Below, in pieces: positions 1-64,000 of a stretch of DNA of 64,000 bases. The stretch spans positions 930,001 through 994,000 of the forward strand of contig NZ_AP027080.1 in NCBI RefSeq assembly GCF_030295405.1. Direction: 5' to 3'. This DNA is from Mesoterricola silvestris (lineage in GTDB: Bacteria > Acidobacteriota > Holophagae > Holophagales > Holophagaceae). The notes under the pieces are model-generated. The model had not been told where the DNA came from. It saw only the letters and a list, made by a program, of their open reading frames with translations, and made no database searches. The position numbers and the translations under genes were made by a program. How positions within the stretch are numbered: position 1 is the first letter of the stretch; each line of letters starts with the position of its first letter.

Positions 1-367
1 CCAGGCGGGTGCGCATGTCCCGCTGCAGCATGAGGTACAGGTGGTTCTCGGGATCCGGGTCGAGGCTGCCCTGGGGGGCGAAGGCGATGACCGGCTCCAG
101 GGTGTCGTCCGGGGCCAGGACGAGGAATCCGCCGCCGTCCAGCTTCACCTGGTGGAAGAGGACGCGGCCGTCGGCGTCCGCGTGGGTCTCGATTCCCGTC
201 AGGGTGGGCTGGAGCGCGGTCTCCAGGGGCCTGGGGGTGCGCTGGAGCCATGCGCCCGCGGCGATGCCCGCCTGCACCGCGCTGACCGGGGCGGCCAGGG
301 CGGCGGTGCCCGCGGCCAGCAGGAATCCCAGGGCCGTGAATCTTGAACGAGTGGGCAGCATTCGCAT
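1..367 (-). CDS. Secreted C10 peptidase/Spi-type protein, N-terminal part (runs off the window)
   Basis: Only the first ~122 residues are inside the window; the gene continues past base 1. The ATG at 367 opens with MRMLPTRSRF followed by a hydrophobic stretch ending in ALA-AP, a clear Sec signal peptide. The mature part begins PVSAVQAGIAAGAW and contains GGFLVLAPDDTLEPVIAF, which resembles the propeptide/inhibitor fold of streptopain-like C10 cysteine peptidases and Spi proteins (pattern G-F-v-v-x-a-D-D-x-x-x-P-V-I-a-y). The catalytic Cys/His region is not visible, so it could also be a stand-alone inhibitor domain or a larger secreted protein with this N-terminus. It lies 171 bases downstream of the next gene on the same strand. 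Confidence 0.6.
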   Translation of the reverse strand, partial: MRMLPTRSRFTALGFLLAAGTAALAAPVSAVQAGIAAGAWLQRTPRPLETALQPTLTGIETHADADGRVLFHQVKLDGGGFLVLAPDDTLEPVIAFAPQGSLDPDPENHLYLMLQRDMRTRL

Positions 368-538
368 GGATCCTCCAGGGCGTTCCGTTGGCTTCGGGCA
401 GGAATCGGAAACCAGGGGGTTCCCGGATTCTTACGCAGGCGGATGCGGACGAAGACGAGTCCGCCCACCCAGCGGGACCATGGTCGCGCCGGCGGGGAGC
501 GGGCTGAAGTTAATTTAAGTTAAGTCGTGGCCTGGGTT

Positions 539-988
539 TCAGAACTCCAGCTCGACAATGTGGGTGACGGCGGCGCCGGGTTCGCCCAGGGTGCCCACCG
601 TGAGGTGGAGCAGGATCCCCTTGAGGCTCTCGGCGTGGATCCGGGCGTCGGCACCGTTGAAGGCGGCCACCGTCCTTCCCGCCCTGTCCGTGACGAGGTA
701 CCGGATGTTCCGGAGGGCCCGGGCCCGGGGCATGGCCTCCAGGACCAGCCCGCTCTTCCAGCGGTGGCCCAGGGGCCTGGACGGGTCCTCCCAGGGGCAC
801 CGGCCGGAGAAGGTCACCGCGCCGAGGCCCGGGTTCTCGGCCACGAAGGCCACCTCCACCTGGAAGGGGGGCGCGAAGCCCCGGGCCACGGCCTTGGGGG
901 CGTCCACGCGCAGGGCCACGTCCAGGGCCCGGCGGGAGGGGGCGGAGAGGAGGGGCAGGGTTGCCAGGACCAGGGGGAGGAGGCGCAT
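539..988 (-). CDS. Small exported protein of unknown function (149 aa)
   Basis: I do not recognise a family. The ATG at 988 gives MRLLPLVLATLPLLSAPSRRA, a short hydrophobic signal-like N-terminus, then a beta-rich sequence without cysteines except one at about residue 65, ending VTHIVELEF. The predicted strands (VEVAFVAENPG, IRYLVTDRAGRTVAAF, GILLHLTVGT) would suit an immunoglobulin-like or protease-inhibitor-like periplasmic domain; this is inference. It starts 16 bases after the motB stop, so it is probably the third gene of a motA-motB operon, and a stator-related or periplasmic role is possible but unproven. Confidence 0.65.
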   Translation of the reverse strand: MRLLPLVLATLPLLSAPSRRALDVALRVDAPKAVARGFAPPFQVEVAFVAENPGLGAVTFSGRCPWEDPSRPLGHRWKSGLVLEAMPRARALRNIRYLVTDRAGRTVAAFNGADARIHAESLKGILLHLTVGTLGEPGAAVTHIVELEF

Positions 989-1004
989 GGGGGCCGCCGG
1001 GATC

Positions 1005-1877
1005 CTACTTCTTCTTGGGGGGCATGACCTTCTGGCGTTCGGTTTCGGCCTTCTCGGTGGCGCTGGACAGGACGACGATGGAGATGCGCCGGTTCTGGGG
1101 ATCCTTGGGATCCTTGTCCTCCAGGGGCTGGGTGGCGGCGTATCCGGTGACGCGCTGCACCTGGCCCGGGCGCAGGCCGGAGGATTCCAGGACCCTGCGG
1201 GCGGAATTCGCGCGGTCGGCGCTCAGTTCCCAGTTGGTGTAGGCCTGGTTGGGGTACTGCACCGAATCGGTGTGGCCCCCGATGAGGATGTGGTTGGGGA
1301 GCTTGCCCAGCTCCTGGGCGATCTCCTTGAGGATGGCCAGGGTGTAGGGCTTGAGGGTGGCCGACCCGGAATCGAAGAGCACCTGGGCCGCGCGGTCCTG
1401 GATCTGGATGCGGAGCCCCTCGGCGGTGAACTCGAAGGATATCTGGTTGGAGAAGGCCTGGAGGAGCTTGTCCTCCCGGAAGGCCTTGTCGATGGTCTGG
1501 GCCGTCTCCTCCATGACCTTGCGTTCCTGCTCGCCGGTGTCCTCCTCGATGACGATGCCTTCGGGGCCGCCGCCGTCGCCGGTGCCGTCCTTCATGCCGC
1601 GGCCGCCGGGGAGGATGCCGGACTTCTCCATCTTGTAGGCCTCCATGATGGCCTTGCCCTTTTCCGTGTTGAAGAAATTGGGATCCTGGAAGCTGCCGGC
1701 GATGCCGGCCTTGGTGTTGGACGAGGCGCTGGCCAGGAGCCACATGAGGAGGAAGAAGGCCATGAGGGCGGTGACCAGGTCGGCGTAGGCCACCTTCCAG
1801 GCGCCGCCGTGGGCGGCGGCGTGGCCACCCTTCTTCTTGACGAACTTGATTTTGACTTCGGGCTGCTGCTCGGCCAT
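1005..1877 (-). CDS. motB: Flagellar motor stator protein MotB
   Basis: 290 residues. MotB anchors the stator to peptidoglycan and carries the proton-binding Asp of the channel. A basic cytoplasmic N-terminus is followed by one membrane helix containing YADLVTALMAFFLLMWLL; Asp33 matches the essential Asp32 of E. coli MotB. Residues ~145-270 form an OmpA/MotB peptidoglycan-binding domain with VLFDSGSATLKP, GGHTDSVQY and LSADRANSARRVL. The linker is Gly/Asp/Glu rich and the C-terminus is Lys-rich. It starts 6 bases after the motA stop, so the two are one transcription unit. No flagellar or chemotaxis genes other than a receptor near 36 kb are in the window. Confidence 0.95.
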   Translation of the reverse strand: MAEQQPEVKIKFVKKKGGHAAAHGGAWKVAYADLVTALMAFFLLMWLLASASSNTKAGIAGSFQDPNFFNTEKGKAIMEAYKMEKSGILPGGRGMKDGTGDGGGPEGIVIEEDTGEQERKVMEETAQTIDKAFREDKLLQAFSNQISFEFTAEGLRIQIQDRAAQVLFDSGSATLKPYTLAILKEIAQELGKLPNHILIGGHTDSVQYPNQAYTNWELSADRANSARRVLESSGLRPGQVQRVTGYAATQPLEDKDPKDPQNRRISIVVLSSATEKAETERQKVMPPKKK

Positions 1878-1883
1878 GGTCGG

Positions 1884-2750
1884 CTACCGGGGCTTGATCT
1901 GGCGGACCACTTCCTCCAGCTCCTGGGAGCCGGGGCGCTCAGGGGAGGGGATGTTGCGCCGGGCGAATTCCACCGCGGTGACCGGGGCGGCGCCGTTGCC
2001 GAAGGCCACGAGGCCGGCGCGCAGGGCGTTGAAGAAGGCGCCCTCGGAGGCCAGCACCTGGTCGATGTTCTTGGCCAGGGGCTGGAAGACGCCGTAGGCC
2101 AGGAAGATGCCCAGGAAGGTGCCCACCAGGGCCGAACCCACCTTGCCGCCGATGACGTTGGGGGGCTGGTCCAGGAAGCCCATGGTGATCACCACGCCCA
2201 TGACGCAGGCGCAGATGCCGAAGGCGGGGAAGCCGTCGGCCATGACGCCCACCGCGGCCCCCGGGGCGGCGGACTCGGCGTGGTGCACGTCCAGGTCCAT
2301 GTCCATGACCTGATCGATCTCGTCGATCTTGGCTGAACCATTAATAAGGAGCTTCATGGAATCGCAGAAGAAATCCATGGCGTGGTGGTCGTGCATGACC
2401 GCGGGGTACTTCTTGAAGATATTGGAGCTGTGGGGGTCGTTCACGTCCTGCTCCAGGGCCAGCAGGCCGCCCTTCTTGATGTTCACGTACACCTCGTACT
2501 GGAGCATCAGGGACTCCATGTACACCGCTTTTGTGTATTTGCTGCCCTTGAGCGGCTTGGCCAGGTTGCCCACCACGGACTTGATGGTGTTCAGGGTGTT
2601 GCCGGCCAGGAAGGCGCCCACCGCGGCGCCGAAGAGGATCGTGCCTTCCGCGGGCAGCGGCTCGAGGAGGACGTGGATCTTTCCCCCCTCCATGAGATAG
2701 CCGGAGAGCACTGCGCCAATGACCACCACCAGACCAATTATGAAAAACAT
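1884..2750 (-). CDS. motA: Flagellar motor stator protein MotA
   Basis: 288 residues; MotA forms the proton-conducting stator with MotB. I chose the ATG at 2750 (MFFIIGLVVVIGAVLSGYLMEGG), because it opens directly with the first membrane helix and has a GTGGGAG ribosome site 8 bases upstream; the open frame extends much further upstream only as antisense of the next gene. Four membrane segments are visible: residues ~1-20, ~28-50, ~160-185 (GVMADGFPAFGICACVMGVV) and ~195-215, with a large cytoplasmic loop between the second and third. The family motif around PAFGICACVMGVVITMG is present. It is divergent from the nitronate monooxygenase-family gene at 2889 across 138 bases. Confidence 0.93.
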   Translation of the reverse strand: MFFIIGLVVVIGAVLSGYLMEGGKIHVLLEPLPAEGTILFGAAVGAFLAGNTLNTIKSVVGNLAKPLKGSKYTKAVYMESLMLQYEVYVNIKKGGLLALEQDVNDPHSSNIFKKYPAVMHDHHAMDFFCDSMKLLINGSAKIDEIDQVMDMDLDVHHAESAAPGAAVGVMADGFPAFGICACVMGVVITMGFLDQPPNVIGGKVGSALVGTFLGIFLAYGVFQPLAKNIDQVLASEGAFFNALRAGLVAFGNGAAPVTAVEFARRNIPSPERPGSQELEEVVRQIKPR

Positions 2751-2888
2751 GTACAAAGCTCCCACTTCGTGTTTCGGAAACTCGGGACGTCTTCTTAAAT
2801 CTAGCTTAGAAAAGGCTCCTTCCTGCCAAGATGAACAAGAGAAAATCCGGCCCGGTGGATCCCCCAAGGCCTGTCGGAGTATTCCAAC

Positions 2889-4649
2889 ATGATCAGACCC
2901 AGAACTTTCCAGTCCCTCGGGGCGGATTCCCCAGTCTTCTTCCAGGGGTGGCATCCCTTTTCCACCGATGCCCTGGCGGCGGCCTTCGCGGGCGCGGGCG
3001 GGGTGGGCGTGATCCGCATGCCGGCCTTTCCGGACACCGAGGCCCTGGTGCGGCGCCTGGCGGAACTGCGCAAGGGCGGGCAGCTGGGCCTGGATTTCCG
3101 GGGCGTGCTGGGGGACTTCTCCACCCGGGTGGAAACCGCCGCCCAGGACCTGGCCGCCTTCGTCATGCACGGTTCTGAGCTCCTTCCCGAGCGCCTGGAG
3201 GCCCTGCGGGCCTGGGGCCTGCCGCGGGTGGTGGAGGTGCGGGACGAGGCGGAGGCCCTCCTGGCCGAGGCCCAGGGGGCATCGGCCCTCCTCGCGGCGG
3301 AGGGCGAAGGGCTTTCCGAGCGGCTTCGCCGCATGATCCGCTCCACGAACCTGCCCTGCTTCGCCCCCGCGGGCGCCGAGGGCGAAGGCCGTTCCCTCCT
3401 TTCCGAGGGCGCCGCCGGTCTGCAGCTGAAGACGCCGGCCATGCTGCGGGAAGGGGCGGCGGATTTCCTGGCCTCCTTCCGCAAGCGCCTGGCCGAGGTC
3501 CTGGGGGAACCCGCCCTGGAGGACCTGGTGGACCACCCCGCCCCCGAGCTGCCCCGCCTGCGCATCCGGAACCTGGACATCCCCTACCCCATCATCCAGG
3601 GCGGCATGGGCATCGGCGTGAGCTGGGACCGCCTCGCGGGCAACGTGGCCCACTGCGGCTGCGTCGGCATCGTCTCGGCCATCGGCACGGGCTACCGCTA
3701 CCCCGAGGACGCCAACTCCGTGCAGGGCCGGCCCCTCAAGGCCGAGAACCTGAACAGCACCCCGGCCCTCAAGCGCATCCTGCGCAGCGCCCTGGACATC
3801 GCGGACGGCCGCGGCGCCGTGGGCGTGAACATCCTTTGTGCCATCAATGAATATGAAAGGGTCGTGCGGGACTCGGTGGAAGCCGGGGCCCAGCTCATCA
3901 TTTCCGGGGCGGGCCTGCCCCTGGCCCTGCCCGAGTACGTGGGCGACGCGGACGTGGCCCTGGTGCCCATCGTTTCGTCGGCCCGGGCCCTGAAGCTCAT
4001 CTGCAAGACCTGGCAGCGCAAGTTCAACCGACTCCCCGACGCCGTGGTGCTGGAGGGCCCCGAATCCGGCGGCCACCAGGGCTTCTCCCTGGAGCAGTGC
4101 GCGGACCCCGCCTACAGCCTGGACGCGCTCCTGGCCTCCGTCATCGAGGAGCGGGACCAGTGGGGCGATTTCCCCGTCATCGCCGCCGGCGGCGTGTGGG
4201 ACCGGGCCGACATCGACCGCCTCATGGCCCTGGGCGCCGGCGGGGTGCAGATGGCCACGCGGTTCATCGGCACCTTCGAGTGCGACGCCCACCAGAACTT
4301 CAAGGGCGTGATCCTCAAGGCCGACAAGGACACCATCGCGCTCCACGGATCCCCCGTGGGCATGCCGGCCCGGGGCGTCAAGACCGCCCTCCACCGCCGC
4401 ATCGCCGAGGGACAGGCCCCCCGCATCCGGTGCATCAGCAACTGCGTCTCCCCCTGCGAGCACGGCAAGGGCGCCGAGCGCGTGGGCTACTGCATCGCCG
4501 ACAGCCTCGGGGACGCCTGGGGCGGGGACACGGAATCCGGGCTCTTCTTCACCGGGAGCAACGGCTGGAAGCTCAACGAACTGGTCCACGTGCGGGACCT
4601 CATCGGGGAGATCACCCAGGACTTCGGGCTCACGCGCCTGCAGGTGTGA
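2889..4649 (+). CDS. Nitronate monooxygenase-family flavoprotein with long N-terminal extension
   Basis: 586 residues. From about residue 225 the sequence is an FMN-binding TIM-barrel of the nitronate monooxygenase/FabK/PfaD family: IPYPIIQGGMGIGVSWDRLA, then GGHQGFSLEQ, VIAAGGVWDRADIDRLMALGAGGVQMATRFIG-like barrel strands and a C-terminal Cys-containing segment ISNCVSPCEHG. Family members oxidise nitronates or reduce enoyl-ACP; the substrate cannot be read from the sequence. The first ~220 residues (Ala/Glu-rich, helical) are not part of the minimal enzyme and I do not recognise them. A GGAG ribosome site lies 9 bases before the ATG. The gene stands alone, divergent from motA. Confidence 0.85.
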   Translation: MIRPRTFQSLGADSPVFFQGWHPFSTDALAAAFAGAGGVGVIRMPAFPDTEALVRRLAELRKGGQLGLDFRGVLGDFSTRVETAAQDLAAFVMHGSELLPERLEALRAWGLPRVVEVRDEAEALLAEAQGASALLAAEGEGLSERLRRMIRSTNLPCFAPAGAEGEGRSLLSEGAAGLQLKTPAMLREGAADFLASFRKRLAEVLGEPALEDLVDHPAPELPRLRIRNLDIPYPIIQGGMGIGVSWDRLAGNVAHCGCVGIVSAIGTGYRYPEDANSVQGRPLKAENLNSTPALKRILRSALDIADGRGAVGVNILCAINEYERVVRDSVEAGAQLIISGAGLPLALPEYVGDADVALVPIVSSARALKLICKTWQRKFNRLPDAVVLEGPESGGHQGFSLEQCADPAYSLDALLASVIEERDQWGDFPVIAAGGVWDRADIDRLMALGAGGVQMATRFIGTFECDAHQNFKGVILKADKDTIALHGSPVGMPARGVKTALHRRIAEGQAPRIRCISNCVSPCEHGKGAERVGYCIADSLGDAWGGDTESGLFFTGSNGWKLNELVHVRDLIGEITQDFGLTRLQV

Positions 4650-4698
4650 CGGGGGTCACGAAGGGGGTGCCGCCTCCCCGGGCGGCAGGCTAATCTGG

Positions 4699-4717
4699 AT
4701 GCTCATTCATTGAGTAT
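4699..4717. promoter_or_regulatory. Possible operator: 7-5-7 inverted repeat upstream of the double-cubane gene
   Basis: ATGCTCA, five bases, TGAGTAT: half-sites match at six of seven positions. The size and symmetry suit a TetR-like dimer. It lies 85 bases before the ATG at 4802, next to a TAATCT that could be a -10 element (4691-4696). No regulator gene is adjacent, so the assignment is tentative. Confidence 0.35.
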
Positions 4718-4801
4718 TCAATCCGTGGCGATCGCGGGCCCGGCCCGGACGAGCGCCCCGGGCCACCCCGCCTGCGCCCGCAGGCAACCCCTGGAGCCGA
4801 C

Positions 4802-6082
4802 ATGGCCATGGACTACCGCCCGATGTGGCGGGATCTCGGACTGAACCTGGACAACCACGACGCCCTCCTGAGCGTCCTGGGCAAACTCTACGGCGACACC
4901 TTCCTGACCCAGCCCAACCGGCCGGCCGGGACCGCCTACCTGGATTTCGTGATGTCCGAGGTGCACGGCCTGCGCATCCAGGAGCTGGTGGAGGGCAAGA
5001 AGCGGGGCCGCAAGGTCGTGGGCACCTACTGCACCTTCGTGCCCGAGGAGCTGGTCCTGGCCGTGGACGCGGTCATGGTGGGCCTGTGCGCCGGGGCCGA
5101 CTTCGCCACCGAGGCGGTGGAGCGCTACCTGCCCCGCAACCTCTGCGCCCTGATCAAGTCCACCTTCGGCTTCAAGCTGGGCGGGGTGTGCCCGTACCTG
5201 GAGAGCAGCGACCTGGTGGTGGGCGAGAACACCTGTGACGGAAAGAAGAAGGCCTGGGAGGTGTTCCGCGGCATCGTGCCCAACCTCCACGTCATGGACC
5301 TGCCGCAGATGAAGCACGGCGAGGGCCGGGCCCTGCTGAAGGCCGAGTACCTCCGGTTCATGGAGACCCTGGAGCGGCTCACCGGCAACCGGGTCACGGT
5401 GGAGAGCCTGGCCAAGGCCATCGACGTGGTGAACGCCAAGCGCCAGGCCGTGCACCGCCTGTCGGCGCTCCGGGCCGCGGACCCGGCTCCCATCTCCGGC
5501 CTGGACAGCCTGCTGGTGAACCAGATCTTCTTCTACGAGGATCCGGTGCGCTTCACCGCCCAGATCAACGCGCTGTGCGAGGAACTGGAGGCCCGGGTCC
5601 GCACCGGGGCGGGGGTGGCCGGCAAGGGGGCGCCCCGCATCCTGGTGTCCGGCTGCCCCATGGCCGTGCCCAACTGGAAGATCCCGGCCCTGGTGGAGAC
5701 CTCCGGCGCGGTCATCGTGGCCGAGGAATCCTGCGTTGGCGAGCGGGGCACCCGCAACCTGGTGCCCCGCACGGGCGCCACCGTGGAGGAGATGGTGGAC
5801 CACCTGGTGGACCGCTACCTGCGCATCGACTGCGCCATCTACACCCCCAACCCGGACCGCCTGGCCCATGTGAAGGAAATGGCCCGGGCCTACCGGGTGG
5901 ATGGGGTACTGCTCTACGGCCTGCAGTTCTGCACCCCCTACGCCGTGGAGGCCCTGGGCATCGAGCAGGTGCTGGAGGGGGAGGGGATCCCCGCCCTGCG
6001 CATCGAGACGGACTACAGCCAGGAGGACGTGGGCCAGCTCAAGACCCGGATCCAGGCCTTCATCGAGCGCATCGGATCGTGA
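4802..6082 (+). CDS. 2-hydroxyacyl-CoA dehydratase-like, double-cubane cluster protein (DCCP type)
   Basis: 426 residues, a single-subunit member of the 2-hydroxyacyl-CoA dehydratase (HgdB/FldB/BcrC) superfamily. Ten cysteines are visible, at 77, 96, 115, 130, 145, 259, 285, 311, 344 and 377; those in GTYCTF, GENTCDG, EESCVGERG and GLQFCTPY fall at conserved family positions. Length, the ESCVGERG motif and pairing with one activator (rather than with alpha and beta dehydratase subunits) match the double-cubane cluster proteins and the YjiM-type proteins, which bind an 8Fe-9S cluster and reduce small molecules with ATP-driven electrons. The physiological substrate is unknown. The stop overlaps the GTG start of the activator gene (GTGA). 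Confidence 0.85.
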   Translation: MAMDYRPMWRDLGLNLDNHDALLSVLGKLYGDTFLTQPNRPAGTAYLDFVMSEVHGLRIQELVEGKKRGRKVVGTYCTFVPEELVLAVDAVMVGLCAGADFATEAVERYLPRNLCALIKSTFGFKLGGVCPYLESSDLVVGENTCDGKKKAWEVFRGIVPNLHVMDLPQMKHGEGRALLKAEYLRFMETLERLTGNRVTVESLAKAIDVVNAKRQAVHRLSALRAADPAPISGLDSLLVNQIFFYEDPVRFTAQINALCEELEARVRTGAGVAGKGAPRILVSGCPMAVPNWKIPALVETSGAVIVAEESCVGERGTRNLVPRTGATVEEMVDHLVDRYLRIDCAIYTPNPDRLAHVKEMARAYRVDGVLLYGLQFCTPYAVEALGIEQVLEGEGIPALRIETDYSQEDVGQLKTRIQAFIERIGS

Positions 6083-6852
6083 GGGCCGCGGGCCTGGATC
6101 TGGGCTCCACCACCGTCAAGCTGGTGGTGGTGGAGGCGGGGGCGGTGGTGCGCGCGGAGGTGGCCGACGCCACCGCCGAGCCGCGCCGGGCGGCGGAGGA
6201 CCTGCTGCGGTCCCTGCCGCCCGGGTGCCAGGTGCTGGCCACGGGCTACGGCCGGGATCTGCTGGAAGTGGCCTTCGGCCTGCCGGGCGTCAGCGAGATC
6301 AAGGCCCACGCCACCGGTGCCGGCTTCCTGGTGCCCGGATGCTCCGCGGTCATCGACGTGGGCGGGCAGGACGTGAAGGTGATCAAGCTCGACGGCGCCG
6401 GGCGGGTGCAGAAATTCGAAATGAACGACCGCTGCGCCGCCGGCACCGGCCGCTTCCTGGAGGTCATGGCCCGGCGCCTGGGCTACCGCCTGGAGGCCTT
6501 CCCGGAGGCCGCCGCGGCCGGCACGGAATCGGTGACCATCCATTCCATGTGCACCGTGTTCGCGGAATCGGAAGTGGTGGGCCTGCTCAACCGCGGCGTG
6601 GCCCGGGAGGACCTGGGGCGGGCCCTGCACCTGAGCGTGGCCCGGCGCATCGCCTCCATGTTCGGGCGCACGGGCTGCGACCCGGAGGGCCTCACCCTCT
6701 GCACGGGGGGCGGGGGCGGCAACGCCTTCCTGGTGGCCTGTCTTGGGGATCTCATCGGCGGCCGGGTGCGGACCCACCCCCGGGCCCAGGTGGCCGGGGC
6801 CCTGGGGTGCGCCCTCCTCGCGGCCCAGGGGCAGGGGGCACTTCCCGTTTGA
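6079..6852 (+). CDS. BadF/BadG/HgdC-type ATPase activator (reductase of the double-cubane protein)
   Basis: 257 residues from a GTG at 6079 that overlaps the upstream stop. It is an ASKHA-fold ATPase: phosphate-1 loop AAGLDLGSTTVKLVVVE at the N-terminus, second phosphate loop VIDVGGQDVKVIKLDG at ~91-106, and C-terminal adenosine motif CTGGGGGNAFLVA. Cys119 (DRCAAGTGRF) and Cys158 (HSMCTVFAESE) are 39 residues apart, the same spacing as the two ligands of the dimer-bridging 4Fe-4S cluster in HgdC. The family injects one low-potential electron into its partner at the cost of ATP. Translational coupling to the dehydratase-like gene indicates a dedicated pair. Confidence 0.9.
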   Translation: MRAAGLDLGSTTVKLVVVEAGAVVRAEVADATAEPRRAAEDLLRSLPPGCQVLATGYGRDLLEVAFGLPGVSEIKAHATGAGFLVPGCSAVIDVGGQDVKVIKLDGAGRVQKFEMNDRCAAGTGRFLEVMARRLGYRLEAFPEAAAAGTESVTIHSMCTVFAESEVVGLLNRGVAREDLGRALHLSVARRIASMFGRTGCDPEGLTLCTGGGGGNAFLVACLGDLIGGRVRTHPRAQVAGALGCALLAAQGQGALPV

Positions 6853-7160
6853 GGTGTCGGCAAACCCCAGGTGCCTTAGTACCGTGATGAAGGGGCTCTT
6901 CCTGGTTGAGGGGATCCCAGTTCATCCCTTCCATCGGCGTTCATCCCTGTTTCCGCAGGGCTGCCGCGGAGGTGGGTCGGAGCGCATGTTACGTGACGCC
7001 CCTGACCCAAAGGTGGCGACAACTCCCAGCGAATTTCCAACGGGGATGAAAAGGATTCAGGGGAAAGAGCAGGATAAGGAAGGTCAGGTCAGGTCTGGAA
7101 TCAGATCCTCGAGAACATCCCAGCGATTCATGGCCTCGGGTTCGCCGACCCACCTTAGAC
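6852..7160. repeat. Palindromic intergenic repeat, family 1, copy D (degenerate)
   Basis: This fills the gap between the activator and the PfkB gene. It contains TTCATCCCTTCCATCGGCGT (6921-6940), then TTCATCCCTGTTTCCGCAGG and GGTGGGTCGGAGCGCATG in the middle, and AACGGGGATGAAAAGGATTC with GGGGAAAGAGCAGGATAAGG on the right, the same order as in the copies at 27734 and 56401. The right arm has lost CCCTGCTGG, so the inner stem is broken. The left edge carries GTGTCGGCAAACCC (6854-6867), which appears inverted at the right edge of the copy at 27734-27953. Confidence 0.75.
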
Positions 7161-7179
7161 TAGGGCCCGGAGGCGGGCC

Positions 7180-8079
7180 ATGGGACCTGAGGTCGTCGTG
7201 GTGGGCAACGTCGGCATCGACACGAACGTGTACCTGCCCGGCCGGGACATCGATTTCAAGGTGGAGGGCCATTTCACCCAGGACCTGGACTGCGTGGGCC
7301 AGGCGGGGGGCTACACCAGTCGGGGCTACGCGCGGCTGGGGCGGGCCACGGCCTTCATCGGGTGCGTGGGGGACGATTTCAGCGGGCGCTTCGTGCGGGA
7401 GGAGCTGGAGCGGGACGGCATCGATCTGCGGGGGCTCTTCCTGGATCCGGAGGGCACCGGCCGCAGCGTCAATCTCATGAGCCCGGACGGCCGGCGCAGG
7501 AACTTCTACGACGGCAAGGGGCACATGGACCTGCACCCGGATCCGGAGGCCTTCCGGCCGATCCTCCGGGGGGCGCGGCTGGCGCATTTCCACCTGCCCA
7601 ACTGGGCCCGGACGCTGCTTCCCGCCGCCCGGAGCGAAGGCCTGGTGGTGGCCTGCGACCTGCAGGACGTGGGGGACCCGGACGACCCCTACCGCCAGGA
7701 CTTCATCCGGGAAGCGCAGATCCTCTTCCTGTCCGCGGCCAACCACCGGCGCCCGGGGCCCCTCCTGCGCGGGCTCCTGGCCCGGAATCCCCGGCAGATC
7801 GTCGTGTGCGGCATGGGGGCCCGGGGCTGCGCCCTGGGCGCCGGGGGGAAGGTGAGGTACTTCCCCCCGGTGCCTTCGGAGATTCCCGTGGTGGATACCA
7901 ACGGCGCCGGGGACGGGCTGGCGGTGGGCTTCCTGGTGAGCCACGTCCTGGAGGGGCGTTCCCTGGAGGAATCCATCCTGCGGGGCCAGATCGCGGCCCG
8001 GCACACCTGCGGCCAGAAGGCCCGCTCCGGCGCGCTCATCACGCGGGAGGAACTGGAGCGGGCCTACCGGGCGCTGTGA
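7180..8079 (+). CDS. PfkB-family carbohydrate kinase
   Basis: 299 residues. The ribokinase fold is shown by the N-terminal GNVGIDTNVYLPG, the substrate-side GGYTSRGYARLG and GCVGDDFSGRF, and the C-terminal signature DTNGAGDGLAVGF, in which the Asp of GAGD is the catalytic base and the glycines form the anion hole. Family members phosphorylate sugars, nucleosides or sugar phosphates; the substrate is not predictable here. The gene has no same-strand partner: repeat copy D separates it from the upstream gene. Its TGA at 8077-8079 directly abuts the stop of the convergent peptidase gene, giving TGATCA. Confidence 0.88.
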   Translation: MGPEVVVVGNVGIDTNVYLPGRDIDFKVEGHFTQDLDCVGQAGGYTSRGYARLGRATAFIGCVGDDFSGRFVREELERDGIDLRGLFLDPEGTGRSVNLMSPDGRRRNFYDGKGHMDLHPDPEAFRPILRGARLAHFHLPNWARTLLPAARSEGLVVACDLQDVGDPDDPYRQDFIREAQILFLSAANHRRPGPLLRGLLARNPRQIVVCGMGARGCALGAGGKVRYFPPVPSEIPVVDTNGAGDGLAVGFLVSHVLEGRSLEESILRGQIAARHTCGQKARSGALITREELERAYRAL

Positions 8080-10104
8080 TCACCAGATGCGAAGGCAGTC
8101 GGCCGGGGAGCGCCACATGGGCTGGCCTTCCTTCACCCCGAAGGCCTGGTGGAATTCGGGAATATTGGAGAGGGGGCCGATCACCCGCCACTTGGCCGGG
8201 GAATGCACGTCGCTGAGCAGCCGGGTGCGCAGGGCCTCGTCCTTCTGCTGGGTCATCCAGCCCAGGGCATAGCCCAGGAAGTAGCGCTGCATGGGGGTCA
8301 GGCCGCCGATCTTCTCGCCCTTGCGGTACTGTTCGGTCTTCTTGAAGGCGTCGATGCCCAGGAGGATCCCGCCGAAGTCGGCGATGTTCTCGCCCAGGCT
8401 GGCCTTGCCGTTGATGTGGAGGCCCGGCAGGGGCTCGTAGGCGTCGAACTGGCGGATCATCCCCGCGGCCCGGGCGTTGAACTTCGCCCCGTCCTCCGGG
8501 GTCCACCAATCGGCGAGGTTGCCCTTGGCGTCGAACTGGCGGCCCTCGTCGTCGAAGCCGTGGGTGATCTCATGGCCGATGGTGGAGCCGCCGGTGTAGC
8601 CGTACACCAGGGCGTCGTCCAGGTCCGCGTCGGCCACGCCGGGGACCATCATCTGGGCGGCGGGGAGCACGATCTCGTTGTTGGAGGGGTTGTAGTAGGC
8701 GTTGTAGGTCTGGGGGGTCATGTGCCACTCGGTGCGGTCCACGGGCTTGCCGAACCGGGACAGCATGTCCGCGAAGCGCCAGCGGGAGGCGTTCATCATG
8801 TTGCCGCAGTAGGAATCCCGGGTGACCACCAGGGCCGAGAAGTCCTTCCACCGGTCCGGGTAGCCCACCTTCTTGGTGATGCCGGCCAGCTTGACCTGGG
8901 CCTTGGCCTTGGTCTCGGGGCTCATCCAGTCCAGGCGCTCGATGCGCTCCTTGTAGGCGCCGCGGATGCCTTCCACCATGGCGTCGTAGCGGCGCTTGGC
9001 GGTCTCGGTGAAGTACTGCTTCACAAAGAGCTTGCCCAGCAGCATGCCCATGGCCTGTTCCTGGGCGTCCAGGACCCGCTTCCAGCGGTCCCGGGGCTGG
9101 CGCTGGCCGGAGAGGGCCTGGCCGTAGAACTTGAAGTGCTCCTCCTGGAAGGCCTTGCCCAGGTAGTCCGCGTAGGTGTCCACCAGGCGCAGGCGCAGGT
9201 AGTCCTGGAGCACGGCCACGGGGGTGCTGGCCAGAAGCGTCTCCAGGGCCCCGAAGAATTCCGGCTGGCCCACGATGACCGTGGCCGGGCGCAGGCCCCA
9301 TTCCCCGAAGCGCTCCGCCCAGGGGATGGAAGGCGTGCGGGAGGCGGTGAGCTCGGCGGGGGTCATCTTGTTGTAGTTCTTTTCGGGATCCCGCAGCTCC
9401 TCGAGCTTCCGGGCGGCCTTGGCCAGGGCCGTCTCGAAGGCCATGACCCGGATGGCGGCGTCCCCGGCCTTGTCCCGGCCCAGGAGGTGGAGGGTCCGGT
9501 CCAGGTGGGTGAGGTAGGCTTCGCGGATCCGGGCGACGCCCTTTTCGGGGTTGAAGTAGAAGTCCCGCTCGGGCAGGCCGAGGCCGCCCTGGTAGAGGTG
9601 CACGGCCATCTCGTCGCTGTTCTTCTCGTCCTGCTCCACCGAAACGGCGAAGAAGGCCCGGGTGCGCAGGGGGGCCCAGGCGAAGGCCAGGTTCACGGCG
9701 TCCCGGGCGGACCGGAGGGCGTCCACCTTGGCCAGCTCGGCCTTGAGGGGCCCGAGGCCGAGGCGCTCGGTGCGGGCCTCGTCCGAGGCCGCGGCCCAGA
9801 AGTCCCCCACCTTGCGGGAATCGGCGTCCGTGGGCTTGGCCGCGGCCTGCTCGTTGATGGCCCGGAGGTTGGCATAGGTCTGCTCCCGCAGGACCTTGCC
9901 GATGCCCCAGACGGATTCCGAGGGGGGGATGGGGTTGCGCTTGAGCCAGCCGCCCACCGCGTAGGTGAAGAAGTCCACCCCCGGGTCCACGGAGGTGTCC
10001 ATGACGGTGGCCAGGTAGTCGGCCTTGGGGGCGGGGGGCGGCGCCGCGACGGCGCAGGCCGTGAACGCGCAAAGCGCGGCCAGGTGGGTGGGACGGTAGG
10101 TCAT
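8080..10104 (-). CDS. Secreted M13-family zinc metallopeptidase (neprilysin/PepO-like)
   Basis: 674 residues from the ATG at 10104, chosen because it opens with a signal peptide (MTYRPTHLAALCAFTACAVA); the FTAC could be a weak lipobox. The mature protein starts with the M13 N-terminal domain (DPGVDFFTYAVGGWLKRNPI, ~35-55). The zinc site is GHEITHGFDDEG with His511, Glu512 and His515, followed by ENIADFGG, which supplies the third ligand Glu. NAYYNPSNNEIVLPAAQ and the C-terminal CRIW-like ending (ADCLRIW) are family hallmarks. It should digest peptides outside the cytoplasm. It is monocistronic, convergent with the PfkB gene with no spacer. Confidence 0.95.
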   Translation of the reverse strand: MTYRPTHLAALCAFTACAVAAPPPAPKADYLATVMDTSVDPGVDFFTYAVGGWLKRNPIPPSESVWGIGKVLREQTYANLRAINEQAAAKPTDADSRKVGDFWAAASDEARTERLGLGPLKAELAKVDALRSARDAVNLAFAWAPLRTRAFFAVSVEQDEKNSDEMAVHLYQGGLGLPERDFYFNPEKGVARIREAYLTHLDRTLHLLGRDKAGDAAIRVMAFETALAKAARKLEELRDPEKNYNKMTPAELTASRTPSIPWAERFGEWGLRPATVIVGQPEFFGALETLLASTPVAVLQDYLRLRLVDTYADYLGKAFQEEHFKFYGQALSGQRQPRDRWKRVLDAQEQAMGMLLGKLFVKQYFTETAKRRYDAMVEGIRGAYKERIERLDWMSPETKAKAQVKLAGITKKVGYPDRWKDFSALVVTRDSYCGNMMNASRWRFADMLSRFGKPVDRTEWHMTPQTYNAYYNPSNNEIVLPAAQMMVPGVADADLDDALVYGYTGGSTIGHEITHGFDDEGRQFDAKGNLADWWTPEDGAKFNARAAGMIRQFDAYEPLPGLHINGKASLGENIADFGGILLGIDAFKKTEQYRKGEKIGGLTPMQRYFLGYALGWMTQQKDEALRTRLLSDVHSPAKWRVIGPLSNIPEFHQAFGVKEGQPMWRSPADCLRIW

Positions 10105-10159
10105 GGGCAGCTCCGTATCATTAGACGATGCTAACAGGCTCCTGATTTGACGGTGGCGC

Positions 10160-10450
10160 CCGGGAAACGGGGGGGCCGGGTCCCCCCAATTCGCCCCGGT
10201 TCGTCGTCGCCGGACAAGCCGGCGCCGACGGAAAGCTCTGGGCAGGGTCATGAGGCCTGGGTTCGCACCCTCCAACTTCGTTGGGTGGGGAGGCGAAACG
10301 GGCTTAGCGGCTCTCCTGGAGGCTTCTGGCTTGTGGGATGGCTGCCGAAGGGGCTTCGACTCGCTGCGAGTGGAATTGTGCAGTGCGAGTCAGGCGCCGA
10401 CAAAAGCTTGTGGAGGCTGGCTTCTGATCATGCCGCTCCCGGCTTCGGAA
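10160..10450. repeat. REP-like hairpin and diverged palindromic region, family 2, copy 1
   Basis: This 350-base gap has no convincing gene. It holds ATTCGCCCCGGTTCG (10189-10203) and a hairpin at 10202-10230 (CGTCGTCGCCGG, loop ACAAG, CCGGCGCCGACG; one mismatch). Further right are CCAACTTCGTTGG (a perfect small palindrome) and CGCTGCGAGTGGA. The same pieces, GCCCCGGTTCG, ACAAGC and CGCTGCRAGTGGA, occur in the larger copy at 18905-19320. Confidence 0.65.
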
Positions 10451-10454
10451 CGGC

Positions 10455-11225
10455 TTAGTCAAACGCGGGGGGGCCCTCCATGCGATAGGCCAGCAGGCAA
10501 GCATCTTTGCGTCCCGGGAGGGGGATGCGCAGGGTGGGGGTCCGGCCGGGCACTTCGAAGGTGTTGCTCACGAACAGGGTTCCCGGGCGCATCTCCCGCC
10601 GGGCCTTCTCCCACAACCGGGGCATGGGGGCGGGGCTGAGGAAGGCGTACACCAGCTCGAACCCCGAAAGGTCCTGGTTCCAGAGGCTGCCCAGGTGGAC
10701 CCGGCAGTTGCCCCGCAGGGGCAGGGTGCGGAGCCAGGCCAGGGCGAAGGTGAGGGGGGAGGCCTCCACCCCCAGGAAGAACCCGTCCGGCCGAGCCCGG
10801 GCCAGGAAGGCCAGGGGGCCCCCCAGTCCCGCGCCCAGGTCGGCCAGGCGCAGCAGGCCCGGGGGGCACAGGGAAAGGAGGGCTTCCCAGGCGGCCCGGT
10901 TGGAATTGTAGAGGGGCACCCGGGTGAGGATGCCGCCCCCGTAGATCAGGAGCAGGGAGACAAGGGCCGCCGGCCACACCCAGGTGGGCGGCGGGTGGCG
11001 GAGCAGCAGGTCCAGGAGCCAGGGCAGGAACAGCATGCCCGGCACCCACCGGGGCCCCAGCCCCAGGCCCAGCCCGATGCCGGCGGCCAGGATGCCCATG
11101 AGCAGCACCGCCGGCCGCCCCTGCAGGGCGATCGGCAGGAGCCCCGACCGGGCCACCGCCAGGAGCAGGGCATAGGCGACCGCCTGGGCAAGGACGGCCC
11201 GGAGAATGGGGGACCCGAAACGCAT
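10455..11225 (-). CDS. Membrane-anchored class I SAM-dependent methyltransferase-like protein
   Basis: 256 residues. The first ~100 residues are very hydrophobic with about four membrane segments (AVAYALLLAVARSGLLPIAL, VLLMGILAAGIGLGLGLG, PGMLFLPWLLDLLL, WVWPAALVSLLLIYGGGILT). The cytosolic C-terminal half is a Rossmann methyltransferase: ADLGAGLGGPLAFLARARPD is the SAM motif, FLGVEASPLTFALAW carries the acidic residue after strand 2, and FELVYAFLSPAPMP is motif IV. Related proteins are found as lone membrane methyltransferases of unknown substrate. The ATG at 11225 is followed upstream by repeat copy A, which separates it from the 102-residue gene. Confidence 0.8.
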   Translation of the reverse strand: MRFGSPILRAVLAQAVAYALLLAVARSGLLPIALQGRPAVLLMGILAAGIGLGLGLGPRWVPGMLFLPWLLDLLLRHPPPTWVWPAALVSLLLIYGGGILTRVPLYNSNRAAWEALLSLCPPGLLRLADLGAGLGGPLAFLARARPDGFFLGVEASPLTFALAWLRTLPLRGNCRVHLGSLWNQDLSGFELVYAFLSPAPMPRLWEKARREMRPGTLFVSNTFEVPGRTPTLRIPLPGRKDACLLAYRMEGPPAFD

Positions 11226-11270
11226 TCTATGGATTGTAAGCGATTCTTCTCGAGGTCCTCGATGCGGGCC

Positions 11271-11431
11271 TTCATCCCCTTCATCCCTTTCATCCGTCTT
11301 TTATCCCTGTTCCAGCAGGGCCAGCGATGCGTTGAGTCGGCGCTCGCCTTACCCGGGTGCGCCGACCCATCCCTGCCTTGGCCCTGCTGGAACGGGGATA
11401 AAAAATGGATGAAAGGGATGGAGGGGATGAA
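11271..11431. repeat. Palindromic intergenic repeat, family 1, copy A (inverted orientation)
   Basis: Left arm 11271-11323 and right arm 11379-11431 are 53-base inverted repeats with only about four mismatches; each holds tandem TTCATCCC units (left) or GGGATGAA units (right) and CCAGCAGGGCCA/TGGCCCTGCTGG. The 55-base loop folds again: GTCGGCGC pairs with GCGCCGAC. Relative to the copies at 27734 and 56401 the loop GGGATGGGTCGGCGCA reads on the minus strand, so this copy is flipped. Confidence 0.85.
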
Positions 11432-11508
11432 AGAAGGCCATGCGGAAGCCTCCGGCCCATCCCAAGAGCGTTTCGCCCCCGGCAGGGGGCGTGAACGCGT
11501 ACCGGGGA

Positions 11509-11817
11509 TCAGGCTTTCAGGAAGCGTATGCGGGCGGAGACGCCGGCCTCCCATTGGCGGCCGTCCGCTTTGTAGAAGGCGCCCAGGTTCACCTTGGGGG
11601 AGGGGTTCACGGAGGCCTGGACGCCGGCGGCCCAGGAGCGGCCGTCGGTGGAGAGGGTCCCGGCCACGGAACCGCGGGGGGAGGTGCGGCCCACCTCCAC
11701 CTGGCCCCGCACGGGGGGCAGGGTGAAGGAGAGATCGAGGGTGCCGCCGGAACCCCGCACCTGGGCGAGGTCCTCGGGGGTCAGTGCGGGCAGGGGGGTA
11801 GCAGGGCCGTGGGCCAT
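11509..11817 (-). CDS. Small uncharacterised beta-rich protein (102 aa)
   Basis: No family recognised. The ATG at 11817 is preceded by an excellent ribosome site (AAGGAG, 7 bases), which with the codon pattern makes it a real gene. There is no signal peptide. From residue ~25 it alternates hydrophobic and polar residues (TLDLSFTLPPVRGQVEVGR, SWAAGVQASVN, VNLGAFYKADGRQWEAGVSA) and ends in ARIRFLKA, resembling the strands and terminal aromatic signature of small beta-barrels, but with only ~6 strands and no export signal. It stands alone between the repeat and gluQ, divergent from gluQ. Confidence 0.65.
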   Translation of the reverse strand: MAHGPATPLPALTPEDLAQVRGSGGTLDLSFTLPPVRGQVEVGRTSPRGSVAGTLSTDGRSWAAGVQASVNPSPKVNLGAFYKADGRQWEAGVSARIRFLKA

Positions 11818-11970
11818 GGGTGCTCCTTACTTAAAGGGTTTTGAATGCCTCCCGGGGGTGGGAGTGGTTCGATTGAACCGGGAATCCGGGGGGCTGCCAA
11901 GTGGGAAATTCAATAAGTTTTGAATGTAAATTTACCAGTTCATTCATGCCTCCACAGGTATCCTGGAGCG

Positions 11971-12876
11971 ATGGAATGCATCGGCCGCTTTGCTCCTTCC
12001 CCCACCGGGGAGCTCCACCTGGGCAATCTGCGCACGGCCCTGGCCTCGTGGCTCTCCGCCCGGGCGGGGGGCGGGCGGTGGGTGATCCGCATGGAGGACG
12101 TGGACACCGCCCGGTGCCGCTCCACCCTGGGGGAGGCGCAGCTGCGGGACCTGGCGGCCCTGGGCCTGGAAAGCGACGGCCCCGTGCTCTGGCAGTCCCG
12201 GCGCGCGGGGGCCTACCAGGCCGCGCTCCAGCGCCTCTTCGGGGCGGGCCTGCTCTATCCCTGCGCTTGCACCCGCAAGGACCTGGCCGCCATGGCCTCG
12301 GCGCCCCACCTGGACGAGGGCCTGCGGCCCTACCCGGGCACCTGCCGGCACCGGGCGCTGCCCTTCCTGAGGCCCGACGCCCTGCGCTTCCGGGTTCCGG
12401 ACGGGGCCGTGGACTGGGAGGACCTCCTGCGGGGCCCCCAGCGGGACGACCCCGCCGCCCTCACCGGGGATCCCCTCCTGCACCGCCGGGACGGGTGCTA
12501 TGCCTACCACCTGGCCGTGGTGGTGGACGACGCCGCCCAGGGCGTGACGGAGGTCGTGCGGGGCCTGGACCTGCGCGGGGTCACCGCCACCCAGGCCCGG
12601 CTCCAGGAGGCCCTGGGCCTGCCGCGCCCCGCCTACGCGCACCTGGGCCTGGTGACCGCCCCCGGGGGCTCCCGCCTGGGCAAGCGGGACGGGGCCCTGG
12701 GCCTGGCCCTCCTGGCCCACCGGGGCGTGGACCCGGCGCGGGTGCTGGGGTGGCTGGGGTGGAGCCTGGGCTGCCTGGAGCGCCCGGAACCGGCCCGGCT
12801 GGAGGAACTGCTCCCCGGATTCAGCTGGTCGCGGGTCCCCGCGGGGCCGGTGGAGGCCCCGGCGGATTGGATCTAG
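11971..12876 (+). CDS. gluQ: Glutamyl-Q tRNA(Asp) synthetase
   Basis: 301 residues; it activates glutamate and transfers it to queuosine in the tRNA-Asp anticodon. It is a truncated GluRS catalytic domain without an anticodon-binding domain. Motifs: FAPSPTGELHLGNLRTAL (HIGH-like) right after the start, IRMEDVDTAR, and SRLGKRDGALGL in place of KMSKS. The zinc site expected for this subfamily is intact: CAC (in LYPCACTRKD) plus Y and C of YPGTCRHR. I chose the ATG at 11971, preceded by TGGAG, rather than an in-frame ATG 51 bases upstream. The next gene is convergent rpsT. Confidence 0.93.
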   Translation: MECIGRFAPSPTGELHLGNLRTALASWLSARAGGGRWVIRMEDVDTARCRSTLGEAQLRDLAALGLESDGPVLWQSRRAGAYQAALQRLFGAGLLYPCACTRKDLAAMASAPHLDEGLRPYPGTCRHRALPFLRPDALRFRVPDGAVDWEDLLRGPQRDDPAALTGDPLLHRRDGCYAYHLAVVVDDAAQGVTEVVRGLDLRGVTATQARLQEALGLPRPAYAHLGLVTAPGGSRLGKRDGALGLALLAHRGVDPARVLGWLGWSLGCLERPEPARLEELLPGFSWSRVPAGPVEAPADWI

Positions 12877-12885
12877 GTACGCGCA

Positions 12886-12909
12886 ACAGCCCGGCCGAAG
12901 CCGGGCTGT
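12886..12909. terminator. GC hairpin between convergent gluQ and rpsT
   Basis: Perfect 10-base stem ACAGCCCGGC, loop CGAA, GCCGGGCTGT, located 9 bases after the gluQ stop and 21 bases beyond the rpsT stop. There is no T-run on either strand, so it may act as a weak bidirectional terminator or as an mRNA 3-prime end stabiliser. Confidence 0.6.
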
Positions 12910-12930
12910 GCCATCGCCGGGATGGAGGCG

Positions 12931-13194
12931 CTAGGCCAGGCCGTTGACCTTGAGGGTCAGGCGGCTCTTGTAGCGGTTGGCGGCGTTCTTGTGCAGGACG
13001 CCCTTGCGGCAGGCCTTGTCCACCACGCCCAGGGTCTTGGGCAGGAGGGTGGTGGCCTCGGCCTTGTTGCCGGTCGCCACGGCCACGAGGAACCGCTTGA
13101 TGGCGGACTTCATGGTGGAACGGTTGGCGCGGTTGCGCAGACGAGCTTCCACGTCGTGGGCGGCTTTCTTGGCGGCGGACTTGTGATTGGCCAT
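12931..13194 (-). CDS. rpsT: Small ribosomal subunit protein bS20
   Basis: 87 residues, the usual S20 length. The sequence starts MANHKSAAKKAAHDVEARLR and has the expected basic three-helix pattern (NRANRSTMKSAIKRFLVAV, GVLHKNAANRYKSRLTLKV). It binds 16S rRNA in the small-subunit body. The ATG at 13194 follows CAGGAGTCAGGATTC; longer in-frame starts upstream would add non-homologous residues. It is monocistronic with its own promoter (13277-13304) and ends against a hairpin shared with gluQ. Confidence 0.96.
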   Translation of the reverse strand: MANHKSAAKKAAHDVEARLRNRANRSTMKSAIKRFLVAVATGNKAEATTLLPKTLGVVDKACRKGVLHKNAANRYKSRLTLKVNGLA

Positions 13195-13276
13195 GAATCC
13201 TGACTCCTGGATACCTGATAATTCGACCCGCAGGGCGTACGGACAGACTGAATGTCGCCCATGAAGGCGAAGAATC

Positions 13277-13304
13277 ATCATACCCCTGCCAGCCCTGAAT
13301 TCAA
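13277..13304 (-). promoter_or_regulatory. Sigma-70-type promoter of rpsT
   Basis: On the minus strand: -35 TTGAAT (13304-13299), 16-base spacer, -10 TATGAT (13282-13277). Transcription would start near 13270 and give a ~75-base leader. It is a close match to consensus in an otherwise GC-rich region, and suits a strongly expressed ribosomal protein gene. Confidence 0.6.
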
Positions 13305-13414
13305 GGGGAAAGACCTCAACAAAGGCCAAAGTTGGGGCTTCCCGGCGGCCCCCGCTTCCTTCATCCTGGTTGGAGGCCCCTGGCTTCCGGATCGTGGATT
13401 GTCATGGAGCGGGC

Positions 13415-15214
13415 ATGGAGCAGGTGAAAAAGGCATTCATTGAGGCCCTGGCGGCGGCGTTGCCCGGGCAGGAGATCATCCTGGAGCGGCCCCGGTCGGG
13501 GGAGATGGGCGACCTGGCCTACCCCTGCTTCAAGGCGGCCAAGGCCCTGGGGAAGAACCCCGCCCAGTTGGCCAAGGACCTGGCGGCCGAGCTGCGCCTG
13601 GAGGGCGCCGGGATCCTGGCGGCGGGACCCTACCTGAACCTGCGCCTGGAACCCGCCACCCGGGCCCGGATCCTCCTGGAGGCCCTCCTGGGCACGCGGC
13701 CCTACGGCTCGGGCGACCCCAACGGGGAGGTGGTGATCGTGGAGTACAGCTCCCCGAACATCGCCAAGCTCTTCACCATCGGCCACCTGCGCTCGACCAT
13801 GATCGGCCACGCCCAGGCCCAGGTGAACCGCTACCTGGGCTGCGAGGTGGTCCGCATCAACCACCTGGGCGACTGGGGCACCCAGTTCGGGACCCTGCTG
13901 GCGGCCTACAAGCACTGGGCCGAGGCGGAGAACCCCGCCCTGGAGCTGGACTTCCCCTGGGCCGACGAGATCCCGGAGAAGCTGAGGAGCCCCCTGTACC
14001 GGCTCTTCCAGCTCTACGTGCGCTTCCACGGGGCCGAGGAGGAGGATCCTGCGCTGCGGGAGGAGGCCCGGGACTGGTTCCGGCGCCTGGAGGAGGGGGA
14101 CCCCGAGGCCCGGCGCCTGTGGAGCTGGTTCCGGGAGATCAGCCTGCGCACCTTCAACCGCATCTACCAGCGCCTGGGGGTGGCCTTCGACCACCTGGAG
14201 ATGGGCGAGGCCTTCTACCAGGACCAGCTGGTCCCGGCCATGCGGCGCCTGGAGGAGGCCGGACTGCTGGTGGAGGGGCAGAACGGCGCCCGCATCGTGG
14301 ACCTGGAGGACGTGGGCATCGCCACCCCCTGCCTGGTGCAGAAGGCGGACGGCGCCAGCATCTACGCCACCCGGGACCTGGCGGCGGCCATGTACCGCAA
14401 GGAGACCTTCCACTTCGACCGCTGCATCTACGTGGTGGGCGCGGACCAGATCCTGCATTTCCAGCAGATATTCGCCGTCATGACGAAGCTTGACCCCTGG
14501 TTCCAGGGGCGCATGGTCCACACCCCCTTCGGCATGATCAACCTGCCCGAGGGCAAGATGTCCACCCGCAAGGGCAACGTCATCTTCCTGGAGGACGTGC
14601 TGGACGAGGCGGTGGCCCGGGTCACGGCCATCATCGACGAGAAGAACCCGGACCTGCCCGCCAAGGCGGAGGTGGCCGAGATGCTGGGGCTGGGGGCGGT
14701 GGTCTTCTTCAACGCCCTCAACGACCGGGTCAAGTCCATCACCTTCACCTGGGACCGGGTCATCGCCCTGGACGGGGACACGGGGCCCTACGTGCAGTAC
14801 GCCCACGCCCGCATCTGCTCGGTGCTGCGCAAGGCCGGGGGGGACTGGGCGGACCTGGCCCGGCCCGTCCAGGCGCCCACGCCCGATTCGGCGGTGGTGG
14901 CCTACGGCGCCGCCCCGCTTCCCGCGGACCTGGCGGGCCTCGCGGACGCCCCGGCCCAGGCGCTGCTCTTCGAGCTGGCGGGATTGCCGGACGCCCTGCG
15001 CACCATGGCGCGGGAGAACATGGCCACGGCCCTGGCGCGCCAGCTGCTGTCGGTGGCCAAGGCATTCTCGGGCTTCTACACCAACTGCCCGATCCTCTGG
15101 GCGGAAAATACCGCCGAAGTGCGGGACGCGCGGCTCGCGCTCTGCGTGGCCACGGCGCGGGCGCTGCGGCAGGGGCTCTTCCTCATGGGCATCCAGGCCC
15201 CCGAGGAGATGTGA
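13415..15214 (+). CDS. argS: Arginyl-tRNA synthetase
   Basis: 599 residues from the ATG at 13415 (MEQVKKAFIEALAAAL), which has GGAG 7 bases upstream; an in-frame ATG 45 bases earlier lacks this. It attaches arginine to tRNA-Arg. The N-terminal Add1 domain (1-110) is followed by the Rossmann catalytic domain with SSPNIAKLFTIGHLRSTMIGH (HIGH region), and GKMSTRKGN carries a KMSK-like loop. The C-terminal DALR anticodon-binding domain ends with FLMGIQAPEEM. It is the first gene of argS-pyrG-tkt, with gaps of 39 and 43 bases, probably one transcript. Confidence 0.96.
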   Translation: MEQVKKAFIEALAAALPGQEIILERPRSGEMGDLAYPCFKAAKALGKNPAQLAKDLAAELRLEGAGILAAGPYLNLRLEPATRARILLEALLGTRPYGSGDPNGEVVIVEYSSPNIAKLFTIGHLRSTMIGHAQAQVNRYLGCEVVRINHLGDWGTQFGTLLAAYKHWAEAENPALELDFPWADEIPEKLRSPLYRLFQLYVRFHGAEEEDPALREEARDWFRRLEEGDPEARRLWSWFREISLRTFNRIYQRLGVAFDHLEMGEAFYQDQLVPAMRRLEEAGLLVEGQNGARIVDLEDVGIATPCLVQKADGASIYATRDLAAAMYRKETFHFDRCIYVVGADQILHFQQIFAVMTKLDPWFQGRMVHTPFGMINLPEGKMSTRKGNVIFLEDVLDEAVARVTAIIDEKNPDLPAKAEVAEMLGLGAVVFFNALNDRVKSITFTWDRVIALDGDTGPYVQYAHARICSVLRKAGGDWADLARPVQAPTPDSAVVAYGAAPLPADLAGLADAPAQALLFELAGLPDALRTMARENMATALARQLLSVAKAFSGFYTNCPILWAENTAEVRDARLALCVATARALRQGLFLMGIQAPEEM

Positions 15215-16852
<1,638 letters not shown>

Positions 16853-16895
16853 TATCCCTCCCATGAGACAATCAACTTCTTCCATGAGGTAGCAC

Positions 16896-18893
16896 TTGAC
16901 CTTCGCGGCGACGAACATCGACAAACTCTGCATCGACACCATCCGGTGCCTGGCCATGGACGGCGTCCAGAAGGCCAACAGCGGCCACCCCGGCACCCCC
17001 ATGGCCCAGGCCCCCGCGGCCTACGTGCTCTGGACCAAGTTCCTGAAGCACCACCCCGCCAATCCCCTCTGGGCGGACCGGGACCGCTTCGTGCTCTCCT
17101 GCGGGCACGTGTCCATGCTCATGTATTCCCTCCTGCACCTGGCCGGCTACGGCCTGCCCCTGGACGAGCTCAAGGCCTTCCGCCAGTGGGGCTCCAAGAC
17201 CCCCGGGCACCCCGAGTTCGGCCACACCGCCGGGGTCGAGACCACCACGGGCCCCCTGGGCCAGGGCATCGGCAACGCGGTGGGCATGGCCATCGCGGAG
17301 CGCTGGCTCGCGGACCGCTTCAACCGCCCCGGCTTCAAGGTGGTGGACCACCACACCTACGTGTTCGCCGGGGACGGCGACGTCATGGAGGGCATCGCCC
17401 AGGAGGCCGCCAGCATCGCCGGGCATCTGGCCCTGGAGAAGCTCGTCCTGCTCTACGACAACAATTCCATCACCATCGAAGGCCGCACCGACCTGGCCTT
17501 CACGGAGGACGTGGGCAAGCGCTTCGAGGCCTACGGCTGGCGCGTGCTCAAGGTGGCCGACGGCGAGAACCTGGAGGCCCTGGCCGCGGCCTACGCCGAG
17601 GCCGCCACCCCCTGCGGCAAGCCCACCCTCATCGACTGCCGGACCATCATCGGCTTCCCCGCCCCAACCAAGAAGGACACCCACGGCGCCCACGGCTCCC
17701 CCCTGGGCGAGCCCGAGATCCGGGCCACCAAGGAGATCCTGGGCTGGGATCCCGACGGCCACTTCGTGGTGCCCGCCGAGGCCCAGGCCCACTGGAACGC
17801 CTGCGGCACCCGCGGCGCGGCCGCGGAGGGCGCCTGGAAGGAGCTCTTCGCCTCGTACCGGGCCGCCTTCCCGGAACTGGCCGCGGAGTTCGAGGCCTTC
17901 ATGCGGGGCGAGCTGGCCCCGGGCTGGCAGGAGGCCCTGCCGGTCTTCCAGCCCGGCCAGGACCAGGCCACGCGCGAAGCCGGCGGCAAGGTGCTCAACG
18001 CCCTGGCCGGCAAGCTTCCCAACCTCATCGGCGGTTCCGCCGACCTGGCCCCTTCCAACAACACCCACCTCAAGGACGGCGGCGATTTCGGCCCCCGCGC
18101 CAGCGGGCGCAATTTCCACTGGGGCATCCGCGAGCACGGCATGGGCGCCGTCCTCAACGGCATGGCCCTCCACGGCGGCCTGCGGGTCTTCGGGGCCACC
18201 TTCCTGATCTTCTCGGACTACATGCGCCCCAGCGTGCGCCTCGCGGCCCTCATGGGCCTGCCCGTGGACTACGTGTGGACGCACGATTCCATCGGCGTGG
18301 GCGAGGACGGCCCCACCCACCAGCCCGTGGAACAGGTCATGACCCTGCGCATGATCCCGAACATGACCCTCATCCGCCCCGCCGACGCCAACGAGACCGT
18401 GGAGGCCTGGCGCGAAGCCATGGCCCACGCCAACGGCCCCGTGGGCCTGGCCCTCACCCGCCAGAAGCTCCCCGTGCTGGACCCCGCCAAGGCCAAGGGC
18501 GCCGCCAAGGGCGCCTACGTCCTGGAGGAGGCCAGCTCCGCCCCCCGCCTCATCCTCATGGCCACCGGCAGCGAGGTGCACCTTGCCCTCCAGGCCCGCA
18601 AGGCCCTGGAAGCCGACGGCATCCCCACCCGCGTCGTCTCCATGCCCAGCTGGGAGGTCTTCGCGAGGCAGTCCCCCGCCTACCGCGAGGAGGTCCTCCC
18701 CCGCGCCATCACCGCCCGCGTCTCCATCGAGGCCGGCGTCACCTTCGGCTGGGAGAAGTGGGTGGGCTTCCAGGGCGCCTCCATCGGCCTGGACCGCTTC
18801 GGCGCCTCCGCCCCCGCCGAAGTCCTCTTCGAGAAATTCGGCTTCACCGTCGAGAACGTGGTGAAGGTCGCGAAGGGCGTGGCCGGACTCTAG
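16896..18893 (+). CDS. tkt: Transketolase
   Basis: 665 residues; it transfers two-carbon units between sugar phosphates in the pentose phosphate pathway using thiamine diphosphate. Motifs: [11 protein letters not shown] near the start, the ThDP/Mg site [49 protein letters not shown] (catalytic Glu) and [19 protein letters not shown]. The start is the TTG at 16896, seven bases after GAGGT; no in-frame ATG gives a better N-terminus. It is last in argS-pyrG-tkt and followed by a very long palindrome that probably ends the transcript. Confidence 0.95.
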
Positions 18894-18904
18894 GTACGGG
18901 TCCC

Positions 18905-19320
18905 GGACCTTCGCCCCGGTTCGCTGACGCAGACAAGCTGCGTCAGCGGAAGGAGCGCGGATTTGGGACCGGGAGGGGTGCTGCCGCGTTCGTCCTCCGT
19001 TGGATGGGGGTGGGCGAGTGATCCCGGGGCTCCCCGGGGGGGCCTACGTCCCGTGGGCCCGCTGCAAGTGGAGTCTGGAGGCAGGCGGTCCGCGCCGACG
19101 TTGATTTGTGCCTGCATTCAAAGGCATTCAGCGTCGGCGCGGACCGCGTGCCTCCAGACCCCACTCGCAGCGGGCCCATGGAACCCTAGGCCTCCGGGAA
19201 GGGCGGGATCCCCCCCTGACCGGAACCAACAACGAAGCTGGAATGTGAAACCTCGCCCCATCGTCCCCGACGGCACCCAACGAGGCCGGCTTGTCCGGCC
19301 GAGTAACCGGCGCGACGGTC
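18905..19320. repeat. Giant imperfect palindrome, family 2, copy 2
   Basis: No credible gene lies between tkt and the convergent CsgG-like gene. The centre is a 46-base inverted repeat with three mismatches: 19055-19100 (GGGCCCGCTGC...CGCCGACG) against 19132-19177, loop 19101-19131. Symmetry continues outward with more mismatches (GATCCCGGGG/GGGATCCC, TTCGTCCTCCGTTGG against CCAACAACGAAG). The outer ends hold REP-like hairpins in opposite orientation: GACGCAGACAAGCTGCGTC on the left and GGCCGGCTTGTCCGGCC on the right. It may form a bidirectional terminator or a cruciform. Confidence 0.8.
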
Positions 19321-19350
19321 CGGAACCCGCCCCAGGATCGCCCCGGACCC

Positions 19351-20538
19351 CTAAAGGTCCTTCATGATTTCGGCCTTCTTGGCCTTGTAGTCCTCGGGGG
19401 AGATGAGGCCCTTCTTGCGGAGGGCTTCGAGGCGGGTGAGGCGGTCCTCGGCGGAGGCGGCGGGCTTGGTGGCGACGGGCTCGGGGGCCCGGGCGGGTTC
19501 GGCGCGGGGGGGGGCCAGTTCGACCTTGGCGCTGCGGGCGTCCACACGGGACATCTCCTGCATCAGGCCCACGGCGCGCAAGCATTCGCTTTCGGCGTTG
19601 GCGAAGATCTTGTGCTTGGGGTCGGTTTCCCGGGCGGCCTTGAGGAAGGGCACGGCGGCGGCGTAGTCGCCGAGGATGAACTGGCACATGCCGACGTTGT
19701 AGTTGGTGCGGCCCAGGTACTTGGGCTTGCACTTGGGGTCGGCCTGGGCGGCCTGGAGGGCCTCCAGGGACTTGGCCAGGGCGCCGCGGCCGTCCTGCAG
19801 CTGCAGGCGCTTGTAGGCGTCCTTCATGCCGTAGTCCTTGTCGTCGTAGAAGATCAGCTTGCGCTGCTCGGTCCAGGACAGGAGCATCTTGTGCACCTGG
19901 TCCCGGGCCATGTTCACGGCCATCTCCCGCACCTCGGTGTCGGAGGGGTACTCGGGCCGGCCCTGGGTGGAGGACTCTTCCCGGCTGGGGGAGACCGCGA
20001 TGCGCTGCTGGCTGTAGATGCGGCCCGAGGCCAGGTCCACGGCCTGGATGGAGCCGTTGAACTCCACCTGGGTCTTGGAGGTGTAGGTGGTGACGGCGGG
20101 GTGGTACTCGCCCTTCTTGTCGGTCCAGGCCGCGTCGGTCTTCTGCAGGGGGATGTGCTTGACGTCGGAGCGCTGGACCTTCACGAAGAGCAGCACCGGG
20201 GAGCCCAGGAGCTTGCCCAGCTCCACCGCGGTCTTCTCGTCCACCAGGCCCGAATTGGAGAGTTTCTGCTCGCCCAGCACCTTCTCGATGTTGCCCCGGT
20301 CCAGCACGTCCAGCTGGCCCGCGGAGGTGAGGTCGGCGATGCAGGCCGAGAGCAGGTCCTCGGCGGCGGCGCTGTTCACGGGGGCGAAGGCCACCCGCTG
20401 GACCTTGATGCCCAGGCCGGGGGGGTGGGTGAGGGTGACCTGCACGTCCGGATTGATGAGGGCGTCCCAGAACTGGGCCTGGGCGGGGACGGCGAGGGCG
20501 CCCGCGGCGATGAGGACGGCGATGGGGCCTGGGCGCAT
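19351..20538 (-). CDS. Exported CsgG-like protein with C-terminal SHOCT domain
   Basis: 395 residues from the ATG at 20538 (MRPGPIAVLIAAGALAVPAQAQ, a signal peptide; CAGGAGAAG precedes it). Residues ~45-210 resemble the CsgG/LpoB-like fold: VAFAPVNSAAAEDLLSAC, LDVLDRGNIEKVLGEQ, and ELGKLLGSPVLLFVKV, as in proteins that sense or assemble at the outer membrane. A helical segment with TPR-like repeats follows (YNVGMCQFILGDYAAAVPFL). The last ~32 residues (RLTRLEALRKKGLISPEDYK) form a SHOCT helix pair, a short oligomerisation module. Function unknown; a single gene. Confidence 0.8.
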   Translation of the reverse strand: MRPGPIAVLIAAGALAVPAQAQFWDALINPDVQVTLTHPPGLGIKVQRVAFAPVNSAAAEDLLSACIADLTSAGQLDVLDRGNIEKVLGEQKLSNSGLVDEKTAVELGKLLGSPVLLFVKVQRSDVKHIPLQKTDAAWTDKKGEYHPAVTTYTSKTQVEFNGSIQAVDLASGRIYSQQRIAVSPSREESSTQGRPEYPSDTEVREMAVNMARDQVHKMLLSWTEQRKLIFYDDKDYGMKDAYKRLQLQDGRGALAKSLEALQAAQADPKCKPKYLGRTNYNVGMCQFILGDYAAAVPFLKAARETDPKHKIFANAESECLRAVGLMQEMSRVDARSAKVELAPPRAEPARAPEPVATKPAASAEDRLTRLEALRKKGLISPEDYKAKKAEIMKDL

Positions 20539-20650
20539 GGGGCTTCTCCTGGGCGGCGGGTTTGGGTAATTCAAGCCTGGAATCCCCGGGGGTGGCAAGG
20601 GTCGGGGCGGGGTCTCGTATTATAACTTATTAATCAGACAATGAAAGGCC

Positions 20651-23317
20651 TCAGCCCCGGTGGACCAGGTGGATGGCGTCCAGGCGGAGCCGGGCTTCGC
20701 GCAGGTGGGTGTCCAGGGCGGCTTTCTGGTGCAGGAGCCCCTCGATGTCCCCCTCGCTCACACCGCCGTTCACCCGGCGCAGGGCCCGCAGCCGCTCGAT
20801 CTCCCGGTCCAGGTGTGCGGCCAGGTCCTGCCGGGCCTTGGCCAGGAGGCGGGGCGCCCTCGCCTCCGCGAGGCCGCCGGCCCGGGCCAGCATGCGGGGG
20901 AGGAGCTCCTGGCGCACCTCGGGCCGGGCCAGGAGGCCCTGGCCGGCGGCGGGCCGGGCGCTGCGCGCCAGGAGGGCCCGGGGCAGCGCCGCCGTGAGGT
21001 CCCGGCCCTGGGCGTCCACCACCACCCGCAGGGGGGTGGGGGGCAGGAAGCGGTCCACGTGCAGCTGGGGCGGGGCCGCGCAGGCCAGGACGTACACGGC
21101 CTCCAGGTACAGGGCCGAAGCCTTGGGGTCCGGCCACCGCCCAAAGCAGGAGGTGCCCCCGCCGCCGCCCAGCAGGAGGTCCAGGGCGCCGCTCACCAGC
21201 GGGTGGTCCCAGGTGAGGAACTGGAGCTCCTCCCGGGCCAGGGCCCGCTCCCGGTCGAAGGTGACGGTGAGGCCGTCCGCGGAAAGGCCGGGCAGGGCCT
21301 CGGCGAGGACGCCCATGGAGCCCAGCTGGTAGGTGCGGGGGCCCACCTCCTCCACGTCCACCGGGAGGCGATCGAACAGGGTCAGCAGGAAGCCCTCCAG
21401 GGCGCGGTCCCCGTCCAGGCGGCGCAGTTCGTCCAGGAGCGCCGCCGAGGCCCCGGGGCGGAAGGAATTCAGTTCGAGGAGCCGGTCCCGGCCCCGCTCC
21501 AGGCGGGCCCGCAGCTCCTCCCGGGCGGCGCGGGTGGCCTCCACCAGGCCCTCCACGTCGCCGGGCGCGGCCAGCCGGTCCCGGAACCGCTCCAGCAGTT
21601 CGCGCCCGCCGTGGAGGTGGGTCCGGAAGGCGTCCAGGCCCTCGTGGTACCACCGCGCCAGCACCTCGTGGGCGCCGCCCCTGGGGTAGGGCACGTGGAT
21701 CTCCACGTCCCGGGCCTGGCCGATGCGGTCCAGGCGCCCGATGCGCTGCTCCAGGACATCGGGATCCAGGGGGAGGTCGTAGAGCACCAGGTGGTGGGCG
21801 AACTGGAAATTCCGTCCCTCGCTGCCGATCTCGGAGCAGAGGAGGATGCGCGCCCCGCCGGGTTCGGCGAACCACGCGGCGTTCCGGTCCCGCTGCACCA
21901 GGGTCAGGCCCTCGTGGAAGACGGCGGCCTTCACCCGCACCCGGGGTTTCAGGCCCTGGGCGATGGCCTCGGCCTGGGCCCGGGTGGAGCAGATGAGGAG
22001 GACCTTGTCCCCGGTGGAGCGGAGCAGGTCCGCCAGCCAGTCCAGGCGCGGGTCCCGGGGGGAGGGCTCCAGGGGCGCCAGGTGCACGATGCGCGCGGGG
22101 AATCCCGCCACCGCCGCGCGGGTGTTGCGGAACATGGCGCGGCCCGTGCCGTGGCGGTCCAGCAGGGCGTTGAGGGCCTCGGGGCGGGATTCCTCCAGGC
22201 GCGCACCCAGGTCGGGGCCCAGCAGGGCCGCCAGGGCCGCGGCCTGGGGCGGCGGCAGGGGCTCCGGGGCCAGGAGGCCCGCGGCCAGGTCCGCGATGGC
22301 GCGGTAGTCATCCGCCTGGCGAAGGTAGGCGTCCAGGTCCGGGAAGCGGTGCGGGTCCAGGAGCCGGAGCCGGGCGAAATGGCCCGGGACCCCCAGCTGC
22401 TCCGGCGTGGCGGTGAGGAGGAGCAGGCTGGGAACGGCCGCGCCCAGGGCCTCCACCAGGGCGTAGGCGGCCCCCTCCAGGTGGTGGGCCTCGTCCACCA
22501 CCAGCAGGTCCCACCCCGCCTCCAGGGCCTGCCGGGCCCGTTCCGGGCTTCCGGCCAGGAGGCCCAGGCCGCACAGCACCAGCTGGTCGTCCAGGAAGGG
22601 GTTGGCGCCCCCGGCCTCCAGGGCCCGGCAGCGGTCCTCGTCGTAGATGTGGAACCAGAGGTTGAATCGCCGGTACAGCTCCAGGAACCACTGGTGCACC
22701 AGCGAATCCGGCAGGAGGATCAGGACCCGGGCGGCGCGGCCCGTGAGCAGGAGCCGGTGCAGGATCAGGCAGGCCTCGATGGTCTTGCCCAGGCCCACTT
22801 CGTCCGCCAGGAGCACCCGCGGCGCCAGGCGCCCCGCGACCTCCGAGGCGATGTGGAGCTGGTGGGGAAGGAGCTCGACGCGGCCCCCGGCGAACCCGCG
22901 CGCCGGGGATTTGCGGCGGCGGTGCTGCCATTCCAGGGCCGCCACCCGCAGGGCGAAGGCGCCGGGCTCCTCCAGGTCCCCGGCCAGGAGGCGCTGCAGG
23001 GGGTCGCTGAAGGCGAGGCGGTCGCCCAGGTCGGCCTCGGCCAGTTCCCGGCCCCCGCCCCGGTACACCAGGAGCCCCGCGCGCCGGGCCACGGCCTCCA
23101 CCACCAGGGACCGGTCCTCCCGGTCCCGCACGGTGTCCCCGGCCTGGTACTCCACCCGGCGCAGGGGGGCCTGGTCGCTGGCGTAGGTGCGGGTCTCGCC
23201 GGCGGCGCCGAAATGGACGGTGACGCTGCGGTCCGTGGCCTGGCGCACCGTGCCCAGGCCCAGGTCGGGCTCGGTGCGGCTGATCCAGCGCTGGCCGGGG
23301 AGGAAGGGCTCCTTCAC
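20651..23317 (-). CDS. RapA-like SNF2-family helicase/ATPase
   Basis: 888 residues. The GTG at 23317 overlaps the stop of the upstream gene (GTGA), so translation is coupled. An N-terminal Tudor-like region ([20 protein letters not shown]...VEYQAGDTV) precedes the SF2/SNF2 core: [14 protein letters not shown] (Walker A), [10 protein letters not shown] (DEAH box), [10 protein letters not shown], and the second lobe with [35 protein letters not shown] and [12 protein letters not shown] (motif VI). This domain order is that of RapA, which recycles RNA polymerase. The C-terminal part is long and Arg/Leu-rich. RapA itself or a close relative is likely. Confidence 0.88.
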
Positions 23318-24213
23318 GCGCCGCTCCCGGTGCGCAGGGGCTCCGGCGGCTCCGCCCGCAGGTCCAGGGCCTCGCCCGTGACCGGGTGGAGGAAGGCGAG
23401 GCGCTCGGCGTGCAGGAGGTACCCCAGGTCCCCCGGCAGGGCCACCAGGTCCTCCCGGGGCAGGCCGCCCGGGGCGTAGAGGGGGTCCCCGGCGAGGGGG
23501 TGGCCCACGGAAGCCAGGTGGATGCGGATCTGGTGGGGGCGGCCGGTGTGCAGGTCCACCTCCAGAAGGGTTTCGCCCTCCCGGCGCTCCAGGACCCGGG
23601 CCACGCTGCGGGAGGGCTTGCCGCCGGGGCTGGCGGCGAAGATGCTGCCCAGCCACGGGTGGGGCACGGGCCCGATGGGGGTGCGGATATCCAGCTCGTC
23701 CCAGGCGGGGCCGCCCGCGGCCAGGGCCCGGTAGCGCTTCTCCACCCGGTGCTCCCGCCACGCTTGCTGCAGGGCCGCCCCGGCCTCCGGGGTGCGGCCG
23801 AAGAGGACGAGGCCCGAGGTGCCCCGGCCCAGGCGGTGCATGGGGCTGCACCCGGGGCACCGGGCCCGCGCCAGGGCCACCAGCGTGTGCTCCAGGAAGC
23901 CGCCCCCGGGGAGCGTGGGCAGCCCGGAGGGCTTCACCACCGCCAGGAGCCAAGGATCCTCATAGACCACCCCCATGGCCAGGTCCACCTCCGGTTCCTC
24001 CCAGGGCGGGCGGTGCCAGGCCAGTTCCTGGCCGGGGGCCAGGGGCGTTCCGGGCGCGGGGGGGTGGCCGTCCAGCTCCACCTCGCCCCCTTCGATGCGC
24101 TCCCGCCACCGCTCCGGGGTGGAGTGGGGGTGGTGCAGGGCGTAGTGCTCCAGGACCGTGAGGCCGCCGCGCTGAACCCGCTCCCGGTAGCAGAAGCCGG
24201 CGTTGAGGGTCAT
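23314..24213 (-). CDS. RluA-family pseudouridine synthase homologue with Gly in place of the catalytic Asp
   Basis: 299 residues; ATG at 24213 overlaps the stop of the upstream TrmH-like gene. An S4-like N-terminus ([20 protein letters not shown]) leads into the RluA catalytic fold: [20 protein letters not shown], a [15 protein letters not shown] motif, [31 protein letters not shown] and [13 protein letters not shown]. In RluA enzymes the central motif reads HRLDxxTSG and the Asp is the catalytic nucleophile; here codon 23829-23827 is GGC, Gly129. All other landmarks are kept, so the protein may still bind RNA or may use another residue; activity is uncertain. Confidence 0.85.
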
Positions 24214-24977
24214 GGGCCCACCATGCGGTGCATGAGGATGGCGCCGGCGGCGGCGACGTTGAGGCTGTCCACGCCCGGGGCCATGGCGATGCTCACGGCG
24301 CGGCCGCACCGGGCCAGGTCCTCCGGGGAGAGCCCGGGGCCTTCGGGCCCCAGCACCAGGGCGGTGCGGGCCGCGGGGCGCCAGGCGTGGACGCTTGCGC
24401 CGCCCAGGGCCGCGGCGACGATCTCGCCGTCGGCGCCCCGCCAGGCCTCCAGGGCCTCCCACACGTCCGCGCGGCGCCACAGGGGGAGCTTCCAGGCGGT
24501 GCCCATGGAGACCCGCACCACCCGGCGGCTGAAGGGATCGGGGCCCGGGCCCAGGAGGATCCCGTCCAGGCCCAGGGCCGCCGCGGTGCGCAGGAGCTGG
24601 CCCAGGTTCTCCGCGTCGGTGATGTTGGGCAGCGCCAGGAGGCGCCGGCAGGCCAGGAGTTCGGCATCTCCGGGCTGGGCGGGCACCTTGGCCGCAGCCA
24701 TTAGGCCCCGGTGGAAGGGGAAGCCCGCCAGGGCCTCCACCTCCGCGGGCGAGGCCACGATGAGCTCGGCGCCTTCGGGCAGCAGGGGGCGCACGGCCTC
24801 CGCCGAGGCGGTTTCCGCCAGCACCGCCACCACCTCCACCCTCCCGGCCCGGCCCCAGGCCAGGAGGTCCTCCACCAGGATCCGGCCCTCGGCCACGAAA
24901 CAGGCCCCCCGGGGGTGGTTGCGCTGCCCGGCGAAGCGCAGGTCTTGGAAGAGGGGCCAGGGGTCGGGAAGCGTCAT
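24210..24977 (-). CDS. TrmH/SpoU-family RNA 2-O-ribose methyltransferase
   Basis: 255 residues. The N-terminal L30e-like substrate-binding part (residues 1-100, [15 protein letters not shown]) is followed by the SPOUT trefoil-knot domain: [17 protein letters not shown] (motif 1, with the conserved Asn), [11 protein letters not shown] (motif 2) and [20 protein letters not shown] (motif 3, SAM pocket). It methylates ribose in rRNA or tRNA; the target cannot be read. It is the first gene of a three-gene operon with the RluA-like and RapA-like genes, each coupled by a 4-base overlap. It is divergent from rsmH across 79 bases. Confidence 0.9.
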
Positions 24978-25056
24978 GGCTTCATCATCACGGCTTTCCG
25001 GGGCGGACGGAAGCCGGGGGCTGTGTGAACCGGGCCCACCGGTCCAGAATCATTCC

Positions 25057-26073
25057 ATGACCGACGCCCCGCCCCCGAGAACCCGCAGGATCCGCTACAA
25101 GGGCACCCACCCCCGGCGGTTCGAGGAGAAGTACAAGGAACTGGACCCCGGCGCCCACGCCGGGGAACTGCGCAAGGTCATGGACCGCGGCCAGACGCCG
25201 GCGGGGACCCACCGGCCCATCTGCGTGGCCGAGATCCTGGCCTGCCTGGATCCGCGGCCCGGGGAGGTGGGGCTGGACGCCACCCTGGGCTACGGCGGCC
25301 ACGCCCGGGAGCTCCTGGCCCGCATCCGGCCCGGGGGCCGCCTTTTCGGCCTGGACGTGGACCCGCTGGAGCTGCCGCGCACCGAGGCCCGCCTGCGGGC
25401 CCTGGGCTTCGGGGAGGACCTGCTCGTCGTCAAGCGCATGAACTTCGCGGGCCTCCCCGCGCTCCTGCCGGAAACCGGCGGCGGGCTGGATTTCATCCTG
25501 GCCGACCTGGGCGTCTCCAGCATGCAGATCGACAATCCCGCCCGGGGCTTCACCTACAAGAGCGAGGGCCCCCTGGACCTGCGCCTCAACCCCAACCGGG
25601 GCCGGTCCGCCGCGGCCCTGCTGAAGGCCCTTTCCCGGGAGGAACTGGCGGCGCTGCTGGTGGAGAACTCCGACGAGCCCCACGCCGAGGCCATCGCCGG
25701 GGCCCTCCACGGCCAGGACGTGGCCACCACCGTGCACCTGGCGCGGCTGGTGCGGGGCGTCCTCTCCGAGGACGAGGCGCGCGCGAGCCTGCAGCGCACC
25801 TTCCAGGCCCTGCGCATCGCCGTCAACGACGAGCTGAAGGTGCTGGACCAGTTCCTCTCCCACCTGCCCGCGGCGCTCCGGCCCGGGGGCCGCGTGGCCA
25901 TCCTCACCTTCCATTCGGGGGAGGACCGCCGGGTGAAGAAGGCCTTCCTGGAGGGGTGGCGGGAGGGGATCTACCGGGACATCGCGCGGGAGCCCGTCCG
26001 GCCCTCGTCCCAGGAGCGCCACGACAACCCGCGGTCCTCGTCGGCAAAGCTGAGGTGGGCGGTACGGGCGTAG
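25057..26073 (+). CDS. rsmH: 16S rRNA (cytosine-1402-N4)-methyltransferase RsmH
   Basis: 338 residues from the ATG at 25057. It methylates C1402 in the ribosomal P site. Landmarks: THRPICVAEILACLDPRPG, the SAM loop GLDATLGYGGHARELL near residue 70, ADLGVSSMQIDNPARGFTYK, DLRLNPNRGRSAA, and the C-terminal LRPGGRVAILTFHSGEDR. The N-terminus has about 45 extra residues, rich in Arg and Lys, compared with the E. coli enzyme. The gene is normally at the head of the dcw cell-wall cluster; here no mraZ, ftsL or mur genes follow and the next gene is a serine hydrolase 33 bases on. Confidence 0.94.
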   Translation: MTDAPPPRTRRIRYKGTHPRRFEEKYKELDPGAHAGELRKVMDRGQTPAGTHRPICVAEILACLDPRPGEVGLDATLGYGGHARELLARIRPGGRLFGLDVDPLELPRTEARLRALGFGEDLLVVKRMNFAGLPALLPETGGGLDFILADLGVSSMQIDNPARGFTYKSEGPLDLRLNPNRGRSAAALLKALSREELAALLVENSDEPHAEAIAGALHGQDVATTVHLARLVRGVLSEDEARASLQRTFQALRIAVNDELKVLDQFLSHLPAALRPGGRVAILTFHSGEDRRVKKAFLEGWREGIYRDIAREPVRPSSQERHDNPRSSSAKLRWAVRA

Positions 26074-26106
26074 GGAGTACCATGGTCGGGCATCCCTGGA
26101 GTCCCC

Positions 26107-27660
26107 ATGCCCCGCGGTTTCCTTCCTGCCCTGATTTTCGCGCTCCCCCTCGCCGCCCAGGCCGACATCGACCGCGCGGTGGAGGGCGCCCGCGCCGCCT
26201 TCAACGTGCCCGGCATGGCCGTGGCGGTGGTGCAGGACGGCAAGGTGGTCCTGGCCAAGGGCTACGGCGTGCGCAGGCTGGGGGCCCCGGCGCCCGTGAC
26301 GCCCGGGACCCTCTTCGCCATCGCCTCCAACACGAAGATCTTCACGGCCTCGGCCCTGGCCATGCTCGTGGACGAAGGGAAGCTTTCCTGGGACGACCGG
26401 GTCGTGGACCGCCTCCCGGGCTTCCAGATGAGCGATCCCTACGTCACCCGCGAGATGCGCATCGGGGACCTGCTCTGCCACCGCAGCGGGCTGGGGCTGG
26501 GGGCCGGGGACCTCATGTTCTTCCCCCCCACCGACCTCACGGCGGAGGAGATCGTCCACCGCCTGCGCTTCGTGCCGCTGGCCACGAGCTTCCGCAGCGC
26601 CTACGCCTACGACAACATCCTCTACACCGTGGCCGGCGAGGTGATCCGGGCGGTGTCCGGCAGGCCCTGGGCCGAGTTCATCCGGGAGCGCTTCTTCGGG
26701 CCCCTGGGCATGGCTTCGAGCCGCACCAGCATCCGGGACGTGCGCCCCGGCGAGGACGTGGCCTCGGCCCACGCCATGGAGGGGGACCGGCTCGTGCCGG
26801 TGGCCCACGAGGTCATGGACAACAGCGCCCCCGCCGGGGCCATCGTGGCGTCCGCCGAGGACATGACGCGGTGGGTGCGGGCGCTGCTGGCCAAGGGGGA
26901 CCTGGGGGGCGGCAAGCGCCTGTTCACCGAGAAGCGGGCCCGGGAGCTGTGGACGCCCCTGACCCTCATTCCCCACCCCGAGCCGCCCCCGGCGCTGGCG
27001 GAGTCCCGGTCCGACTTCCTGGCCTACGCCATGGGCGAGGACGTGCGCACGTACCGGGGCCACCTGGTGGTGTCCCACACCGGGGGCCTCCAGGGCATGG
27101 TGACGGAGGTGACCATGGTGCCCGGGCGGAACCTCGGGATCATCGTCTTCACCAACCAGGAGGAGGGTGCCGCCTTCCGGGCCGTGACGAACACGGTGCT
27201 GGACCACTACCTGGGGGCCCCGGCCAAGGACTGGGTGGGGGCCTACCGGGAGGTGCGGGCCGCCCAGAAGGCCAAGGCCCGGGACGCGGTGGCCGGCGCC
27301 GCGGGGGCCCGCAACGCCGCGTCGAGGCCTTCGCTGCCCCTGGAGGGCTACGCGGGCCGGTACCGGGATCCCTGGTACGGCGACGTCCTGGTGGAGGCCG
27401 CCGGCGGGAAGCTGTCCATTCGGTTCACCCACACCCCGGCCCTCGCCGGAACCCTGGAGCACTGGCAGTACGACACCTTCGTGGCGCGGTGGAAGGACCG
27501 GACCCTGGACGCCGACGCCTACGTGACCTTCTCCCTGGGCCCGGACGGGAAGGTGGCCCGGGTGGCCATGAAGGCCGTCTCGCCTTCCACGGATTTCAGC
27601 TACGACTTTCACGATCTCGCACTGGCCCCCGTGGCGCCGGGAGCACCGGAGCGCTGGTAG
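26107..27660 (+). CDS. Exported beta-lactamase-family serine hydrolase with DUF3471-like C-terminus
   Basis: 517 residues with a signal peptide (MPRGFLPALIFALPLAAQAD). The class C beta-lactamase/DD-peptidase fold has the nucleophile motif Ser74-Asn-Thr-Lys77 (IASNTKIF), the second-motif YAYDN, and HTGG as the KTG-equivalent. The last ~100 residues (LEGYAGRYRDPWYGDVLVE...) match the small beta-barrel (DUF3471) often appended to such hydrolases. Substrates may be beta-lactams, peptides or esters; context does not decide. A GGAG site precedes the ATG. It may be cotranscribed with rsmH, and ends before repeat copy B. Confidence 0.9.
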   Translation: MPRGFLPALIFALPLAAQADIDRAVEGARAAFNVPGMAVAVVQDGKVVLAKGYGVRRLGAPAPVTPGTLFAIASNTKIFTASALAMLVDEGKLSWDDRVVDRLPGFQMSDPYVTREMRIGDLLCHRSGLGLGAGDLMFFPPTDLTAEEIVHRLRFVPLATSFRSAYAYDNILYTVAGEVIRAVSGRPWAEFIRERFFGPLGMASSRTSIRDVRPGEDVASAHAMEGDRLVPVAHEVMDNSAPAGAIVASAEDMTRWVRALLAKGDLGGGKRLFTEKRARELWTPLTLIPHPEPPPALAESRSDFLAYAMGEDVRTYRGHLVVSHTGGLQGMVTEVTMVPGRNLGIIVFTNQEEGAAFRAVTNTVLDHYLGAPAKDWVGAYREVRAAQKAKARDAVAGAAGARNAASRPSLPLEGYAGRYRDPWYGDVLVEAAGGKLSIRFTHTPALAGTLEHWQYDTFVARWKDRTLDADAYVTFSLGPDGKVARVAMKAVSPSTDFSYDFHDLALAPVAPGAPERW

Positions 27661-27733
27661 GGGACCGGGGGAAGATTTTCCCGGACCGGATCCGGGGCGG
27701 CGCCGCGGCCGGGATTTGTCATAACGAGGCAAT

Positions 27734-27953
27734 CCATCCCCTTCATCCCCTTCATCCGATTTCATCCCCGTTCCAGCAGGGCCAGCGCCGGGATGGGTCG
27801 GGACATGAAGATCAACTTCGCGCCGCCCCACCCCGGCTAGGGCCCTGCTGGAACGGGGATGAATAGGATCCAGGGGAAAAGGCAGGATAAAGAATGCCAG
27901 GTCCAAGCTGGAGCCGGATCCCAGAGATCAACCCGCCAGGGTTTGCCGACACT
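27734..27953. repeat. Palindromic intergenic repeat, family 1, copy B
   Basis: It lies between two convergent genes. A perfect 23-base inverted repeat, 27761-27783 (TTCATCCCCGTTCCAGCAGG plus GCC) and 27841-27863, flanks a 57-base loop containing GGGATGGGTCGG, CATGAAGATCAAC and CGCGCCGCCCCACC. Upstream are two more TTCATCCCC units. The right flank holds GGGGAAAAGGCAGGATAA and ends with GGGTTTGCCGACAC, the inverse of the left edge of copy D. Confidence 0.87.
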
Positions 27954-27955
27954 CC

Positions 27956-29539
27956 CTATTCCGGAGCCACCACCCGCTCCCCGGGATCCTCCGGCACGAC
28001 GAAGGACAGGTCCTCCAGTTCCGTGATGCCGGCGGCGAGCTGCTCCAGGAGCAGGGCGGGGTCGTGGCGGAAGAAACCGGTGCAGGGGCCGTCCAGGGGC
28101 TCCCGGCGGGCCTCGGCGTCGGCCATGCGCGCCGCGAGTCCGAACCAGGTGATGAGGTCGGCGGCCACGGCGCCCTGGGCGGCCAGGCCCTGGGCCTCGA
28201 ACTGGGCCAGGATGAAGTCCCGCTGGCGGTCGAGAATATCGCCCTCCTCCGGGTGGTCCGCGAACCGGCTGAAGAGTTCGGAGGGCTCCATCCCCAGGGC
28301 GCTCTGGACGATGGCGAACCACGGCACGGCCTTGCCGTCGTTGTAGAAGGCGTCGCAGGCCCGGGCGACGCGGGCGGCCTGGGCCAGGTCCGCGGCGGGG
28401 AAGGCCGGGGAGCCGGTGACGAGGTAGGGGCTCGCGGGCTGGTGCTCCAGGCGGAACGAAGGGGCCGTTTCGAAGAGCCGGGTGCCGGGCAGGACCGCCA
28501 GGCAGAAGATGTCCAGGTGGTTGGGGGCCAGGCCCAGGGCGAAGTCCAGGCTGGCCTTGAAGCCCTCCAGGTCGTCCCCGGGCAGGCCGTAGATGAGGTC
28601 GAACCCGTAGGTGGCCCCGGCGCGGTGGAGGAGGAGGATCCGGCTTTCGAAGGCGTCCGGGTCGATCCTGCGGTTGATGTTGCGCAGCACCGCGTCGTGG
28701 GCGCTCTGGAGGCCGATCTGGAGGGTGCAGCGGATGGACGCGAAGAGCCCGGCCAGCTCCCGGTCGATGAATTCGCTGCGGATCTCGAAGAAGAAGTGGA
28801 TGGCCGGGGCCTCGGCGGCGATGAGGCGCAGCACGGCCTTGGCCCGTTCCCGGTCGAAGTTGAAGGTGGGGTCCAGCACGAAGACCTGGCTGACGCCCTT
28901 GGCCTCGAAGAGGCGCAGCTCCGCCTCCACCCGCTCCATGGGAATGCGCCGGGTGCCCGAACCCCCGCGGGACTCGAAGCAGAAATCGCACTTGAAGGGG
29001 CAGCCGCGGCTCAGTTCCCACAGCTGGCCCGGGTAGGCCGCGGGGTCCAGGGTCCCGTCCAGGTAGGGGCTGGGCAGCGCGGCCAGGTCGGCCACGGGGG
29101 CGGGGCGGAGCCGGGCCTGCAGGGTGCGGGGATCCAGGCCCCGGAGGAGGTGGGTGACGGCCTCCACGATGAGGTCCTCGCCCTCCCCGGGAAGCACGAG
29201 GTCCATGGCGGGATCGGCCAGCACGCCCCCGGGGTCCGCGGTGGCCTCGGAACCGCCGGCGAAGATCACCAGGTCCGGCTTCCGCGCCCGCAGCACCCGG
29301 GCCACGGCCAGGGCCCGGCCGCGGTTCCACAGGTACATGGAAAAGCCCACCCACCGGGGATCGTCCTCCAGGATCCGGTCCGCGCAGGCTTCGGGGCTCT
29401 GGTCCAGGTAGAGGTCCAGCACCCGCACGGCGACCTCCGCGCCGAAGGAGCGCCGCAGCACCGAGGCCAGCATGGCCGGTCCCAGGGGCACCGCCCGGGC
29501 CGAGGGTTCCAGATGTAGGGCCACCAGAACCAGGTCCAT
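27956..29539 (-). CDS. B12-binding-domain radical SAM protein
   Basis: 527 residues from the ATG at 29539, preceded by GGGGGAGG. The N-terminal cobalamin-binding Rossmann domain (1-150) shows LVALHLEPSARAVPLGPAML, VGFSMYLWNR and DLVIFAGGSEATADP. The radical SAM core has the cluster motif Cys180-x3-Cys184-x2-Cys187 (RGCPFKCDFCF), then VLDPTFNFDRERAK, EIRSEFIDREL and GLQSAHDAVLRNINR. A DUF4080-like C-terminal helical region follows. Members carry out methylations and other difficult radical reactions; the substrate is unknown. The gene is monocistronic, divergent from the LysE gene. Confidence 0.9.
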   Translation of the reverse strand: MDLVLVALHLEPSARAVPLGPAMLASVLRRSFGAEVAVRVLDLYLDQSPEACADRILEDDPRWVGFSMYLWNRGRALAVARVLRARKPDLVIFAGGSEATADPGGVLADPAMDLVLPGEGEDLIVEAVTHLLRGLDPRTLQARLRPAPVADLAALPSPYLDGTLDPAAYPGQLWELSRGCPFKCDFCFESRGGSGTRRIPMERVEAELRLFEAKGVSQVFVLDPTFNFDRERAKAVLRLIAAEAPAIHFFFEIRSEFIDRELAGLFASIRCTLQIGLQSAHDAVLRNINRRIDPDAFESRILLLHRAGATYGFDLIYGLPGDDLEGFKASLDFALGLAPNHLDIFCLAVLPGTRLFETAPSFRLEHQPASPYLVTGSPAFPAADLAQAARVARACDAFYNDGKAVPWFAIVQSALGMEPSELFSRFADHPEEGDILDRQRDFILAQFEAQGLAAQGAVAADLITWFGLAARMADAEARREPLDGPCTGFFRHDPALLLEQLAAGITELEDLSFVVPEDPGERVVAPE

Positions 29540-29621
29540 GCGTGCCGCCTCCCCCTGAATCATAGGCGGGACCGCGGGGAAAGGGCATCGGCGCGGCCCG
29601 GAGGGCGGTATATTTTTCCCC

Positions 29622-30254
29622 ATGATCGTCGCCGTCCTCGTGGGATTCGCCTTCGGCTTCATCGGCTCCATGCCGGTGGCGGGGCCCATCGCCCTGCTGG
29701 TGCTGCGCCTGGGGCTCAACCACGACGCGCGCCACGCGCGGTACGTGGCCATCGGCGGGGCCGTGGCGGAGGGGCTCTATTCCCTGGCGGCCTTCTGGGG
29801 GCTCAGCACGGTGCTGGACCGGCACCCCCGGGTCCTGCCCGCCAGCCGCCTGGTGGGGGCGGTGTTGTGCCTGGTCCTGGGCATCGTCCTGCTGCTCCAC
29901 CGGCCCAAGCCCGGGCCCCCGCCGGGCCAGCCGGAACGCAGGAAGGGCACCAAGCGCAGCCTCCTGGGGGGATTCCTCCTCACGGCCCTGAACCCCACCC
30001 TGCTGGTCACCTGGACGGCGGCCCTGGCCGCGCTCCACGCCACCGGCCTGGTCACCCTGTCCCCGGAGCGGGCCGTGCCCTTCGCCCTGGCGGTGTTCGT
30101 GGGCATCGTGGCCTGGTTCTCCACGCTGCTGTGGCTGGTGCGCCGGTTCAAGGGGCGCTGGAGCCCGGCTTCGGTGGAGTGGTTCATCAAGGGCATGGGG
30201 GCCGTGCTGGTGGGCGCGGCGGGGGTGGTGCTGCTGCGGGCGCTCATCGGGTAG
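29622..30254 (+). CDS. LysE-family amino acid exporter
   Basis: 210 residues with six membrane segments. The N-terminus GFAFGFIGSMPVAGPIALLV matches the LysE/RhtB motif with the conserved Pro-x-x-G-P; KRSLLGGFLLTALNPTLLVTW is the second hallmark (Asn-Pro in TM4). It should export an amino acid or a small metabolite. A TATATT at 29609-29614 lies just 7 bases before the ATG and there is no ribosome site, so the mRNA may be leaderless. A 44-base gap separates it from the next small gene. Confidence 0.85.
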   Translation: MIVAVLVGFAFGFIGSMPVAGPIALLVLRLGLNHDARHARYVAIGGAVAEGLYSLAAFWGLSTVLDRHPRVLPASRLVGAVLCLVLGIVLLLHRPKPGPPPGQPERRKGTKRSLLGGFLLTALNPTLLVTWTAALAALHATGLVTLSPERAVPFALAVFVGIVAWFSTLLWLVRRFKGRWSPASVEWFIKGMGAVLVGAAGVVLLRALIG

Positions 30255-30298
30255 GCCGGGACGTCCGGGTGCATACTGGATGCCCTGGAGGATCTCCC

Positions 30299-30769
30299 AT
30301 GGCATTCCTGCTCCAACTGCCGCCCTGGCCCCACAAGGTGGATGGCGGCGTCCTCCTCCTGGTGGCGGCCCTCTTCCTGGCTTCGGTGCTGGCGCACCGC
30401 TACTGGCGGGCCACGATCCGCCTGGAGGACGAGGGGGAGGCCCGGGAACTGGACGCCCGGCGCGCCCTGGAGCGCTACCGGGAGGCCTTCCGGGGCCTGC
30501 CGGCCCCGGCGGCCTTCGCCGACCGCGCCACGGGCCTGGTGATGGAGGCCACCCCCGGCTGGGCCGGGCAGGACCTGCCCGCCCCCGGGGAGCCCGTCTT
30601 CCGGGATGACCCGGCCCTGGAGGCCGCGTGGCGGGCCATTCCCGGCCCCGGGCCCGACCACAGGCCGGCGGATCCCGGGCCCCTGACCCTCCGGGGGCGG
30701 GCCTTCACGGCCACCTGCCTGGGCGGGGCCAGCCTCGGGGTGGTGCTCCTGGTGCCAAGGGAGGGCTGA
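30299..30769 (+). CDS. Small membrane-anchored protein of unknown function (156 aa)
   Basis: Not recognised. The ATG at 30299 follows GGAGGATCTCCC, a strong ribosome site. One N-terminal membrane helix (GGVLLLVAALFLASVLAHRYW, ~15-35) is followed by a charged helix (EDEGEARELDARRALERYRE) and a small alpha/beta region (AFADRATGLVMEATPGW, LTLRGRAFTATCLGGASLGV) that could be a degenerate PAS-like sensor fold, though no cofactor motif is visible. It lies between the LysE gene and lysS (53 bases before the latter) on the same strand. Confidence 0.7.
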   Translation: MAFLLQLPPWPHKVDGGVLLLVAALFLASVLAHRYWRATIRLEDEGEARELDARRALERYREAFRGLPAPAAFADRATGLVMEATPGWAGQDLPAPGEPVFRDDPALEAAWRAIPGPGPDHRPADPGPLTLRGRAFTATCLGGASLGVVLLVPREG

Positions 30770-30822
30770 AAAGGGCCTTCCCGCGATAAACTGGTTTTTT
30801 GCCCGGAAGGAATGGAGACCGC

Positions 30823-32355
30823 ATGCAGCTCAGCCAGTACCGCCAAGTCCGCATCGAGAAGCTGGAAAAGCTCAAGGCCCTGGGCCTGGACGTTTGGCCC
30901 CGCAAGGCCGAGCGCACCCACGGCATCGGGGAGCTCCTGGAGGCCCACGACCGGGAGGGGGCCAAGACCTCCGGCGAGGACCTGGAGGCCCTGGGCCAGG
31001 TGGTGAGCGTCATGGGCCGGGTCATCGCCATCCGGGAAATGGGCAAGAGCGTGTTCGCCACGGTCACGGAAATGGGGCTCAAGCTCCAGGTGTACTTCCG
31101 CATGAACGACCTGGCCGAGCCCGGATGGGAGGTGGTCAAGCTGCTGGACCTGGGCGATTTCATCTCCGTCACGGGCCCGGTCATGCGCACGCGCATGGGC
31201 GAACTGTCCGTGCGGGCCCAGCGCATCCAGTTCCTCACCAAGGCCCACAAGCCCCTGCCGGAGAAGTGGCACGGGCTGCAGGACAAGGAGGTGCGGTACC
31301 GCAGGCGCTACCTGGACCTGGTGGCCAACCCCGACGTGCTGCTCACCTTCCAGACCCGCAGCCGCATCCTCGCCAAGGTGCGCGCCTACATGGAGGGCCA
31401 GCGCTTCCTGGAGGTGGAGACCCCCATGATGCAGCCCATCCCGGGCGGCGCAACGGCCCGGCCCTTCGTGACCCACCACAACGCCCTGGACATCCCCCTC
31501 TACCTGCGCATCGCCCCCGAACTCTACCTCAAGCGCCTCATCGTCGGTGGCTTCGAGCGGGTCTTCGAGATCAACCGGAGCTTCCGCAACGAGGGCGTCT
31601 CCATGCGCCACAACCCCGAGTTCACCATGATGGAGAGCTACGCGGCCGGCGAGGACCTGCGGGACGTGATGGTGCTCACGGAGAACCTCTTCGAGACCGT
31701 GGCCCAGCACCTGGGCGCCGTGGAGCGGCCCTTCGGCGTGGACGCCGAGGGCAACCCGCGGCTGATCAGCTACCAGACCCCCTTCCGCCGCATGACCCTC
31801 AAGGACGCCACCGCCCATTTCGGCGGCTTCGACCGGGCCCTCCTGGAGGACCCGGCCCAGATCCTGCGCCTGGCCCGGGAGGCCCACGTGGAGGACGCCG
31901 AGAAGCAGACCTCCGGCGCCCTGCTGGGCGCGCTCTTCGAGCACCACGCGGAGAAGGAGCTCATCCAGCCCACCTTCATCACCGAGTACCCCGTGGAGCT
32001 GAGCCCCCTCACCAAGAACCTCCCCGGCGACGCCCAGTTCGTGGACCGGTTCGAGCTCTTCATCGGGGGCATGGAACTGGCCAACGCCTACTCGGAGCTC
32101 AACGATCCCGTCGTTCAGCTGGAGCGCTTCCAGGCCCAGCTCGCCGAGCGCGAGGCGGGCAACGACGAGGCCATGCTCCTGGACGAGGACTTCATCGAGG
32201 CCCTGGAGCACGGGTTCCCGCCCTGCGGCGGCCTGGGGGTGGGCATGGACCGCCTCGTCATGCTCATGACGGACAGCTCCAGCATCCGCGACGTGCTGCT
32301 GTTCCCCCTCATGCGCCCGGGGACCAAAGGCGCCGGGGACGAGGACGAGGCGTAA
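30823..32355 (+). CDS. lysS: Lysyl-tRNA synthetase, class II
   Basis: 510 residues from the ATG at 30823 (MQLSQYRQVRIEKLEKLKAL), with GGAATGGAG upstream. The N-terminal OB-fold anticodon-binding domain includes VVSVMGRVIAIREMGKSVFA. Class II motifs: motif 1 VEVETPMMQPIPGGATARPF-like region, motif 2 FERVFEINRSFRNEGVSMRH, motif 3 GLGVGMDRLVMLMTDS. It charges tRNA-Lys. The last 47 bases overlap the 3-prime end of the convergent DUF2063 gene, so the C-terminal tail (PGTKGAGDEDEA) is encoded opposite another gene. Confidence 0.96.
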   Translation: MQLSQYRQVRIEKLEKLKALGLDVWPRKAERTHGIGELLEAHDREGAKTSGEDLEALGQVVSVMGRVIAIREMGKSVFATVTEMGLKLQVYFRMNDLAEPGWEVVKLLDLGDFISVTGPVMRTRMGELSVRAQRIQFLTKAHKPLPEKWHGLQDKEVRYRRRYLDLVANPDVLLTFQTRSRILAKVRAYMEGQRFLEVETPMMQPIPGGATARPFVTHHNALDIPLYLRIAPELYLKRLIVGGFERVFEINRSFRNEGVSMRHNPEFTMMESYAAGEDLRDVMVLTENLFETVAQHLGAVERPFGVDAEGNPRLISYQTPFRRMTLKDATAHFGGFDRALLEDPAQILRLAREAHVEDAEKQTSGALLGALFEHHAEKELIQPTFITEYPVELSPLTKNLPGDAQFVDRFELFIGGMELANAYSELNDPVVQLERFQAQLAEREAGNDEAMLLDEDFIEALEHGFPPCGGLGVGMDRLVMLMTDSSSIRDVLLFPLMRPGTKGAGDEDEA

Positions 32356-33109
32356 ACCCGGCCACCGCCTCCCCCAGGGAGGCCAGGAAGGCCGTGACCA
32401 CGGCCAGCTCCAGCCCCAGCTCCCGGGCCGCCCCGGCCACGGTGGCCGCCTGGGCCCGCACCAGGAGGTAGGCCGTGGCTTCCGTCAGCTCCCGCCACCG
32501 GATGAAGCCCTGGGCGTCCCGGCTGGCCAGGAGGTGGCAGGCGCCGGGGCGGGGCGCGGGGGCCTCCCAGGTGGCCTCGTGGACCCGGTGGGCGTAGGTC
32601 AACACCTGGGTGGGCGGCGCCAGCACCAACCGGTCCCCGGGCCGGGGGGAAGCCCGGAGATCCCCCGGGAGGGCTTCGTCCGGAAGGTGTTCCACCAGCT
32701 GCTTCACCAGTTCGAAATGGGCCAGTTCCAGGAGGAAGGGCCACCGCTCCCGCCCCCAGCCCGAGGTGGCCATCCAGCCCAGGAAGGTGGGCGAGATATC
32801 CCGGTAGTAGGGGCTCCGGAAGATGCGCGTGGCCAGGAAGGCGGCCCGGCAGGCCTCCCAGGCCCCGGCCCCCTCCAGCAGCGTGCGGGTGAGGGGGAAG
32901 TCCAGGTCGATGGGTTCCCAGATATCCTCCCGCACGGCGTCCCGGTAGTACAGCAGCCGGCTCCGGAAGCGGCGGAAGGCGGCCCGGTCCCCCTCGGGCA
33001 GGCCCCGGGCCGCGGCGAAGGCGGCCGGATCGGCCTCGAAGGCGCTGGCGTCCGGATCCAGGGCCAGGGCCGCGAGGCTGCGCTGCAGGGCGAGGACCGG
33101 GTCAGGCAT
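32309..33109 (-). CDS. DUF2063 (HvfC/BufC-like) partner protein of an MNIO enzyme
   Basis: 266 residues. The N-terminal ~95 residues carry the DUF2063 signature (LALQRSLAALALDPDASAFE...FRRFRSRLLYYRDAVREDI), a putative peptide- or DNA-binding helical domain; the second half (ARLTEATAYLLVRAQAAT-like) resembles the winged-helix-like C-terminal part found in HvfC. In characterised RiPP systems this partner works with the DUF692 enzyme and binds the precursor. The ATG at 33109 lies inside the end of the DUF692 gene (8-base overlap). The 3-prime end overlaps lysS on the opposite strand by 47 bases. Confidence 0.8.
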   Translation of the reverse strand: MPDPVLALQRSLAALALDPDASAFEADPAAFAAARGLPEGDRAAFRRFRSRLLYYRDAVREDIWEPIDLDFPLTRTLLEGAGAWEACRAAFLATRIFRSPYYRDISPTFLGWMATSGWGRERWPFLLELAHFELVKQLVEHLPDEALPGDLRASPRPGDRLVLAPPTQVLTYAHRVHEATWEAPAPRPGACHLLASRDAQGFIRWRELTEATAYLLVRAQAATVAGAARELGLELAVVTAFLASLGEAVAGFTPRPRPRRLWSPGA

Positions 33110-33929
33110 GGGCGCCCAGCACCTGGTCGTAGACCTCCTGCAGCGCGGCCCGCTCCGCCAGGAGCTCCGCCAGGGGCGGGATGGCGTTGTCCCGCTCCAG
33201 CAGCACCGGCACGGGCCGGCCGATGCGGGGCAGGACGAAGCGCAGGAGATCCACCACCGGATCGGCCACGGGCGCGCCGTGGGTGTCGATGACCAGATCC
33301 TCGTAGCGGTCGTGGCCGGCGATGTGGATCTGGGCGACGCGGTGCAGGGGCATGCCCTCGAACCAGCGGTACGGGTCGAAGCCGAAGTTCAGGGAATTCA
33401 CGTAGACGTTGTTGATGTCCAGGAGCCAGCCCGCGTCGGCCCCCTCCAGCACCTCGGCGATGTAGGCCGCCTCGTCCATCTCCGATTCCCCCAGTTCGGC
33501 GTAGTAGGTGACGTTCTCCAGGAGGAAGGGCACCGGGAGCCTTGGCTTGAGCTCCCGCACCCGGGCGGCGGCGTGGCGCGCGGAGGCCCGGGTGAAGGGC
33601 ATGGGCAGGAGTTCGTGGGTGGTGGCGCCGTCCACGGAGGTGAAGCAGAGGTGCTCCGAGTGCCAGGGGCTGCCGGATTCCAGGAGGAAGGTGGCCAGGT
33701 CGGCCAGGTAGGCGTCGTCGAAGGGGTCGAAGCCGCCCACCGAGAGGCTCAGGCCGTGGGAGATCACCGGGTCCCGCGCCAGGATGGCGCGGGTGAGGGC
33801 GGCGGTGCGTCCCCCGTCCCCCAGGACGTTCTCCGGGGCGATCTCCCAGAAGGGCACCGGCACGGCCTGCCGGGCCACCTCCTCCAGGTGGGGAAGGCGC
33901 AGGCCCAGGCCGACCCCGGCCAGGGGCAT
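33102..33929 (-). CDS. MNIO/DUF692 multinuclear iron RiPP-modifying enzyme (HvfB/BufB-like)
   Basis: 275 residues from the ATG at 33929. It is a TIM-barrel of the DUF692 family: GVGLGLRLPHLEEVAR at the N-terminus, PVPFWEIAPENVLGDG, SHGLSLSVGGFDPFD, WHSEHLCFTS, PFLLENVTYYAE, WLLDINNVYVNSLNFG, IHIAGHDRYEDLVIDTHG and PVLLERDNAIPPLAEL. The His/Asp/Glu residues in SHGLS, EHLCF, LLENV, DINN, HIAGH, DTHG and LLERD are the family iron ligands. Known members convert precursor cysteines into thio-oxazole-type heterocycles. It follows the Cys-rich precursor gene by a single base and overlaps the DUF2063 gene, forming a three-gene operon. Confidence 0.92.
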   Translation of the reverse strand: MPLAGVGLGLRLPHLEEVARQAVPVPFWEIAPENVLGDGGRTAALTRAILARDPVISHGLSLSVGGFDPFDDAYLADLATFLLESGSPWHSEHLCFTSVDGATTHELLPMPFTRASARHAAARVRELKPRLPVPFLLENVTYYAELGESEMDEAAYIAEVLEGADAGWLLDINNVYVNSLNFGFDPYRWFEGMPLHRVAQIHIAGHDRYEDLVIDTHGAPVADPVVDLLRFVLPRIGRPVPVLLERDNAIPPLAELLAERAALQEVYDQVLGAHA

Positions 33930-33930
33930 C

Positions 33931-34212
33931 TCAGTGGCCCCAGCCGCAGCGGGGCTGGGTGGCGCAGCGGCGGCCGCAGCGGGGCACCCCCGCGCATCGC
34001 CGTCCGCACCGCGGGATGCCCGCACAGCGGCGCCCGCCGCAACGGGGCACCCCCGCACAGCGCCGGCCGCCGCACAGGCCCTCCACGGACGCGGTGAGGA
34101 CGGTCTGGCCCTCCGGGGCGACCTCCCGGGCGGAGAGGGTGGGGGCGGGCGCGGCCGGAAGGGCCGAACTGGCGGCGAAGAGGGTGGCGATTCCGATGAG
34201 TTTGGTGATCAT
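33931..34212 (-). CDS. Bufferin/HvfA-like Cys-rich RiPP precursor with RRCAG(V/I)PRCG repeats
   Basis: 93 residues from the ATG at 34212, which is right for a signal peptide (MITKLIGIATLFAASSALPA-AP). A short acidic spacer leads to an EGLCGG motif at 44-49, like the EGxCG signature of bufferin precursors. The rest is a repeat array: CGGRRCAGVPR, CGGRRCAGIPR, CGRRCAGVPR, CGRRCATQPR, ending CGWGH; nine cysteines at 47, 52, 58, 63, 69, 73, 79, 83 and 89. Arg is about as frequent as Cys, unlike the Lys/Gly-rich known forms. The TGA is one base from the DUF692 start. Export and Cys modification for copper binding are inferred from context. Confidence 0.85.
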   Translation of the reverse strand: MITKLIGIATLFAASSALPAAPAPTLSAREVAPEGQTVLTASVEGLCGGRRCAGVPRCGGRRCAGIPRCGRRCAGVPRCGRRCATQPRCGWGH

Positions 34213-34430
34213 GGTGCGCTCCGCGCGGCGCTGGCCGCACTGGGATCCCTGGGGATCCGAAGGGGATGGGGGCCCGGCGTGCCGCCAGGCCTGGGTGCGG
34301 GGACAGGGTTGTTGTCCATGGATAACGTACCGAATTTCACCCCTATTGATCGGGTGTCGACCACGGCTACTTGAGGCCAAATTCCCTATTAAAATTCGAT
34401 TAAATGGTTGTTTCCACACGCATTTTAAAG

Positions 34431-34466
34431 CCAAGGGCCACGGTCCTAAGAGGCCGTGGCTCTTGG
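34431..34466 (-). terminator. Rho-independent-like terminator of the exported-protein gene
   Basis: Read on the minus strand, CCAAGAGCCACGG pairs with CCGTGGCCCTTGG through a 16-pair stem with two mismatches and a CTTA loop, then CTTTAAAAT follows. It starts 30 bases after the stop at 34497 and precedes the RiPP operon. The rest of the 34213-34496 gap holds an AT-richer patch (34380-34430) but no gene that I can support. Confidence 0.65.
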
Positions 34467-34496
34467 GGATTCATTCGTCAATTCATGTCGGGCCCC

Positions 34497-35381
34497 TCAG
34501 TTGCCCGCAGGTTCCTTTGCTTCGGCCGGGATCGCGATAGGGGCCGGCCGGGGCCAGTCCACCACGGCCTGGTTGAGGCGCTCCCAGTGGCCCTTGAGGG
34601 GGACCCGCTCCTGGACGAATTCCATGCCCTTGGGCACCAGGCGGATCAGGTGGTCGCTTCCCGCCCGGTAGTAAGCGAGGCGGGTGCGCTGGCCCCTGCG
34701 GTTGGCCTTGAAGGGGAAGAGCCAGTGGCACCGGGGCCCCTCAGCGGCGGGCTCGATGCCCTTGAGATCGGCCTTCATGGTGGTGGCGCCGTGGGCGCCC
34801 ACGATCCACATCTGGTGCTGGCCGGGGCGGGTGTAGGCCAGCTGCTCGGTGCCGTTGCCCAGGAAATCACCCGTGGCCGCCAGGAGGTTCTGGTCCACGG
34901 CCAGGTCGCTGGTGTCGGCGGGGATGAGCTCGCACCGGGCGGTTTCCGCGCCCTTCTCGAAATGGCCGGCCACGAAGCCCTGGGCGGGCTTGGGGAGCCG
35001 GGCCGCGTTGGTGAGCACCTTCCAGCCGGGCGCGCCCCGGCGGGCGTGGATGAGATCCGAAACGCCCGTGCCGGTCATGTCCAGGGGGACCATGAAATCC
35101 CCTTCCCCCAGGCCGCCCAGGTCCGCCGGCTCGCCGCCCCCGGGGGCGGCCAGCATGGGGAAGGCCATGCCCTCGGCCGAATCCTGGGCCACGATGCGCA
35201 GGGCCCCCTTGTCCATGGCTTCGATGCGCTGGAGGGGGGGCAGGGGGTGGATCGCCCCCTCGCCCTGGCTGTCGGGAGCGGGCTTGAAGACGCCGTGGAG
35301 GAGGGCGTGGGTGGGAGGTGGGGCGGCGTGGGCGGTGCACAGGCCTGCGGCCAGGGCGGCCCCGAGGAGGAAGCGTTGCAT
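34497..35381 (-). CDS. Exported protein of unknown function (294 aa) with FG-GAP-like segments
   Basis: No family is certain. A signal peptide (MQRFLLGAALAAGLCTAHAA) is followed by segments such as DFMVPLDMTGTGVSDLIHAR and ATGDFLGNGTEQLAYTRPGQ, whose D-x-T/L-G-x-G pattern recalls the FG-GAP/VCBS calcium-binding blades of integrin-like propellers; two or three blades can be seen. Two cysteines at ~150 and ~218 are far apart. The GGAGCACCGTC before the ATG supports the start. It is divergent from the chemoreceptor gene across 255 bases and ends at a terminator. Confidence 0.65.
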   Translation of the reverse strand: MQRFLLGAALAAGLCTAHAAPPPTHALLHGVFKPAPDSQGEGAIHPLPPLQRIEAMDKGALRIVAQDSAEGMAFPMLAAPGGGEPADLGGLGEGDFMVPLDMTGTGVSDLIHARRGAPGWKVLTNAARLPKPAQGFVAGHFEKGAETARCELIPADTSDLAVDQNLLAATGDFLGNGTEQLAYTRPGQHQMWIVGAHGATTMKADLKGIEPAAEGPRCHWLFPFKANRRGQRTRLAYYRAGSDHLIRLVPKGMEFVQERVPLKGHWERLNQAVVDWPRPAPIAIPAEAKEPAGN

Positions 35382-35636
35382 GACGGTGCTCCTTTATGGA
35401 TGAAAAATGGTCGTTGTGGCGCGCCATTCCAGGAGTGCCCTGAAGGGCCCCCAGGTTCTGGCGGGCGGCCGCCTCGCGGTTTGAAAAAATAAATAGTATT
35501 AAAACGCCAGGGCTTGGGGCAGAATCGGCACCCGGATCCCACCCCGTTCATTGAGCCCTTGGGGCTGATAAAACACGCACTTCGGTGCGAGAAGCCATTA
35601 ATGATTGCCGGTTTATCCAATTCACAAGGGGGAGAT

Positions 35637-37211
35637 ATGAGTATTTCACTCTCTACGCGTCTTCACCTCATCGTGGGGGGCGCCTGCGCGAGCCTCGCCA
35701 TCCTCGCCCTCCTGGGCCTGGCGAGCCTCCGGTCCAGCCTGAACCAGGAGCGCCGGTCCCAGATCGCGACCCTCCTCGACACCTCGGAAAACCTCTGCGC
35801 CCACTACCACGAACTGGCCCAGAAGGGCGAAATCACCGAGGACCAGGCCAAGGCCCGGGCGGCGGAGGCCCTGGGGGCGCTGCGGCACGAGGACACCTAC
35901 TTCTTCGTGCGGGACGCCCAGGACGTCATGCGCGTCCACGTGAACCCGGCCCGGGTGGGGAAGGTGGATCCCGGGTTCAAGATGCCCGATGGCCGGTCCT
36001 CCGGCGCCGTGGGCCGGGAGATGCTGGCCAAGGACCGCATCGCCTACATGGAGATCCGCAACGCCAAGCCGGGCGGCACGGAACTGCTGCCCAAGCTCAA
36101 CGGCCTCATCGAATTCAAGCCCTGGGGGTGGGCCATCGGGATCGGGTTCTTCACGGACGACATCCAGGCGGCCTTCTGGGCCCAGGCCTGGCGCCAGCTG
36201 CTGGTGGGGGTGGCCCTCCTGGCGGTCATGGCCCTGGTGGCCACGCGGCTCTCCAAGAGCATCCTCGGGCAGCTGGGGGGGGATCCGGGCTACGCCACCG
36301 AAATCGTCCGCCAGATGGCGGGCGGGGATTTCCGCATGAACATCCAGCACGGGGGCAGCCCGGACAGCCTGCTGGGGTCCATGGCCCACATGGAAAAGGA
36401 TCTGCGGACCATGATCCACGGCATCATGGACGTGTCGGCCCAGTCCGCCTCGGGCACCACGGAGCTTTCCGCCGCGGCCGGGGAGCTGAACCTCACCACC
36501 CTGGATCTCAGCCGGAGCGCGGACCAGCAGCGGGAGGCCATGATGTCCTCGGCCTCGGCCCTGGAGCAGGTGACGGCCTCCATCCGGGCCGTGTCGGAGC
36601 GCCTGTCCACCGCCAAGGCCCTGGCGGCGGAATCCCATCAGGTGACGGAGGACGCCATCGCCCTGGCCGGCGAGACCACCCAGACCATGGACGGCATCCG
36701 CCAGAGCTCCGAGAGCGTCAGCCGGATCACCGTGGTCATCGCGGATATCGCCCGGCAGACCAATCTGCTCTCCCTGAACGCGGCCATCGAGGCCGCCAAG
36801 GCGGGGCACCAGGGCAAGGGCTTCGCGGTGGTGGCCGAGGAGATCCGCAAGCTCGCCGAGCGCAGCGGCGCCGCGGCCAAGGAGATCCGCACCCTCATCG
36901 AGACCAGCGGCCAGTGGGTGAAGGACGGCACGCAATCCGTGGAGAAGGTGGTCCAGAGCCTCGAGGCCATCCGGGCCAACGCCCGGGAACGGGCTTCCGG
37001 CGTGGAGGCCATCAACCTCGCCATCGAGGAGCAGGCCAAGGCCAGCGAGGACGTGAACAAGGCCGTGGCCATGACGGCCCACCTCACGGAGCGCAACGCC
37101 TCGGCGGCCACGGAGCTGGCCGCCAGCATCGGCGAGACCAAGCGCACCATCGACGACATCGCGTCCCTGTCCAACAAGCTGCGGGACCTCACCCACGGCT
37201 TCAAGGTGTGA
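35637..37211 (+). CDS. Methyl-accepting chemotaxis protein with a Cache-type sensor
   Basis: 524 residues from the ATG at 35637, preceded by AAGGGGGAGAT. TM1 (~10-30, [20 protein letters not shown]) and TM2 (~180-200, [17 protein letters not shown]) enclose a periplasmic sCache_2 domain with [20 protein letters not shown] and [18 protein letters not shown], often a sensor of small organic acids. A short HAMP-like region precedes the signalling helical hairpin; its tip reads [20 protein letters not shown] then [18 protein letters not shown], the highly conserved CheA/CheW contact site. No che genes are nearby. Its stop is two bases from that of convergent accC. Confidence 0.94.
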
Positions 37212-37213
37212 GG

Positions 37214-38641
<1,428 letters not shown>

Positions 38642-38645
38642 GGCG

Positions 38646-39185
38646 CTAGCGCACCCGCACGGCGAAGAGCCGCTCCCCGTACTCCACGGGCTGGCCGTTC
38701 TCCACCAGGACCGCCACCACTTCGCCGGCCACGTCGCACTCGATCTCGTTCATGAGCTTCATGGCCTCCACGATGCAGAGGGTCTGGCCGGGCTTCACGA
38801 AATCCCCGGGCTGCACGTAGCTGGGCCCGTTGGGGGTGGGGCTGCGGTAGTAGGTGCCCACGATGGGGCTGGTGATGTGGTGGATGCCGGGATCCTCGGA
38901 CTTCTCCTCCGCCGGGGGCTGGGCCGGGGCCACCAGGGTGTGGGTGGGCATGGCCGGCAGGGGCATGGCCGGGGCCAGGACCTGGGGCACGGGGGCGGGG
39001 GCGTCGGCGCCGCCCTTGCGGATGCGGAACTTCACGCCCCCGGTCTCCATTTCGAATTCGTCGATGGGCTCCCGGGCCACCAGGCCGATGAGGGCCTTGA
39101 TGTCCTCCAGGCCCAGGGCCACGGTTCCGGCGGGAGCCTTGGAGGGGAGGGCGCGGGAGGGAGCGGGTTTCTTCACGGGACTCAT
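38646..39185 (-). CDS. accB: Biotin carboxyl carrier protein of acetyl-CoA carboxylase
   Basis: 179 residues from the ATG at 39185, with GGAG 6 bases upstream. The N-terminal part is basic with a helix ([20 protein letters not shown]) and [14 protein letters not shown], then an Ala/Pro-rich linker ([20 protein letters not shown]). The biotinyl domain contains [34 protein letters not shown] with the biotinylated Lys in EAMKLMNE, and ends [11 protein letters not shown]. It carries carboxybiotin from AccC to the transferase, whose genes are not in the window. Confidence 0.95.
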
Positions 39186-39204
39186 GGGCACTCCACGGGG
39201 GGCT

Positions 39205-39690
39205 TCAAGCGGGGGTCGGGGGTTCTTCCGGGGCATCCGAAGCGACGGCCGCCTTGCGGGCGCGTCCCTTCAGGCCGGTCTCGTCGGGCCGGAATTCCTT
39301 GCTGGCGGCGTCCAGAATCCCGTTCACGAACTGGGTTCCCTCCTGGTCGCTGAATTCCTTCACGATCTCCAGCGCCTCGTTGATGACGATGGGGAAGGGG
39401 ATCTCCTTCAGGAACATCAGCTCATAGACGCCCAGGCGGAGCAGGTTGCGGTCCACCACGGCCATGCGGTGGATCTTCCAGTGCTCGGCGAACCGGGTGA
39501 GCACGGCGTCGATCTCGTCCAGGTGCCCGTGCACCCCGTCCACCAGGCGCCGGGCGTAGTAGAACGCGTCCCGGTTCAGGTCCTGGATGGCGTTGAAGCC
39601 CGCGAAGACCTCGTCGGGGAGGTACTCCGTGAGATCCATGGCGTAGAGCATCTGGAGGGCGTATTCGCGCCCCCGCCGGCGGACACCCAT
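39205..39690 (-). CDS. nusB: Transcription antitermination factor NusB
   Basis: 161 residues, all-helical. The N-terminus RRRGREYALQMLYAMDLTEY and the C-terminal RMAVVDRNLLRLGVYELMFL, IPFPIVINEALEIVKEFSDQ, FVNGILDAA are classic NusB. It binds BoxA in rRNA leaders with NusE (S10). The ATG shares one base with the ribH stop (TAATG), which is the common ribH-nusB coupling. The last ~25 residues (KGRARKAAVASDAPEEPPTP) are a low-complexity tail beyond the domain. Confidence 0.95.
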   Translation of the reverse strand: MGVRRRGREYALQMLYAMDLTEYLPDEVFAGFNAIQDLNRDAFYYARRLVDGVHGHLDEIDAVLTRFAEHWKIHRMAVVDRNLLRLGVYELMFLKEIPFPIVINEALEIVKEFSDQEGTQFVNGILDAASKEFRPDETGLKGRARKAAVASDAPEEPPTPA

Positions 39691-40178
39691 TACTTCGTCC
39701 CCTTCCTGGGCGCCGGGAGGGCCCGGAAGAGATCCACCGACTCCAGGAGGGTCATGGCGGCTTCCCAGCCCTTGTTGCCCATCTTGGTGCCTGCGCGGTC
39801 GATGGCCTGCTCCACGGAATCCGTCGTGAGCACGCCGAAGATGACGGGAATGCCGGCCTCCAGGCCCACCTGGGCCGTGCCCTTGGTGACCTCGTTGGCG
39901 ATCATGTCGAAATGGGGGGTCCCGCCGCGGATGACCGCGCCCAGGACCACGACGCCGGCGTAGTTGCCGGACAGGGCCACCTTCTTGGCCACCTGGGGCA
40001 GCTCGAAGGCCCCGGGGACCCGGATGAGGTCGATCTGGGCCTCGCTTCCCCCGTGACGGAGGATGCAGTCCGTGGCGCCGCCTATGAGCCGGTCCACGAT
40101 GAATTCGTTGAAACGCGCGGCAATCAGGGCGAACCGGTCGCCCTTTTCCACACGCAGCTGGCCCTCAAAGATCCCCAT
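39690..40178 (-). CDS. ribH: 6,7-dimethyl-8-ribityllumazine synthase
   Basis: 162 residues. It makes the riboflavin precursor lumazine. Motifs: [52 protein letters not shown] (catalytic His in PHFD) and [16 protein letters not shown]. Family length is exact. It heads the ribH-nusB-accB-accC operon, 60 bases downstream of the 414-residue unknown gene, so read-through from the long minus-strand run upstream is possible. Confidence 0.95.
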
Positions 40179-40238
40179 GGGAACCCCCCGAAAGGTGGTT
40201 GAATTGAAGACAATAGCACAACTGGAGCGAAAGTCGAA

Positions 40239-41483
40239 TCAAAGGCCGTGCTCGAAGGCCAGGCCGGCGTCCACCACGCCCCAGGGCACCAGGTGGTCGA
40301 TCTGGTCCCGGCCCAGGGTGATGCCGAAGAGGCGCCACACCGCCAGGGAGTAGACGTCGGGGAGGTACCGGCCCCACATCTTCACCGGCAGTTCACCCAC
40401 CTCCAGCGTGGGGGAGAGGGCCAGCATGAGCATGTACTCGATGAGGAAGGAGGCGTTGGAGGCGATGCGGCCCGAGTACGTCACCCCCGCGCGCTGCTCG
40501 AGGATGCGGGCCTCGTGGATGCAGGAGCCGAACTCGCTCTCCACCAGGTCGGAGGCGGTGGTGAGGATCACCTCGGCCCGGAAGCTGCGCTGCCCCCCCT
40601 CCACGAAGCCCGGGAAGCCCTCGGCCAGCTCCTGGGGGGTGAGGCCCTTGCCGGCGTGGCGGGCCCAGTCCCAGTCCCGGGCCAGGTCCACCAGCACGCC
40701 GGGCTCAGGGACCTTCAGGTCCACCAGGAGGTTGATGTCGTTGTAGCGGCCCCGGTGCTCCTCCTTCACCACGCCCAGCACGGAGGGGTGGCGGCGGATG
40801 GCCTCCTCCATGGAATCCATCTCCTCCGGGGTGCCCACGAACTTGAGGCCGATGCCGTCGTCGATGCGCAGGTCCTCGGGCTTGAAGACCAGCACGCCGT
40901 CCCGGAAGGTGCGGCTCACGATGCGCTCGGCCTGGTCGTAGTCCTGGGCCATCTCCTGCTTGGAGGAGAGGAGCTCCTTCAGGGGGATGCCGTAGGTCTC
41001 GGCCCGTTGCTGGGCCAGGAGCCGGGCCCGCTCGTTGATGGCCCCGGCGAGGCGGTCCGCCACGCGCCGCGAGCACTTCTCGGCGATGCGGCGCAGGCGC
41101 TTGATGCGGGCCATGCCCAGGATGGTGCCGTCCTCCCGCAGCCCCAGCATCACGTCCGAGGGCGTGCCCGGGAAGAAGTCCTCGGGGTGGTTCCGGTAGA
41201 GGCTGAAGAGCTCCTGCTCGCGAGGGCCGGGGTTCCGGCAGGAGGCCACGATGGCGTCCCGCAGTTCGTCCTTGGAGCGCAGGCGCGTGAGGGTCACGGG
41301 CCCGGGGTGCACGGCCTGCTTGATGCCGGTGAGCAGGTCCCTCACCACCGGCGCCGAGATCAGGTTCTCGTACGTGGTCACCTGGGTGAGGAATCGGCCG
41401 TCCCCCCGGAGGGGGCAGTCCGCGAACCAGCGGGTGGCCAATTCGAAGAGTTCTTTGCGGTGGGTGATGCTGGTCAGGTGCAT
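40239..41483 (-). CDS. Uncharacterised 414-residue protein in the agmatine/ribH gene run
   Basis: I do not recognise the family. No signal peptide and no membrane helices. The middle is helical and charged (RIKRLRRIAEKCSRRVADRL, INERARLLAQQRAETYGIP). Residues ~210-340 include GIGLKFVGTPEEMDSMEEAI, HRGRYNDINLLVDLKV and RSFRAEVILTTASDLVESEF then GSCIHEARILEQR, whose order faintly recalls a RelA/SpoT-type nucleotidyltransferase (Y-x-D-I-N, a V-E/AEV strand, then an E-x-x-x-H helix), but I see no clear catalytic set. It begins 21 bases after aguA and may share its transcript, so a link to polyamine metabolism is possible but unproven. Confidence 0.75.
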   Translation of the reverse strand: MHLTSITHRKELFELATRWFADCPLRGDGRFLTQVTTYENLISAPVVRDLLTGIKQAVHPGPVTLTRLRSKDELRDAIVASCRNPGPREQELFSLYRNHPEDFFPGTPSDVMLGLREDGTILGMARIKRLRRIAEKCSRRVADRLAGAINERARLLAQQRAETYGIPLKELLSSKQEMAQDYDQAERIVSRTFRDGVLVFKPEDLRIDDGIGLKFVGTPEEMDSMEEAIRRHPSVLGVVKEEHRGRYNDINLLVDLKVPEPGVLVDLARDWDWARHAGKGLTPQELAEGFPGFVEGGQRSFRAEVILTTASDLVESEFGSCIHEARILEQRAGVTYSGRIASNASFLIEYMLMLALSPTLEVGELPVKMWGRYLPDVYSLAVWRLFGITLGRDQIDHLVPWGVVDAGLAFEHGL

Positions 41484-41504
41484 GGGTGATGGCCTGGTTA
41501 GATC

Positions 41505-42530
41505 TTACTCTCCCACCGCAAGGGCGGGCTGCTGCTGGGTCATGCAGTGCATGGCCCCGAAACCCCAGATGAAGTCACCGCTGTAGATACCGACGATCTC
41601 GCGGTCCGGGAAGAGGGAGGCGAGGAGGTCCAGGGCCACCCGGTCGTTGGGGTCGTTGAACACCGGAACCAGGACGAGGCCGTTGGCGATGTAGAAGTTC
41701 CCGTAGCTGGCGGGGAGCCGGATGCCCCGGTAGGTGAGGGGCCCGGGCAGGGGCAGCTCCACCACCTCCAGGGGCCGGCCGTCCTGGTCCGTGGCGGCCC
41801 GCAGGCGCCGGAGGTTCTCGGCCAGCGGGGCGTGGTTGGGGTCGTCCCGGCGGGGCTCCACCACCGTCACCACCGTGCGCTCGCCCACGAAGCGGGAGAG
41901 GTCGTCCACGTGGCCGTGGGTGTCGTCGCCCCGGATGCCGTCGCCCAGCCAGATCACCTTGCGGATGCCCAGGTGCTCGGCGAAGGCCTTCTCGTACCCC
42001 TCCCGGCCCAGGCCGGGGTTGCGCTCCTGAACCTTGCTGAGGAGACACTCCTCGGTGGTGAGCAGGGTGCCGCGTCCGTTGACGTCGATGCTGCCGCCCT
42101 CCAGGACCATCCCGGCGCGCCGTCCCCGGGCGCCCGCGGCGCGGGCCATGAAGCCCGCCACCTCGGCGTCCTGCTGGAAGTTGTCGTACTTGGCCCAGGC
42201 GTTGAACCGCCACTGCACCGCGCCCAGGGCGTCCCCGTCCCGCACGAAGCAGCACCCGGAATCCCGCAGCCAGATGCGGTCCGTGGGCAGCGCGTGGAAG
42301 CGCACGTTGGCCGAAAGGGCCCCGGCGCGGTCCAGCACGCCCCGGGCCCGGGCCTCCATGGCGGCGTCGCGCACCAGGATCTCCACCCGCTCCCTGCGGC
42401 CCAGGTGGCGGATGATCTCGGCGAAGACGAAGGGGATGGCGGCGAACTTGCCGGGCCAGTCCATGCGGTTGTGGGGCCAGGCCACCCAGGTGGCGGCATG
42501 GGTCTCCCATTCGGCGGGCATGCGGATCAT
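41505..42530 (-). CDS. aguA: Agmatine deiminase
   Basis: 341 residues of the PAD/agmatine deiminase fold. It converts agmatine to N-carbamoylputrescine. Motifs: MPAEWETHAATWVAWPHNRM at the N-terminus, TDRIWLRDSGCCFV, VLEGGSIDVNGRGTLLTTEE, DTHGHVDDLSRFV (catalytic His) and the nucleophile Cys329 in FGAMHCMTQQQP. The ATG at 42530 lies seven bases after the aguB stop, forming an aguB-aguA pair. Confidence 0.95.
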   Translation of the reverse strand: MIRMPAEWETHAATWVAWPHNRMDWPGKFAAIPFVFAEIIRHLGRRERVEILVRDAAMEARARGVLDRAGALSANVRFHALPTDRIWLRDSGCCFVRDGDALGAVQWRFNAWAKYDNFQQDAEVAGFMARAAGARGRRAGMVLEGGSIDVNGRGTLLTTEECLLSKVQERNPGLGREGYEKAFAEHLGIRKVIWLGDGIRGDDTHGHVDDLSRFVGERTVVTVVEPRRDDPNHAPLAENLRRLRAATDQDGRPLEVVELPLPGPLTYRGIRLPASYGNFYIANGLVLVPVFNDPNDRVALDLLASLFPDREIVGIYSGDFIWGFGAMHCMTQQQPALAVGE

Positions 42531-42537
42531 GGCCGCC

Positions 42538-43440
42538 TCAGTCCAGGAACCGGCGGGGCAGGTCCCCGTAGGCGTCGATGCGGCGGTCCCGCAGGAAGGG
42601 CCAGTTGCGCCGGGTGGTCTCCAGCAGGTCCAGGTCGATGTCGCCCAGGAGGATCTCCTCCTTGTCGTGGCTGGCCTGGGCGAGGATGCGCCCGAAGGGG
42701 TCCGCCAGGAAGGAGCCGCCCCAGAATTCCAGGCCCAGGCCGGGAGCCTCGTCGCCCCGGATGTTGCCGGTCTCGAAGCCCACCCGGTTCACGCCGGCCA
42801 CGAAGACCCCGTTGGCGATGGCGTGGCCGCGCTGGACGGTGCGCCAGGCGTCGTACTGGGCCTCGCCGTATTCGGCCTTCTCCGCCGGGTGCCAGCCGAT
42901 GGCCGTGGGGTAGAAGAGGGTGGAGGCCCCCTGCATGGCCGTGAGGCGCGCCCCTTCGGGATACCACTGGTCCCAGCACACCAGGGTGCCCAGCCTGCCG
43001 AAGGTGGTGTCGTGGGCCTTGAAGCCCAGGTCCCCGGGGGTGAAGTAGAACTTCTCGTAGTAGAGGGGGTCGTCCGGGATGTGCATCTTGCGGTAGAGGC
43101 CCCGGATGGAGCCGTCGGTCTCCAGCACCGCCAGGGTGTTGTGGTAGAGCCCCGCGGCCCTGCGCTCGAAGAGCGAGGCCAGGATCACCACCCCGCGCCT
43201 GCGGGCCACCTGGCCCAGGAGGTCCGTGGCCGGCCCGGGGATGCTCTCGGCCAGGTCGAAGAGGGCGATGTCCTCCCGCTGGCAGAAGTATTGGGTCTGG
43301 AAGAGTTCAGGAAGACAGACCACCTGGGCGCCCCGGGCGGCGGCCTCCTCCACGAAGGCCGCGGCCCGGCGGAGGTTCTCCGCCGGCTCGGGCCCGCAGG
43401 CCATCTGGATCAATCCGACTCGGTAACGCTTGGGGGACAA
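42538..43440 (-). CDS. aguB: N-carbamoylputrescine amidase
   Basis: 300 residues of the nitrilase superfamily; it hydrolyses N-carbamoylputrescine to putrescine, completing the agmatine route with AguA. The catalytic triad is visible: Glu in VCLPELFQTQYF, Lys in LYRKMHIPDDP and Cys in TLVCWDQWYPEGAR. The start is the TTG at 43440 (SPKRYRVGLIQM), with AGAGG six bases upstream; no nearby ATG suits the family N-terminus. It begins 38 bases after the Ehr small-subunit gene. Confidence 0.95.
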   Translation of the reverse strand: MSPKRYRVGLIQMACGPEPAENLRRAAAFVEEAAARGAQVVCLPELFQTQYFCQREDIALFDLAESIPGPATDLLGQVARRRGVVILASLFERRAAGLYHNTLAVLETDGSIRGLYRKMHIPDDPLYYEKFYFTPGDLGFKAHDTTFGRLGTLVCWDQWYPEGARLTAMQGASTLFYPTAIGWHPAEKAEYGEAQYDAWRTVQRGHAIANGVFVAGVNRVGFETGNIRGDEAPGLGLEFWGGSFLADPFGRILAQASHDKEEILLGDIDLDLLETTRRNWPFLRDRRIDAYGDLPRRFLD

Positions 43441-43478
43441 GGCGGGCCTCTGAAAAAAAGCGAACCCCCAAGAATACC

Positions 43479-44240
43479 CTACTTCACCCGGTCCAGGAGC
43501 CTGAGCAGCCCGTCCAGGATCGTCAGGGGGTGGGGCGGGCACCCCGGGATGAAGAGGTCCACGGGGATCCCCGCCCCCACGGCGCCGCAGAGCTGCTCCT
43601 CCTGGTCCCGGTAGGGGCCGCCGCTGATGGCGCAGGCGCCCACGGCGATGACCAGCTTGGGATCGGGGGTGGCGGCCAGGGTCTTGGCCAGGGCCAGCTC
43701 CATGTTCCGGGTGACGGGGCCGCAGATGAGCACCGCGTCGGCGTGGCGGGGGCTGGCCACCACCTGGATGCCGAAGCGGCCCAGGTCCCAGCCGATGGTG
43801 CCCAGCACGTTCACGTCCACTTCGCAGCCGTTGCAGCCGCCCGCGCTCACCACCCGCAGCTTGAGGGAGCGCCCGAAGAGGGCCAGGGCCTTGGCTTCCA
43901 GGGCCCCGGCCACCCGGTAGGCCTCGCCCGGGGCCGCGAGCAGGTCCTCCCGGGCGCGCGTGGCCAGGCGGAACTCGTCCGTGAAGCGCAGGGTGTGCTC
44001 GGGGCAGGCGTCGGTGCAGGCCGTGCAGAACAGGCACCGGCCCAGGTCCAGGGTGATCCGGGGCCCCTCGCCGATGGCCTCGGTGGGGCACGCGTCCACG
44101 CAGGCCCTGCAGCCCCCGGGGCAGGGCTCCCCGGGCAGCTCCGGCAGGCCCCGGAAGCGGTCCGGCATGGGCGGGACCTCCTCCGGGAAGGCGTTGGTGC
44201 GGTGCCCTTGCCGCAGTCGGGAAGCCAGGATCTTCAGCAT
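43479..44240 (-). CDS. Ehr/hydrogenase-4-related small subunit fused to a 2x4Fe-4S ferredoxin domain
   Basis: 253 residues. The N-terminal ~90 residues contain two ferredoxin motifs (CRACVDACP and CLFCTACTDACP). The C-terminal ~150 residues form the NuoB/HycG-type [NiFe]-hydrogenase small subunit: GGCNGCEVDVN, VGACAISGG and IPGCPPHPLTILDGL supply the four cysteines of the proximal (N2-like) cluster. In E. coli these are separate proteins (HyfH and HyfI). It carries electrons to the large-subunit site. The ATG overlaps the large-subunit stop (ATGA), and it is last of the six Ehr genes. Confidence 0.9.
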   Translation of the reverse strand: MLKILASRLRQGHRTNAFPEEVPPMPDRFRGLPELPGEPCPGGCRACVDACPTEAIGEGPRITLDLGRCLFCTACTDACPEHTLRFTDEFRLATRAREDLLAAPGEAYRVAGALEAKALALFGRSLKLRVVSAGGCNGCEVDVNVLGTIGWDLGRFGIQVVASPRHADAVLICGPVTRNMELALAKTLAATPDPKLVIAVGACAISGGPYRDQEEQLCGAVGAGIPVDLFIPGCPPHPLTILDGLLRLLDRVK

Positions 44241-45751
44241 CAGAGGTCGAACCCGCAGTAGGAGAGGTTGAAGCTCTTGTTGCACAGGGGGAAGTCGGAG
44301 ATCTCCTCCCCCCGCAGGGCCAGCGCGAGCCCGGTCCAGTTGTGGAAGGAGGGGTCGACGATCTTGTAGCGGGAGAAGCGCCCGTCCCCGTCCGTCACGG
44401 CCAGGTGGACCACTTCCCCGCGCCAGCCCTCGGTCATGCCCAGGGCCAGGTGGTCCGGGGGCAGGGCCCGGGGGGCCTGGACCTCGATGGGGCCGGGGGG
44501 CAGGGCCCGGAGCACGTCCAGGGCCCAGCGCAGGAACTCCACGCTGGACTGGATCTCCTGGGCGCGCACCCGGGCCCGGGCGGCCACGTCGCCCATGTCC
44601 TCGTTCACGCCCGGGATGGCGGCCTCCTGGAAGGGGCCGAAGGGGTGGGCCCGGCGCACGTCCCGGTCCAGGCCGCAGGCCCGGCCCGCGGGGCCCACCA
44701 GGCCGATGTTCTTGGCCTGGGCGGGGATGACCCGGCCGGTGCCCTCGAGTCGCGCCAGCACCGAGGGGGTGTGCCAGATGAGGTCCACGGCGTTGAGGGT
44801 GTCGGCCGCCGTGGCCTCCAGGCGCCCGCGCAGATCCTCCACCCGGGCCGCGTCCACGTCGAAGCGGACCCCGCCGGGCTTGAGCAGGTCCCTCCCCAGC
44901 CGGCTCCCGCAGAGCGCGGCGGTCATGTTGAGCCAGTCCCCCCGCAGGCGCCCGCAGTAGGACATGGTGGGCAGGAAGCCCACGTCCCCGGCGATGGCGC
45001 CCAGGTCCCCGGTGTGGTTGGCCAGGCGCTCCAGTTCCAGGGCCACGGCCCGGATGAGGTTGGCCCGCAGGGGCACCTCCAGGTCCAGCAGGCCCTCCAT
45101 GGCCAGGCAGTGGGCCCACAGGTGGCCGATGGTGGTGTCGCCCGAGGCGGTCTCCATGTGCTTGAGGGTGGACCGGTGGGGCCCCCCGGCCAGGGTCCGC
45201 TCGATGCCGCGGTGCTGGTAGCCCAGGGCGATCTCCAGGTTGAAGACCGTCTCGCCGCTGCACTGGAACCGGAAGTGGCCGGGCTCGATGACCCCGGCGT
45301 GCACCGGGCCCACGCCCACCTCGTGCACCTGGCGGCCTTCGACCCGGTAGAAGGGGGCCACGCCGGGCTGGATGGGGGCGGTGCGGTCCCAGGCGTCCCG
45401 GGGGGTGCCCAGGGCGCGGTGGTACCGCACGGGCTTGAACCAGGGGTGGCCGAAGATCTTCAGGCCGCGCTGCTCGGCGATCTCCCGCTCGAAGAGGTGG
45501 GCCTCGGGGCACCGGGGCGTGATGGAGGGGAATCCGGCGGCGGGGATGGTGGTGCGCACCACCCGGAGCACCGGTCCCGCCCCGGAGGCGAGCACCGCGA
45601 AGCCTTCCAGGTCCTGCCCCGCGAAGAGGGCCACGAGGCGGTGGTCGTCCCCGCAGGCTTCCACGATGAATTCCTGGAAGTCCGGGAAGGGGAGCGCCGG
45701 CACCTCCGAGAGGGGGATGGCGGTGCCGTTGGAGATGGGCGCGCTGGTCAT
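44240..45751 (-). CDS. hyfG: Ehr/hydrogenase-4-related large subunit lacking the NiFe-binding cysteines
   Basis: 503 residues, a fusion of the NuoC/30-kDa-like N-terminus (1-135) and the NuoD/HycE-like large-subunit domain. VGPVHAGVIEPGHFRF, YQHRGIERTLAGG and ELERLANHTGDLGAIAGDV are family motifs. In true hydrogenases CxxC follows the HRG motif and another CxxC sits near the C-terminus. Here residues 195-215 (LKHMETASGDTTIGHLWAH) have no CxxC and the C-terminal motif reads DPSFHNW (466-472), so no NiFe site can form. That is the mark of Ehr (energy-converting hydrogenase-related) complexes, whose redox partner is unknown. Confidence 0.9.
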   Translation of the reverse strand: MTSAPISNGTAIPLSEVPALPFPDFQEFIVEACGDDHRLVALFAGQDLEGFAVLASGAGPVLRVVRTTIPAAGFPSITPRCPEAHLFEREIAEQRGLKIFGHPWFKPVRYHRALGTPRDAWDRTAPIQPGVAPFYRVEGRQVHEVGVGPVHAGVIEPGHFRFQCSGETVFNLEIALGYQHRGIERTLAGGPHRSTLKHMETASGDTTIGHLWAHCLAMEGLLDLEVPLRANLIRAVALELERLANHTGDLGAIAGDVGFLPTMSYCGRLRGDWLNMTAALCGSRLGRDLLKPGGVRFDVDAARVEDLRGRLEATAADTLNAVDLIWHTPSVLARLEGTGRVIPAQAKNIGLVGPAGRACGLDRDVRRAHPFGPFQEAAIPGVNEDMGDVAARARVRAQEIQSSVEFLRWALDVLRALPPGPIEVQAPRALPPDHLALGMTEGWRGEVVHLAVTDGDGRFSRYKIVDPSFHNWTGLALALRGEEISDFPLCNKSFNLSYCGFDL

Positions 45752-47181
45752 GCCTGTCCCTCCACCAGGAGCGCCGCCTTCGTCAGCAGGGAATGGAGGG
45801 GGCCCGGGAGCCAGGTGCCCAGGATCAGGGCCAGGGCGAGCGCCAGCACCAGGGGGAAGGTGAGGCCGAAGGTGTCCTCGTAGTGGGTGCGCACGCTGGG
45901 GGGATTGGGATTGCCCTGCAGCACGGGCAGGATCACGGAGCCCATGGCCGTGAAGATGGCGGCCAGGAGCGCCAGGAAGAGCGAGCCTGCCAGGAGGTGG
46001 CCCCCGCCCAGGGCGGTGGACGCGATGCCGAAGATGCTGGTGAAGGGGGCGAAGGGGGGCGAGCCCACGATGGCCAGGAAGCCCAGCAGGAAGCACCAGC
46101 CCGACACCGGCAGGCGCCGCATGGCGCCGCTCACGTCGGCCAGGCTCTTGCTGGAGAAGCTGCGCACGATGTTGCCCGAGCCCAGGAAGAGCACGCTCTT
46201 CACCAGGGCGTTGGCCGCCACGTGGAAGAGGGCGAAGAGGGTGGCCTTGCCCCCGATGCCCACCCCGAAGGCCAGGATGCCCATGTGCTCCACGCTGGAG
46301 TAGGCCAGGAGCCGGCGCAGGTCCCCCTGGCGGATCATGAAGACGAAGGCCCAGGCCATGGACACGAGCCCCATGGCCACCAGCAGCTCCCGGCAGAAGC
46401 CCGCCAGGCCCGCGGCGGCCATGATGGAGAAGAACCTCAGCAGGGAAAGGAAGGCCATGGTGGTCACCCCCCCCGCGAGGATGGTGCCCACGATGCCCGG
46501 GGTCTCGCCGTAGGCGTCGGGCTTCCAGGTGTGCATGGGGGCCAAGCCCATCTTGGTGCCGTAGCCCACCAGGAGCAGCACGAAGCCGGCCTTGAGCCAG
46601 GGTACGGGCATGGCCCGGGCGTTGGCCACGAGCCGGTCGATGTAGATGGGCTCGCCCAGGCCGCCCTGCTGGGCCGCGTACGCCACGAAGAAGGTCCCCA
46701 GGAGCGCCAGGGCCATGCCCACGGAGCAGATCAGGAGGTACTTCCAGGTGGCTTCGAGGCTGCGCTTGTTCTTGTTGTAGTAGAGGAGGGGGGTGGTGGC
46801 CAGGGCCGTGGTCTCCATGCCCACCCACAGCACGCCGGGGTGGCGGGAGGTGGCCACAAGGGAGGCCATGCCCAGGAAGCCCAGCATGGACACCCCGAAC
46901 ACCCCGAAGTTGCGCTCCATGCGCAGGGCGAGGTAGGCCGGGGCGTACAGGGAACAAAGAGTGAAGATGGTGGACACCACCAGGAGCATCCACCCCCCCA
47001 GGGGGTCCAGGCGGAGCCAGGCGTCGGGCTGGGGCTGGAAGGAGCGGGTGAGGGCCAGCAGCACCAGGGCCAGGTGCAGCACCCCGGCCACGGGCAGCAC
47101 CCGGGCCCGGTGGAGGCCGGGCTTCATGAACCACACGATGGCCGCGGCGGCGAGGGGCATGAGGGTGAGGGCGAGGATCAC
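45748..47181 (-). CDS. hyfF: Ehr antiporter-like membrane subunit, HyfF type
   Basis: 477 residues, multi-pass. The GTG at 47181 is used; the stop overlaps the next ATG. It is an Mrp/NuoLMN-type subunit: GMETTALATTPLLYYNKNKR carries the conserved Glu of TM5, YGTKMGLAPMHTWKPDAY the Lys and His of the broken helix region, LLAYSSVEHMGILAFGVGIG the TM11 signature and NALVKSVLFLGSGN the second Lys. All residues thought to conduct ions are kept. Confidence 0.92.
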   Translation of the reverse strand: MILALTLMPLAAAAIVWFMKPGLHRARVLPVAGVLHLALVLLALTRSFQPQPDAWLRLDPLGGWMLLVVSTIFTLCSLYAPAYLALRMERNFGVFGVSMLGFLGMASLVATSRHPGVLWVGMETTALATTPLLYYNKNKRSLEATWKYLLICSVGMALALLGTFFVAYAAQQGGLGEPIYIDRLVANARAMPVPWLKAGFVLLLVGYGTKMGLAPMHTWKPDAYGETPGIVGTILAGGVTTMAFLSLLRFFSIMAAAGLAGFCRELLVAMGLVSMAWAFVFMIRQGDLRRLLAYSSVEHMGILAFGVGIGGKATLFALFHVAANALVKSVLFLGSGNIVRSFSSKSLADVSGAMRRLPVSGWCFLLGFLAIVGSPPFAPFTSIFGIASTALGGGHLLAGSLFLALLAAIFTAMGSVILPVLQGNPNPPSVRTHYEDTFGLTFPLVLALALALILGTWLPGPLHSLLTKAALLVEGQA

Positions 47182-47185
47182 GGCG

Positions 47186-47821
47186 TCAGTCCTTCAGGTG
47201 CGCCAGGCGGTGGGTGTCCTGGGAGTCGAAGGCGGTCTGGATGTGGTTGATGACGATGCCCATGACGAAGATGCCCACCACCAGGTCCAGCAGCACCCCC
47301 GTCTCCACCAGGAGCGGCATCTGCTTGACCAGCAGCAGGCTGAAGAGGTAGACCCCGTTCTCCAGCACCAGGTAGCCCACCACCTGCAGCAGGGCCCGCT
47401 TGCGGGTGGTCAGGAGCAGGAAGCCCGTGAACAGCGCCATGATGGAGGCCGGCACGAAGAGCGTGCCCAGGTTGCCGGGCTGGAGGGGCAGGCGCCGGGC
47501 CAGGATGAAGGCCATGCCGGTGCCGGCGGCGGCCATGACGAGGGTCAGGGTGTAGCCCACGTACGGTTCGGGCTCCCGCTGGGGCTTCATGCGGTCCTGG
47601 GCCCGGTTCAGCATGGCGGGGATCACCACGCCCTTGATGGCCGCGGTGCTGAAGGCCATGAGGAGCACGTGGAAGGGCCAGTGGTCGTGCATGAGCAGCA
47701 GCACCATGGCCAGGAGCCCGCCCTGGAGCGCGGCCAGCTGGATGCACTTGCTGACGCGGCTGCTGGCCACCAGCATGAAGTTGATGAGCATGATCGCGGC
47801 GAGCAGGAGGTTGGGAGTCAT
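47186..47821 (-). CDS. hyfE: Ehr membrane subunit, HyfE type (NuoK-like)
   Basis: 211 residues with about seven helices. NLLLAAIMLINFMLVASSRV opens the protein; AAIKGVVIPAMLNRAQDRMK and KRALLQVVGYLVLENGVYLF are HyfE hallmarks, with membrane Glu in the latter (LENG) matching the proton-path Glu of NuoK. The start at 47821 lies three bases after the hyfC stop. It forms part of the ion channel linking the peripheral arm to the antiporter subunits. Confidence 0.9.
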   Translation of the reverse strand: MTPNLLLAAIMLINFMLVASSRVSKCIQLAALQGGLLAMVLLLMHDHWPFHVLLMAFSTAAIKGVVIPAMLNRAQDRMKPQREPEPYVGYTLTLVMAAAGTGMAFILARRLPLQPGNLGTLFVPASIMALFTGFLLLTTRKRALLQVVGYLVLENGVYLFSLLLVKQMPLLVETGVLLDLVVGIFVMGIVINHIQTAFDSQDTHRLAHLKD

Positions 47822-47824
47822 GGT

Positions 47825-48754
47825 TCAGGCCAGGAGGAGGAGAAGGAAGCCGAAGGTGCCCGACACCACCGCGGCGATGAGGGCCTGGGAGACGCGGCGC
47901 ATGCGCAGCCGGGCCATGATGGATTCCAGCACGCCCACCCCCGCGGCCAGGAGGACCATGCCCCCCAGGAAGGCGGGCCAATCGATCCACCAGGTTCCCC
48001 GCAGGGGCAGGCAGAGCTTGACCACCAGGGCGCCCAGGACCCAGAGCTTGAGGCTGGCGCCGTAGAGCACCGCGGCCAGGGGCGGCCCGGAGTGGTCCAG
48101 CACCATCGCCTCGTGGATCATGGTGAGTTCCAGGTGGGTGTTGGGGTCGTCGAAGGGGATGCGGCAGTTCTCCACGAGGAACACGATCACCCAGGCCGTG
48201 AGCACCAGGGCCAGGGGACCCCCCGCCGCCCTCCAGCCCTGGCCCGCGGCCGTGAGCATGGGGGCCAGGGAGGGCGAGCCCGCCAGGCGCGCCAGGGTGG
48301 CCAGGCCCATGAAGAGGGCCGGCTCGGCCAGCACCGCGAAGGTCACTTCGCGCGCCGCGCCCATGCCCTCGAAGGCCGACCCCGTGTCCAGGGCCGAGAG
48401 CACCACGAAGAAGCGCGCCACACCGAAGAGGTAGGCCAGCACCACCGCGTCGCCCGCGAAGGAGACCGGGGCCGTGGCCGCCCCCATGGGGATGAGGAGC
48501 GCGGCGGTGAAGGGCACCGCCACCGCCGCCGCCGGCCCCGCCAGGAAGACCCCGGTGGTGGTGCGGCTGAACACGGCGCCCTTGCGCAGGAGCTTGGCGA
48601 GGTCGAAGTAGAGCTGGAAGACGGGGGGTCCCACCCGGCCGGCGAAGAGGGCCTTCACCTTGTTCACGATCCCCGGCAGCAGCGGGGCCAGGGCCAGGGT
48701 CAAGGCCATCTGGGCCAGGAGCACGAGGGCGGGTTGCACCAGGTTCCGGATCAT
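47825..48754 (-). CDS. hyfC: Ehr membrane subunit, HyfC type (NuoH-like)
   Basis: 309 residues, eight or so helices. The NuoH/HycD family features are GIVNKVKALFAGRVGPPVFQ and LAKLLRKGAVFS near the N-terminus (charged loop contacting the small subunit), and FLVENCRIPFDDPNTHLELT, the conserved cytosolic loop with Glu/Asp. The ATG at 48754 overlaps the hyfB stop (ATGA). It anchors the soluble arm to the membrane. Confidence 0.93.
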   Translation of the reverse strand: MIRNLVQPALVLLAQMALTLALAPLLPGIVNKVKALFAGRVGPPVFQLYFDLAKLLRKGAVFSRTTTGVFLAGPAAAVAVPFTAALLIPMGAATAPVSFAGDAVVLAYLFGVARFFVVLSALDTGSAFEGMGAAREVTFAVLAEPALFMGLATLARLAGSPSLAPMLTAAGQGWRAAGGPLALVLTAWVIVFLVENCRIPFDDPNTHLELTMIHEAMVLDHSGPPLAAVLYGASLKLWVLGALVVKLCLPLRGTWWIDWPAFLGGMVLLAAGVGVLESIMARLRMRRVSQALIAAVVSGTFGFLLLLLA

Positions 48755-50700
48755 TGCAGGGTCCAGGCGAAGAGGGCCACGAGGGTGAGCACCACGTAGA
48801 GGAGGTAGATGGGCAGGTGTCCCGCCTGCAGGAAGCGCAGCCAGCTCAGCGCCGAGGCCACGAAGGAGGCGGCGGGGTTGAGGCCGCGGTCCAGGAGGGT
48901 GTCGGGGGCCTGGGACTGGAAGCGGCTCTCCCGGGGGAAGAGCCCCTGGATGCGGGGGATCCGTTCGATGGGCAGGAGCAGCCACCGGAACCCGTCCGTG
49001 AGCATCCGGGAGAAGCTGGAGGCGGTGTACTGGATGCGGGCCGTGGGCAGGGCGTACCCGCAGTCCCAGGTGCCGGTGCGGGTGGAGGGCGCCCTGCGGA
49101 TGGCCTGCCACACGGCGAGGCCCATGGGGAGGCCGATGAGGGCCATGAGGGACAGGGCCTTCAGATTGGCCAGGCTCCCCAGGGCGGGCAGGCCCGGGCC
49201 CAGCTCCCGGGTGGCGGCCTGCAGGGCCGGGGCCAGGACGGCGGGGACCAGTCCGATGAAGAGGCAGATGCCGGCCAGGACGGCCATGGTCGCGGTCATG
49301 CTGCGCGGGGATTCGTGGGCCGGGTGGGCCAGGTCCCGGCGGGGCTCGCCCAGGAAGACGATGCCGTAGGCCCGGGTGAAGCAGGCCACGGTGAGGGCCC
49401 CGATGACCGCCAGGGAGGCCAGGGTCACCACGGACCACACCCAGCCGTTGGGCTGGGTCCCCCGGAAGGCCCCCAGGTACATGAGCCACTCGCCGGCGAA
49501 CCCGTTGAAGGGCGGCAGCGCGCAGATGCCGAAGGCCCCCGCCAGGAACAGGAAGGCCGTGCGGGGCATGGGGTGGGCCAGCCCCCCCAGGCGCTCCAGG
49601 TCGCGGGTGCCCGTGGCGTGCATCACCGACCCCGCTCCCATGAAGAGCAGGGGCTTGAGGAGGGCGTGGTTGAGCAGGTGGAAGAGGGCGCCGGCCCCGC
49701 CCAGCATCACCAGCGCGGGCAACGCCAGGGTCTTGCCGGCCAGGGCCAGCCCCAGGCCCAGGGCGATGACGGAGACGTTCTCGATGGAGCTGTAGGCCAG
49801 GAGGCGCTTGAGGTCCTTCTGCCCCAGGGCGAAGGCCATGGACATGATCCCCGAGGCCGCGCCCAGGCCCGTGAGGAGCCCCGCCCACCACAGGGGCGGA
49901 TCCGGGGTCAAGGCGATGATCCGCAGGACGCCGAGGATCCCCATCTTGAGCATGAGGCCGGAAAGCAGGGCGCTGACGTGGCTGGGGGCCGCCGCGTGGG
50001 CCCCCGGGAGCCACACGTGGAGCGGGCCCACCCCGGCTTTCAGAAGGAAGCCCCCCAGCAGCAGGAGGAAGGCCGCGGTGCCCGCGGGGGTGGATGCGAA
50101 GCCCGGGCGCAGGGGGCCCAGGTCAAAGCCCGTGCCCGTGCCCAGGGCCAGCAGGGCGAAGCCCGCGAAGAGCATGAGCGCGCCGGTGTGGGAGGCCACC
50201 AGGTAGATCCACCCGGCCTCCCGCACCGCGGCGTCCTGGTCGCTGGTGGTGACCATGAGGAAGGCCAGGATCGCCATGATCTCCCAGCCGAAGAGGAAGA
50301 GTACGGCGTTGGCCGCGGCGCAGAGGAGCACCATGCAGGCCACCGATGCCCCGAAGAAGAGCCGCAGGGCCGGGGCCGTGTCCGCGTGGGCGCCGTCGCT
50401 CCAGTAGCCCTCGGCGTAGAAGGAGAGGATGGCGGGCACCAGGGTGGCCGGCACCAGGATGAAGGTCCCGATGGGATCCCCCCGGAAAAGGAAATGGGCC
50501 CCCGGGAGGGCCCATCGCAGTTCGGCCTGCCAGGTCAGCCCCCCATACAGGACGCTCCCGGCGAGCCCCAGGGCACACAGGGCGCTGCCCACAAGCATCC
50601 AGGAGGCCATTCGTCCGCCCCGCGCGGGCCGGACGAGTCCCGGCACCCCCGAGAGGGCCGAAAGGAGAAGCGCGCTGAAATAGAGACTCTGAAGCACCAT
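48751..50700 (-). CDS. hyfB: Ehr antiporter-like membrane subunit, HyfB type (NuoL/N-like)
   Basis: 649 residues from the ATG at 50700. It is the largest membrane subunit and the first gene of the Ehr operon. Conserved ion-path residues: Glu in LFGWEIMAILAFLMV, Lys in FLLKAGVGPLHVWLPGAH, KDLKRLLAYSSIENVSVIAL and Lys/His in HLLNHALLKPLLFMGAGSV. GFAGEWLMYLGAF and the C-terminal amphipathic part are like those of HyfB. The ribosome site is weak (GGCGGAAC). The 118-base gap to the divergent DUF1275 gene should hold both promoters. Confidence 0.92.
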   Translation of the reverse strand: MVLQSLYFSALLLSALSGVPGLVRPARGGRMASWMLVGSALCALGLAGSVLYGGLTWQAELRWALPGAHFLFRGDPIGTFILVPATLVPAILSFYAEGYWSDGAHADTAPALRLFFGASVACMVLLCAAANAVLFLFGWEIMAILAFLMVTTSDQDAAVREAGWIYLVASHTGALMLFAGFALLALGTGTGFDLGPLRPGFASTPAGTAAFLLLLGGFLLKAGVGPLHVWLPGAHAAAPSHVSALLSGLMLKMGILGVLRIIALTPDPPLWWAGLLTGLGAASGIMSMAFALGQKDLKRLLAYSSIENVSVIALGLGLALAGKTLALPALVMLGGAGALFHLLNHALLKPLLFMGAGSVMHATGTRDLERLGGLAHPMPRTAFLFLAGAFGICALPPFNGFAGEWLMYLGAFRGTQPNGWVWSVVTLASLAVIGALTVACFTRAYGIVFLGEPRRDLAHPAHESPRSMTATMAVLAGICLFIGLVPAVLAPALQAATRELGPGLPALGSLANLKALSLMALIGLPMGLAVWQAIRRAPSTRTGTWDCGYALPTARIQYTASSFSRMLTDGFRWLLLPIERIPRIQGLFPRESRFQSQAPDTLLDRGLNPAASFVASALSWLRFLQAGHLPIYLLYVVLTLVALFAWTLQ

Positions 50701-50818
50701 TGTTCCGCCGTGGCACGACCCGTCGCGGTGCGCGTGGCTCTGTCTTCCGTGCGTCGTTGCGGGGCGTGTCTGCGTAGAGTCTATCATTTAATCCCCATCC
50801 GCACCCGCGGTTGGAATA

Positions 50819-51799
50819 ATGGAGACCATGAGCCCGCATCGCCCCCCCGCCCATACGCGGCGGCACCACCGGTACCTGCGCGTGGCCCGGAAGCGCACCG
50901 TCAGGGCGCTCCAGGGCCACCTGAACCTGGAGACGGTGCCCCACGGCATCGGCAAGGCCATCGGGACGACCCTGGACCTGCTCCCCCTGGACGCCAACCT
51001 CCTCACCAAGCAGGGCCCGGAGCGGACCCAGGCCCTGAACCGCCAGCTGGCCTGGTCCATGGCCTTCATCGCCGGCGCCATCAACGCCGGCGGCTTCCTG
51101 GCCGTGAAGAGCTACACCTCCCACGTGTCGGGTACCTTCTCCAAGTTCGCCGACGAGCTGGCCCGGGGCCGCATGCGCCTGGCCTACGCCGCGCTCCAGA
51201 TCCTGGTGTGCTTCACCCTGGGGGCCTTCACGGCGGGAACCCTCATCAACCTGGGCCGGCGCCTGAAATTCCGGGCCCACTACGCCCTGAGCCTGATGAT
51301 CGAGGCCGGGCTCATGCTGCTCTTCGGGCTCATGGGCGCCACCCTGAGCCACCGGCAGGAATTCTTCCTGCCCATGACCGTCATCCTCCTCTCCTTCATG
51401 ATGGGCATGCACAATTCCGTGGTCACCTCCATCTCCAACGCCGAGGTGCGCACCACCCACATGACCGGCAACCTCACCGATTTCGGCATCGAGCTGAGCC
51501 GCCTCGTGTACCCCAACGTCTTCCACCGCCGCGGCAGCGACCCCATCCGCGCCAACCGCAACCGCCTCAAGCTCCACGGGCTGATCCTGCTGTCCTTCGC
51601 GGGGGGCGGGGTGGCGGGGGCGGTGGGATTCCGGCACGTGGGGTACAAGGTCACCGTGTTCCTGGCGACCTTCCTGTTCGTCCTGGCGGTGAGGCCGGTG
51701 GTCCACGAACTGCGGGTGCGATTGCGGATGATGGGGGGCCTGCCGGACTACGACGACGCCCGGGCCCTGGCGCGGGACCTGTTCATCCGGGGGCGGTAG
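50819..51799 (+). CDS. DUF1275 (YoaK-like) membrane protein
   Basis: 326 residues. A basic N-terminus of ~80 residues (RRHHRYLRVARKRTVRALQG) precedes a six-helix membrane domain with the DUF1275 motifs MAFIAGAINAGGFLAVKSYT-SHVSGTFSKFADELARG, LGAFTAGTLINL, GMHNSVVTSISNAEVRTTHM and TGNLTDFGIEL. The family is of unknown function, possibly transport. It is divergent from the Ehr operon. Nothing suggests a partner gene. Confidence 0.87.
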   Translation: METMSPHRPPAHTRRHHRYLRVARKRTVRALQGHLNLETVPHGIGKAIGTTLDLLPLDANLLTKQGPERTQALNRQLAWSMAFIAGAINAGGFLAVKSYTSHVSGTFSKFADELARGRMRLAYAALQILVCFTLGAFTAGTLINLGRRLKFRAHYALSLMIEAGLMLLFGLMGATLSHRQEFFLPMTVILLSFMMGMHNSVVTSISNAEVRTTHMTGNLTDFGIELSRLVYPNVFHRRGSDPIRANRNRLKLHGLILLSFAGGGVAGAVGFRHVGYKVTVFLATFLFVLAVRPVVHELRVRLRMMGGLPDYDDARALARDLFIRGR

Positions 51800-51972
51800 G
51801 GGCCGGGCTCGGGATTCTTCCGGGAAGGGAGGCCGAGGATACCGAGGGTGGGACGCACTGCTGTGAAAAGGACAAAAGGTAGCCTGAACTCGACACCCTA
51901 CCTTGACCTGGATCCGGACAAGGGGGTGGGGCGAAGGGTCACAGGCTTTTCTGGCGGCCTAGCCAATGAACG

Positions 51973-52173
51973 TCAGGGGATCCTCACCAGCCCGTGAGGG
52001 CCAGCGTAAGCTCTTCCCTTCGCTCCTCCAACGCCTGGCAGGCCGGGCGGAGGTGGCGTCTGAACCGGGCGGCCGAGGACCGCCAGGAAGGCGCCGCGCG
52101 GGACCGCCAGATCCAGGCCCCGCAGGGCCCAGGAGGTTCCGAACCGCTTGCCGAGGCCCTGGGTGGTGATCAC
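51973..52173 (-). pseudogene. Truncated ABC-transporter ATPase (first ~34 residues only)
   Basis: From a GTG at 52173 the frame reads ITTQGLGKRFGTSWALRGLD, then LAVPRGAFLAVLG, the standard start of an ABC ATPase up to the point where the Walker A loop (GxNGAGKST) should follow. It instead runs into RPVQTPPPPGL and unrelated residues and stops at 51973; homology ends at about 52072. The GTG sits 10 bases after the stop of the transglutaminase gene, so it once was the next gene of that operon. The remaining 51800-51972 has no gene I can support; one other frame gives a short tail (ALEERREELTLALTGW) that may be a second gene remnant. Confidence 0.65.
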
Positions 52174-52183
52174 GGCCGCGCCC

Positions 52184-54160
52184 TCACGGCATCCGGGGCG
52201 CGGTCACCGTGAGGGCCTCGTCCACGAAGGTCCGGAACCCCTTCCAGTCGCTTCGCTGGGCCTGGACGCCCTCCTCGCGGCGCTCGTAGGGGTAGTTCAC
52301 CTCGCGGCGGGTCTGGAGAAGGTGGAGGTCCAGGGTTCCGGCCTTGCGCTCCGCGGAAAAGCGCAGGGAACGCATGGGCGTCTCGAGGCTTCCCGTGGGC
52401 ATGGCGGGGAGACGGGGTTCCCGCAGGTGGAGGGTGGCGCGCCAGTCCCAGGCGGGGCCCCCGGCCAGGGACACCGGAAGGCGCCGGGGCTGGCCCAGGC
52501 GCTGGATGGATTGCGGGCTGGGCGGGAGGCCCAGGCGCGGGAGGAGCCATTCGCCGCCCGCGGCCTCCAGGGCGTGGGGGAGCTCGAAGGCGACCTGGAT
52601 CCGGAAGGTGTCCCGGCCGTCCTTGGGGTCCGGGAGGGGGGACAGGTCCCAGGTGGCGCCCGCGGGGAAGTCCAGCAGGGTGGCGCAGCGTTCCCGCACC
52701 TCCCGGGCGCCGCCGGTCAGGGCAAGATGGCGGAGGCCCGCGCCCGCGCCGGTCTCGGTGACCGAAAGGGTGCCCTTGAGGCCGCCGTTGGCGGTCTCCG
52801 TGGCTTCCAGGTTCACGTCCACCCGGGACGGCACGATGGCCGCATCGGGCACCGCGGCCCAGGTGGCGCCCTTGCCGGTGCAGATGAGCACCCTCCGGCC
52901 CCGGTGGGCCTCGCCCAGCCATCCCAGGGGCGTGAACTGCTCCGTGAGGTCCACCAGCAGGTAGCGCCCCTGGGGCGTGGCGATTTCCGCGGGCAGGCCC
53001 GACGCCGCCTGCAGGCGGATGGCGGCGATGGCGTGATTGAAGCCGAAGGGGCCCACAGGATCGTCCGCCTCGAGGGTCCCGTCGCCGATGCGCGCCAGCA
53101 CAGGGACGGCCTCGAAACCCGCGTCCCGGGCGGCGGCCATGAACAGCCCGGCCAGGTCCTTGCAATCCCCGAACCGCGCCCGGCGGACATCCTCGGGCGT
53201 CTCCGGGACCCAGCCCCGGTCGGGGGTCAGGTACACCTGCTTGTAGGTCAGCTCCCGCTGCATCCAGCGGCGGATGGTCCGGAGCGCCTCCAGGCCGGTG
53301 GCCCCGGCGAGGTCCACGGGCCTGGCGGGCCTCGTGCGGGGCTCGTACGTGCCGTGGATCCACATCGCGTAGGCGTCCCAGCTGGCCAGGTCGGGGGCGT
53401 TGGGCACGGTGGGATCGGAAAAGGAAAGGGCCAACCAGGGCAGGCAGTTCCGGGCGTCGGGGGTGCCGGACTCATGCTTGGCCAGGGCGGGCACGTCGTC
53501 CAGGGCCAGGGAAGTGGCCCCGGGGTCGGGCGGGGCGAAGAGGGGCGCGAAATGACGCGCGTCCACGCGCAGACGGACACCGTCGGAGGCGGTGGCGGTG
53601 AACCATCCCACGGACTTGACCATGGCCAGCTCCCAGCGCCGGATGGGATGGACCTCCAGGATCGAGGTCCCGTCCAGGGGGCCCAGGGGATGGGTGATGA
53701 CCTCCTCGGATTCGAAGGCCACGAGGCTGCCCTTGACGACCCGGGGCAGGTAGGCGGAGGTGGTGGTGTCCGTGGAGTAGTTCGCCGAGTTGCCCTTGGC
53801 CACGGTGATGACGTAGTCCCGGTCGAGTTTCACGGACTCCCCGTCGGGGCGGAGGTTCCACCCCTTGAGGCGCTTGATGCGGCTGGAGGCGCCGCCCAGG
53901 CCGTGGACGGCGTAGCCGCCCTCGCCCAGCCCCCGCTCCGTGAGGATGCGGACGAGGCGGAAGTTCCGCTTGCGGATCTCCCCGTCGCCCCGGTAGGCGA
54001 ACTCGGTGCGGTCCAGGAGCACCCAGGCGTCCGGGTCCCCCGCGGGCGGGACCGTGGGCTCCCGGAGGGCATGGGGCCCGGCCCAGTCGGGCAGGCCCCG
54101 CACGGTCTGGGCCGCCAGGGTGGCGGCGAGAAGCGCGAGAAGAAGGCAGCGTGCGTTCAT
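52184..54160 (-). CDS. Exported DUF3857/transglutaminase-like protein with intact catalytic triad
   Basis: 658 residues with a signal peptide (MNARCLLLALLAATLAAQTV). The N-terminal DUF3857 beta-domain (~40-260) includes LDRDYVITVAKGNSANYSTD and SEEVITHPLGPLDGTSILEV. The transglutaminase-like core has Cys333 in RFGDCKDLAGLF, His376 in GFNHAIAAI and Asp404 in LLVDLTEQF, the full Cys-His-Asp triad. A C-terminal beta-domain (DUF2569-like position, unassigned) follows. Function unknown; such proteins occur in pairs in Bacteroidota and Acidobacteriota. It overlaps the upstream paralogue by 4 bases (ATGA). Confidence 0.87.
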   Translation of the reverse strand: MNARCLLLALLAATLAAQTVRGLPDWAGPHALREPTVPPAGDPDAWVLLDRTEFAYRGDGEIRKRNFRLVRILTERGLGEGGYAVHGLGGASSRIKRLKGWNLRPDGESVKLDRDYVITVAKGNSANYSTDTTTSAYLPRVVKGSLVAFESEEVITHPLGPLDGTSILEVHPIRRWELAMVKSVGWFTATASDGVRLRVDARHFAPLFAPPDPGATSLALDDVPALAKHESGTPDARNCLPWLALSFSDPTVPNAPDLASWDAYAMWIHGTYEPRTRPARPVDLAGATGLEALRTIRRWMQRELTYKQVYLTPDRGWVPETPEDVRRARFGDCKDLAGLFMAAARDAGFEAVPVLARIGDGTLEADDPVGPFGFNHAIAAIRLQAASGLPAEIATPQGRYLLVDLTEQFTPLGWLGEAHRGRRVLICTGKGATWAAVPDAAIVPSRVDVNLEATETANGGLKGTLSVTETGAGAGLRHLALTGGAREVRERCATLLDFPAGATWDLSPLPDPKDGRDTFRIQVAFELPHALEAAGGEWLLPRLGLPPSPQSIQRLGQPRRLPVSLAGGPAWDWRATLHLREPRLPAMPTGSLETPMRSLRFSAERKAGTLDLHLLQTRREVNYPYERREEGVQAQRSDWKGFRTFVDEALTVTAPRMP

Positions 54161-56112
54161 GGATTCTTCTCGAGGATGAGCTGGGTGGAGCCGGCTTCGC
54201 GGATCCAGCCCAGGAATTCCTTGAATGCGGCCCACCGCCCCGGACCGGCCATGGCCTTGACCACCTGCACCTTGAGGGTCGCCACCCCCTCCGGGCCGTC
54301 CGGGCCGTCCACGCGCTCCGCCAGGAGGCTCACCGAGCCGAATTCGTTGGACCGCCGGTAGGGCGGGGCGCCCTTCCATCCGTAGCCCGGCGGAAGCCGG
54401 AACCTGCTCACGGCTTCGCGCTCCAGCAGGTAGGGCAGGATGATGGAATCCGAGCGCGTCTCGGAGAGCGCGTCGGGGAGGGGCAGGGCATAGGGCGTCA
54501 TGGGGAAGGGATCCACCCGGCGATGCCTGCCCACGGCGCGGTCGATGCGGCCCTCCGCCGTCCACTGGATGGGGGTGCGGGGGTCCGTGGCATGGAGCAC
54601 CTGGGCCTTGTCCACGATCGTGTCCAGGCGCACTTCCAGTTGCTCCCGCAGCTTGCGGTCCTGCTCCCGGGGCTCCAGGTTCATGAACGTCCACTTCCAG
54701 CGGTAGTCGTCGTAGCCCCGGAAGTCGGCCTCCAGCGTGAACCGGTCCTGGTCGGGCAGGAGTTCCAGGCGGTAGGTGTCCCGCCGCCGGTTGGTGGAGG
54801 GGGCCTGGGACGGCAGGTCCACGAACCTGCCGGTCCAGGTCGCGGTGTCGATCTCGATGCAGGGCGTGCCCTGGTAGTCGGGGTGGACCAGGGTGGGCGG
54901 GGCGAACCTCATGGCGGGGTCCAGCCAGATGGGGGGCTTGCCGGGCTCCTCCACCCCCACCAGGAAGTCCGTGATCTGGTTGATGTTCTTCTGTTCGGAA
55001 TGGAACACGGCGACCTCCCGGTCCACCACCAGGAACACCTTGGGCGTGACGCCGGCCTCCTTGAGCAGCTGCAGGAACAGGGCGAAAATGCCGCCCCCGT
55101 GCGCCGTGCCGCGCCGGGCCAGGCCCTCCAGGTCCCGGAGCTCGATGCGCTCCTCGGATTCCTTGCGGGTCCTGCGGCTCCGTTCCGCGAGGGTCAGGCG
55201 GTCGAGGTTCAGGACCTTGTCCTGGATGCGCAGGGCCAGTTCCTGGGCAAGGGCCTGGGGCCCTGCGGGCAGGTCCTTGCGGATGTCCGCGGAAAAGGCT
55301 CGGTAGCGATTCCCCATGACCAGGTCCTTGGTCAAGAAATCCCGGTAGAGCTCCACCACCTTCTTCCAGAATGCGTCCTTTCCCTCCCGGGATGCGGCCC
55401 GGAGGAGGTTGCCCTGGATGTAGACCTTAAGGAGCGGGATGTTGCGGACCGACTTCAGGGCGAACGGGGCGTAGGTGGTGGCCGGTACGTCCTTGATGGT
55501 CAGGACCTTGAGATCCGGCGTGTTGATCGGGACGCAGGGAAGTCCGGCCGAATTGAAGGAGAAATCGAACCAGTTCACCTGGGGGACTTCCACGGTGAGG
55601 ATCCGGGTGGGAAAGGTGGAGGCCAGATCCCAGGTCTCGCTGCCCCGGCCCACGCGGGCCCAGGCGGACCAGTACCGGGGCGCTTCCCACCTGAGGTCCA
55701 CCACGCAGTCGTCGGTGAGGCCCGGGGGCACCAGCACCTGCTCCTGGTGGTCCACCAGCCGCGAGGAGAAGCTGGTCCTGACGTGGAAATCCTTCTGGGA
55801 ATCGAAGGTCAGCTGCCGGCCATCGGGATACACCACCCGCCCGGTGACGGCCGCATCCTTCTCGAAGGCCGTGAATTCCGCCGCCCTGCGGCCGCGCTGG
55901 CTGCAGATGCGGATGCGGAACTCGTTGACCACCGAGCTGTCCGTGACGCGGATGCGTCTGGCGAGGTTGATGGCCCCCAGGCCCCCCGGGAGGGCCGAGT
56001 CCGTGAGGGCCCACACATCCGCCGGGATGGGCTTCCAGGCTTCCGCCTCCGCGCCCGCGAGGGTTCCTGCGATCGCGAGGCCGAGGAGGGCGGATGCCGG
56101 AAAGCGGAACAT
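54157..56112 (-). CDS. Exported DUF3857/transglutaminase-like paralogue without catalytic Cys
   Basis: 651 residues from the ATG at 56112 (MFRFPASALLGLAIAGTLAG, signal peptide). It has the same order as its neighbour: DUF3857 region (VVNEFRIRICSQRGRRAAEF), a transglutaminase-like core and a C-terminal beta-domain. The catalytic segment reads RRGTAHGGGIFALFLQLLKE, where the sister has FGDCKDLAGLF; the Cys is absent. The His region is also changed (NINQITDFLVGV against FNHAIAAI), though an Asp (WLDPAM) remains. It is likely a pseudoenzyme, perhaps a binding or regulatory partner of the downstream protein, with which it is translationally coupled. Confidence 0.85.
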   Translation of the reverse strand: MFRFPASALLGLAIAGTLAGAEAEAWKPIPADVWALTDSALPGGLGAINLARRIRVTDSSVVNEFRIRICSQRGRRAAEFTAFEKDAAVTGRVVYPDGRQLTFDSQKDFHVRTSFSSRLVDHQEQVLVPPGLTDDCVVDLRWEAPRYWSAWARVGRGSETWDLASTFPTRILTVEVPQVNWFDFSFNSAGLPCVPINTPDLKVLTIKDVPATTYAPFALKSVRNIPLLKVYIQGNLLRAASREGKDAFWKKVVELYRDFLTKDLVMGNRYRAFSADIRKDLPAGPQALAQELALRIQDKVLNLDRLTLAERSRRTRKESEERIELRDLEGLARRGTAHGGGIFALFLQLLKEAGVTPKVFLVVDREVAVFHSEQKNINQITDFLVGVEEPGKPPIWLDPAMRFAPPTLVHPDYQGTPCIEIDTATWTGRFVDLPSQAPSTNRRRDTYRLELLPDQDRFTLEADFRGYDDYRWKWTFMNLEPREQDRKLREQLEVRLDTIVDKAQVLHATDPRTPIQWTAEGRIDRAVGRHRRVDPFPMTPYALPLPDALSETRSDSIILPYLLEREAVSRFRLPPGYGWKGAPPYRRSNEFGSVSLLAERVDGPDGPEGVATLKVQVVKAMAGPGRWAAFKEFLGWIREAGSTQLILEKNP

Positions 56113-56400
56113 GGGGACTCCGGGGCAAGCCGGAACCTGCGGCGAAGGGGCCGGGGCCCGGAGCATGGGGTGATGGTGGCCCCAGCCTGCCGTACTTCCC
56201 CCCGCCCCGCAAGCTGGCTCCGCGTTCCGGCCCACCCCGTCATATGAATGTTTTCGTCCCATCTCGCGCATTCCCGATCGGGGCAATGCGCCGGGGATCC
56301 CCTATCGAATTCGGAAACGCAGGTGGATCGGCCGCCTCCATGGGGTCAAGTACCCCTTCGCCCCGCGTCCACGCCGCTGGAGGCCCTGAGGGCTATCCCC

Positions 56401-56560
56401 TCTTTCATCCCCTTCATCCCGTTCATCCTATTTCATCCCCGTTCCCGCAGGGCCAGAGCAGGGATGGGTCGGCGCATGCAGATCAACCGCGCGCCGCCCC
56501 ACCTCATCGCTTGCCCTGCGGGAACAGGGATGAGAATGGATTAACAGGATGAAGGGGATC
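56401..56560. repeat. Palindromic intergenic repeat, family 1, copy C
   Basis: In the 555-base gap between the transglutaminase and asd genes. Left arm 56407-56454 (ATCCCCTTCATCCC..., TTCATCCCCGTTCCCGCAGG) and right arm 56511-56559 form a long stem; the loop GGGATGGGTCGGCGCATG, CAGATCAACC, GCGCGCCGCCCC folds into an inner 10-pair stem. It differs from copies A and B by C at 56446 for A and G at 56520 for T, a change that keeps the pair. The rest of the gap shows no gene. Confidence 0.87.
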
Positions 56561-56667
56561 AGCCGCCGAACTCAGCCCGTTCCCGGACGAGGAGCCGGAC
56601 ATCGTTTTCATTGAAGAGCTATCGGCTGGCATCGGTAGTGATAGGTGGGGTTGGTCGAGAACCCGGG

Positions 56668-57720
56668 CTAGGAAACGAGCCCCTGCGACACCGCCAGCTC
56701 CGCGTTGAGCACGGATCCCCCCGCCGCGCCCCGCTCCGTGTTGTGGCCCAGGAGCGCGAACTTGATGCCCAGGACGTTGCACGGGCGGATGCGGCCCACG
56801 TGGACGCTCATGCCGCCGTCCAGCTCCACGTCCCGGCGCACCTGGGGGCGGTTCTCGGCGGTGTGGAGGCGGATGGGGACCTCGGGGGCGCTGGGCAGGC
56901 CCAGGCGCTGGGGCAGCGGCTTCCAGGCCGCCAGGACCTCGCGCACCTGGTCGGGGGTGGGGTTGCCCTTGAGGCGGACGCTGACGCTCTCGGTGTGGCC
57001 GTCCATGACGGGGGCGCGGTAGCACAGGGCCGAGACCGCCATGGGATCGGACACCGCCAGGCCGTCCACGACCTTGCCCAGGAGGCGCCCGGTCTCCACC
57101 TCCACCTTGCCCTCCTCGCCGCCGATGTGGGGGAGGATGTTGCCCATGATGTCCAGGCTGGGCACGCCGGGATAGCCGGCGCCGCTCACGGCCTGCATGG
57201 AGGTCATGATCACCGTCTCCACCCCGAAGGCCTCGTGCAGGGGGGCCAGGGCCATCACCAGGACCGTGGTGGTGCAGTTGGGATTGGTGAGGATGCTGCC
57301 CTTCCAGTCCCGGCGCCGGCGCTGGGTCTCCAGCAGGGCCAGGTGGCCGGGGTTCACTTCGGGCACCAGGAGCGGCACGTCGGGATCCATGCGGAAGGAC
57401 GCGGCGTTGCTGAAGACGTGGGCCCCGGCCCGGGCGAAGGCGGGCTCGATCTCCTTGGCGGGGGCGTTGTCCAGGGCGCTGAAGACGATGGGGGAGAAGG
57501 CCTCCGCCGGGTCCGAAGGCGCGAGCACCTGGTCCCCCAGGCCCGCGTAGGGCTCCCCATCCAGGCGCCATTCGCAGGCGTCCCGGTAGCGCTTGCCGGC
57601 GCTGCGGTCGCTGGCGGCGATGCCGACCACTTCGAACATGGGGTGGTTCCGGAGCCGGCGCACGAAGCGCTGGCCCACGACGCCGGTGGCGCCCAGGACG
57701 GTGACGGGGATGCGGTTCAT
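56668..57720 (-). CDS. asd: Aspartate-semialdehyde dehydrogenase
   Basis: 350 residues. It reduces aspartyl phosphate to the semialdehyde with NADPH. VTVLGATGVVGQRFVRRL is the nucleotide-binding start; ILTNPNCTTTVLVMAL contains the catalytic Cys149; SMQAVSGAGYPG and the C-terminal GHNTERGAAGGSVLNAEL are present. The sequence pattern is of the archaeal/fungal type rather than the enterobacterial one. It is the last gene of the lysine operon; its ATG overlaps the dapE stop (ATGA). Confidence 0.94.
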   Translation of the reverse strand: MNRIPVTVLGATGVVGQRFVRRLRNHPMFEVVGIAASDRSAGKRYRDACEWRLDGEPYAGLGDQVLAPSDPAEAFSPIVFSALDNAPAKEIEPAFARAGAHVFSNAASFRMDPDVPLLVPEVNPGHLALLETQRRRRDWKGSILTNPNCTTTVLVMALAPLHEAFGVETVIMTSMQAVSGAGYPGVPSLDIMGNILPHIGGEEGKVEVETGRLLGKVVDGLAVSDPMAVSALCYRAPVMDGHTESVSVRLKGNPTPDQVREVLAAWKPLPQRLGLPSAPEVPIRLHTAENRPQVRRDVELDGGMSVHVGRIRPCNVLGIKFALLGHNTERGAAGGSVLNAELAVSQGLVS

Positions 57721-58775
57721 GGCTGCTCCTGGAGAAAATGCCGGGCGAGGCGCAGGTTGAGATCGGCGCCGGCCGCGAGGTCCTGCATGGTGAGGTGTTC
57801 GTTTTCCGTGTGGGCCACGCGGATGCTGCCGGGCCCCGCGAGGGCCGCCGCTAGGCCTGGGATGAGCGCCCGCAGGCAGGGGGCGTCGGACCCGAAGGGC
57901 ATGAAGGCCCGGTCGAAGCCGGCCAGCGCCGGGTAGAGACTGGGGGGTTCGTCCACCAGCAGATCCACCTCGCCCCGGGTGGGGCGCAGGGCCTCCACCC
58001 GGGCCTGGAAGGAGGATCCGGGCACGGTGCGCACGTTGAGCAGGGCCTGGGCGCGGTCGGGGACGATGTTCACGGCCTCGCCGCCCTGGATGGTGCCGAG
58101 GTTCCACACCTCGGGGCCCAGGTCGGGATCCCGGCCCAGGGGGATCCGGCGCACCCCCTCCAGCCAGTCCAGGAGCTCCAGGATGGCATTGTGGCCCAGC
58201 TCCGGGCTGCCGCCGTGGGCGGCCGTGCCGGTGCACCGGAGGCGGAGGTTCTTCACCCCCCGCTGGCCCGTGGCCACCTTCAGCTCCGTGGGTTCGCCGT
58301 TGATGAGGGCCCGGCAGGAACGGAAGCGGTCCTTCCAGGTCAGGGCCTCCTGGGCGCCCAGGCTGTCGGTCTCCTCCCCGGCGACCCCCAGCCAGGCCAC
58401 CCCGGATTCCCGCAGGGCCTCGGCGGCCAGGAGCTGGGCCACGATCTGGCCCTTGGCGTCGCAGGCCCCCCGGGCGAAGAGGGTCCCGCCCTCCCACCGC
58501 GGGGGCAGGAAGGGCGGCACCGTGTCCAGGTGGGTGGAGAAGAGGATCCGGGGCTCGCCCCAGGTGGCCAGCACATTGCACCGGCCGGGGCTGAATTCAT
58601 GCACCTCCACCCGGGCCCCCAGGGCCTCCAGGGCGGGGAGCAGGGCGGGAAGCAGCGCGGCCTCCCGGCCCGTGGTGGAATCCAGGGCGCAGAGGTCCTC
58701 GAGGAGCCGGCGGGGCTGAAGCGTGGATGCTTCCATCCCAGCACCGTCCCATGGCGGTCCCGTGATTTCAACCAT
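57717..58775 (-). CDS. dapE: M20-family succinyl-diaminopimelate desuccinylase
   Basis: 352 residues. It removes succinate from N-succinyl-LL-diaminopimelate. Metal ligands are visible in FSTHLDTVPPFLP (His, with catalytic Asp), ARGACDAKGQIVAQ (Asp), GVAGEETDSLGAQE (catalytic and metal Glu) and the C-terminal VAHTENEHLTMQDL (His). The lid domain holds CTGTAAHGGSPELGHNAI. The ATG at 58775 directly follows the lysA stop and has GGAGG upstream. The position among lysine genes supports DapE over other M20 deacylases. Confidence 0.88.
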   Translation of the reverse strand: MVEITGPPWDGAGMEASTLQPRRLLEDLCALDSTTGREAALLPALLPALEALGARVEVHEFSPGRCNVLATWGEPRILFSTHLDTVPPFLPPRWEGGTLFARGACDAKGQIVAQLLAAEALRESGVAWLGVAGEETDSLGAQEALTWKDRFRSCRALINGEPTELKVATGQRGVKNLRLRCTGTAAHGGSPELGHNAILELLDWLEGVRRIPLGRDPDLGPEVWNLGTIQGGEAVNIVPDRAQALLNVRTVPGSSFQARVEALRPTRGEVDLLVDEPPSLYPALAGFDRAFMPFGSDAPCLRALIPGLAAALAGPGSIRVAHTENEHLTMQDLAAGADLNLRLARHFLQEQP

Positions 58776-59918
58776 TCATGCCTCCCACCGTTCCCGCGGG
58801 GCGGGGTGGGACAGGAAGGGGGTCATGGCCTCGGTGAAGCCGTAGGCCCCCGCCATGCCCAGGGCCAGGAGGGCCCCGGGGGCCAGTTCGGGCAGCTCCA
58901 CCTCGCCCAGGCGGTCCAGGCTGGTGCACAGGGGCCCCGCGAGGGTGGCGGGGCGGACGGGGCCCGCGGCCCCCACGGCCCGGGTGGGGAAGGCCTGGCC
59001 CGTGAGCAGGGGCCGCAGCAGGTGGTTGACGCCCCCCTCCAGGATGACGAACCGCACCCCCCGGCTCTCCTTCACGCGGGTGACGCGGGTGAGGTACACG
59101 CCACAGGGGCCCGCCAGGAACCGGCCCGGTTCCAGGACGAGCTCGCCGGTGAACCAGGGGCTTTGCTCGAGCAGCTCGCCCAGGCCCCGGCCCAGGGCCT
59201 CCACGTCCAGGGGCGCCTCGCCGGGGGCGTAGGGGATGCCCAGGCCCCCGCCCAGGTCCACCTGCTCCAGGGGGGTGACCAGGGCCTCCTGCAGGCGCCG
59301 GGCCATGCCCAGCACGTGGCGGTGGGTGGCCAGGAGCCGGGTGGCGTCCCGTTCGTTGCTGGCGGCGAACACGTGCAGCCCCCGGATGGCCACCTTGCGC
59401 AGGCCCGCGGCCCGCGCGAGCAGGGCCGGCAGGTCCTCCTCGTCCACCCCGAAGGCGGAGGGGCCCGTGCCCCCGATGATGGGCGAGGCCTCCCGGATCC
59501 CCCCGCCGGGATGGACCCGCAGGTTCACGGCCACGGGGCCTTTGGCCAGGCGCTCCAGGCGCTCCAGGTCCTCCCAGCCCTCCGCCTGCACCCGCACCCC
59601 CAGGCCCAGGGCCAGGTCCAGCTCCGCGGTGCGCTTGCCGGGGCCGGCGTAGAAGATGCGGCCCGGGGCCAGGTCCGCCACCCGGGCCAGCTCCCCGGCC
59701 GAGGCGCAATCGAAGGAGGCGCCCAGGTCCGCGAAGCGCTCCAGGAGCCGCGGGTGGGGGTTGGCCTTCACGGCGTAGGCCAGGCGCGCCCGGGGGGGCA
59801 GGGCCGCCCGCAGGGCGCGGAACTGGGCCTCGGCGGTCCCGAGGCTGTAGGCGAACAGGGGCGTGCCTTCCCGGGCGAAGGCCTCGCAGGCGGCATCATC
59901 GAAGGCGAAGAGGCTCAT
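58776..59918 (-). CDS. lysA: Diaminopimelate decarboxylase
   Basis: 380 residues; it decarboxylates meso-diaminopimelate to lysine. PLP Lys in LAYAVKANPHPRLLERFADL, CASAGELARVADLAPGRIFY, HVFAASNERDATRLLATHRH, QVDLGGGLGIPYAPGE (PLP phosphate loop) and ELVLEPGRFLAGPCGVYL are the fold III signatures. The GPLCTSLDRLG motif near the C-terminus supplies the substrate-side Cys. The start overlaps the aminotransferase stop (ATGA). Confidence 0.92.
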   Translation of the reverse strand: MSLFAFDDAACEAFAREGTPLFAYSLGTAEAQFRALRAALPPRARLAYAVKANPHPRLLERFADLGASFDCASAGELARVADLAPGRIFYAGPGKRTAELDLALGLGVRVQAEGWEDLERLERLAKGPVAVNLRVHPGGGIREASPIIGGTGPSAFGVDEEDLPALLARAAGLRKVAIRGLHVFAASNERDATRLLATHRHVLGMARRLQEALVTPLEQVDLGGGLGIPYAPGEAPLDVEALGRGLGELLEQSPWFTGELVLEPGRFLAGPCGVYLTRVTRVKESRGVRFVILEGGVNHLLRPLLTGQAFPTRAVGAAGPVRPATLAGPLCTSLDRLGEVELPELAPGALLALGMAGAYGFTEAMTPFLSHPAPRERWEA

Positions 59919-61024
59919 GGCTGGCTCCAGAACGGGGCGAGGCGGGCGACACCCTCCCGGATGAGGGCGGGGTGGCCGGCGTAGCTGAGGCGCACGAAAT
60001 CCCGGCCCCGGTCCCCGAAGGCCTGGCCCGGCACCACCACCACCCGGCCCTCGTCCCGCAGGCGCAGGCAGAAGGGCATGGGATCCGCGCCCGGGGGCAG
60101 GGCGAGCCAGTGGTAGAAGCCCCCCGCCCCCGGCGCGGGCCGGTGCCCGAAGTGCTGGGCGAAGGCCCCGGCGAAGGCCTCCCACCGCACCCGCAGGTGC
60201 TCCCGGGCCTGGGCCAACACCGTCTCCGATTCCCGCACCAGGGCCAGGGCGGCCAGCTGGGAGGTGCGGGCCGGGGCCGTGACCATGTAGGCGTGCACCA
60301 GGCGCGCCGGGGCCAGGAGCGGGGCCGCCCCCAGGGCCCAGCCCACCCGCAGGCCCGGAGCCCCCCAGGCCTTGCTCACGGAGCCCAGGACGATGCCGTC
60401 CCCGGTGACCTCCCGCAGGGAGGGCGCGGGCTCGCCCAGGCGCAGGTCCCGGTAGACCTCGTCGGAGATGAGCAGCACCCCGCGCCGGGCGCAGGCCTCG
60501 GCCACCTCCGCAAGTGCGGCCCGGGAGCACCCGGCCCCGGTGGGATTGCCGGGGTGGTTCACCAGGGCCATGCGGGCCCGGGGGGCGGCGTCCAGGGCCG
60601 CCCGGAAGCGGTCCGGGTCCAGTTCGAAGCCGGGGCCCAGGGCATAGGGCACCGGCTCGGCCCCGGCCACCCGGGCCAGGGCGGGGTAGGCCAGGAAGCC
60701 CGGGTCGGGCACCAGCACCCCGTCCCCGGGGCCGGCGTAGGCCTGGGCCAGGGCGAAGAGCGCCCCCTGGCTGCCGGCGGTGAGGAGCACCTCGGCGGCG
60801 GGGGCCCCGTGGAAGGCGCCCACGGCCTCCTGCAGTTCGGGCAGGCCCGCGTTGGGGCCGTAGGCGCAGGGGCCGGAGAACCCCGCCAGGGCCTCCACGG
60901 CGGGGGCCGGCAGGTCCCAGCCGGGTTCGCCCAGGCCCATGGGGACGGCGTCCGCGGGGGCGCCTTCGGAAAGGGCCCGGATGGGGCTGGGGCGGAGGTG
61001 GGCGAGGCGCGCGGCGGGGTTCAA
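59915..61024 (-). CDS. Fold-type I aminotransferase, probable succinyl-diaminopimelate aminotransferase
   Basis: 369 residues; TTG at 61024 overlaps the dapD stop (TTGA). PLP Lys in LGSVSKAWGAPGLRVGW; also VNHPGNPTGAGCSRAAL, LISDEVYRDLRL, and the C-terminal Arg in VRLSYAG. The class I/II fold covers AspC, DapC, PatA and others. Placement between dapD and lysA makes it the DapC step (N-succinyl-2-amino-6-oxopimelate to N-succinyl-diaminopimelate) the best guess. It is short for the family by about 20 residues at the N-terminus. Confidence 0.85.
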   Translation of the reverse strand: MNPAARLAHLRPSPIRALSEGAPADAVPMGLGEPGWDLPAPAVEALAGFSGPCAYGPNAGLPELQEAVGAFHGAPAAEVLLTAGSQGALFALAQAYAGPGDGVLVPDPGFLAYPALARVAGAEPVPYALGPGFELDPDRFRAALDAAPRARMALVNHPGNPTGAGCSRAALAEVAEACARRGVLLISDEVYRDLRLGEPAPSLREVTGDGIVLGSVSKAWGAPGLRVGWALGAAPLLAPARLVHAYMVTAPARTSQLAALALVRESETVLAQAREHLRVRWEAFAGAFAQHFGHRPAPGAGGFYHWLALPPGADPMPFCLRLRDEGRVVVVPGQAFGDRGRDFVRLSYAGHPALIREGVARLAPFWSQP

Positions 61025-61827
61025 CGGAGGGCCTCCTCCAGGGCGGTGCCGGCGTCGGTCTTGTCGTCCCGGTACTTGACGATGCAGGGGGCGCTCACCG
61101 AAAGGCGCTTCTGCATCGCGAACACGCCGGAGGCGGGGCGGGTGCCGGGCACCACCACGGCCCCCTCGGGCACCACCCGGGAGATCTCCCGCTCGTGGAC
61201 CAGGTCGAAGATGCGGGTGGAGGCCGTGAGCAGGACGCCGGGGGCCAGCACCGCCCGGCGCTTCACCACGACCCCCTCGAAGAGGCCGCAGAGGCCCCCC
61301 ACGAAGGCCTCGTCCTCCACCACCACGGGCAGGGCGCCCGCGGGCTCCAGCACGCCGCCCACCTGGGCCGCGGCCGAGAGGTGCACGCGCTTCCCGATCT
61401 GGGCGCAGCTGCCCACCAGGGCGTGGCTGTCCACCATGGCCCCCTCGTCCACGAAGGACCCGACGTTGAGGTAGGCCGGGGGCACGATGACCACCCCCGG
61501 GGCCACGTGGGCGCCGCGGCGCACGGCGCTCCCCCCCGGCACCAGCCGCACCCCGTCGGCCAGGGCGAAGGCCCGGGGAGGGTAGGCGGCGCGGTCGAAG
61601 CAGGGCCCGGGCCAGCCCGGGATCTCCTGGGTGGGGGTGGAGCGGAAGCCGGCCAGGATGGCGGTCTTCACCCAGGCGTTGGCGCGCCAGGTCCCCTCCG
61701 CGTCCCGGAAAGCGGCGCGGGCGGCGCCGCGCTCCAGGGCGCCCAGGAAGGCCTCGAAGACCTGGGGGAGGGACGGATCGGCCAGGATGGCGTCCAGGGG
61801 GCGGGAGTAGAAGGTCTGCAGGTCCAT
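61021..61827 (-). CDS. dapD: Tetrahydrodipicolinate N-succinyltransferase
   Basis: 268 residues. It succinylates tetrahydrodipicolinate with succinyl-CoA. An N-terminal helical part (MDLQTFYSRPLDAILADPSL) precedes the left-handed beta-helix: HVAPGVVIVPPAYLNVGSF, VDEGAMVDSHALVGSCAQIG, RVHLSAAAQVGGVLEPAGAL and VVVEDEAFVGGLCGLFEGVV. The ending SAPCIVKYRDDKTDAGTALE is conserved. The dapA stop and this ATG share one base. It marks the succinylase branch of lysine synthesis. Confidence 0.93.
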   Translation of the reverse strand: MDLQTFYSRPLDAILADPSLPQVFEAFLGALERGAARAAFRDAEGTWRANAWVKTAILAGFRSTPTQEIPGWPGPCFDRAAYPPRAFALADGVRLVPGGSAVRRGAHVAPGVVIVPPAYLNVGSFVDEGAMVDSHALVGSCAQIGKRVHLSAAAQVGGVLEPAGALPVVVEDEAFVGGLCGLFEGVVVKRRAVLAPGVLLTASTRIFDLVHEREISRVVPEGAVVVPGTRPASGVFAMQKRLSVSAPCIVKYRDDKTDAGTALEEALR

Positions 61828-62702
61828 CAGGCCACCTCGCGGCGGGGGAGGAGTTCGGCCAGGCGGGCCCGGGTGGCCTCCGTGGCCGGCACCAGGGGCA
61901 GGCGCAGGGTGGGGCCGCACAGGCCCAGCAGCTCCAGGGCCGCCTTCAGGGGGATGGGGTTGCTCTCCAGGAAGAGGGCGTCCATGAGCGGCAGGAGCTG
62001 CCGGTGCAGGGCCAGGGCCTCCTCCCGGCGGCCCTCCAGGGCCAGCTGGACCAGGCGCGCCGTCTCCCGGGGCAGGGCGTTGCCCAGGACGCTCACCAGG
62101 CCCGAGGCGCCCACGGCGATGCTGGCCAGGGCCAGGCCATCGTCCCCGGCCAGGAGGACCTTGCCTTCGGGCAGGGTGCGGGCCACCTCGGCGATCTGGG
62201 CCAGGTTGCCGCTGGATTCCTTCACCGCGGCCACCTGGGGGTTCTCCCACAGGCGCGCCAGGGCCGGGGGTGTGAGGTTGAGCCCCGTGCGCCCGGGCAC
62301 GTTGTAGACGATGAGGGGCAGGCCCGGGGCCGCCTCGGCCACGGCCTCGAAGTGGGCCCGGATCCCGCCCGGGGTGGGCTTGTTGTAGTAGGGGGTCACC
62401 ACCAGGGCGCCGTGGGCGCCCTGGGCCTGGGCCCTGCGGGTCCAGGCCGCGGCCTGGCGGGTGGAATTGGAGCCGGTGCCCACGATCACCGTGGCGCCGC
62501 CGGCCTCCTCCAGGGTCAGGTCCACCAGGGCGTCCCGTTCGTCGTCCAGGATGGTGGGGGCCTCCCCGGTGGTGCCCAGCACCACCAGGTGGGCGCCCCC
62601 GCCGGCCACGTGGCGCACCAGGCGGCGGTAGGCGGGGCGGTCGATGTCGCCCGCCGGGGTGAAGGGCGTGGCCAGGGCCACGAAGAGTCCGGTGAGGGTC
62701 AT
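61827..62702 (-). CDS. dapA: 4-hydroxy-tetrahydrodipicolinate synthase
   Basis: 291 residues of the (beta/alpha)8 class I aldolase-like family. VALATPFTPAGDIDRPAYRR, VLGTTGEAPTILDDER, VTPYYNKPTPGGIRAHFEAV (catalytic Tyr) and VAAVKESSGNLAQIAEV (Schiff-base Lys) are all visible; the GTTGEAPT loop binds pyruvate. The ATG at 62702 overlaps the dapB stop. It condenses aspartate semialdehyde and pyruvate. Confidence 0.95.
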   Translation of the reverse strand: MTLTGLFVALATPFTPAGDIDRPAYRRLVRHVAGGGAHLVVLGTTGEAPTILDDERDALVDLTLEEAGGATVIVGTGSNSTRQAAAWTRRAQAQGAHGALVVTPYYNKPTPGGIRAHFEAVAEAAPGLPLIVYNVPGRTGLNLTPPALARLWENPQVAAVKESSGNLAQIAEVARTLPEGKVLLAGDDGLALASIAVGASGLVSVLGNALPRETARLVQLALEGRREEALALHRQLLPLMDALFLESNPIPLKAALELLGLCGPTLRLPLVPATEATRARLAELLPRREVA

Positions 62703-63415
62703 GGCAGGTCTCCGAAAAGGGGGTCGAGGATTTCGCGGGCGTAGTCGTCGAAGGTGCACAGGCCCCGGCGCCCCCGCAGCCAGCGCGCGGCGCGCAGGGC
62801 GCCCTGGGCGAACACGGCCCGGGACCGGGCCTGGTGGGCGAGGGTCAGGGTCTCGGCGGGGCCGTCCAGGCCCACGGTGTGGCTGCCGAATTCCGCCCCG
62901 GCCCGGATCACGGCGATGCCCAGCTCCCCGGGGCCGGGGGCGCCCAGGGTCCAGGCGGACTTTCCGGGCATCCCCGCCAGGACCGCTTCCGCCAGCCTGC
63001 GGGCGGTGCCGCTGGGGGCGTCGGCCTTGAGGCGGTGGTGGTGCTCCAGCACGTAGGGGTCCAGGGTCCCGTCCAGGGCGGCGAAGCGCCCCAGCACGGT
63101 GGAGAGCCGGGCCATGAGGGCCACGGCGAGGCTGAAATTGGGGGCGGCCAGGACGCCGATGCGGGAGCCGATGCGGCCCTCCAGGCCCGGCAGCGCCCAG
63201 CCCGTGGTCCCGATCACCAGGTCCGCGCCCGTCTCCAGGGCCCAGGCCAGGTGCCCGTCCACGGCCCCCGCCACGCTGGCGTCGATGGCCAGGTCCACGG
63301 GGGTGGGCACCCCCTCCGGACCCAGCACCCAGGCCAGGTCCAGGTCCGGGGCGGCCTGGGCCTCCAGCGCGATGGCCGAACCCAGCCGGCCCTTGCCGAA
63401 GATGCCGATCCTCAT
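62699..63415 (-). CDS. dapB: 4-hydroxy-tetrahydrodipicolinate reductase
   Basis: 238 residues. It reduces the DapA product with NAD(P)H. MRIGIFGKGRLGSAIALEAQ is the nucleotide-binding start (Gly-Lys-Gly-Arg-Leu-Gly in place of the usual G-x-x-G-R-M-G); IGTTGW is the second loop; the catalytic motif is EHHHRLKADAPSGTARRLAE with His, His and Lys. It is about 30 residues shorter than the E. coli enzyme, mostly between strands in the N-terminal half. The ATG overlaps the lysC stop. Confidence 0.93.
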   Translation of the reverse strand: MRIGIFGKGRLGSAIALEAQAAPDLDLAWVLGPEGVPTPVDLAIDASVAGAVDGHLAWALETGADLVIGTTGWALPGLEGRIGSRIGVLAAPNFSLAVALMARLSTVLGRFAALDGTLDPYVLEHHHRLKADAPSGTARRLAEAVLAGMPGKSAWTLGAPGPGELGIAVIRAGAEFGSHTVGLDGPAETLTLAHQARSRAVFAQGALRAARWLRGRRGLCTFDDYAREILDPLFGDLP

Positions 63416-64000
63416 GCGGCGCCTCCCCCGATGAGGGCGGCGTGGAGGCGCTGGACGGCCTTCTTCGCCTCTTCCGCCTTCACCACGATGCTCAGGTTGA
63501 TCTCGTTGGCGCCCATGCTGATCATCTCCACGTTGATGTCCTGCATGGCGCCGAAGGCCAGGCCCGTGACGCCCGGGGTGTGCTTGAGGCGCTCGCCCAC
63601 GATGGCCACGATGGCCCGGCCCCCGGCCACGCCCACCGTGGCGAAGGCGGAGAGGTCGGCGATGAGGTCCTCCAGGGGCGCGTCGGCCTCCACCGTGAGG
63701 GAGACGCTCACCTCGGCGGTGGCGATGAGGTCGACGCTCACCCGGTGCCGGGCGAAGACGTCGAAGAGCCTGGCCAGGAACCCGCTCTGGTTGAGCATGC
63801 GGGCCGAGGCCACCGTGAGCACGGTGACGGGGCCCCGGTGGGCCAGGGCGGTGACGGGCCGGCCCGTGCGCACCTCGGCGGTGATGGTGGTGAAGCGGCC
63901 CCCGGGCTTGCGGGTGTGGCGCACCGTGACGGGGATGCCCTTGTCCACGGCGGGCTGGATGGTGGCGGGGTGGAGCACCTTGGCGCCGAAGGCGGCCAGC
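63412..64000 (-). CDS. lysC: Aspartate kinase, C-terminal part (runs off the window)
   Basis: About 196 residues are inside the window. The upstream edge reads LAAFGAKVLHPATIQPAVDK, the end of the kinase domain; then GPVTVLTVASARMLNQSGFL starts the first ACT domain and AIVAIVGERLKHTPGVTGLA the second, ending QRLHAALIGGG. The ACT pair is where lysine or threonine inhibits the enzyme. As the first visible gene of the coupled lysC-dapB-dapA-dapD-aminotransferase-lysA-dapE-asd run, it fits lysine synthesis. Any leader regulation lies outside the window. Confidence 0.92.
   Translation of the reverse strand, partial: LAAFGAKVLHPATIQPAVDKGIPVTVRHTRKPGGRFTTITAEVRTGRPVTALAHRGPVTVLTVASARMLNQSGFLARLFDVFARHRVSVDLIATAEVSVSLTVEADAPLEDLIADLSAFATVGVAGGRAIVAIVGERLKHTPGVTGLAFGAMQDINVEMISMGANEINLSIVVKAEEAKKAVQRLHAALIGGGAA

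Follow-up and report, generated by a model that had tools for sequence, protein, structure and literature searches.

The window analyzed here is a stretch of 64,000 nt (G000:C1:930001-994000) from the 5.0-Mb single-contig genome of Mesoterricola silvestris, a member of the Holophagaceae. The focal palindrome, copy A, is located between two converging genes (Table 1). A long palindromic stretch in it (27761-27863) has arms of 41 nt that are 88% complementary, and a clear terminal repeat was found on one side only, with its outer TAG serving as the stop codon of the minus-strand gene. A segment of the same copy was aligned to the end of the transposase and the adjoining arm of a complete type II element, and this segment would be the relic of an internal deletion in an autonomous type II IS5 element. 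Long palindromes were also found in copy B (arms of 73 nt, complementarity of 85%) and copy C (56407-56559; arms of 69 nt, 81%), and the predicted folding of copies A, B and C was approximately −87 to −123 kcal/mol.

Table 1. Coordinates of the palindromes of the window, their parts and flanking genes, and of the IS630-type element of genome G004.
Feature	Position	Strand	Remarks
Copy A (focal), inner array hairpin	27735..27877	− (by loop orientation)	Profile score 120 bits
Copy A, transposase C-terminal end and adjoining palindrome arm of type II IS5	27851..27919	−	Aligned to L282:1367-1435
Copy A, type II terminal inverted repeat	27940..27958	−	TAGGGAGTGTCGGCAAACC, read on the minus strand
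Beta-lactamase-family protein with DUF3471	26107..27660	+	Flanking gene converging on copy A
B12-binding radical SAM protein	27956..29752	−	Flanking gene converging on copy A
Copy D, type II miniature element	6852..7160	+	No GxxExxY gene; aligns over almost its full length with L291:1303-2082
Copy B, palindrome alone	11271..11431	+	No terminal repeats found
Copy C, inner palindrome of a type I element	56405..56560	−	
Copy C, type I terminal repeat	56647..56671	−	CTAGCCCGGGTTCTCGACCAACCCC
Copy C, second terminal repeat	56215..56239	+	Weak, 18/25 positions
IS630-type element of G004	L287:65-1934		DDE_3 transposase, CTAG at both ends
IS630-type element of G004, parts	Hairpin ~1254-1400; GxxExxY gene 1417-1872		

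The elements extend beyond the limits originally given for them: the copy reported from 56401 reaches a CTAG at 56668-56671, which contains the stop codon of a minus-strand ORF (56668-58581), and the focal copy has a terminal repeat that ends at 27958. No type I, II or III end was found within 380 nt of copy B, which thus lacks the terminal repeats by which a MITE is recognized. Copy D, presented in the original prediction as a like member, does belong to the family; it is a diverged one, with different ends (terminal repeat TGTCGGCAAACCC) and kinship to a gene-bearing element. These type II ends match those of the transposase-bearing elements L282, L285 and L288. A near-perfect inverted repeat of another kind, with arms of 57 nt (89%), was observed at 19048-19184, between a plus-strand gene with its stop in the CTAG at 18890-18893 and another CTAG at 19186, and is possibly a second, unrelated CTAG-bounded palindromic element.

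The search for further copies in the genome found many. The arm pattern gave 206 matches (99 forward and 107 reverse) and the reversed-pattern control none, and the family comprises approximately 100 copies, 83 of which, some of them partial, were read with their flanks, together with copies from three sister species. The existence of the palindromes and their occurrence in both orientations had been correctly described, whereas the family is not one of four copies. In a DNA search of 60 genomes, the palindrome was restricted to this genus, where it occurred in the present genome and in three of the five sister genomes. Spread by phages was rejected, since the exact arm pattern was absent from the viral contigs searched and the GxxExxY protein described below was absent from phage records at E 1e-5.

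Most copies are part of elements of 290-460 bp with terminal inverted repeats starting with CTAG. Alignment of the flanks defined a type I end, a conserved 25-nt inverted repeat, CTAGCCCAAGTTTCCGACCCACCCC, starting with CTAG and separated from the palindrome by an outer zone; on the side of arm X it was located 110-114 nt from the palindrome in most of the copies where it was found. Both type I ends were recognized in 12 copies, with a total length of 289-458 bp, and one end in 31, compared with 2/232 in a reversed-flank control. None of the three end types was recognizable in 34 of the 83 copies, copy B included. These copies may have decayed or may have moved otherwise, and the palindrome might also move alone. 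The terminal repeats vary between elements and the palindrome is conserved; the consensus of the miniature forms contains about four TTCATCC-type units per arm, 9 nt apart. Relative to the outer arms, the asymmetric loop was present in either orientation (20 vs 28), as expected from inversion of the center of a long inverted repeat, which would be the mechanism at work.

The genomic context of the copies was analyzed next to genes called with a simple and crude codon-usage script. Among the 74 well-scoring copies that could be scored, 51 were located between convergent genes, 20 between tandem genes and 3 between divergent genes, which agrees with the intergenic position originally claimed. 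The convergent bias was pronounced when compared with the gene pairs of the window (8/43; p ~5e-21). Type I elements often have a TAG stop codon within the terminal CTAG, at one end or at both. The joined flanks of six elements were searched for in sister genomes, and for type I elements located elsewhere in the genome than the window copies, intact sites with a single CTAG were found in the relatives G004, G005 or G002 at four loci (G000 702544, 4039582, 4140448 and 4153324). Two converging genes share this CTAG as their stop, except at 4140448, where it is a stop just before the start of the next gene. Four extra bases were observed at the left junction of 4153324, one relative had eight extra bases beside the CTAG at 4039582, and the relatives had no clean CTAG at 196816. 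CTAG occurs 11 times in the window, compared with 68 expected, a depletion of approximately six-fold. Since this tetranucleotide is scarce and often a stop codon, a transposase that chooses it tends to land at stop codons, and since the duplicated CTAG keeps both stop codons intact, the convergent-gene bias is explained without a regulatory role. Wherever an insertion was resolved to the base, it showed IS ends and a TA or CTAG site.

Autonomous parents were found both in this genome and in that of a sister species, G001. The latter contains a 1.07-kb IS (L149:1464-2533) with DUF4096 and DDE_Tnp_1 ORFs and 17-bp ends, and the palindrome is located directly after the transposase stop. This transposase matches PF01609, PF13340 and NF033580 (NCBIfam, IS5 family) and is thus an IS5-type DDE enzyme. 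The sequence GAAGTGGTAACAAAACC was present at both ends in L149 and L150, and TAA/TTA duplications flanked L149, L150 and L151; in L106 the two flanks differed, TAA being at one and TTA at the other. Three copies encode identical ORF-B proteins, and therefore the IS moved recently, palindrome included. The insertion of the L149 copy lies within another GxxExxY gene or at its end (L149:1189-1473, a truncated frame of 94 aa). An internally deleted relative was found in the genome under study (L254), with both ends, a transposase tail of about 25 aa and the palindrome.

The type II parents of this genome, with ends CTAGGGGCTGTCGGCAAACCC, are 1.5-kb elements around GxxExxY genes at 139.9 and 841.0 kb, and a shorter relative is located near 2781.7 kb. 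Each 1.5-kb element carries the transposase, then the left arm, the GxxExxY gene, the right arm and the terminal repeat, and the arms have diverged further than they have in the miniature copies. A GxxExxY gene between inverted arms was observed in L282, L285, L288 and L291 of this genome and in L283 of G001. No transposase was seen between the ends of L291, also of type II, and copy D corresponds along almost its whole length to L291 minus the GxxExxY gene. The miniature elements are short and non-coding, with terminal repeats in common with an autonomous IS through type II; for type I, to which copy C belongs, no autonomous element was found in this genome, and an IS5 origin is suggested by one relic in G001 (L102) and by the CTAG target preference. 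An IS630 origin within this genome was rejected, since PF13358 is absent from it, although a carrier of IS630 type exists in G004. In G001, another IS5-type transposase has about 40 copies, and truncated fragments of GxxExxY lie a few hundred bases from it, which suggests a further IS5 and GxxExxY lineage in decay.

The gene between the arms encodes a confident GxxExxY protein of the PD-(D/E)XK nuclease superfamily, with matches to TIGR04256 and PF13366 far above the cut-off. To our knowledge, no function has been assigned to this family, which was present in 73 of the 199 genomes of the phylum. An inverted match between the upstream and downstream sequences (200 nt on each side) flanked 25 of the 27 loci of the phylum with enough flank to be tested, the threshold being the 99th percentile obtained with shifted windows at these loci; the median was 44 and the control mean 18. 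Where the two flanks match, they consist of arrays of repeated units, for example CACAGAG, CGCAGATGA or CACCGATGA, with a usual spacing of 8-10 nt. A different inverted array accompanies a further GxxExxY gene of this genome (L294), and G004 contains seven copies, 99% identical, of a 1.87-kb IS630-type element with a complete array hairpin and a GxxExxY gene (Table 1). With IS5 and IS630 carriers and unlike arrays, the pairing of array and GxxExxY gene recurs with unrelated sequences in two transposase families.

The base pairing of the arms was also analyzed. The exchange of an A-T pair (27775/27849) for a C-G pair (56446/56520), quoted in the original prediction, was confirmed in the sequence, and over 70 aligned copies the same pair was C-G in 53, A-T in 5 and mismatched in 12. 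An alternative Watson-Crick pair was present in 124 cells of this alignment, where the cells are sequences and not independent events. Co-variation is thus real, although changes on a single arm also occur. The view that the paired changes reflect selection on (RNA) structure was not supported. With the two loop-proximal pairs left out, the mismatched arm cells were G-U in 75 and A-C in 68 cases (p=0.62), with 140 other mismatches; selection on one RNA strand would favor G-U, which was no commoner than A-C. The CATCC cores, repeated every 9 nt, were near-invariant on both arms and the changes were concentrated in the spacers, a pattern that fits sequence-specific recognition of the units together with copying of DNA from arm to arm, a process that would leave such paired changes.

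Taken as a whole, these results make it highly probable that the palindromes represent a non-coding hairpin module carried by insertion sequences, mostly of the IS5 family, and that most copies are MITEs moved in trans to CTAG or TA sites. The mobility is well supported, and the roles of the hairpin and of the GxxExxY protein are put forward here as candidates. One type of complete element has a GxxExxY gene downstream of the transposase gene, with an inverted TTCATCC-type array on each side. Miniature derivatives would then have lost both genes while keeping the terminal repeats and the arms, and as a result of the gene loss the two facing arms are now separated by a short loop. IS5-type transposases would have moved these miniatures in trans into TA-centered sites, typically CTAG, and arm-to-arm copying together with central inversion would have generated the paired changes and the random loop orientation. 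The arrays may be sites for the GxxExxY protein or may form a protective hairpin.

The same observations can be read with the nuclease as the driving element. The array hairpin and the GxxExxY gene could be a mobile cassette, inserted, often into IS, by the putative action of the nuclease on the arrays, so that the palindromes would be gene-less relics and the IS5 carriage secondary. The presence of the pair with different arrays in IS5 elements and in the seven nearly identical IS630-type copies of G004 speaks in its favor, as do the arrays at 25/27 testable loci without a tested IS5 transposase within 1.5 kb, the terminal repeats that differ while the palindrome is conserved, and the 34 copies without terminal repeats. 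We regard this as possible and as the less probable account, since all base-resolved insertions show IS ends with a TA/CTAG site and the role of the nuclease is putative. In a related proposal, held equally tentatively, the GxxExxY gene and its inverted arrays of 8-10-nt units might be an undescribed phylum-wide selfish or accessory module, with a protein that would recognize or cut the hairpin; it would move alone or ride on IS5 and IS630 elements, and the approximately 100 palindromes would be its gene-less descendants.

Retention of the hairpins for transcription is unlikely, whether they would act between converging genes as bidirectional terminators or insulators or would form the 3′ end of the transposase transcripts. 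The stems are very stable, the placement between convergent genes is strong and the palindrome of G001 follows the transposase stop, but no consistent T tract was observed at the arm ends of the copies inspected, there is no excess of G-U, and the placement is already accounted for by the targeting of CTAG at stop codons that two genes share. Even less credit can be given to the structured regulatory RNA family of the original prediction, selected for base pairing: double-sided changes do occur at many arm pairs, as the 124 alternative Watson-Crick cells indicate, but the mismatch counts, the near-invariant unit cores and a loop orientation that is random relative to the flanks argue against it, and Rfam 15 gave no match above the gathering cut-off in the window. 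The linked TnpA-REP transposase that had been proposed was not found either, with no match to PF01797 (Y1 TnpA-REP) in the genome, and the actual link is to IS5-family transposases and GxxExxY genes. Although the copies are intergenic, palindromic and numerous, this result, units of about 155 nt instead of 20-40 nt, and terminal repeats with site duplication leave a REP/BIME family moved by a RAYT transposase with hardly any probability.

Among known systems, REP/BIME elements share the high-copy extragenic palindromes and differ in length, in their ends and in the Y1 transposase, absent here. Correia and RUP elements are IS630-linked. Like these and other bacterial MITEs (reviewed in PMC10969869), the family has many short non-autonomous copies with terminal repeats and some palindrome-like truncations; it differs from Correia and RUP in its IS5 link and in having a central array hairpin of 155 nt that derives from the module of an accessory gene. 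The closest likeness is to the IS427-like members of the IS5 family, with a split transposase (DUF4096 and DDE_Tnp_1), short terminal repeats and TA-centered targets. The 4-bp site duplicated by IS5 itself is C(A/T)A(G/A) (PMC11677980), and in Paracoccus the elements of the IS427 group have repeats of 2-4 bp and two ORFs that overlap (PMC3281130). The elements described here differ in the long inverted-array hairpin after the transposase, sometimes with a GxxExxY gene between the arms, and their miniature forms differ from IS5-family MITEs in being located mostly at shared stop codons. A palindrome family of short repeats is thereby traced back to its source through autonomous parents, an intermediate that has lost the gene, and intact sites, and it becomes clear how insertion at CTAG can be harmless, since both stop codons of converging genes are restored.

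The gene between the arms matches both models of the GxxExxY family, and the flanking arrays are what sets it apart. In the literature searched, the family was barely mentioned and no description of flanking inverted short-repeat arrays was found; a lead concerning a four-helix bundle also yielded nothing. A common and almost unstudied family is thus tied to inverted short-repeat arrays, which gives it a testable candidate substrate. Six of eight plasmid-borne GxxExxY records were read, and clear inverted arrays were observed in two (Sphingomonas and Bernardetia) and a short one in one (Treponema), while the other three had no arrays or direct repeats only. The association is therefore strong in Acidobacteriota, mixed outside the phylum and unproven as universal. 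GxxExxY modules are a likely source of many unexplained short-repeat arrays, such as those of CACAGAG units, in environmental genomes. On the plasmid of Sphingomonas parapaucimobilis (L346, 1474-1902), a gene cluster for fatty-acid synthesis contains a GxxExxY gene and its inverted flanking arrays between fabD and fabG.

Follow-up and report, generated by a model that had tools for sequence, protein, structure and literature searches.

A genus-level arginine-type Cys-array precursor beside an MNIO enzyme, a probable variant of the thiooxazole copper-peptide class

The window analyzed here, a stretch of 64,000 nucleotides, carries a short operon in the gene order precursor, MNIO enzyme, DUF2063 partner. 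Judged from sequence, this locus belongs to an established kind of RiPP, of which it is a selected Arg variant at genus level. By analogy with characterized clusters, we favor (at a probability of roughly 0.6) the reading that the three genes encode an Arg-type variant of the thiooxazole copper-peptide class (captophorins; the oxazolin/fontiphorin type), and 5-thiooxazoles would probably form at its Arg-Cys-Gly/Ala sites. The match between enzyme and substrate is the interesting part of the locus.

RESULTS

The precursor gene encodes a Cys/Arg array

The precursor gene consists of a leader and a core.

33931..34212, minus strand: gene for the 93-aa precursor, a Sec-signal-like leader followed by a Cys/Arg core; ORF read from the sequence
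34075..34212, minus strand: leader, 46 codons, with a short hydrophobic stretch and a linker; by its sequence a probable Sec signal
33949..34074, minus strand: four-unit array CGGRRCAGVPR, CGGRRCAGIPR, CGRRCAGVPR, CGRRCATQPR
34074-34042 (11 aa), 34041-34009 (11), 34008-33979 (10) and 33978-33949 (10), minus strand: the array units
33934..33948, minus strand: C-terminal CGWGH, carrying the ninth Cys

The minus-strand frame 34212-33931 translates to MITKLIGIATLFAASSALPAAPAPTLSAREVAPEGQTVLTASVEGLCGGRRCAGVPRCGGRRCAGIPRCGRRCAGVPRCGRRCATQPRCGWGH. As the initial annotation had described, it contains nine Cys, and each of the four units carries an Arg pair. The annotated unit lengths, two of 11 and two of 10 residues, were also correct, but the units form blocks in the order 11, 11, 10, 10 and do not alternate. 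The start of the array had been placed after EGLCGG, which counts CGG twice; the actual junction is EGL-CGGRRCAGVPR. Tandem Repeats Finder reported the array at 33965-34070 with a period of 30/33 and matches of 69-71%. Growth by duplication followed by loss of a Gly codon had been proposed, but third codon positions match in only 20-60% of cases between units, which are therefore not recent copies. The 11-11-10-10 layout recurs in a congeneric genome (G004) and a second one (G001) has the Gly-short form only, so that Gly gain and Gly loss are indistinguishable.

When the 50 core residues were shuffled 200,000 times, no shuffle placed Gly or Ala after 9/9 Cys together with Arg before at least 8/9. 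The dN/dS values (below) and the codon-position pattern back the precursor frame; a wrong frame or a chance array was ruled out by the conserved leader, the codon-position pattern and the shuffles. The leader start, MITKLIG.ATLFAA, resembles the starts of ordinary Holophagaceae precursors (e.g., MITKLIGAATLFAAGS), and the leaders are homologous, including the hydrophobic N terminus, although the n-region is without K/R in G004 and G001. The precursor matched no Pfam family, DUF2282 included, at E up to 1. The AlphaFold model of the precursor was poor (mean pLDDT, 48.8) and was not used.

The array is confined to one genus and is under selection

A search of 60 relatives found strong precursor relatives only within the genus of the window's own genome (G000; 4,994,678 bases, one contig), in G004 (1.5e-37) and G001 (1.7e-16); pieces at contig ends were found in G002 (2.5e-12) and G005 (1.6e-9). 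The draft contigs of G005 (L160 and L161) and G002 (L159) stop inside or beside the array, probably through an assembly break at the repeat. No precursor relative was found in G003, the sixth genome of the genus, and no plasmid homologues were found. Weak precursor matches in other genera were rejected as simple repeats or chance frames on reading, not Arg-Cys arrays. The single MNIO of G003 (L018/L131) is distant, with a precursor of the Cys-Lys type only; with it, the genus holds at least four MNIO lineages.

G004 and G001 match G000 on both sides of the operon, which indicates a shared chromosomal place. G002 matches on the second flank only (the side of a 294-aa gene and accC-like genes), and the flanks of G005 are split over two contigs. 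The genes at these flanks are presumably a lysyl-tRNA-synthetase-like gene on one side and, with the 294-aa gene, accC-like genes on the other.

The three full-length precursors (G000, G004 and G001) align, with nine Cys in each. Arg directly precedes Cys at 23/27 sites, and G/A directly follows at 27/27. The initial annotation had named the Arg pairs as a feature to compare beside close DUF692 homologues: Arg before Cys is retained, but strict Arg pairs are not, with HR in unit 4 of G004 and both RT and HR in G001. Between G000 and G004, dN/dS was 0.14/0.54 in the core versus 0.25/0.45 in the leader; between G000 and G001, it was 0.28/1.11 versus 0.49/0.67. These ratios are approximate, as the core dN rests on 13 and 22 nonsynonymous changes, respectively. 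No Cys was lost in either comparison, and each Cys still precedes G or A. The lower dN/dS of the core points to purifying selection, and the earlier view that the array is selected is supported. MNIOs 91% and 72% identical to that of the window adjoin the same array, where random C termini beside such close enzymes had been named as the contrary outcome. As far as these comparisons of sequence reach, the Arg-Cys array is old and selected. The window's single EGLCG is not kept in G004, G001, G002 or G005, and EGLCG as the sole modified site was ruled out by this absence.

One reading of the array is that the change from Lys to Arg and the loss of acids are functionless drift under G+C pressure, or mark a decaying array. 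The core is indeed 83% G+C compared with 71% for the window, but the core encoded by this genome's second cluster contains 21 Lys and 0 Arg, the dN/dS of the Arg-type core is below that of the leader, and nine Cys are present in 3/3 full copies. Since the second cluster of G000 is Lys-rich, drift by G+C was ruled out; we regard this reading as a whole as very improbable.

The Arg-type core departs from ordinary Lys-type precursors

For comparison, a table of MNIOs was assembled in which 117 of 136 loci were kept after removal of short, N-containing and identical sequences (L192 and L193 are one and the same place). A script found the precursor for 92 of the 117; the 25 misses include the Arg-type MNIO of G005, cut off by a contig end. 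The 34 other distinct Holophagaceae precursor cores beside related MNIOs, that of a second cluster in G000 among them, contain 0 Arg, 10-35 Lys and 2-22 acids, and the Arg design is, as first noted, unusual: the Arg-type cores (n=3) contain 12-14 Arg, 0 Lys and 0-1 acid, being acid-free in 2/3. An acid stands at -3 at 1/27 Arg-type sites versus 128/190 in the 34 other Holophagaceae precursors, and at 392/392 Cys sites of 52 non-Holophagaceae precursors. Lys is found at -1 at 0/27 Arg-type sites. Pro is found at -2 at 11/27 Arg-type sites (4/9 Cys in the window array) versus 0/582 in the other two sets.

Positive charge per Cys was 1.22-1.56 in the three Arg-type cores versus 1.08-2.75 in the 34 others. 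On these counts, the departure is in the kind of basic residue, the missing acids and Pro, and not in positive charge as such. The initial annotation had taken a strongly cationic array as unexpected for a simple copper buffer. This argument fails because charge per Cys lies within the family range, relatives also being net positive. It had suggested instead binding of an anionic partner or a membrane-active peptide; on this view, the partner could be lipopolysaccharide, nucleic acid or polyphosphate, and the modified Cys would be secondary. Charge per residue is in line with this, at 0.22-0.28 in the Arg type versus 0.09-0.22 in other Holophagaceae; it equals or exceeds the highest other value (0.224) among the 89 cores compared, and two of the three cores are acid-free, with Arg throughout and no Lys. 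However, charge per Cys does not stand out within the family, ionized thiooxazole sulfurs would cancel much of the charge, each Arg array retains its Cys-G/A sites, and no export, immunity or peptidase gene was recognized between the conserved neighbors. No support was found for an anionic partner or for membrane activity, and we consider this proposal improbable.

G000 has a second MNIO cluster, at C1:3845533 (L002), with an ordinary Lys/Asp precursor, and Arg- and Lys-type clusters are both present in G000, G004 and G005. In a Lys-type cluster of G004 (L016), a radical SAM/SPASM gene lies between precursor and MNIO (363-1758 of the locus; C1, about 530-531.6 kb). It matches PF04055 and PF13186 and reaches 111.6 bits with the SbtM model TIGR04082, the cutoff of which is 350. 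A similar radical SAM-like gene precedes the MNIO of L138 (G062), and the MNIOs of L016 and L138 are sisters.

MNIO relatives were found in 98/396 Acidobacteriota genomes. In these 396 genomes, the double CGRRCA motif occurred only in G000 and G001, under a strict pattern that misses G004-like arrays and with G004 outside the sample. A further 40 MNIO places outside Holophagaceae were compared (41 rows, with one duplicate); 38 of the 41 rows gave script-picked precursors, of which some are doubtful. No Arg-Cys array was among these Acidobacteriota precursors, which are Lys-rich, DUF2282-like or Gly/Ser-rich Cys peptides. The MNIOs of L221-L225 and L227 follow Gly/Ser/Cys-rich precursors with almost no Lys/Arg near Cys, and some of those precursors have long N-terminal membrane segments. 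The Arg-type variant was not found in the literature searched, the supplementary tables of which may hold such a precursor; the main text of PMC13097082 contains none of "Arg-Cys," "RCG," "arginine" or "Acidobacter."

The MNIO enzyme has changed at the probable FonB Arg16 equivalent and at other sites

The gene that follows the precursor encodes the enzyme, and the reported adjacency to a DUF692 gene was confirmed.

33102..33929, minus strand: MNIO enzyme, PF05114 at 289.6 bits (over the cutoff), beginning 1 nt past the precursor stop
33894..33896, minus strand: MNIO residue 12 (Leu), the putative counterpart of FonB Arg16 by alignment
33798..33803, minus strand: MNIO residues 43-44 (Ala-Ala), His-Arg in most other Holophagaceae
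33546..33548, minus strand: MNIO residue 128 (Lys), K/R in 4/4 Arg-type and Gln in 109/109 [DE]GxCG-type MNIOs

The enzyme missed the HvfB/BufB equivalog cutoffs of NCBIfam (NF003818, 257.5 versus 360; NF050167, 254.2 versus 310). Its model has a pLDDT of 93.8, and the nearest solved fold is 3bww (TM, 0.82). Residues H58, H93, E138, D171, N174, H202, D215, H217, E245 and D247 are invariant in 42/42 sequences (alignment A1); the iron ligands are presumably among these His, Glu and Asp residues. In the tree, all four Arg-type MNIOs group in a single clade (100/99), apart from the Lys-type MNIOs of their own genus.

Putative equivalents of FonB Arg15/16 and Asp249/Phe250 were assigned from the GLGLRR...ERDF spacing and the text of PMC12668002; the spacing is 234 residues in 13/64 rows and 235 in 50/64. 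Residue 12 is L, P, L and L in the Arg-type clade, whereas 105 of the 109 [DE]GxCG-type MNIOs have R/K there, 3 have G or S and 1 has a gap (L018, L060, L064 and L137 were excluded from this set as other types). Residue 44 is A, A, A and D in the Arg type versus R in 46/46 other Holophagaceae and K/R in 49/63 more distant sequences. Residue 128 is K/R also in 6/41 rows of the more distant Acidobacteriota MNIOs. Residues 12 and 44 are mostly nonbasic outside the [DE]GxCG type, so the Arg-type enzyme resembles MNIOs with acid-free substrates. Exceptions run both ways: R12 is lost and the acid motif kept in L136 and partly in L126 and L040 (residue 12 is Gly in L136 and L126), and R12 is kept in 10/41 rows of other Acidobacteriota MNIOs, the precursors of which mostly lack an acid at -3. 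In these alignments, then, residue 12 is not decisive for use of the acid motif. The number of clade-specific changes was dropped as a sign of special selection, because the 11 changes of the Arg-type clade fall within the 6 to 18 of five other multimember clades; what counts as evidence is solely which sites changed.

Partner gene and upstream region

Three further features surround the enzyme and precursor genes.

32309..33109, minus strand: PME1-type partner protein carrying DUF2063 and NGO1945_C domains, overlapping the MNIO gene by 8 nt
34301..34317, no strand assigned: inverted repeat GGACA-N7-TGTCC, a possible operator, about 105-109 nt before the ATG
34497..35381, minus strand: secreted-looking 294-aa protein, a conserved upstream neighbor and probably a separate gene

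The partner matched PF09836 (34.1 bits) and PF22106 (31.0 bits), both over the cutoff, and missed the HvfC equivalog of NCBIfam (NF050145, 87.2 versus 142). Precursor, MNIO and DUF2063 partner make up the core set of bufferin and oxazolin clusters described in PMC12452194. Docking of an acidic partner onto the cationic core was rejected: the Arg-type DUF2063 proteins (n=4) are less acidic, with net charges of -1 to -8, than most of the 46 other partners. These range from -20 to +54, with most values between -9 and -19 and extremes that probably reflect wrong frames picked by the script. The 294-aa neighbor was matched in all five genomes with the Arg-type locus; it has no family over the cutoff in Pfam and none in NCBIfam.

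The inverted repeat lies before the Arg-type precursor in G000, G005, G002 and G004 (one mismatch). It is a single copy in G000, and none of the other Holophagaceae upstream regions compared contains it; this restriction to the Arg-type cluster makes separate control of the two clusters plausible. It also bears on the proposal that the operon handles a metal other than copper, or forms a mixed thiooxazole/free thiol site of different affinity, in a job distinct from that of the Lys-type cluster. Retention of both cluster kinds in G000, G004 and G005, upstream regions that differ by a repeat found before the Arg type only, and the Pro that occupies -2 at half of the sites in the array would agree with such a division of labor. 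However, no metal gene was recognized in linkage with the operon, and the repeat is missing in G001 and has no known regulator; we consider a distinct metal job rather unlikely.

DISCUSSION

If the locus is an Arg-type variant of the thiooxazole copper-peptide class, the precursor would be translated with the Sec-like leader read from its sequence, and the DUF2063 partner and MNIO would bind it, as gene order and homology suggest. The MNIO would then oxidize Cys between Arg and Gly/Ala to 5-thiooxazole with loss of 4 H each, as in characterized relatives, and the product would reach the periplasm and bind Cu(I) via the thiooxazole sulfur. Copper protection, export and periplasmic Cu(I) binding would be expected from oxazolin, fontiphorin and the bufferins, as described in PMC12668002, PMC13419390 and PMC12452194. 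Arg would replace the Lys before Cys of EGKCG motifs, giving the counter-charge. The acid at -3 has disappeared, and so has the enzyme arginine modeled to hold that acid in FonB.

In PMC12668002, substrate Glu1 is modeled between FonB Arg15 and Arg16, and FonB R16A had lower turnover with charged position-1 residues. FonBC, in the same study, rejects Arg at position 1, tolerates Arg at position 3, requires a small residue at position 5 and rejects Pro everywhere. By analogy, these rules would fit 5/9 sites of the window array, namely, Cys 1 (EGLCG) and Cys 2, 4, 6 and 8 (GRRCA). Cys 3, 5, 7 and 9 (xPRCG) have Pro at -2, which FonBC rejects. Given Pro at these four PRCG sites, 5 to 9 Cys would be modified, and the ligand set may be a mixture of thiooxazole and thiol. 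Unless this enzyme accepts Pro, thiooxazoles and free thiols would alternate along the product. Because Pro at -2 was seen only in the Arg type, the chemistry may differ there. Counting against the thiooxazole reading, FonBC did not accept a FonA variant that carried Arg at position 1 (PMC12668002), and the NCBIfam cutoffs for HvfB, BufB and HvfC were missed. A more far-reaching version, in which the locus is a separate MNIO metal-peptide lineage whose polycationic Arg-Cys substrate changed along with an enzyme that gave up its acid-holding arginine, alternating RRCA thiooxazoles with PRCG thiols and doing a job unlike that of its Lys paralogue, is possible but unlikely.

The locus provides a natural test of how MNIO enzymes choose Cys. 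The FonB Arg16 site, named by laboratory work as the Glu holder, has been lost in a clade whose substrates have lost Glu. As for Pro, rejected by the laboratory enzyme, either it is accepted at half of the sites in the array or it flags Cys that stay unmodified. The presence of Lys-type and Arg-type operons in one genome permits direct swaps of substrates and enzymes.

Among known systems, the Buf1/DUF2282 bufferins resemble the Arg type in having an MNIO and a DUF2063 partner. The Arg-type precursor is without DUF2282, and Buf1-like precursors are without a tandem array. The KCYGIAKAGKNDC precursors (Leu at residue 12) are, we assume, Buf1-like. The Buf2/Cys-Lys bufferins (CKGKGGCK, from other Acidobacteriota) mostly lack Arg12 and have no acid at -3, as in the Arg type, but they have Lys after Cys, belong to a different clade and in many cases have Asp at the FonB Phe250 site. 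Closer to hand, the second cluster of G000, which is of the captophorin type, has the same gene order, a similar leader and an MNIO 67% identical to that of the window; its core differs in being of the DGSCGK type, with 21 Lys, 12 acids and 0 Arg. Captophorins are products of an MNIO and PME1 with 5-thiooxazoles that bind Cu, and the Arg type is likened to them by its genes. The Buf_EGKCG/oxazolin precursors (Haemophilus oxazolin, fontiphorin and gonophorin), as described in PMC12452194 and PMC12668002, are built of 5- or 17-residue units, in contrast to Arg-type units of 10/11 residues with two Cys. The Arg type lacks the EGKCG repeat and the acid at -3, carries Arg where those precursors have Lys, and has Pro two residues before Cys at half of the sites in its array; its enzyme is without the Arg16 equivalent. 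The leader of the Arg type is probably Sec-like, as theirs is. Both have tandem Cys motifs, with a small residue after Cys and a basic one before it, and in both the MNIO and DUF2063 genes come next.

Follow-up and report, generated by a model that had tools for sequence, protein, structure and literature searches.

Cluster loss beside a nearly constant pocket and ion path among relatives of the Ehr complex of Mesoterricola silvestris

Introduction

What does a relative of the energy-converting hydrogenases do once its hydrogen metal site has gone, and is electron transfer a necessary part of it? This question is raised by six genes of Mesoterricola silvestris in the window, by which we mean the whole stretch of 64,000 nucleotides that was analyzed (positions 930001 to 994000 of contig NZ_AP027080.1, in a genome of 4.99 Mb). 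Ehr complexes have been described as NiFe-less relatives of the group 4 hydrogenases in which ion transport is suspected to be linked to a redox reaction (PMC6349859, PMC10284858, PMC10432482). An Ech-hydrogenase-related complex has been named in Geobacter sulfurreducens (GSU0739-45, with EhrA, EhrC, EhrL, and EhrS; PMC7894505), and the Ehr of comammox Nitrospira and ammonia-oxidising archaea, which lack the CxxC motifs, are of unknown function (PMC10284858, PMC10432482). It has long been asked by what means complex I couples its electron transfer to ion pumping, and a natural, widespread branch that retains the full ion path and a former active-site pocket under strict conservation, yet discards NiFe, N2, or the ferredoxin clusters, would set the two halves of the machinery apart.

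Results

The six genes, all on the minus strand at 43479-50700 of the window, are arranged in the Ehr operon order of hyfB, hyfC, hyfE, hyfF, large subunit, and small subunit (Table 1), and the locus has its nearest relatives in the Holophagaceae. The product is a six-subunit Ehr (energy-converting hydrogenase-related) complex, a kind already known but poorly understood. Judged from the aligned proteins, its architecture resembles that of respiratory complex I and the hydrogen-making enzymes, with the hydrogen metal site absent. The HyfB-like protein gave 496 bits against the NCBIfam hydrogenase 4 subunit B model, which is under the cut-off of 667. The small subunit is 229 aa long from an inner Met (44168) and 253 aa long from an ATG at 44240, which lies 24 codons upstream and overlaps the large-subunit stop; the latter is probably the start, and relatives share the same N-terminal helix. 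Agmatine deiminase-like and N-carbamoylputrescine amidase-like genes lie downstream of the small subunit on the same strand (41505-43470), and such genes were also observed near Ehr in two other loci (L008 and L174).

Table 1. Coordinates of the Ehr operon and its sites in the window, with the Ehr-linked regulator genes of other loci
Feature	Position	Strand	Remark
hyfB-like antiporter subunit, 649 aa	48751..50700	-	Proton_antipo_M E 2.7e-47; alternative start 50787
hyfC/nuoH-like subunit, 309 aa	47825..48754	-	NADHdh E 9.1e-29; residues mapped to HycD
hyfE-like (NuoK-related) subunit, 211 aa	47186..47821	-	NCBIfam hydrogenase 4 membrane subunit 77.9 bits, under cut-off
hyfF-like antiporter subunit, 477 aa	45748..47181	-	Proton_antipo_M E 1.6e-40
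Large subunit EhrL, 503 aa	44240..45751	-	NuoC-like N-terminal domain and NuoD/hydrogenase fold, without NiFe ligands
E156, beta1-beta2 loop proton-transfer Glu	45284..45286	-	Equivalent of HycE E193 and MbhL E21; retained
SGDT (203-206), first NiFe ligand pair replaced	45134..45145	-	D205 invariant in Ehr
DPSFHNW (466-472)	44336..44356	-	Aligns with HycE AATYANW, a non-ligand stretch
N491-K492	44276..44281	-	Near-invariant, Ehr-specific; adjoin the emptied ligand site
SYCG (497-500), second NiFe ligand position	44252..44263	-	S497 and G500 invariant in Ehr
Small subunit EhrS	43479..44240	-	2[4Fe-4S] ferredoxin domain fused to NuoB/HycG domain
First ferredoxin motif, C16-x3-C20-x2-C23-x3-C27	44088..44123	-	
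Second ferredoxin motif, C45-x2-C48-x2-C51-x3-C55	44004..44036	-	
N2-type ligand span, C112, C115, C179, C210	43539..43835	-	Hydrogenase-type CxxC
HTH_17-PTS EIIA fusion beside Ehr in other loci	L023:1723-2448		Also L010, L012, L013, L015-L017, L019-L021, L027, L039, L040, L045, L047, L053, L068

The large subunit matched Pfam Complex1_49kDa (E 1.2e-36) together with a weak NuoC-like N-terminal domain, and its nearest solved relative was HycE of E. coli FHL (E 1.5e-48), followed by complex I and MBH. Its AF2 model (pLDDT 90.5) was aligned with 7z0s_E over 482 residues with a Z of 41.2 and an rmsd of 2.6, and with the complex I 49 kDa subunit with a Z of about 37. When the large subunit was aligned with HycE, HyfG, NuoCD, and its three paralogues in the genome, no cysteine stood at any of the four NiFe ligand positions, which are occupied by S203 and T206 in SGDT and by S497 and G500 in SYCG, and neither of the two NiFe-binding CxxC pairs of a group 4 [NiFe] hydrogenase was found; C499 in the C-terminal NLSYCG is off register against the second pair of HycE (DPCYSC). 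Because all four ligands are replaced, the complex is not a hydrogenase. The loss of the NiFe site had been claimed in the original prediction, and the alignment with HycE, HyfG, and the genome's own group 4 hydrogenase bears it out; of the two motifs offered as the remains of the site, TASGDTTIGH was chosen correctly, its SGDT being the first pair, whereas DPSFHNW has to give way to SYCG as the second. The protein ends three residues past the former second pair and has no HycE-type C-terminal extension, an absence that does not discriminate against the extension-less members of group 4.

The missing NiFe cysteines are not a matter of chance, because the same motifs recur in 161 aligned Ehr large subunits (107 with N2 or with the N2 state undetermined, 44 that lack N2, and 10 from a second Ehr class). 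D205, S497, G500, and N491 were always present in this set, with K492 at 98-100% and E156 at 99-100%; in the 44 N2-less sequences, D205, S497, G500, N491, R444, W472, and E156 were found in 100% and K492 in 98%, and the second class had the same pattern of pocket conservation. Across the family, the invariant residues of the Ehr pocket are E156, G204-D205-[ST], R444, N471-W472, N491-K492-S493, S497, and G500, essentially unchanged also where N2 is absent. Regarding the residues shared with hydrogenases, a proton exchange between HycE E193 and the terminal Ni cysteine has been proposed (PMC9474812), MbhL E21 has the role of a proton-transfer Glu (PMC7684303), and R444 aligns with R478, the canopy Arg of HycE (PMC9474812). 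The His and Tyr of NuoD that hold the quinone headgroup (PMC7684303) were also looked for in the large-subunit alignment, and no equivalents of His38 and Tyr87 were found.

The small subunit keeps 12 Fe-S cysteines (numbered from the inner Met in the 229-aa form), so that N6a, N6b, and N2 are complete. We take N6a to consist of the first three cysteines of motif 1 and the last of motif 2, with the names of the three clusters following Nqo9 of complex I. In N2, the cysteines follow the CxxC pattern of hydrogenases, and the tandem CC of NuoB in complex I is absent. All three clusters were intact in the window copy and in every sampled Holophagaceae relative.

In the membrane arm, HyfB keeps E140, K221, K252, H341, H345, K349, and E404, HyfF keeps E123, K210, and K328, and HyfE keeps K63, E154, and D179; conservation was family-wide for E140, K221, K252, and E404 of HyfB and for the residues named in HyfF and HyfE. 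HyfC retains through the family E136, E144, E195, E209, and E215, which correspond to HycD E130, E138, E189, E203, and E206, and of these E130, E138, E189, and E206 are named as E-channel residues in the FHL structure (PMC9474812). The position of HycD E201 is occupied by H207 in every aligned Ehr HyfC. All aligned members carry D203, H207, and H214 in an Ehr-specific DDPNTHLELTMIHE loop of HyfC, at positions taken by L/V, Glu, and Gln in hydrogenases; by homology, this loop should face the emptied pocket. The N2-less complexes whose membrane subunits could be checked also keep the ion-path residues. The residues observed would make the membrane arm a complete ion translocator of the complex-I/Mrp type, with transport being what they suggest. 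In other respects, too, the original prediction described the complex well: its naming as Ehr agrees with a six-gene operon for HyfB/C/E/F-type membrane subunits and a NiFe-less large subunit, the four N2-type cysteines of the small subunit are there along with eight of the ferredoxin type, and so are the Glu and Lys residues of HyfB and HyfF.

A scan yielded 70 related loci from many phyla, and most of the relatives surveyed were MAGs. A large-subunit profile at E 1e-60 matched 17 of 395 Bacteroidota genomes and, in the window's phylum, 112 of 396, a count whose lowest score tier takes in NuoD and hydrogenases. The small-subunit search, with order membership as given by the search taxonomy, matched 14 of the 241 genomes that share an order with a Cytophagales MAG and 68 of the 295 that share one with a Marinilabiliales MAG; of these 68, two are weak matches. 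Cluster states were assigned by alignment to 156 small subunits after the removal of duplicates. All three clusters were present in 72 of them; N6a was lost in 31 (one further being masked by N), N6a together with N2 in 42, N2 alone in 6, and N6a together with N6b in 3, and N2 had three cysteines in 1. The 48 relatives in which the N2 ligands were gone were all Bacteroidota genomes, and among 44 loci fetched from two Bacteroidota orders, 43 were without N2 and one (L196) keeps it. The replacement of the N2 cysteines was by D, C, D, and N in 32 of the 48 and by D/A/D/N, D/V/D/N, D/D/H/S, and similar sets in the others.

The cysteines were lost mostly cluster by cluster, in that loss of the first three of motif 1 was often joined by loss of the last of motif 2, with the N6b ligands staying; Gastranaerophilales, with shifted cysteines, were a partial exception. 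On the large-subunit tree, loss of N6a was found in separate clades (a Geobacter branch, Gastranaerophilales, an Ignavibacteria-like group, a Bacteroidia group, and single lines), with a count of 8 changes that includes L026, which was scored as lost by misalignment though its four cysteines are present. Loss of N2 fell into a single Bacteroidia group, within which one row, weakly supported, keeps the cluster. A pseudogene or assembly error was rejected as the cause in the N2-less group, because the replacements are alike in 48 genomes, few of which contain in-frame stops. When an N2-less small subunit (L050) was modelled, it had the NuoB/HycG fold (pLDDT 87.8; Z 15.6 against 7z0t_G, 138 residues aligned), and in two Cytophagales the genes for the large subunit, small subunit, and HyfC were scattered over the chromosome (L155, L156, L162, L163) yet intact. 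In L155 and L156, a transporter gene of SulP-type appearance (by eye) lies within about 7 kb of the small-subunit gene; a link between the two was discarded, as it was absent from the other N2-less loci.

The large subunits of the second Ehr class (L122, L123, L165-L172), which is common in the window's phylum, scored about 380-450 bits against the profile and end in NKSFNLSYSGxD or close variants, with the same pocket motifs; in L168 and L172, the ferredoxin domain is gone and N2 is kept. A more distant NiFe-less large subunit (L173), in which GST and TFGLSV replace GD[ST] and NKSF and the N2 cysteines are kept, represents another class with a degenerate pocket. A Myxococcota Ehr (L062:11545-12222) has PGSP in place of PGCP and thus three N2 cysteines, which recalls the three-Cys proximal cluster of MBS. 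Since they were repeatedly lost across the family, the Fe-S clusters are individually dispensable, and by alignment no redox centre is universal among the sampled Ehr.

Ehr was reportedly analyzed by Marreiros et al. and Batista et al. in 2013. A text search of the literature, within whose reach those founding analyses did not lie, gave no mention of cluster loss in Ehr. The losses may have been noted before; what is new here, with that proviso, is the family-level pattern of cluster loss against a constant pocket and ion path.

Discussion

The survey agrees with the published NiFe-less relationship and weakens redox coupling as a statement about the whole family. The original prediction held that the complex should pump ions by an unknown redox reaction. 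With no redox centre universal, N2 being gone in 48 of 156 small subunits and both ferredoxin clusters in 3, such a description cannot hold family-wide; for the window copy, which like its relatives has the full wire, it is possible. The pocket and ion path are unchanged without N2 or the ferredoxin clusters, and the electron wire is therefore not a universal requirement of Ehr. From this invariance and the repeated cluster loss, we infer that the core function is ion translocation by way of the pocket and the membrane arm, with the Fe-S clusters as an optional driver or sensor, a reading that would be the most economical for the family and to which we give a little under an even chance. The retained fold of the N2-less small subunit, the intact though scattered genes of the two Cytophagales, and the lack of a redox enzyme as a constant neighbour point the same way. 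Ion translocation, as cation/proton exchange or gated conduction, would be coupled to events in the emptied pocket, either protonation or the binding of a ligand, with the adjoining beta1-beta2 and HyfC loops taking part, and the Fe-S wire would be an add-on that serves as a regulator or redox sensor and, in three-cluster lineages such as that of the window, as an optional driver. Ehr may thus be no redox enzyme at heart. It is conceivable, although on balance doubtful, that Ehr are ion transporters of complex-I architecture in which the ex-hydrogenase module is a ligand- or proton-operated gate and the Fe-S clusters a dispensable sensor.

Several considerations count against ion translocation as the core. 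The window copy and its family relatives keep all 12 cysteines, and electron transfer is therefore probably selected here. Furthermore, the N2-less state, as seen confined to Bacteroidota, could be a local change of function, the Asp/Cys/Asp/Asn site might hold some metal centre, and the G. sulfurreducens Ehr subunits are more abundant on formate (PMC7894505), which could reflect a redox role. The complex may then be a redox-driven ion pump in the window's lineage, in which electrons from a low-potential donor (ferredoxin or a dehydrogenase) would pass through N6a, N6b, and N2 to an acceptor in the emptied pocket and drive the antiporter subunits, the function having been lost later in the Bacteroidota Ehr. 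We consider this a serious contender that falls somewhat short of an even chance. Beyond the formate response, it is supported by the three intact clusters in the window and all sampled Holophagaceae relatives, by the hydrogenase-type N2, by the retention of the proton-transfer Glu E156 and the canopy Arg R444 (roles from PMC9474812), and by a Mo-oxidoreductase-like gene, recognized by eye, between the large and small subunits of a Geobacter locus (L012). However, the pocket is equally invariant without N2, and its conserved chemistry is therefore independent of N2 electrons; moreover, most loci are without a linked donor or acceptor enzyme, and a search beside the Ehr loci for a constant redox partner (formate dehydrogenase, NuoEF, or another donor or acceptor) revealed single cases only. 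For the window's own complex, a redox drive is about evenly balanced between likely and unlikely.

A quinone-reducing variant of complex I, that is, a ferredoxin:quinone oxidoreductase, is improbable, although the large subunit scores higher against NuoD than against the hydrogenase models of NCBIfam and its fold is close to that of the 49 kDa subunit. The NuoD His38 and Tyr87 equivalents are absent, N2 has CxxC and not tandem cysteines, so that both of these features of respiratory complex I are missing from the window Ehr, and the equivalent of HycD E201 is His in all aligned Ehr. Quinone, which the original prediction had entertained as an acceptor, thus finds no site of the complex I type in the sequence. 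Besides Ehr, the genome carries a true group 4 hydrogenase marked by RVCGIC and DPCYSC (L003 at 2323868) as well as two different NuoD genes (L001 and L002 at 4636682 and 4969772, respectively), and Ehr is therefore no simple stand-in for any of them.

P. furiosus MBS (Mbx) resembles Ehr in having lost NiFe and kept the ion-pumping arm, and a sulfane-sulfur reductase of this kind, with an incompletely ligated proximal cluster, would be in keeping with the three N2 cysteines of the Myxococcota Ehr. MBS, however, keeps two of the NiFe cysteines and has a three-Cys proximal cluster (PMC7684303), whereas the window Ehr has no cysteine at the four aligned NiFe positions and four N2 cysteines with hydrogenase spacing; the defining features of MBS are lacking, and we regard this function as very unlikely. 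A cryptic hydrogenase or decaying relic, for which the origin in the group 4 lineage by sequence and fold could be cited, is scarcely credible in view of the strong conservation across many phyla, the intact frames, the near-invariant non-Cys residues at the ligand positions, and the separate true group 4 hydrogenase in the same genome.

Among the known systems, E. coli FHL-1 (Hyc) and Hyf are the best solved relatives of the large and small subunits and have the same E-channel residues; unlike Ehr, FHL has the four NiFe cysteines and a C-terminal extension, its HycF and HycG are separate proteins, and it includes a formate dehydrogenase. The Mrp cation/proton antiporter shares the antiporter fold with HyfB and HyfF, in which the TM5 Glu and TM7 Lys pairs are present, but the NuoH-like subunit and the hydrogenase-type large and small subunit module distinguish Ehr from it, and none of MrpE, MrpF, and MrpG is among the six operon proteins. 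The G. sulfurreducens Ehr, compared by its description, has NuoL-like and HyfE-like membrane subunits and large and small subunits like those of the window (PMC7894505). In three Geobacter MAG loci (L010, L012, and L016), which stood in the sequence comparison in place of GSU0739-45, the large subunit is 57-59% identical to that of the window, and the gene order is shared. A Geobacter branch (L015-L017, L020) has lost N6a, whereas the window has three clusters. The Nitrospira and archaeal Ehr are likened to that of the window by the description of their missing CxxC motifs.

If ion translocation is the core, most of the Bacteroidota Ehr sampled, from two orders, would have a pocket without a conventional electron path, in effect a "complex I" without a redox reaction, and such non-redox Ehr would allow coupling to be studied without electron transfer. 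As to annotation, Ehr genes should not be labelled as hydrogenases, and redox pump is no safe label for them either.

The commonest neighbour of Ehr was an HTH_17-PTS EIIA (PtsN-like) fusion, whose IPH motif contains a conserved His; it was found in 17 loci of several phyla (Table 1) and in 14 of the 34 loci with at least 1.2 kb of upstream sequence, where it lies upstream of or divergent from hyfB. K+ transport in E. coli is under the control of EIIA(Ntr) proteins, and the Ehr-linked EIIA therefore fits a role in ion transport; the fusion is a possible regulator that ties Ehr to phosphotransfer and ion homeostasis. In many Geobacter loci, HyfB is present in extra copies and the HTH-EIIA gene is linked, whereas the window has one HyfB and no linked EIIA. 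A search of the window's genome gave no clear ortholog of the fusion but a weak match of 29% elsewhere, and we excluded it as a part of the window system. In an Omnitrophota contig (L027), there are two tandem Ehr operons, the second of which is preceded by the HTH-EIIA gene.
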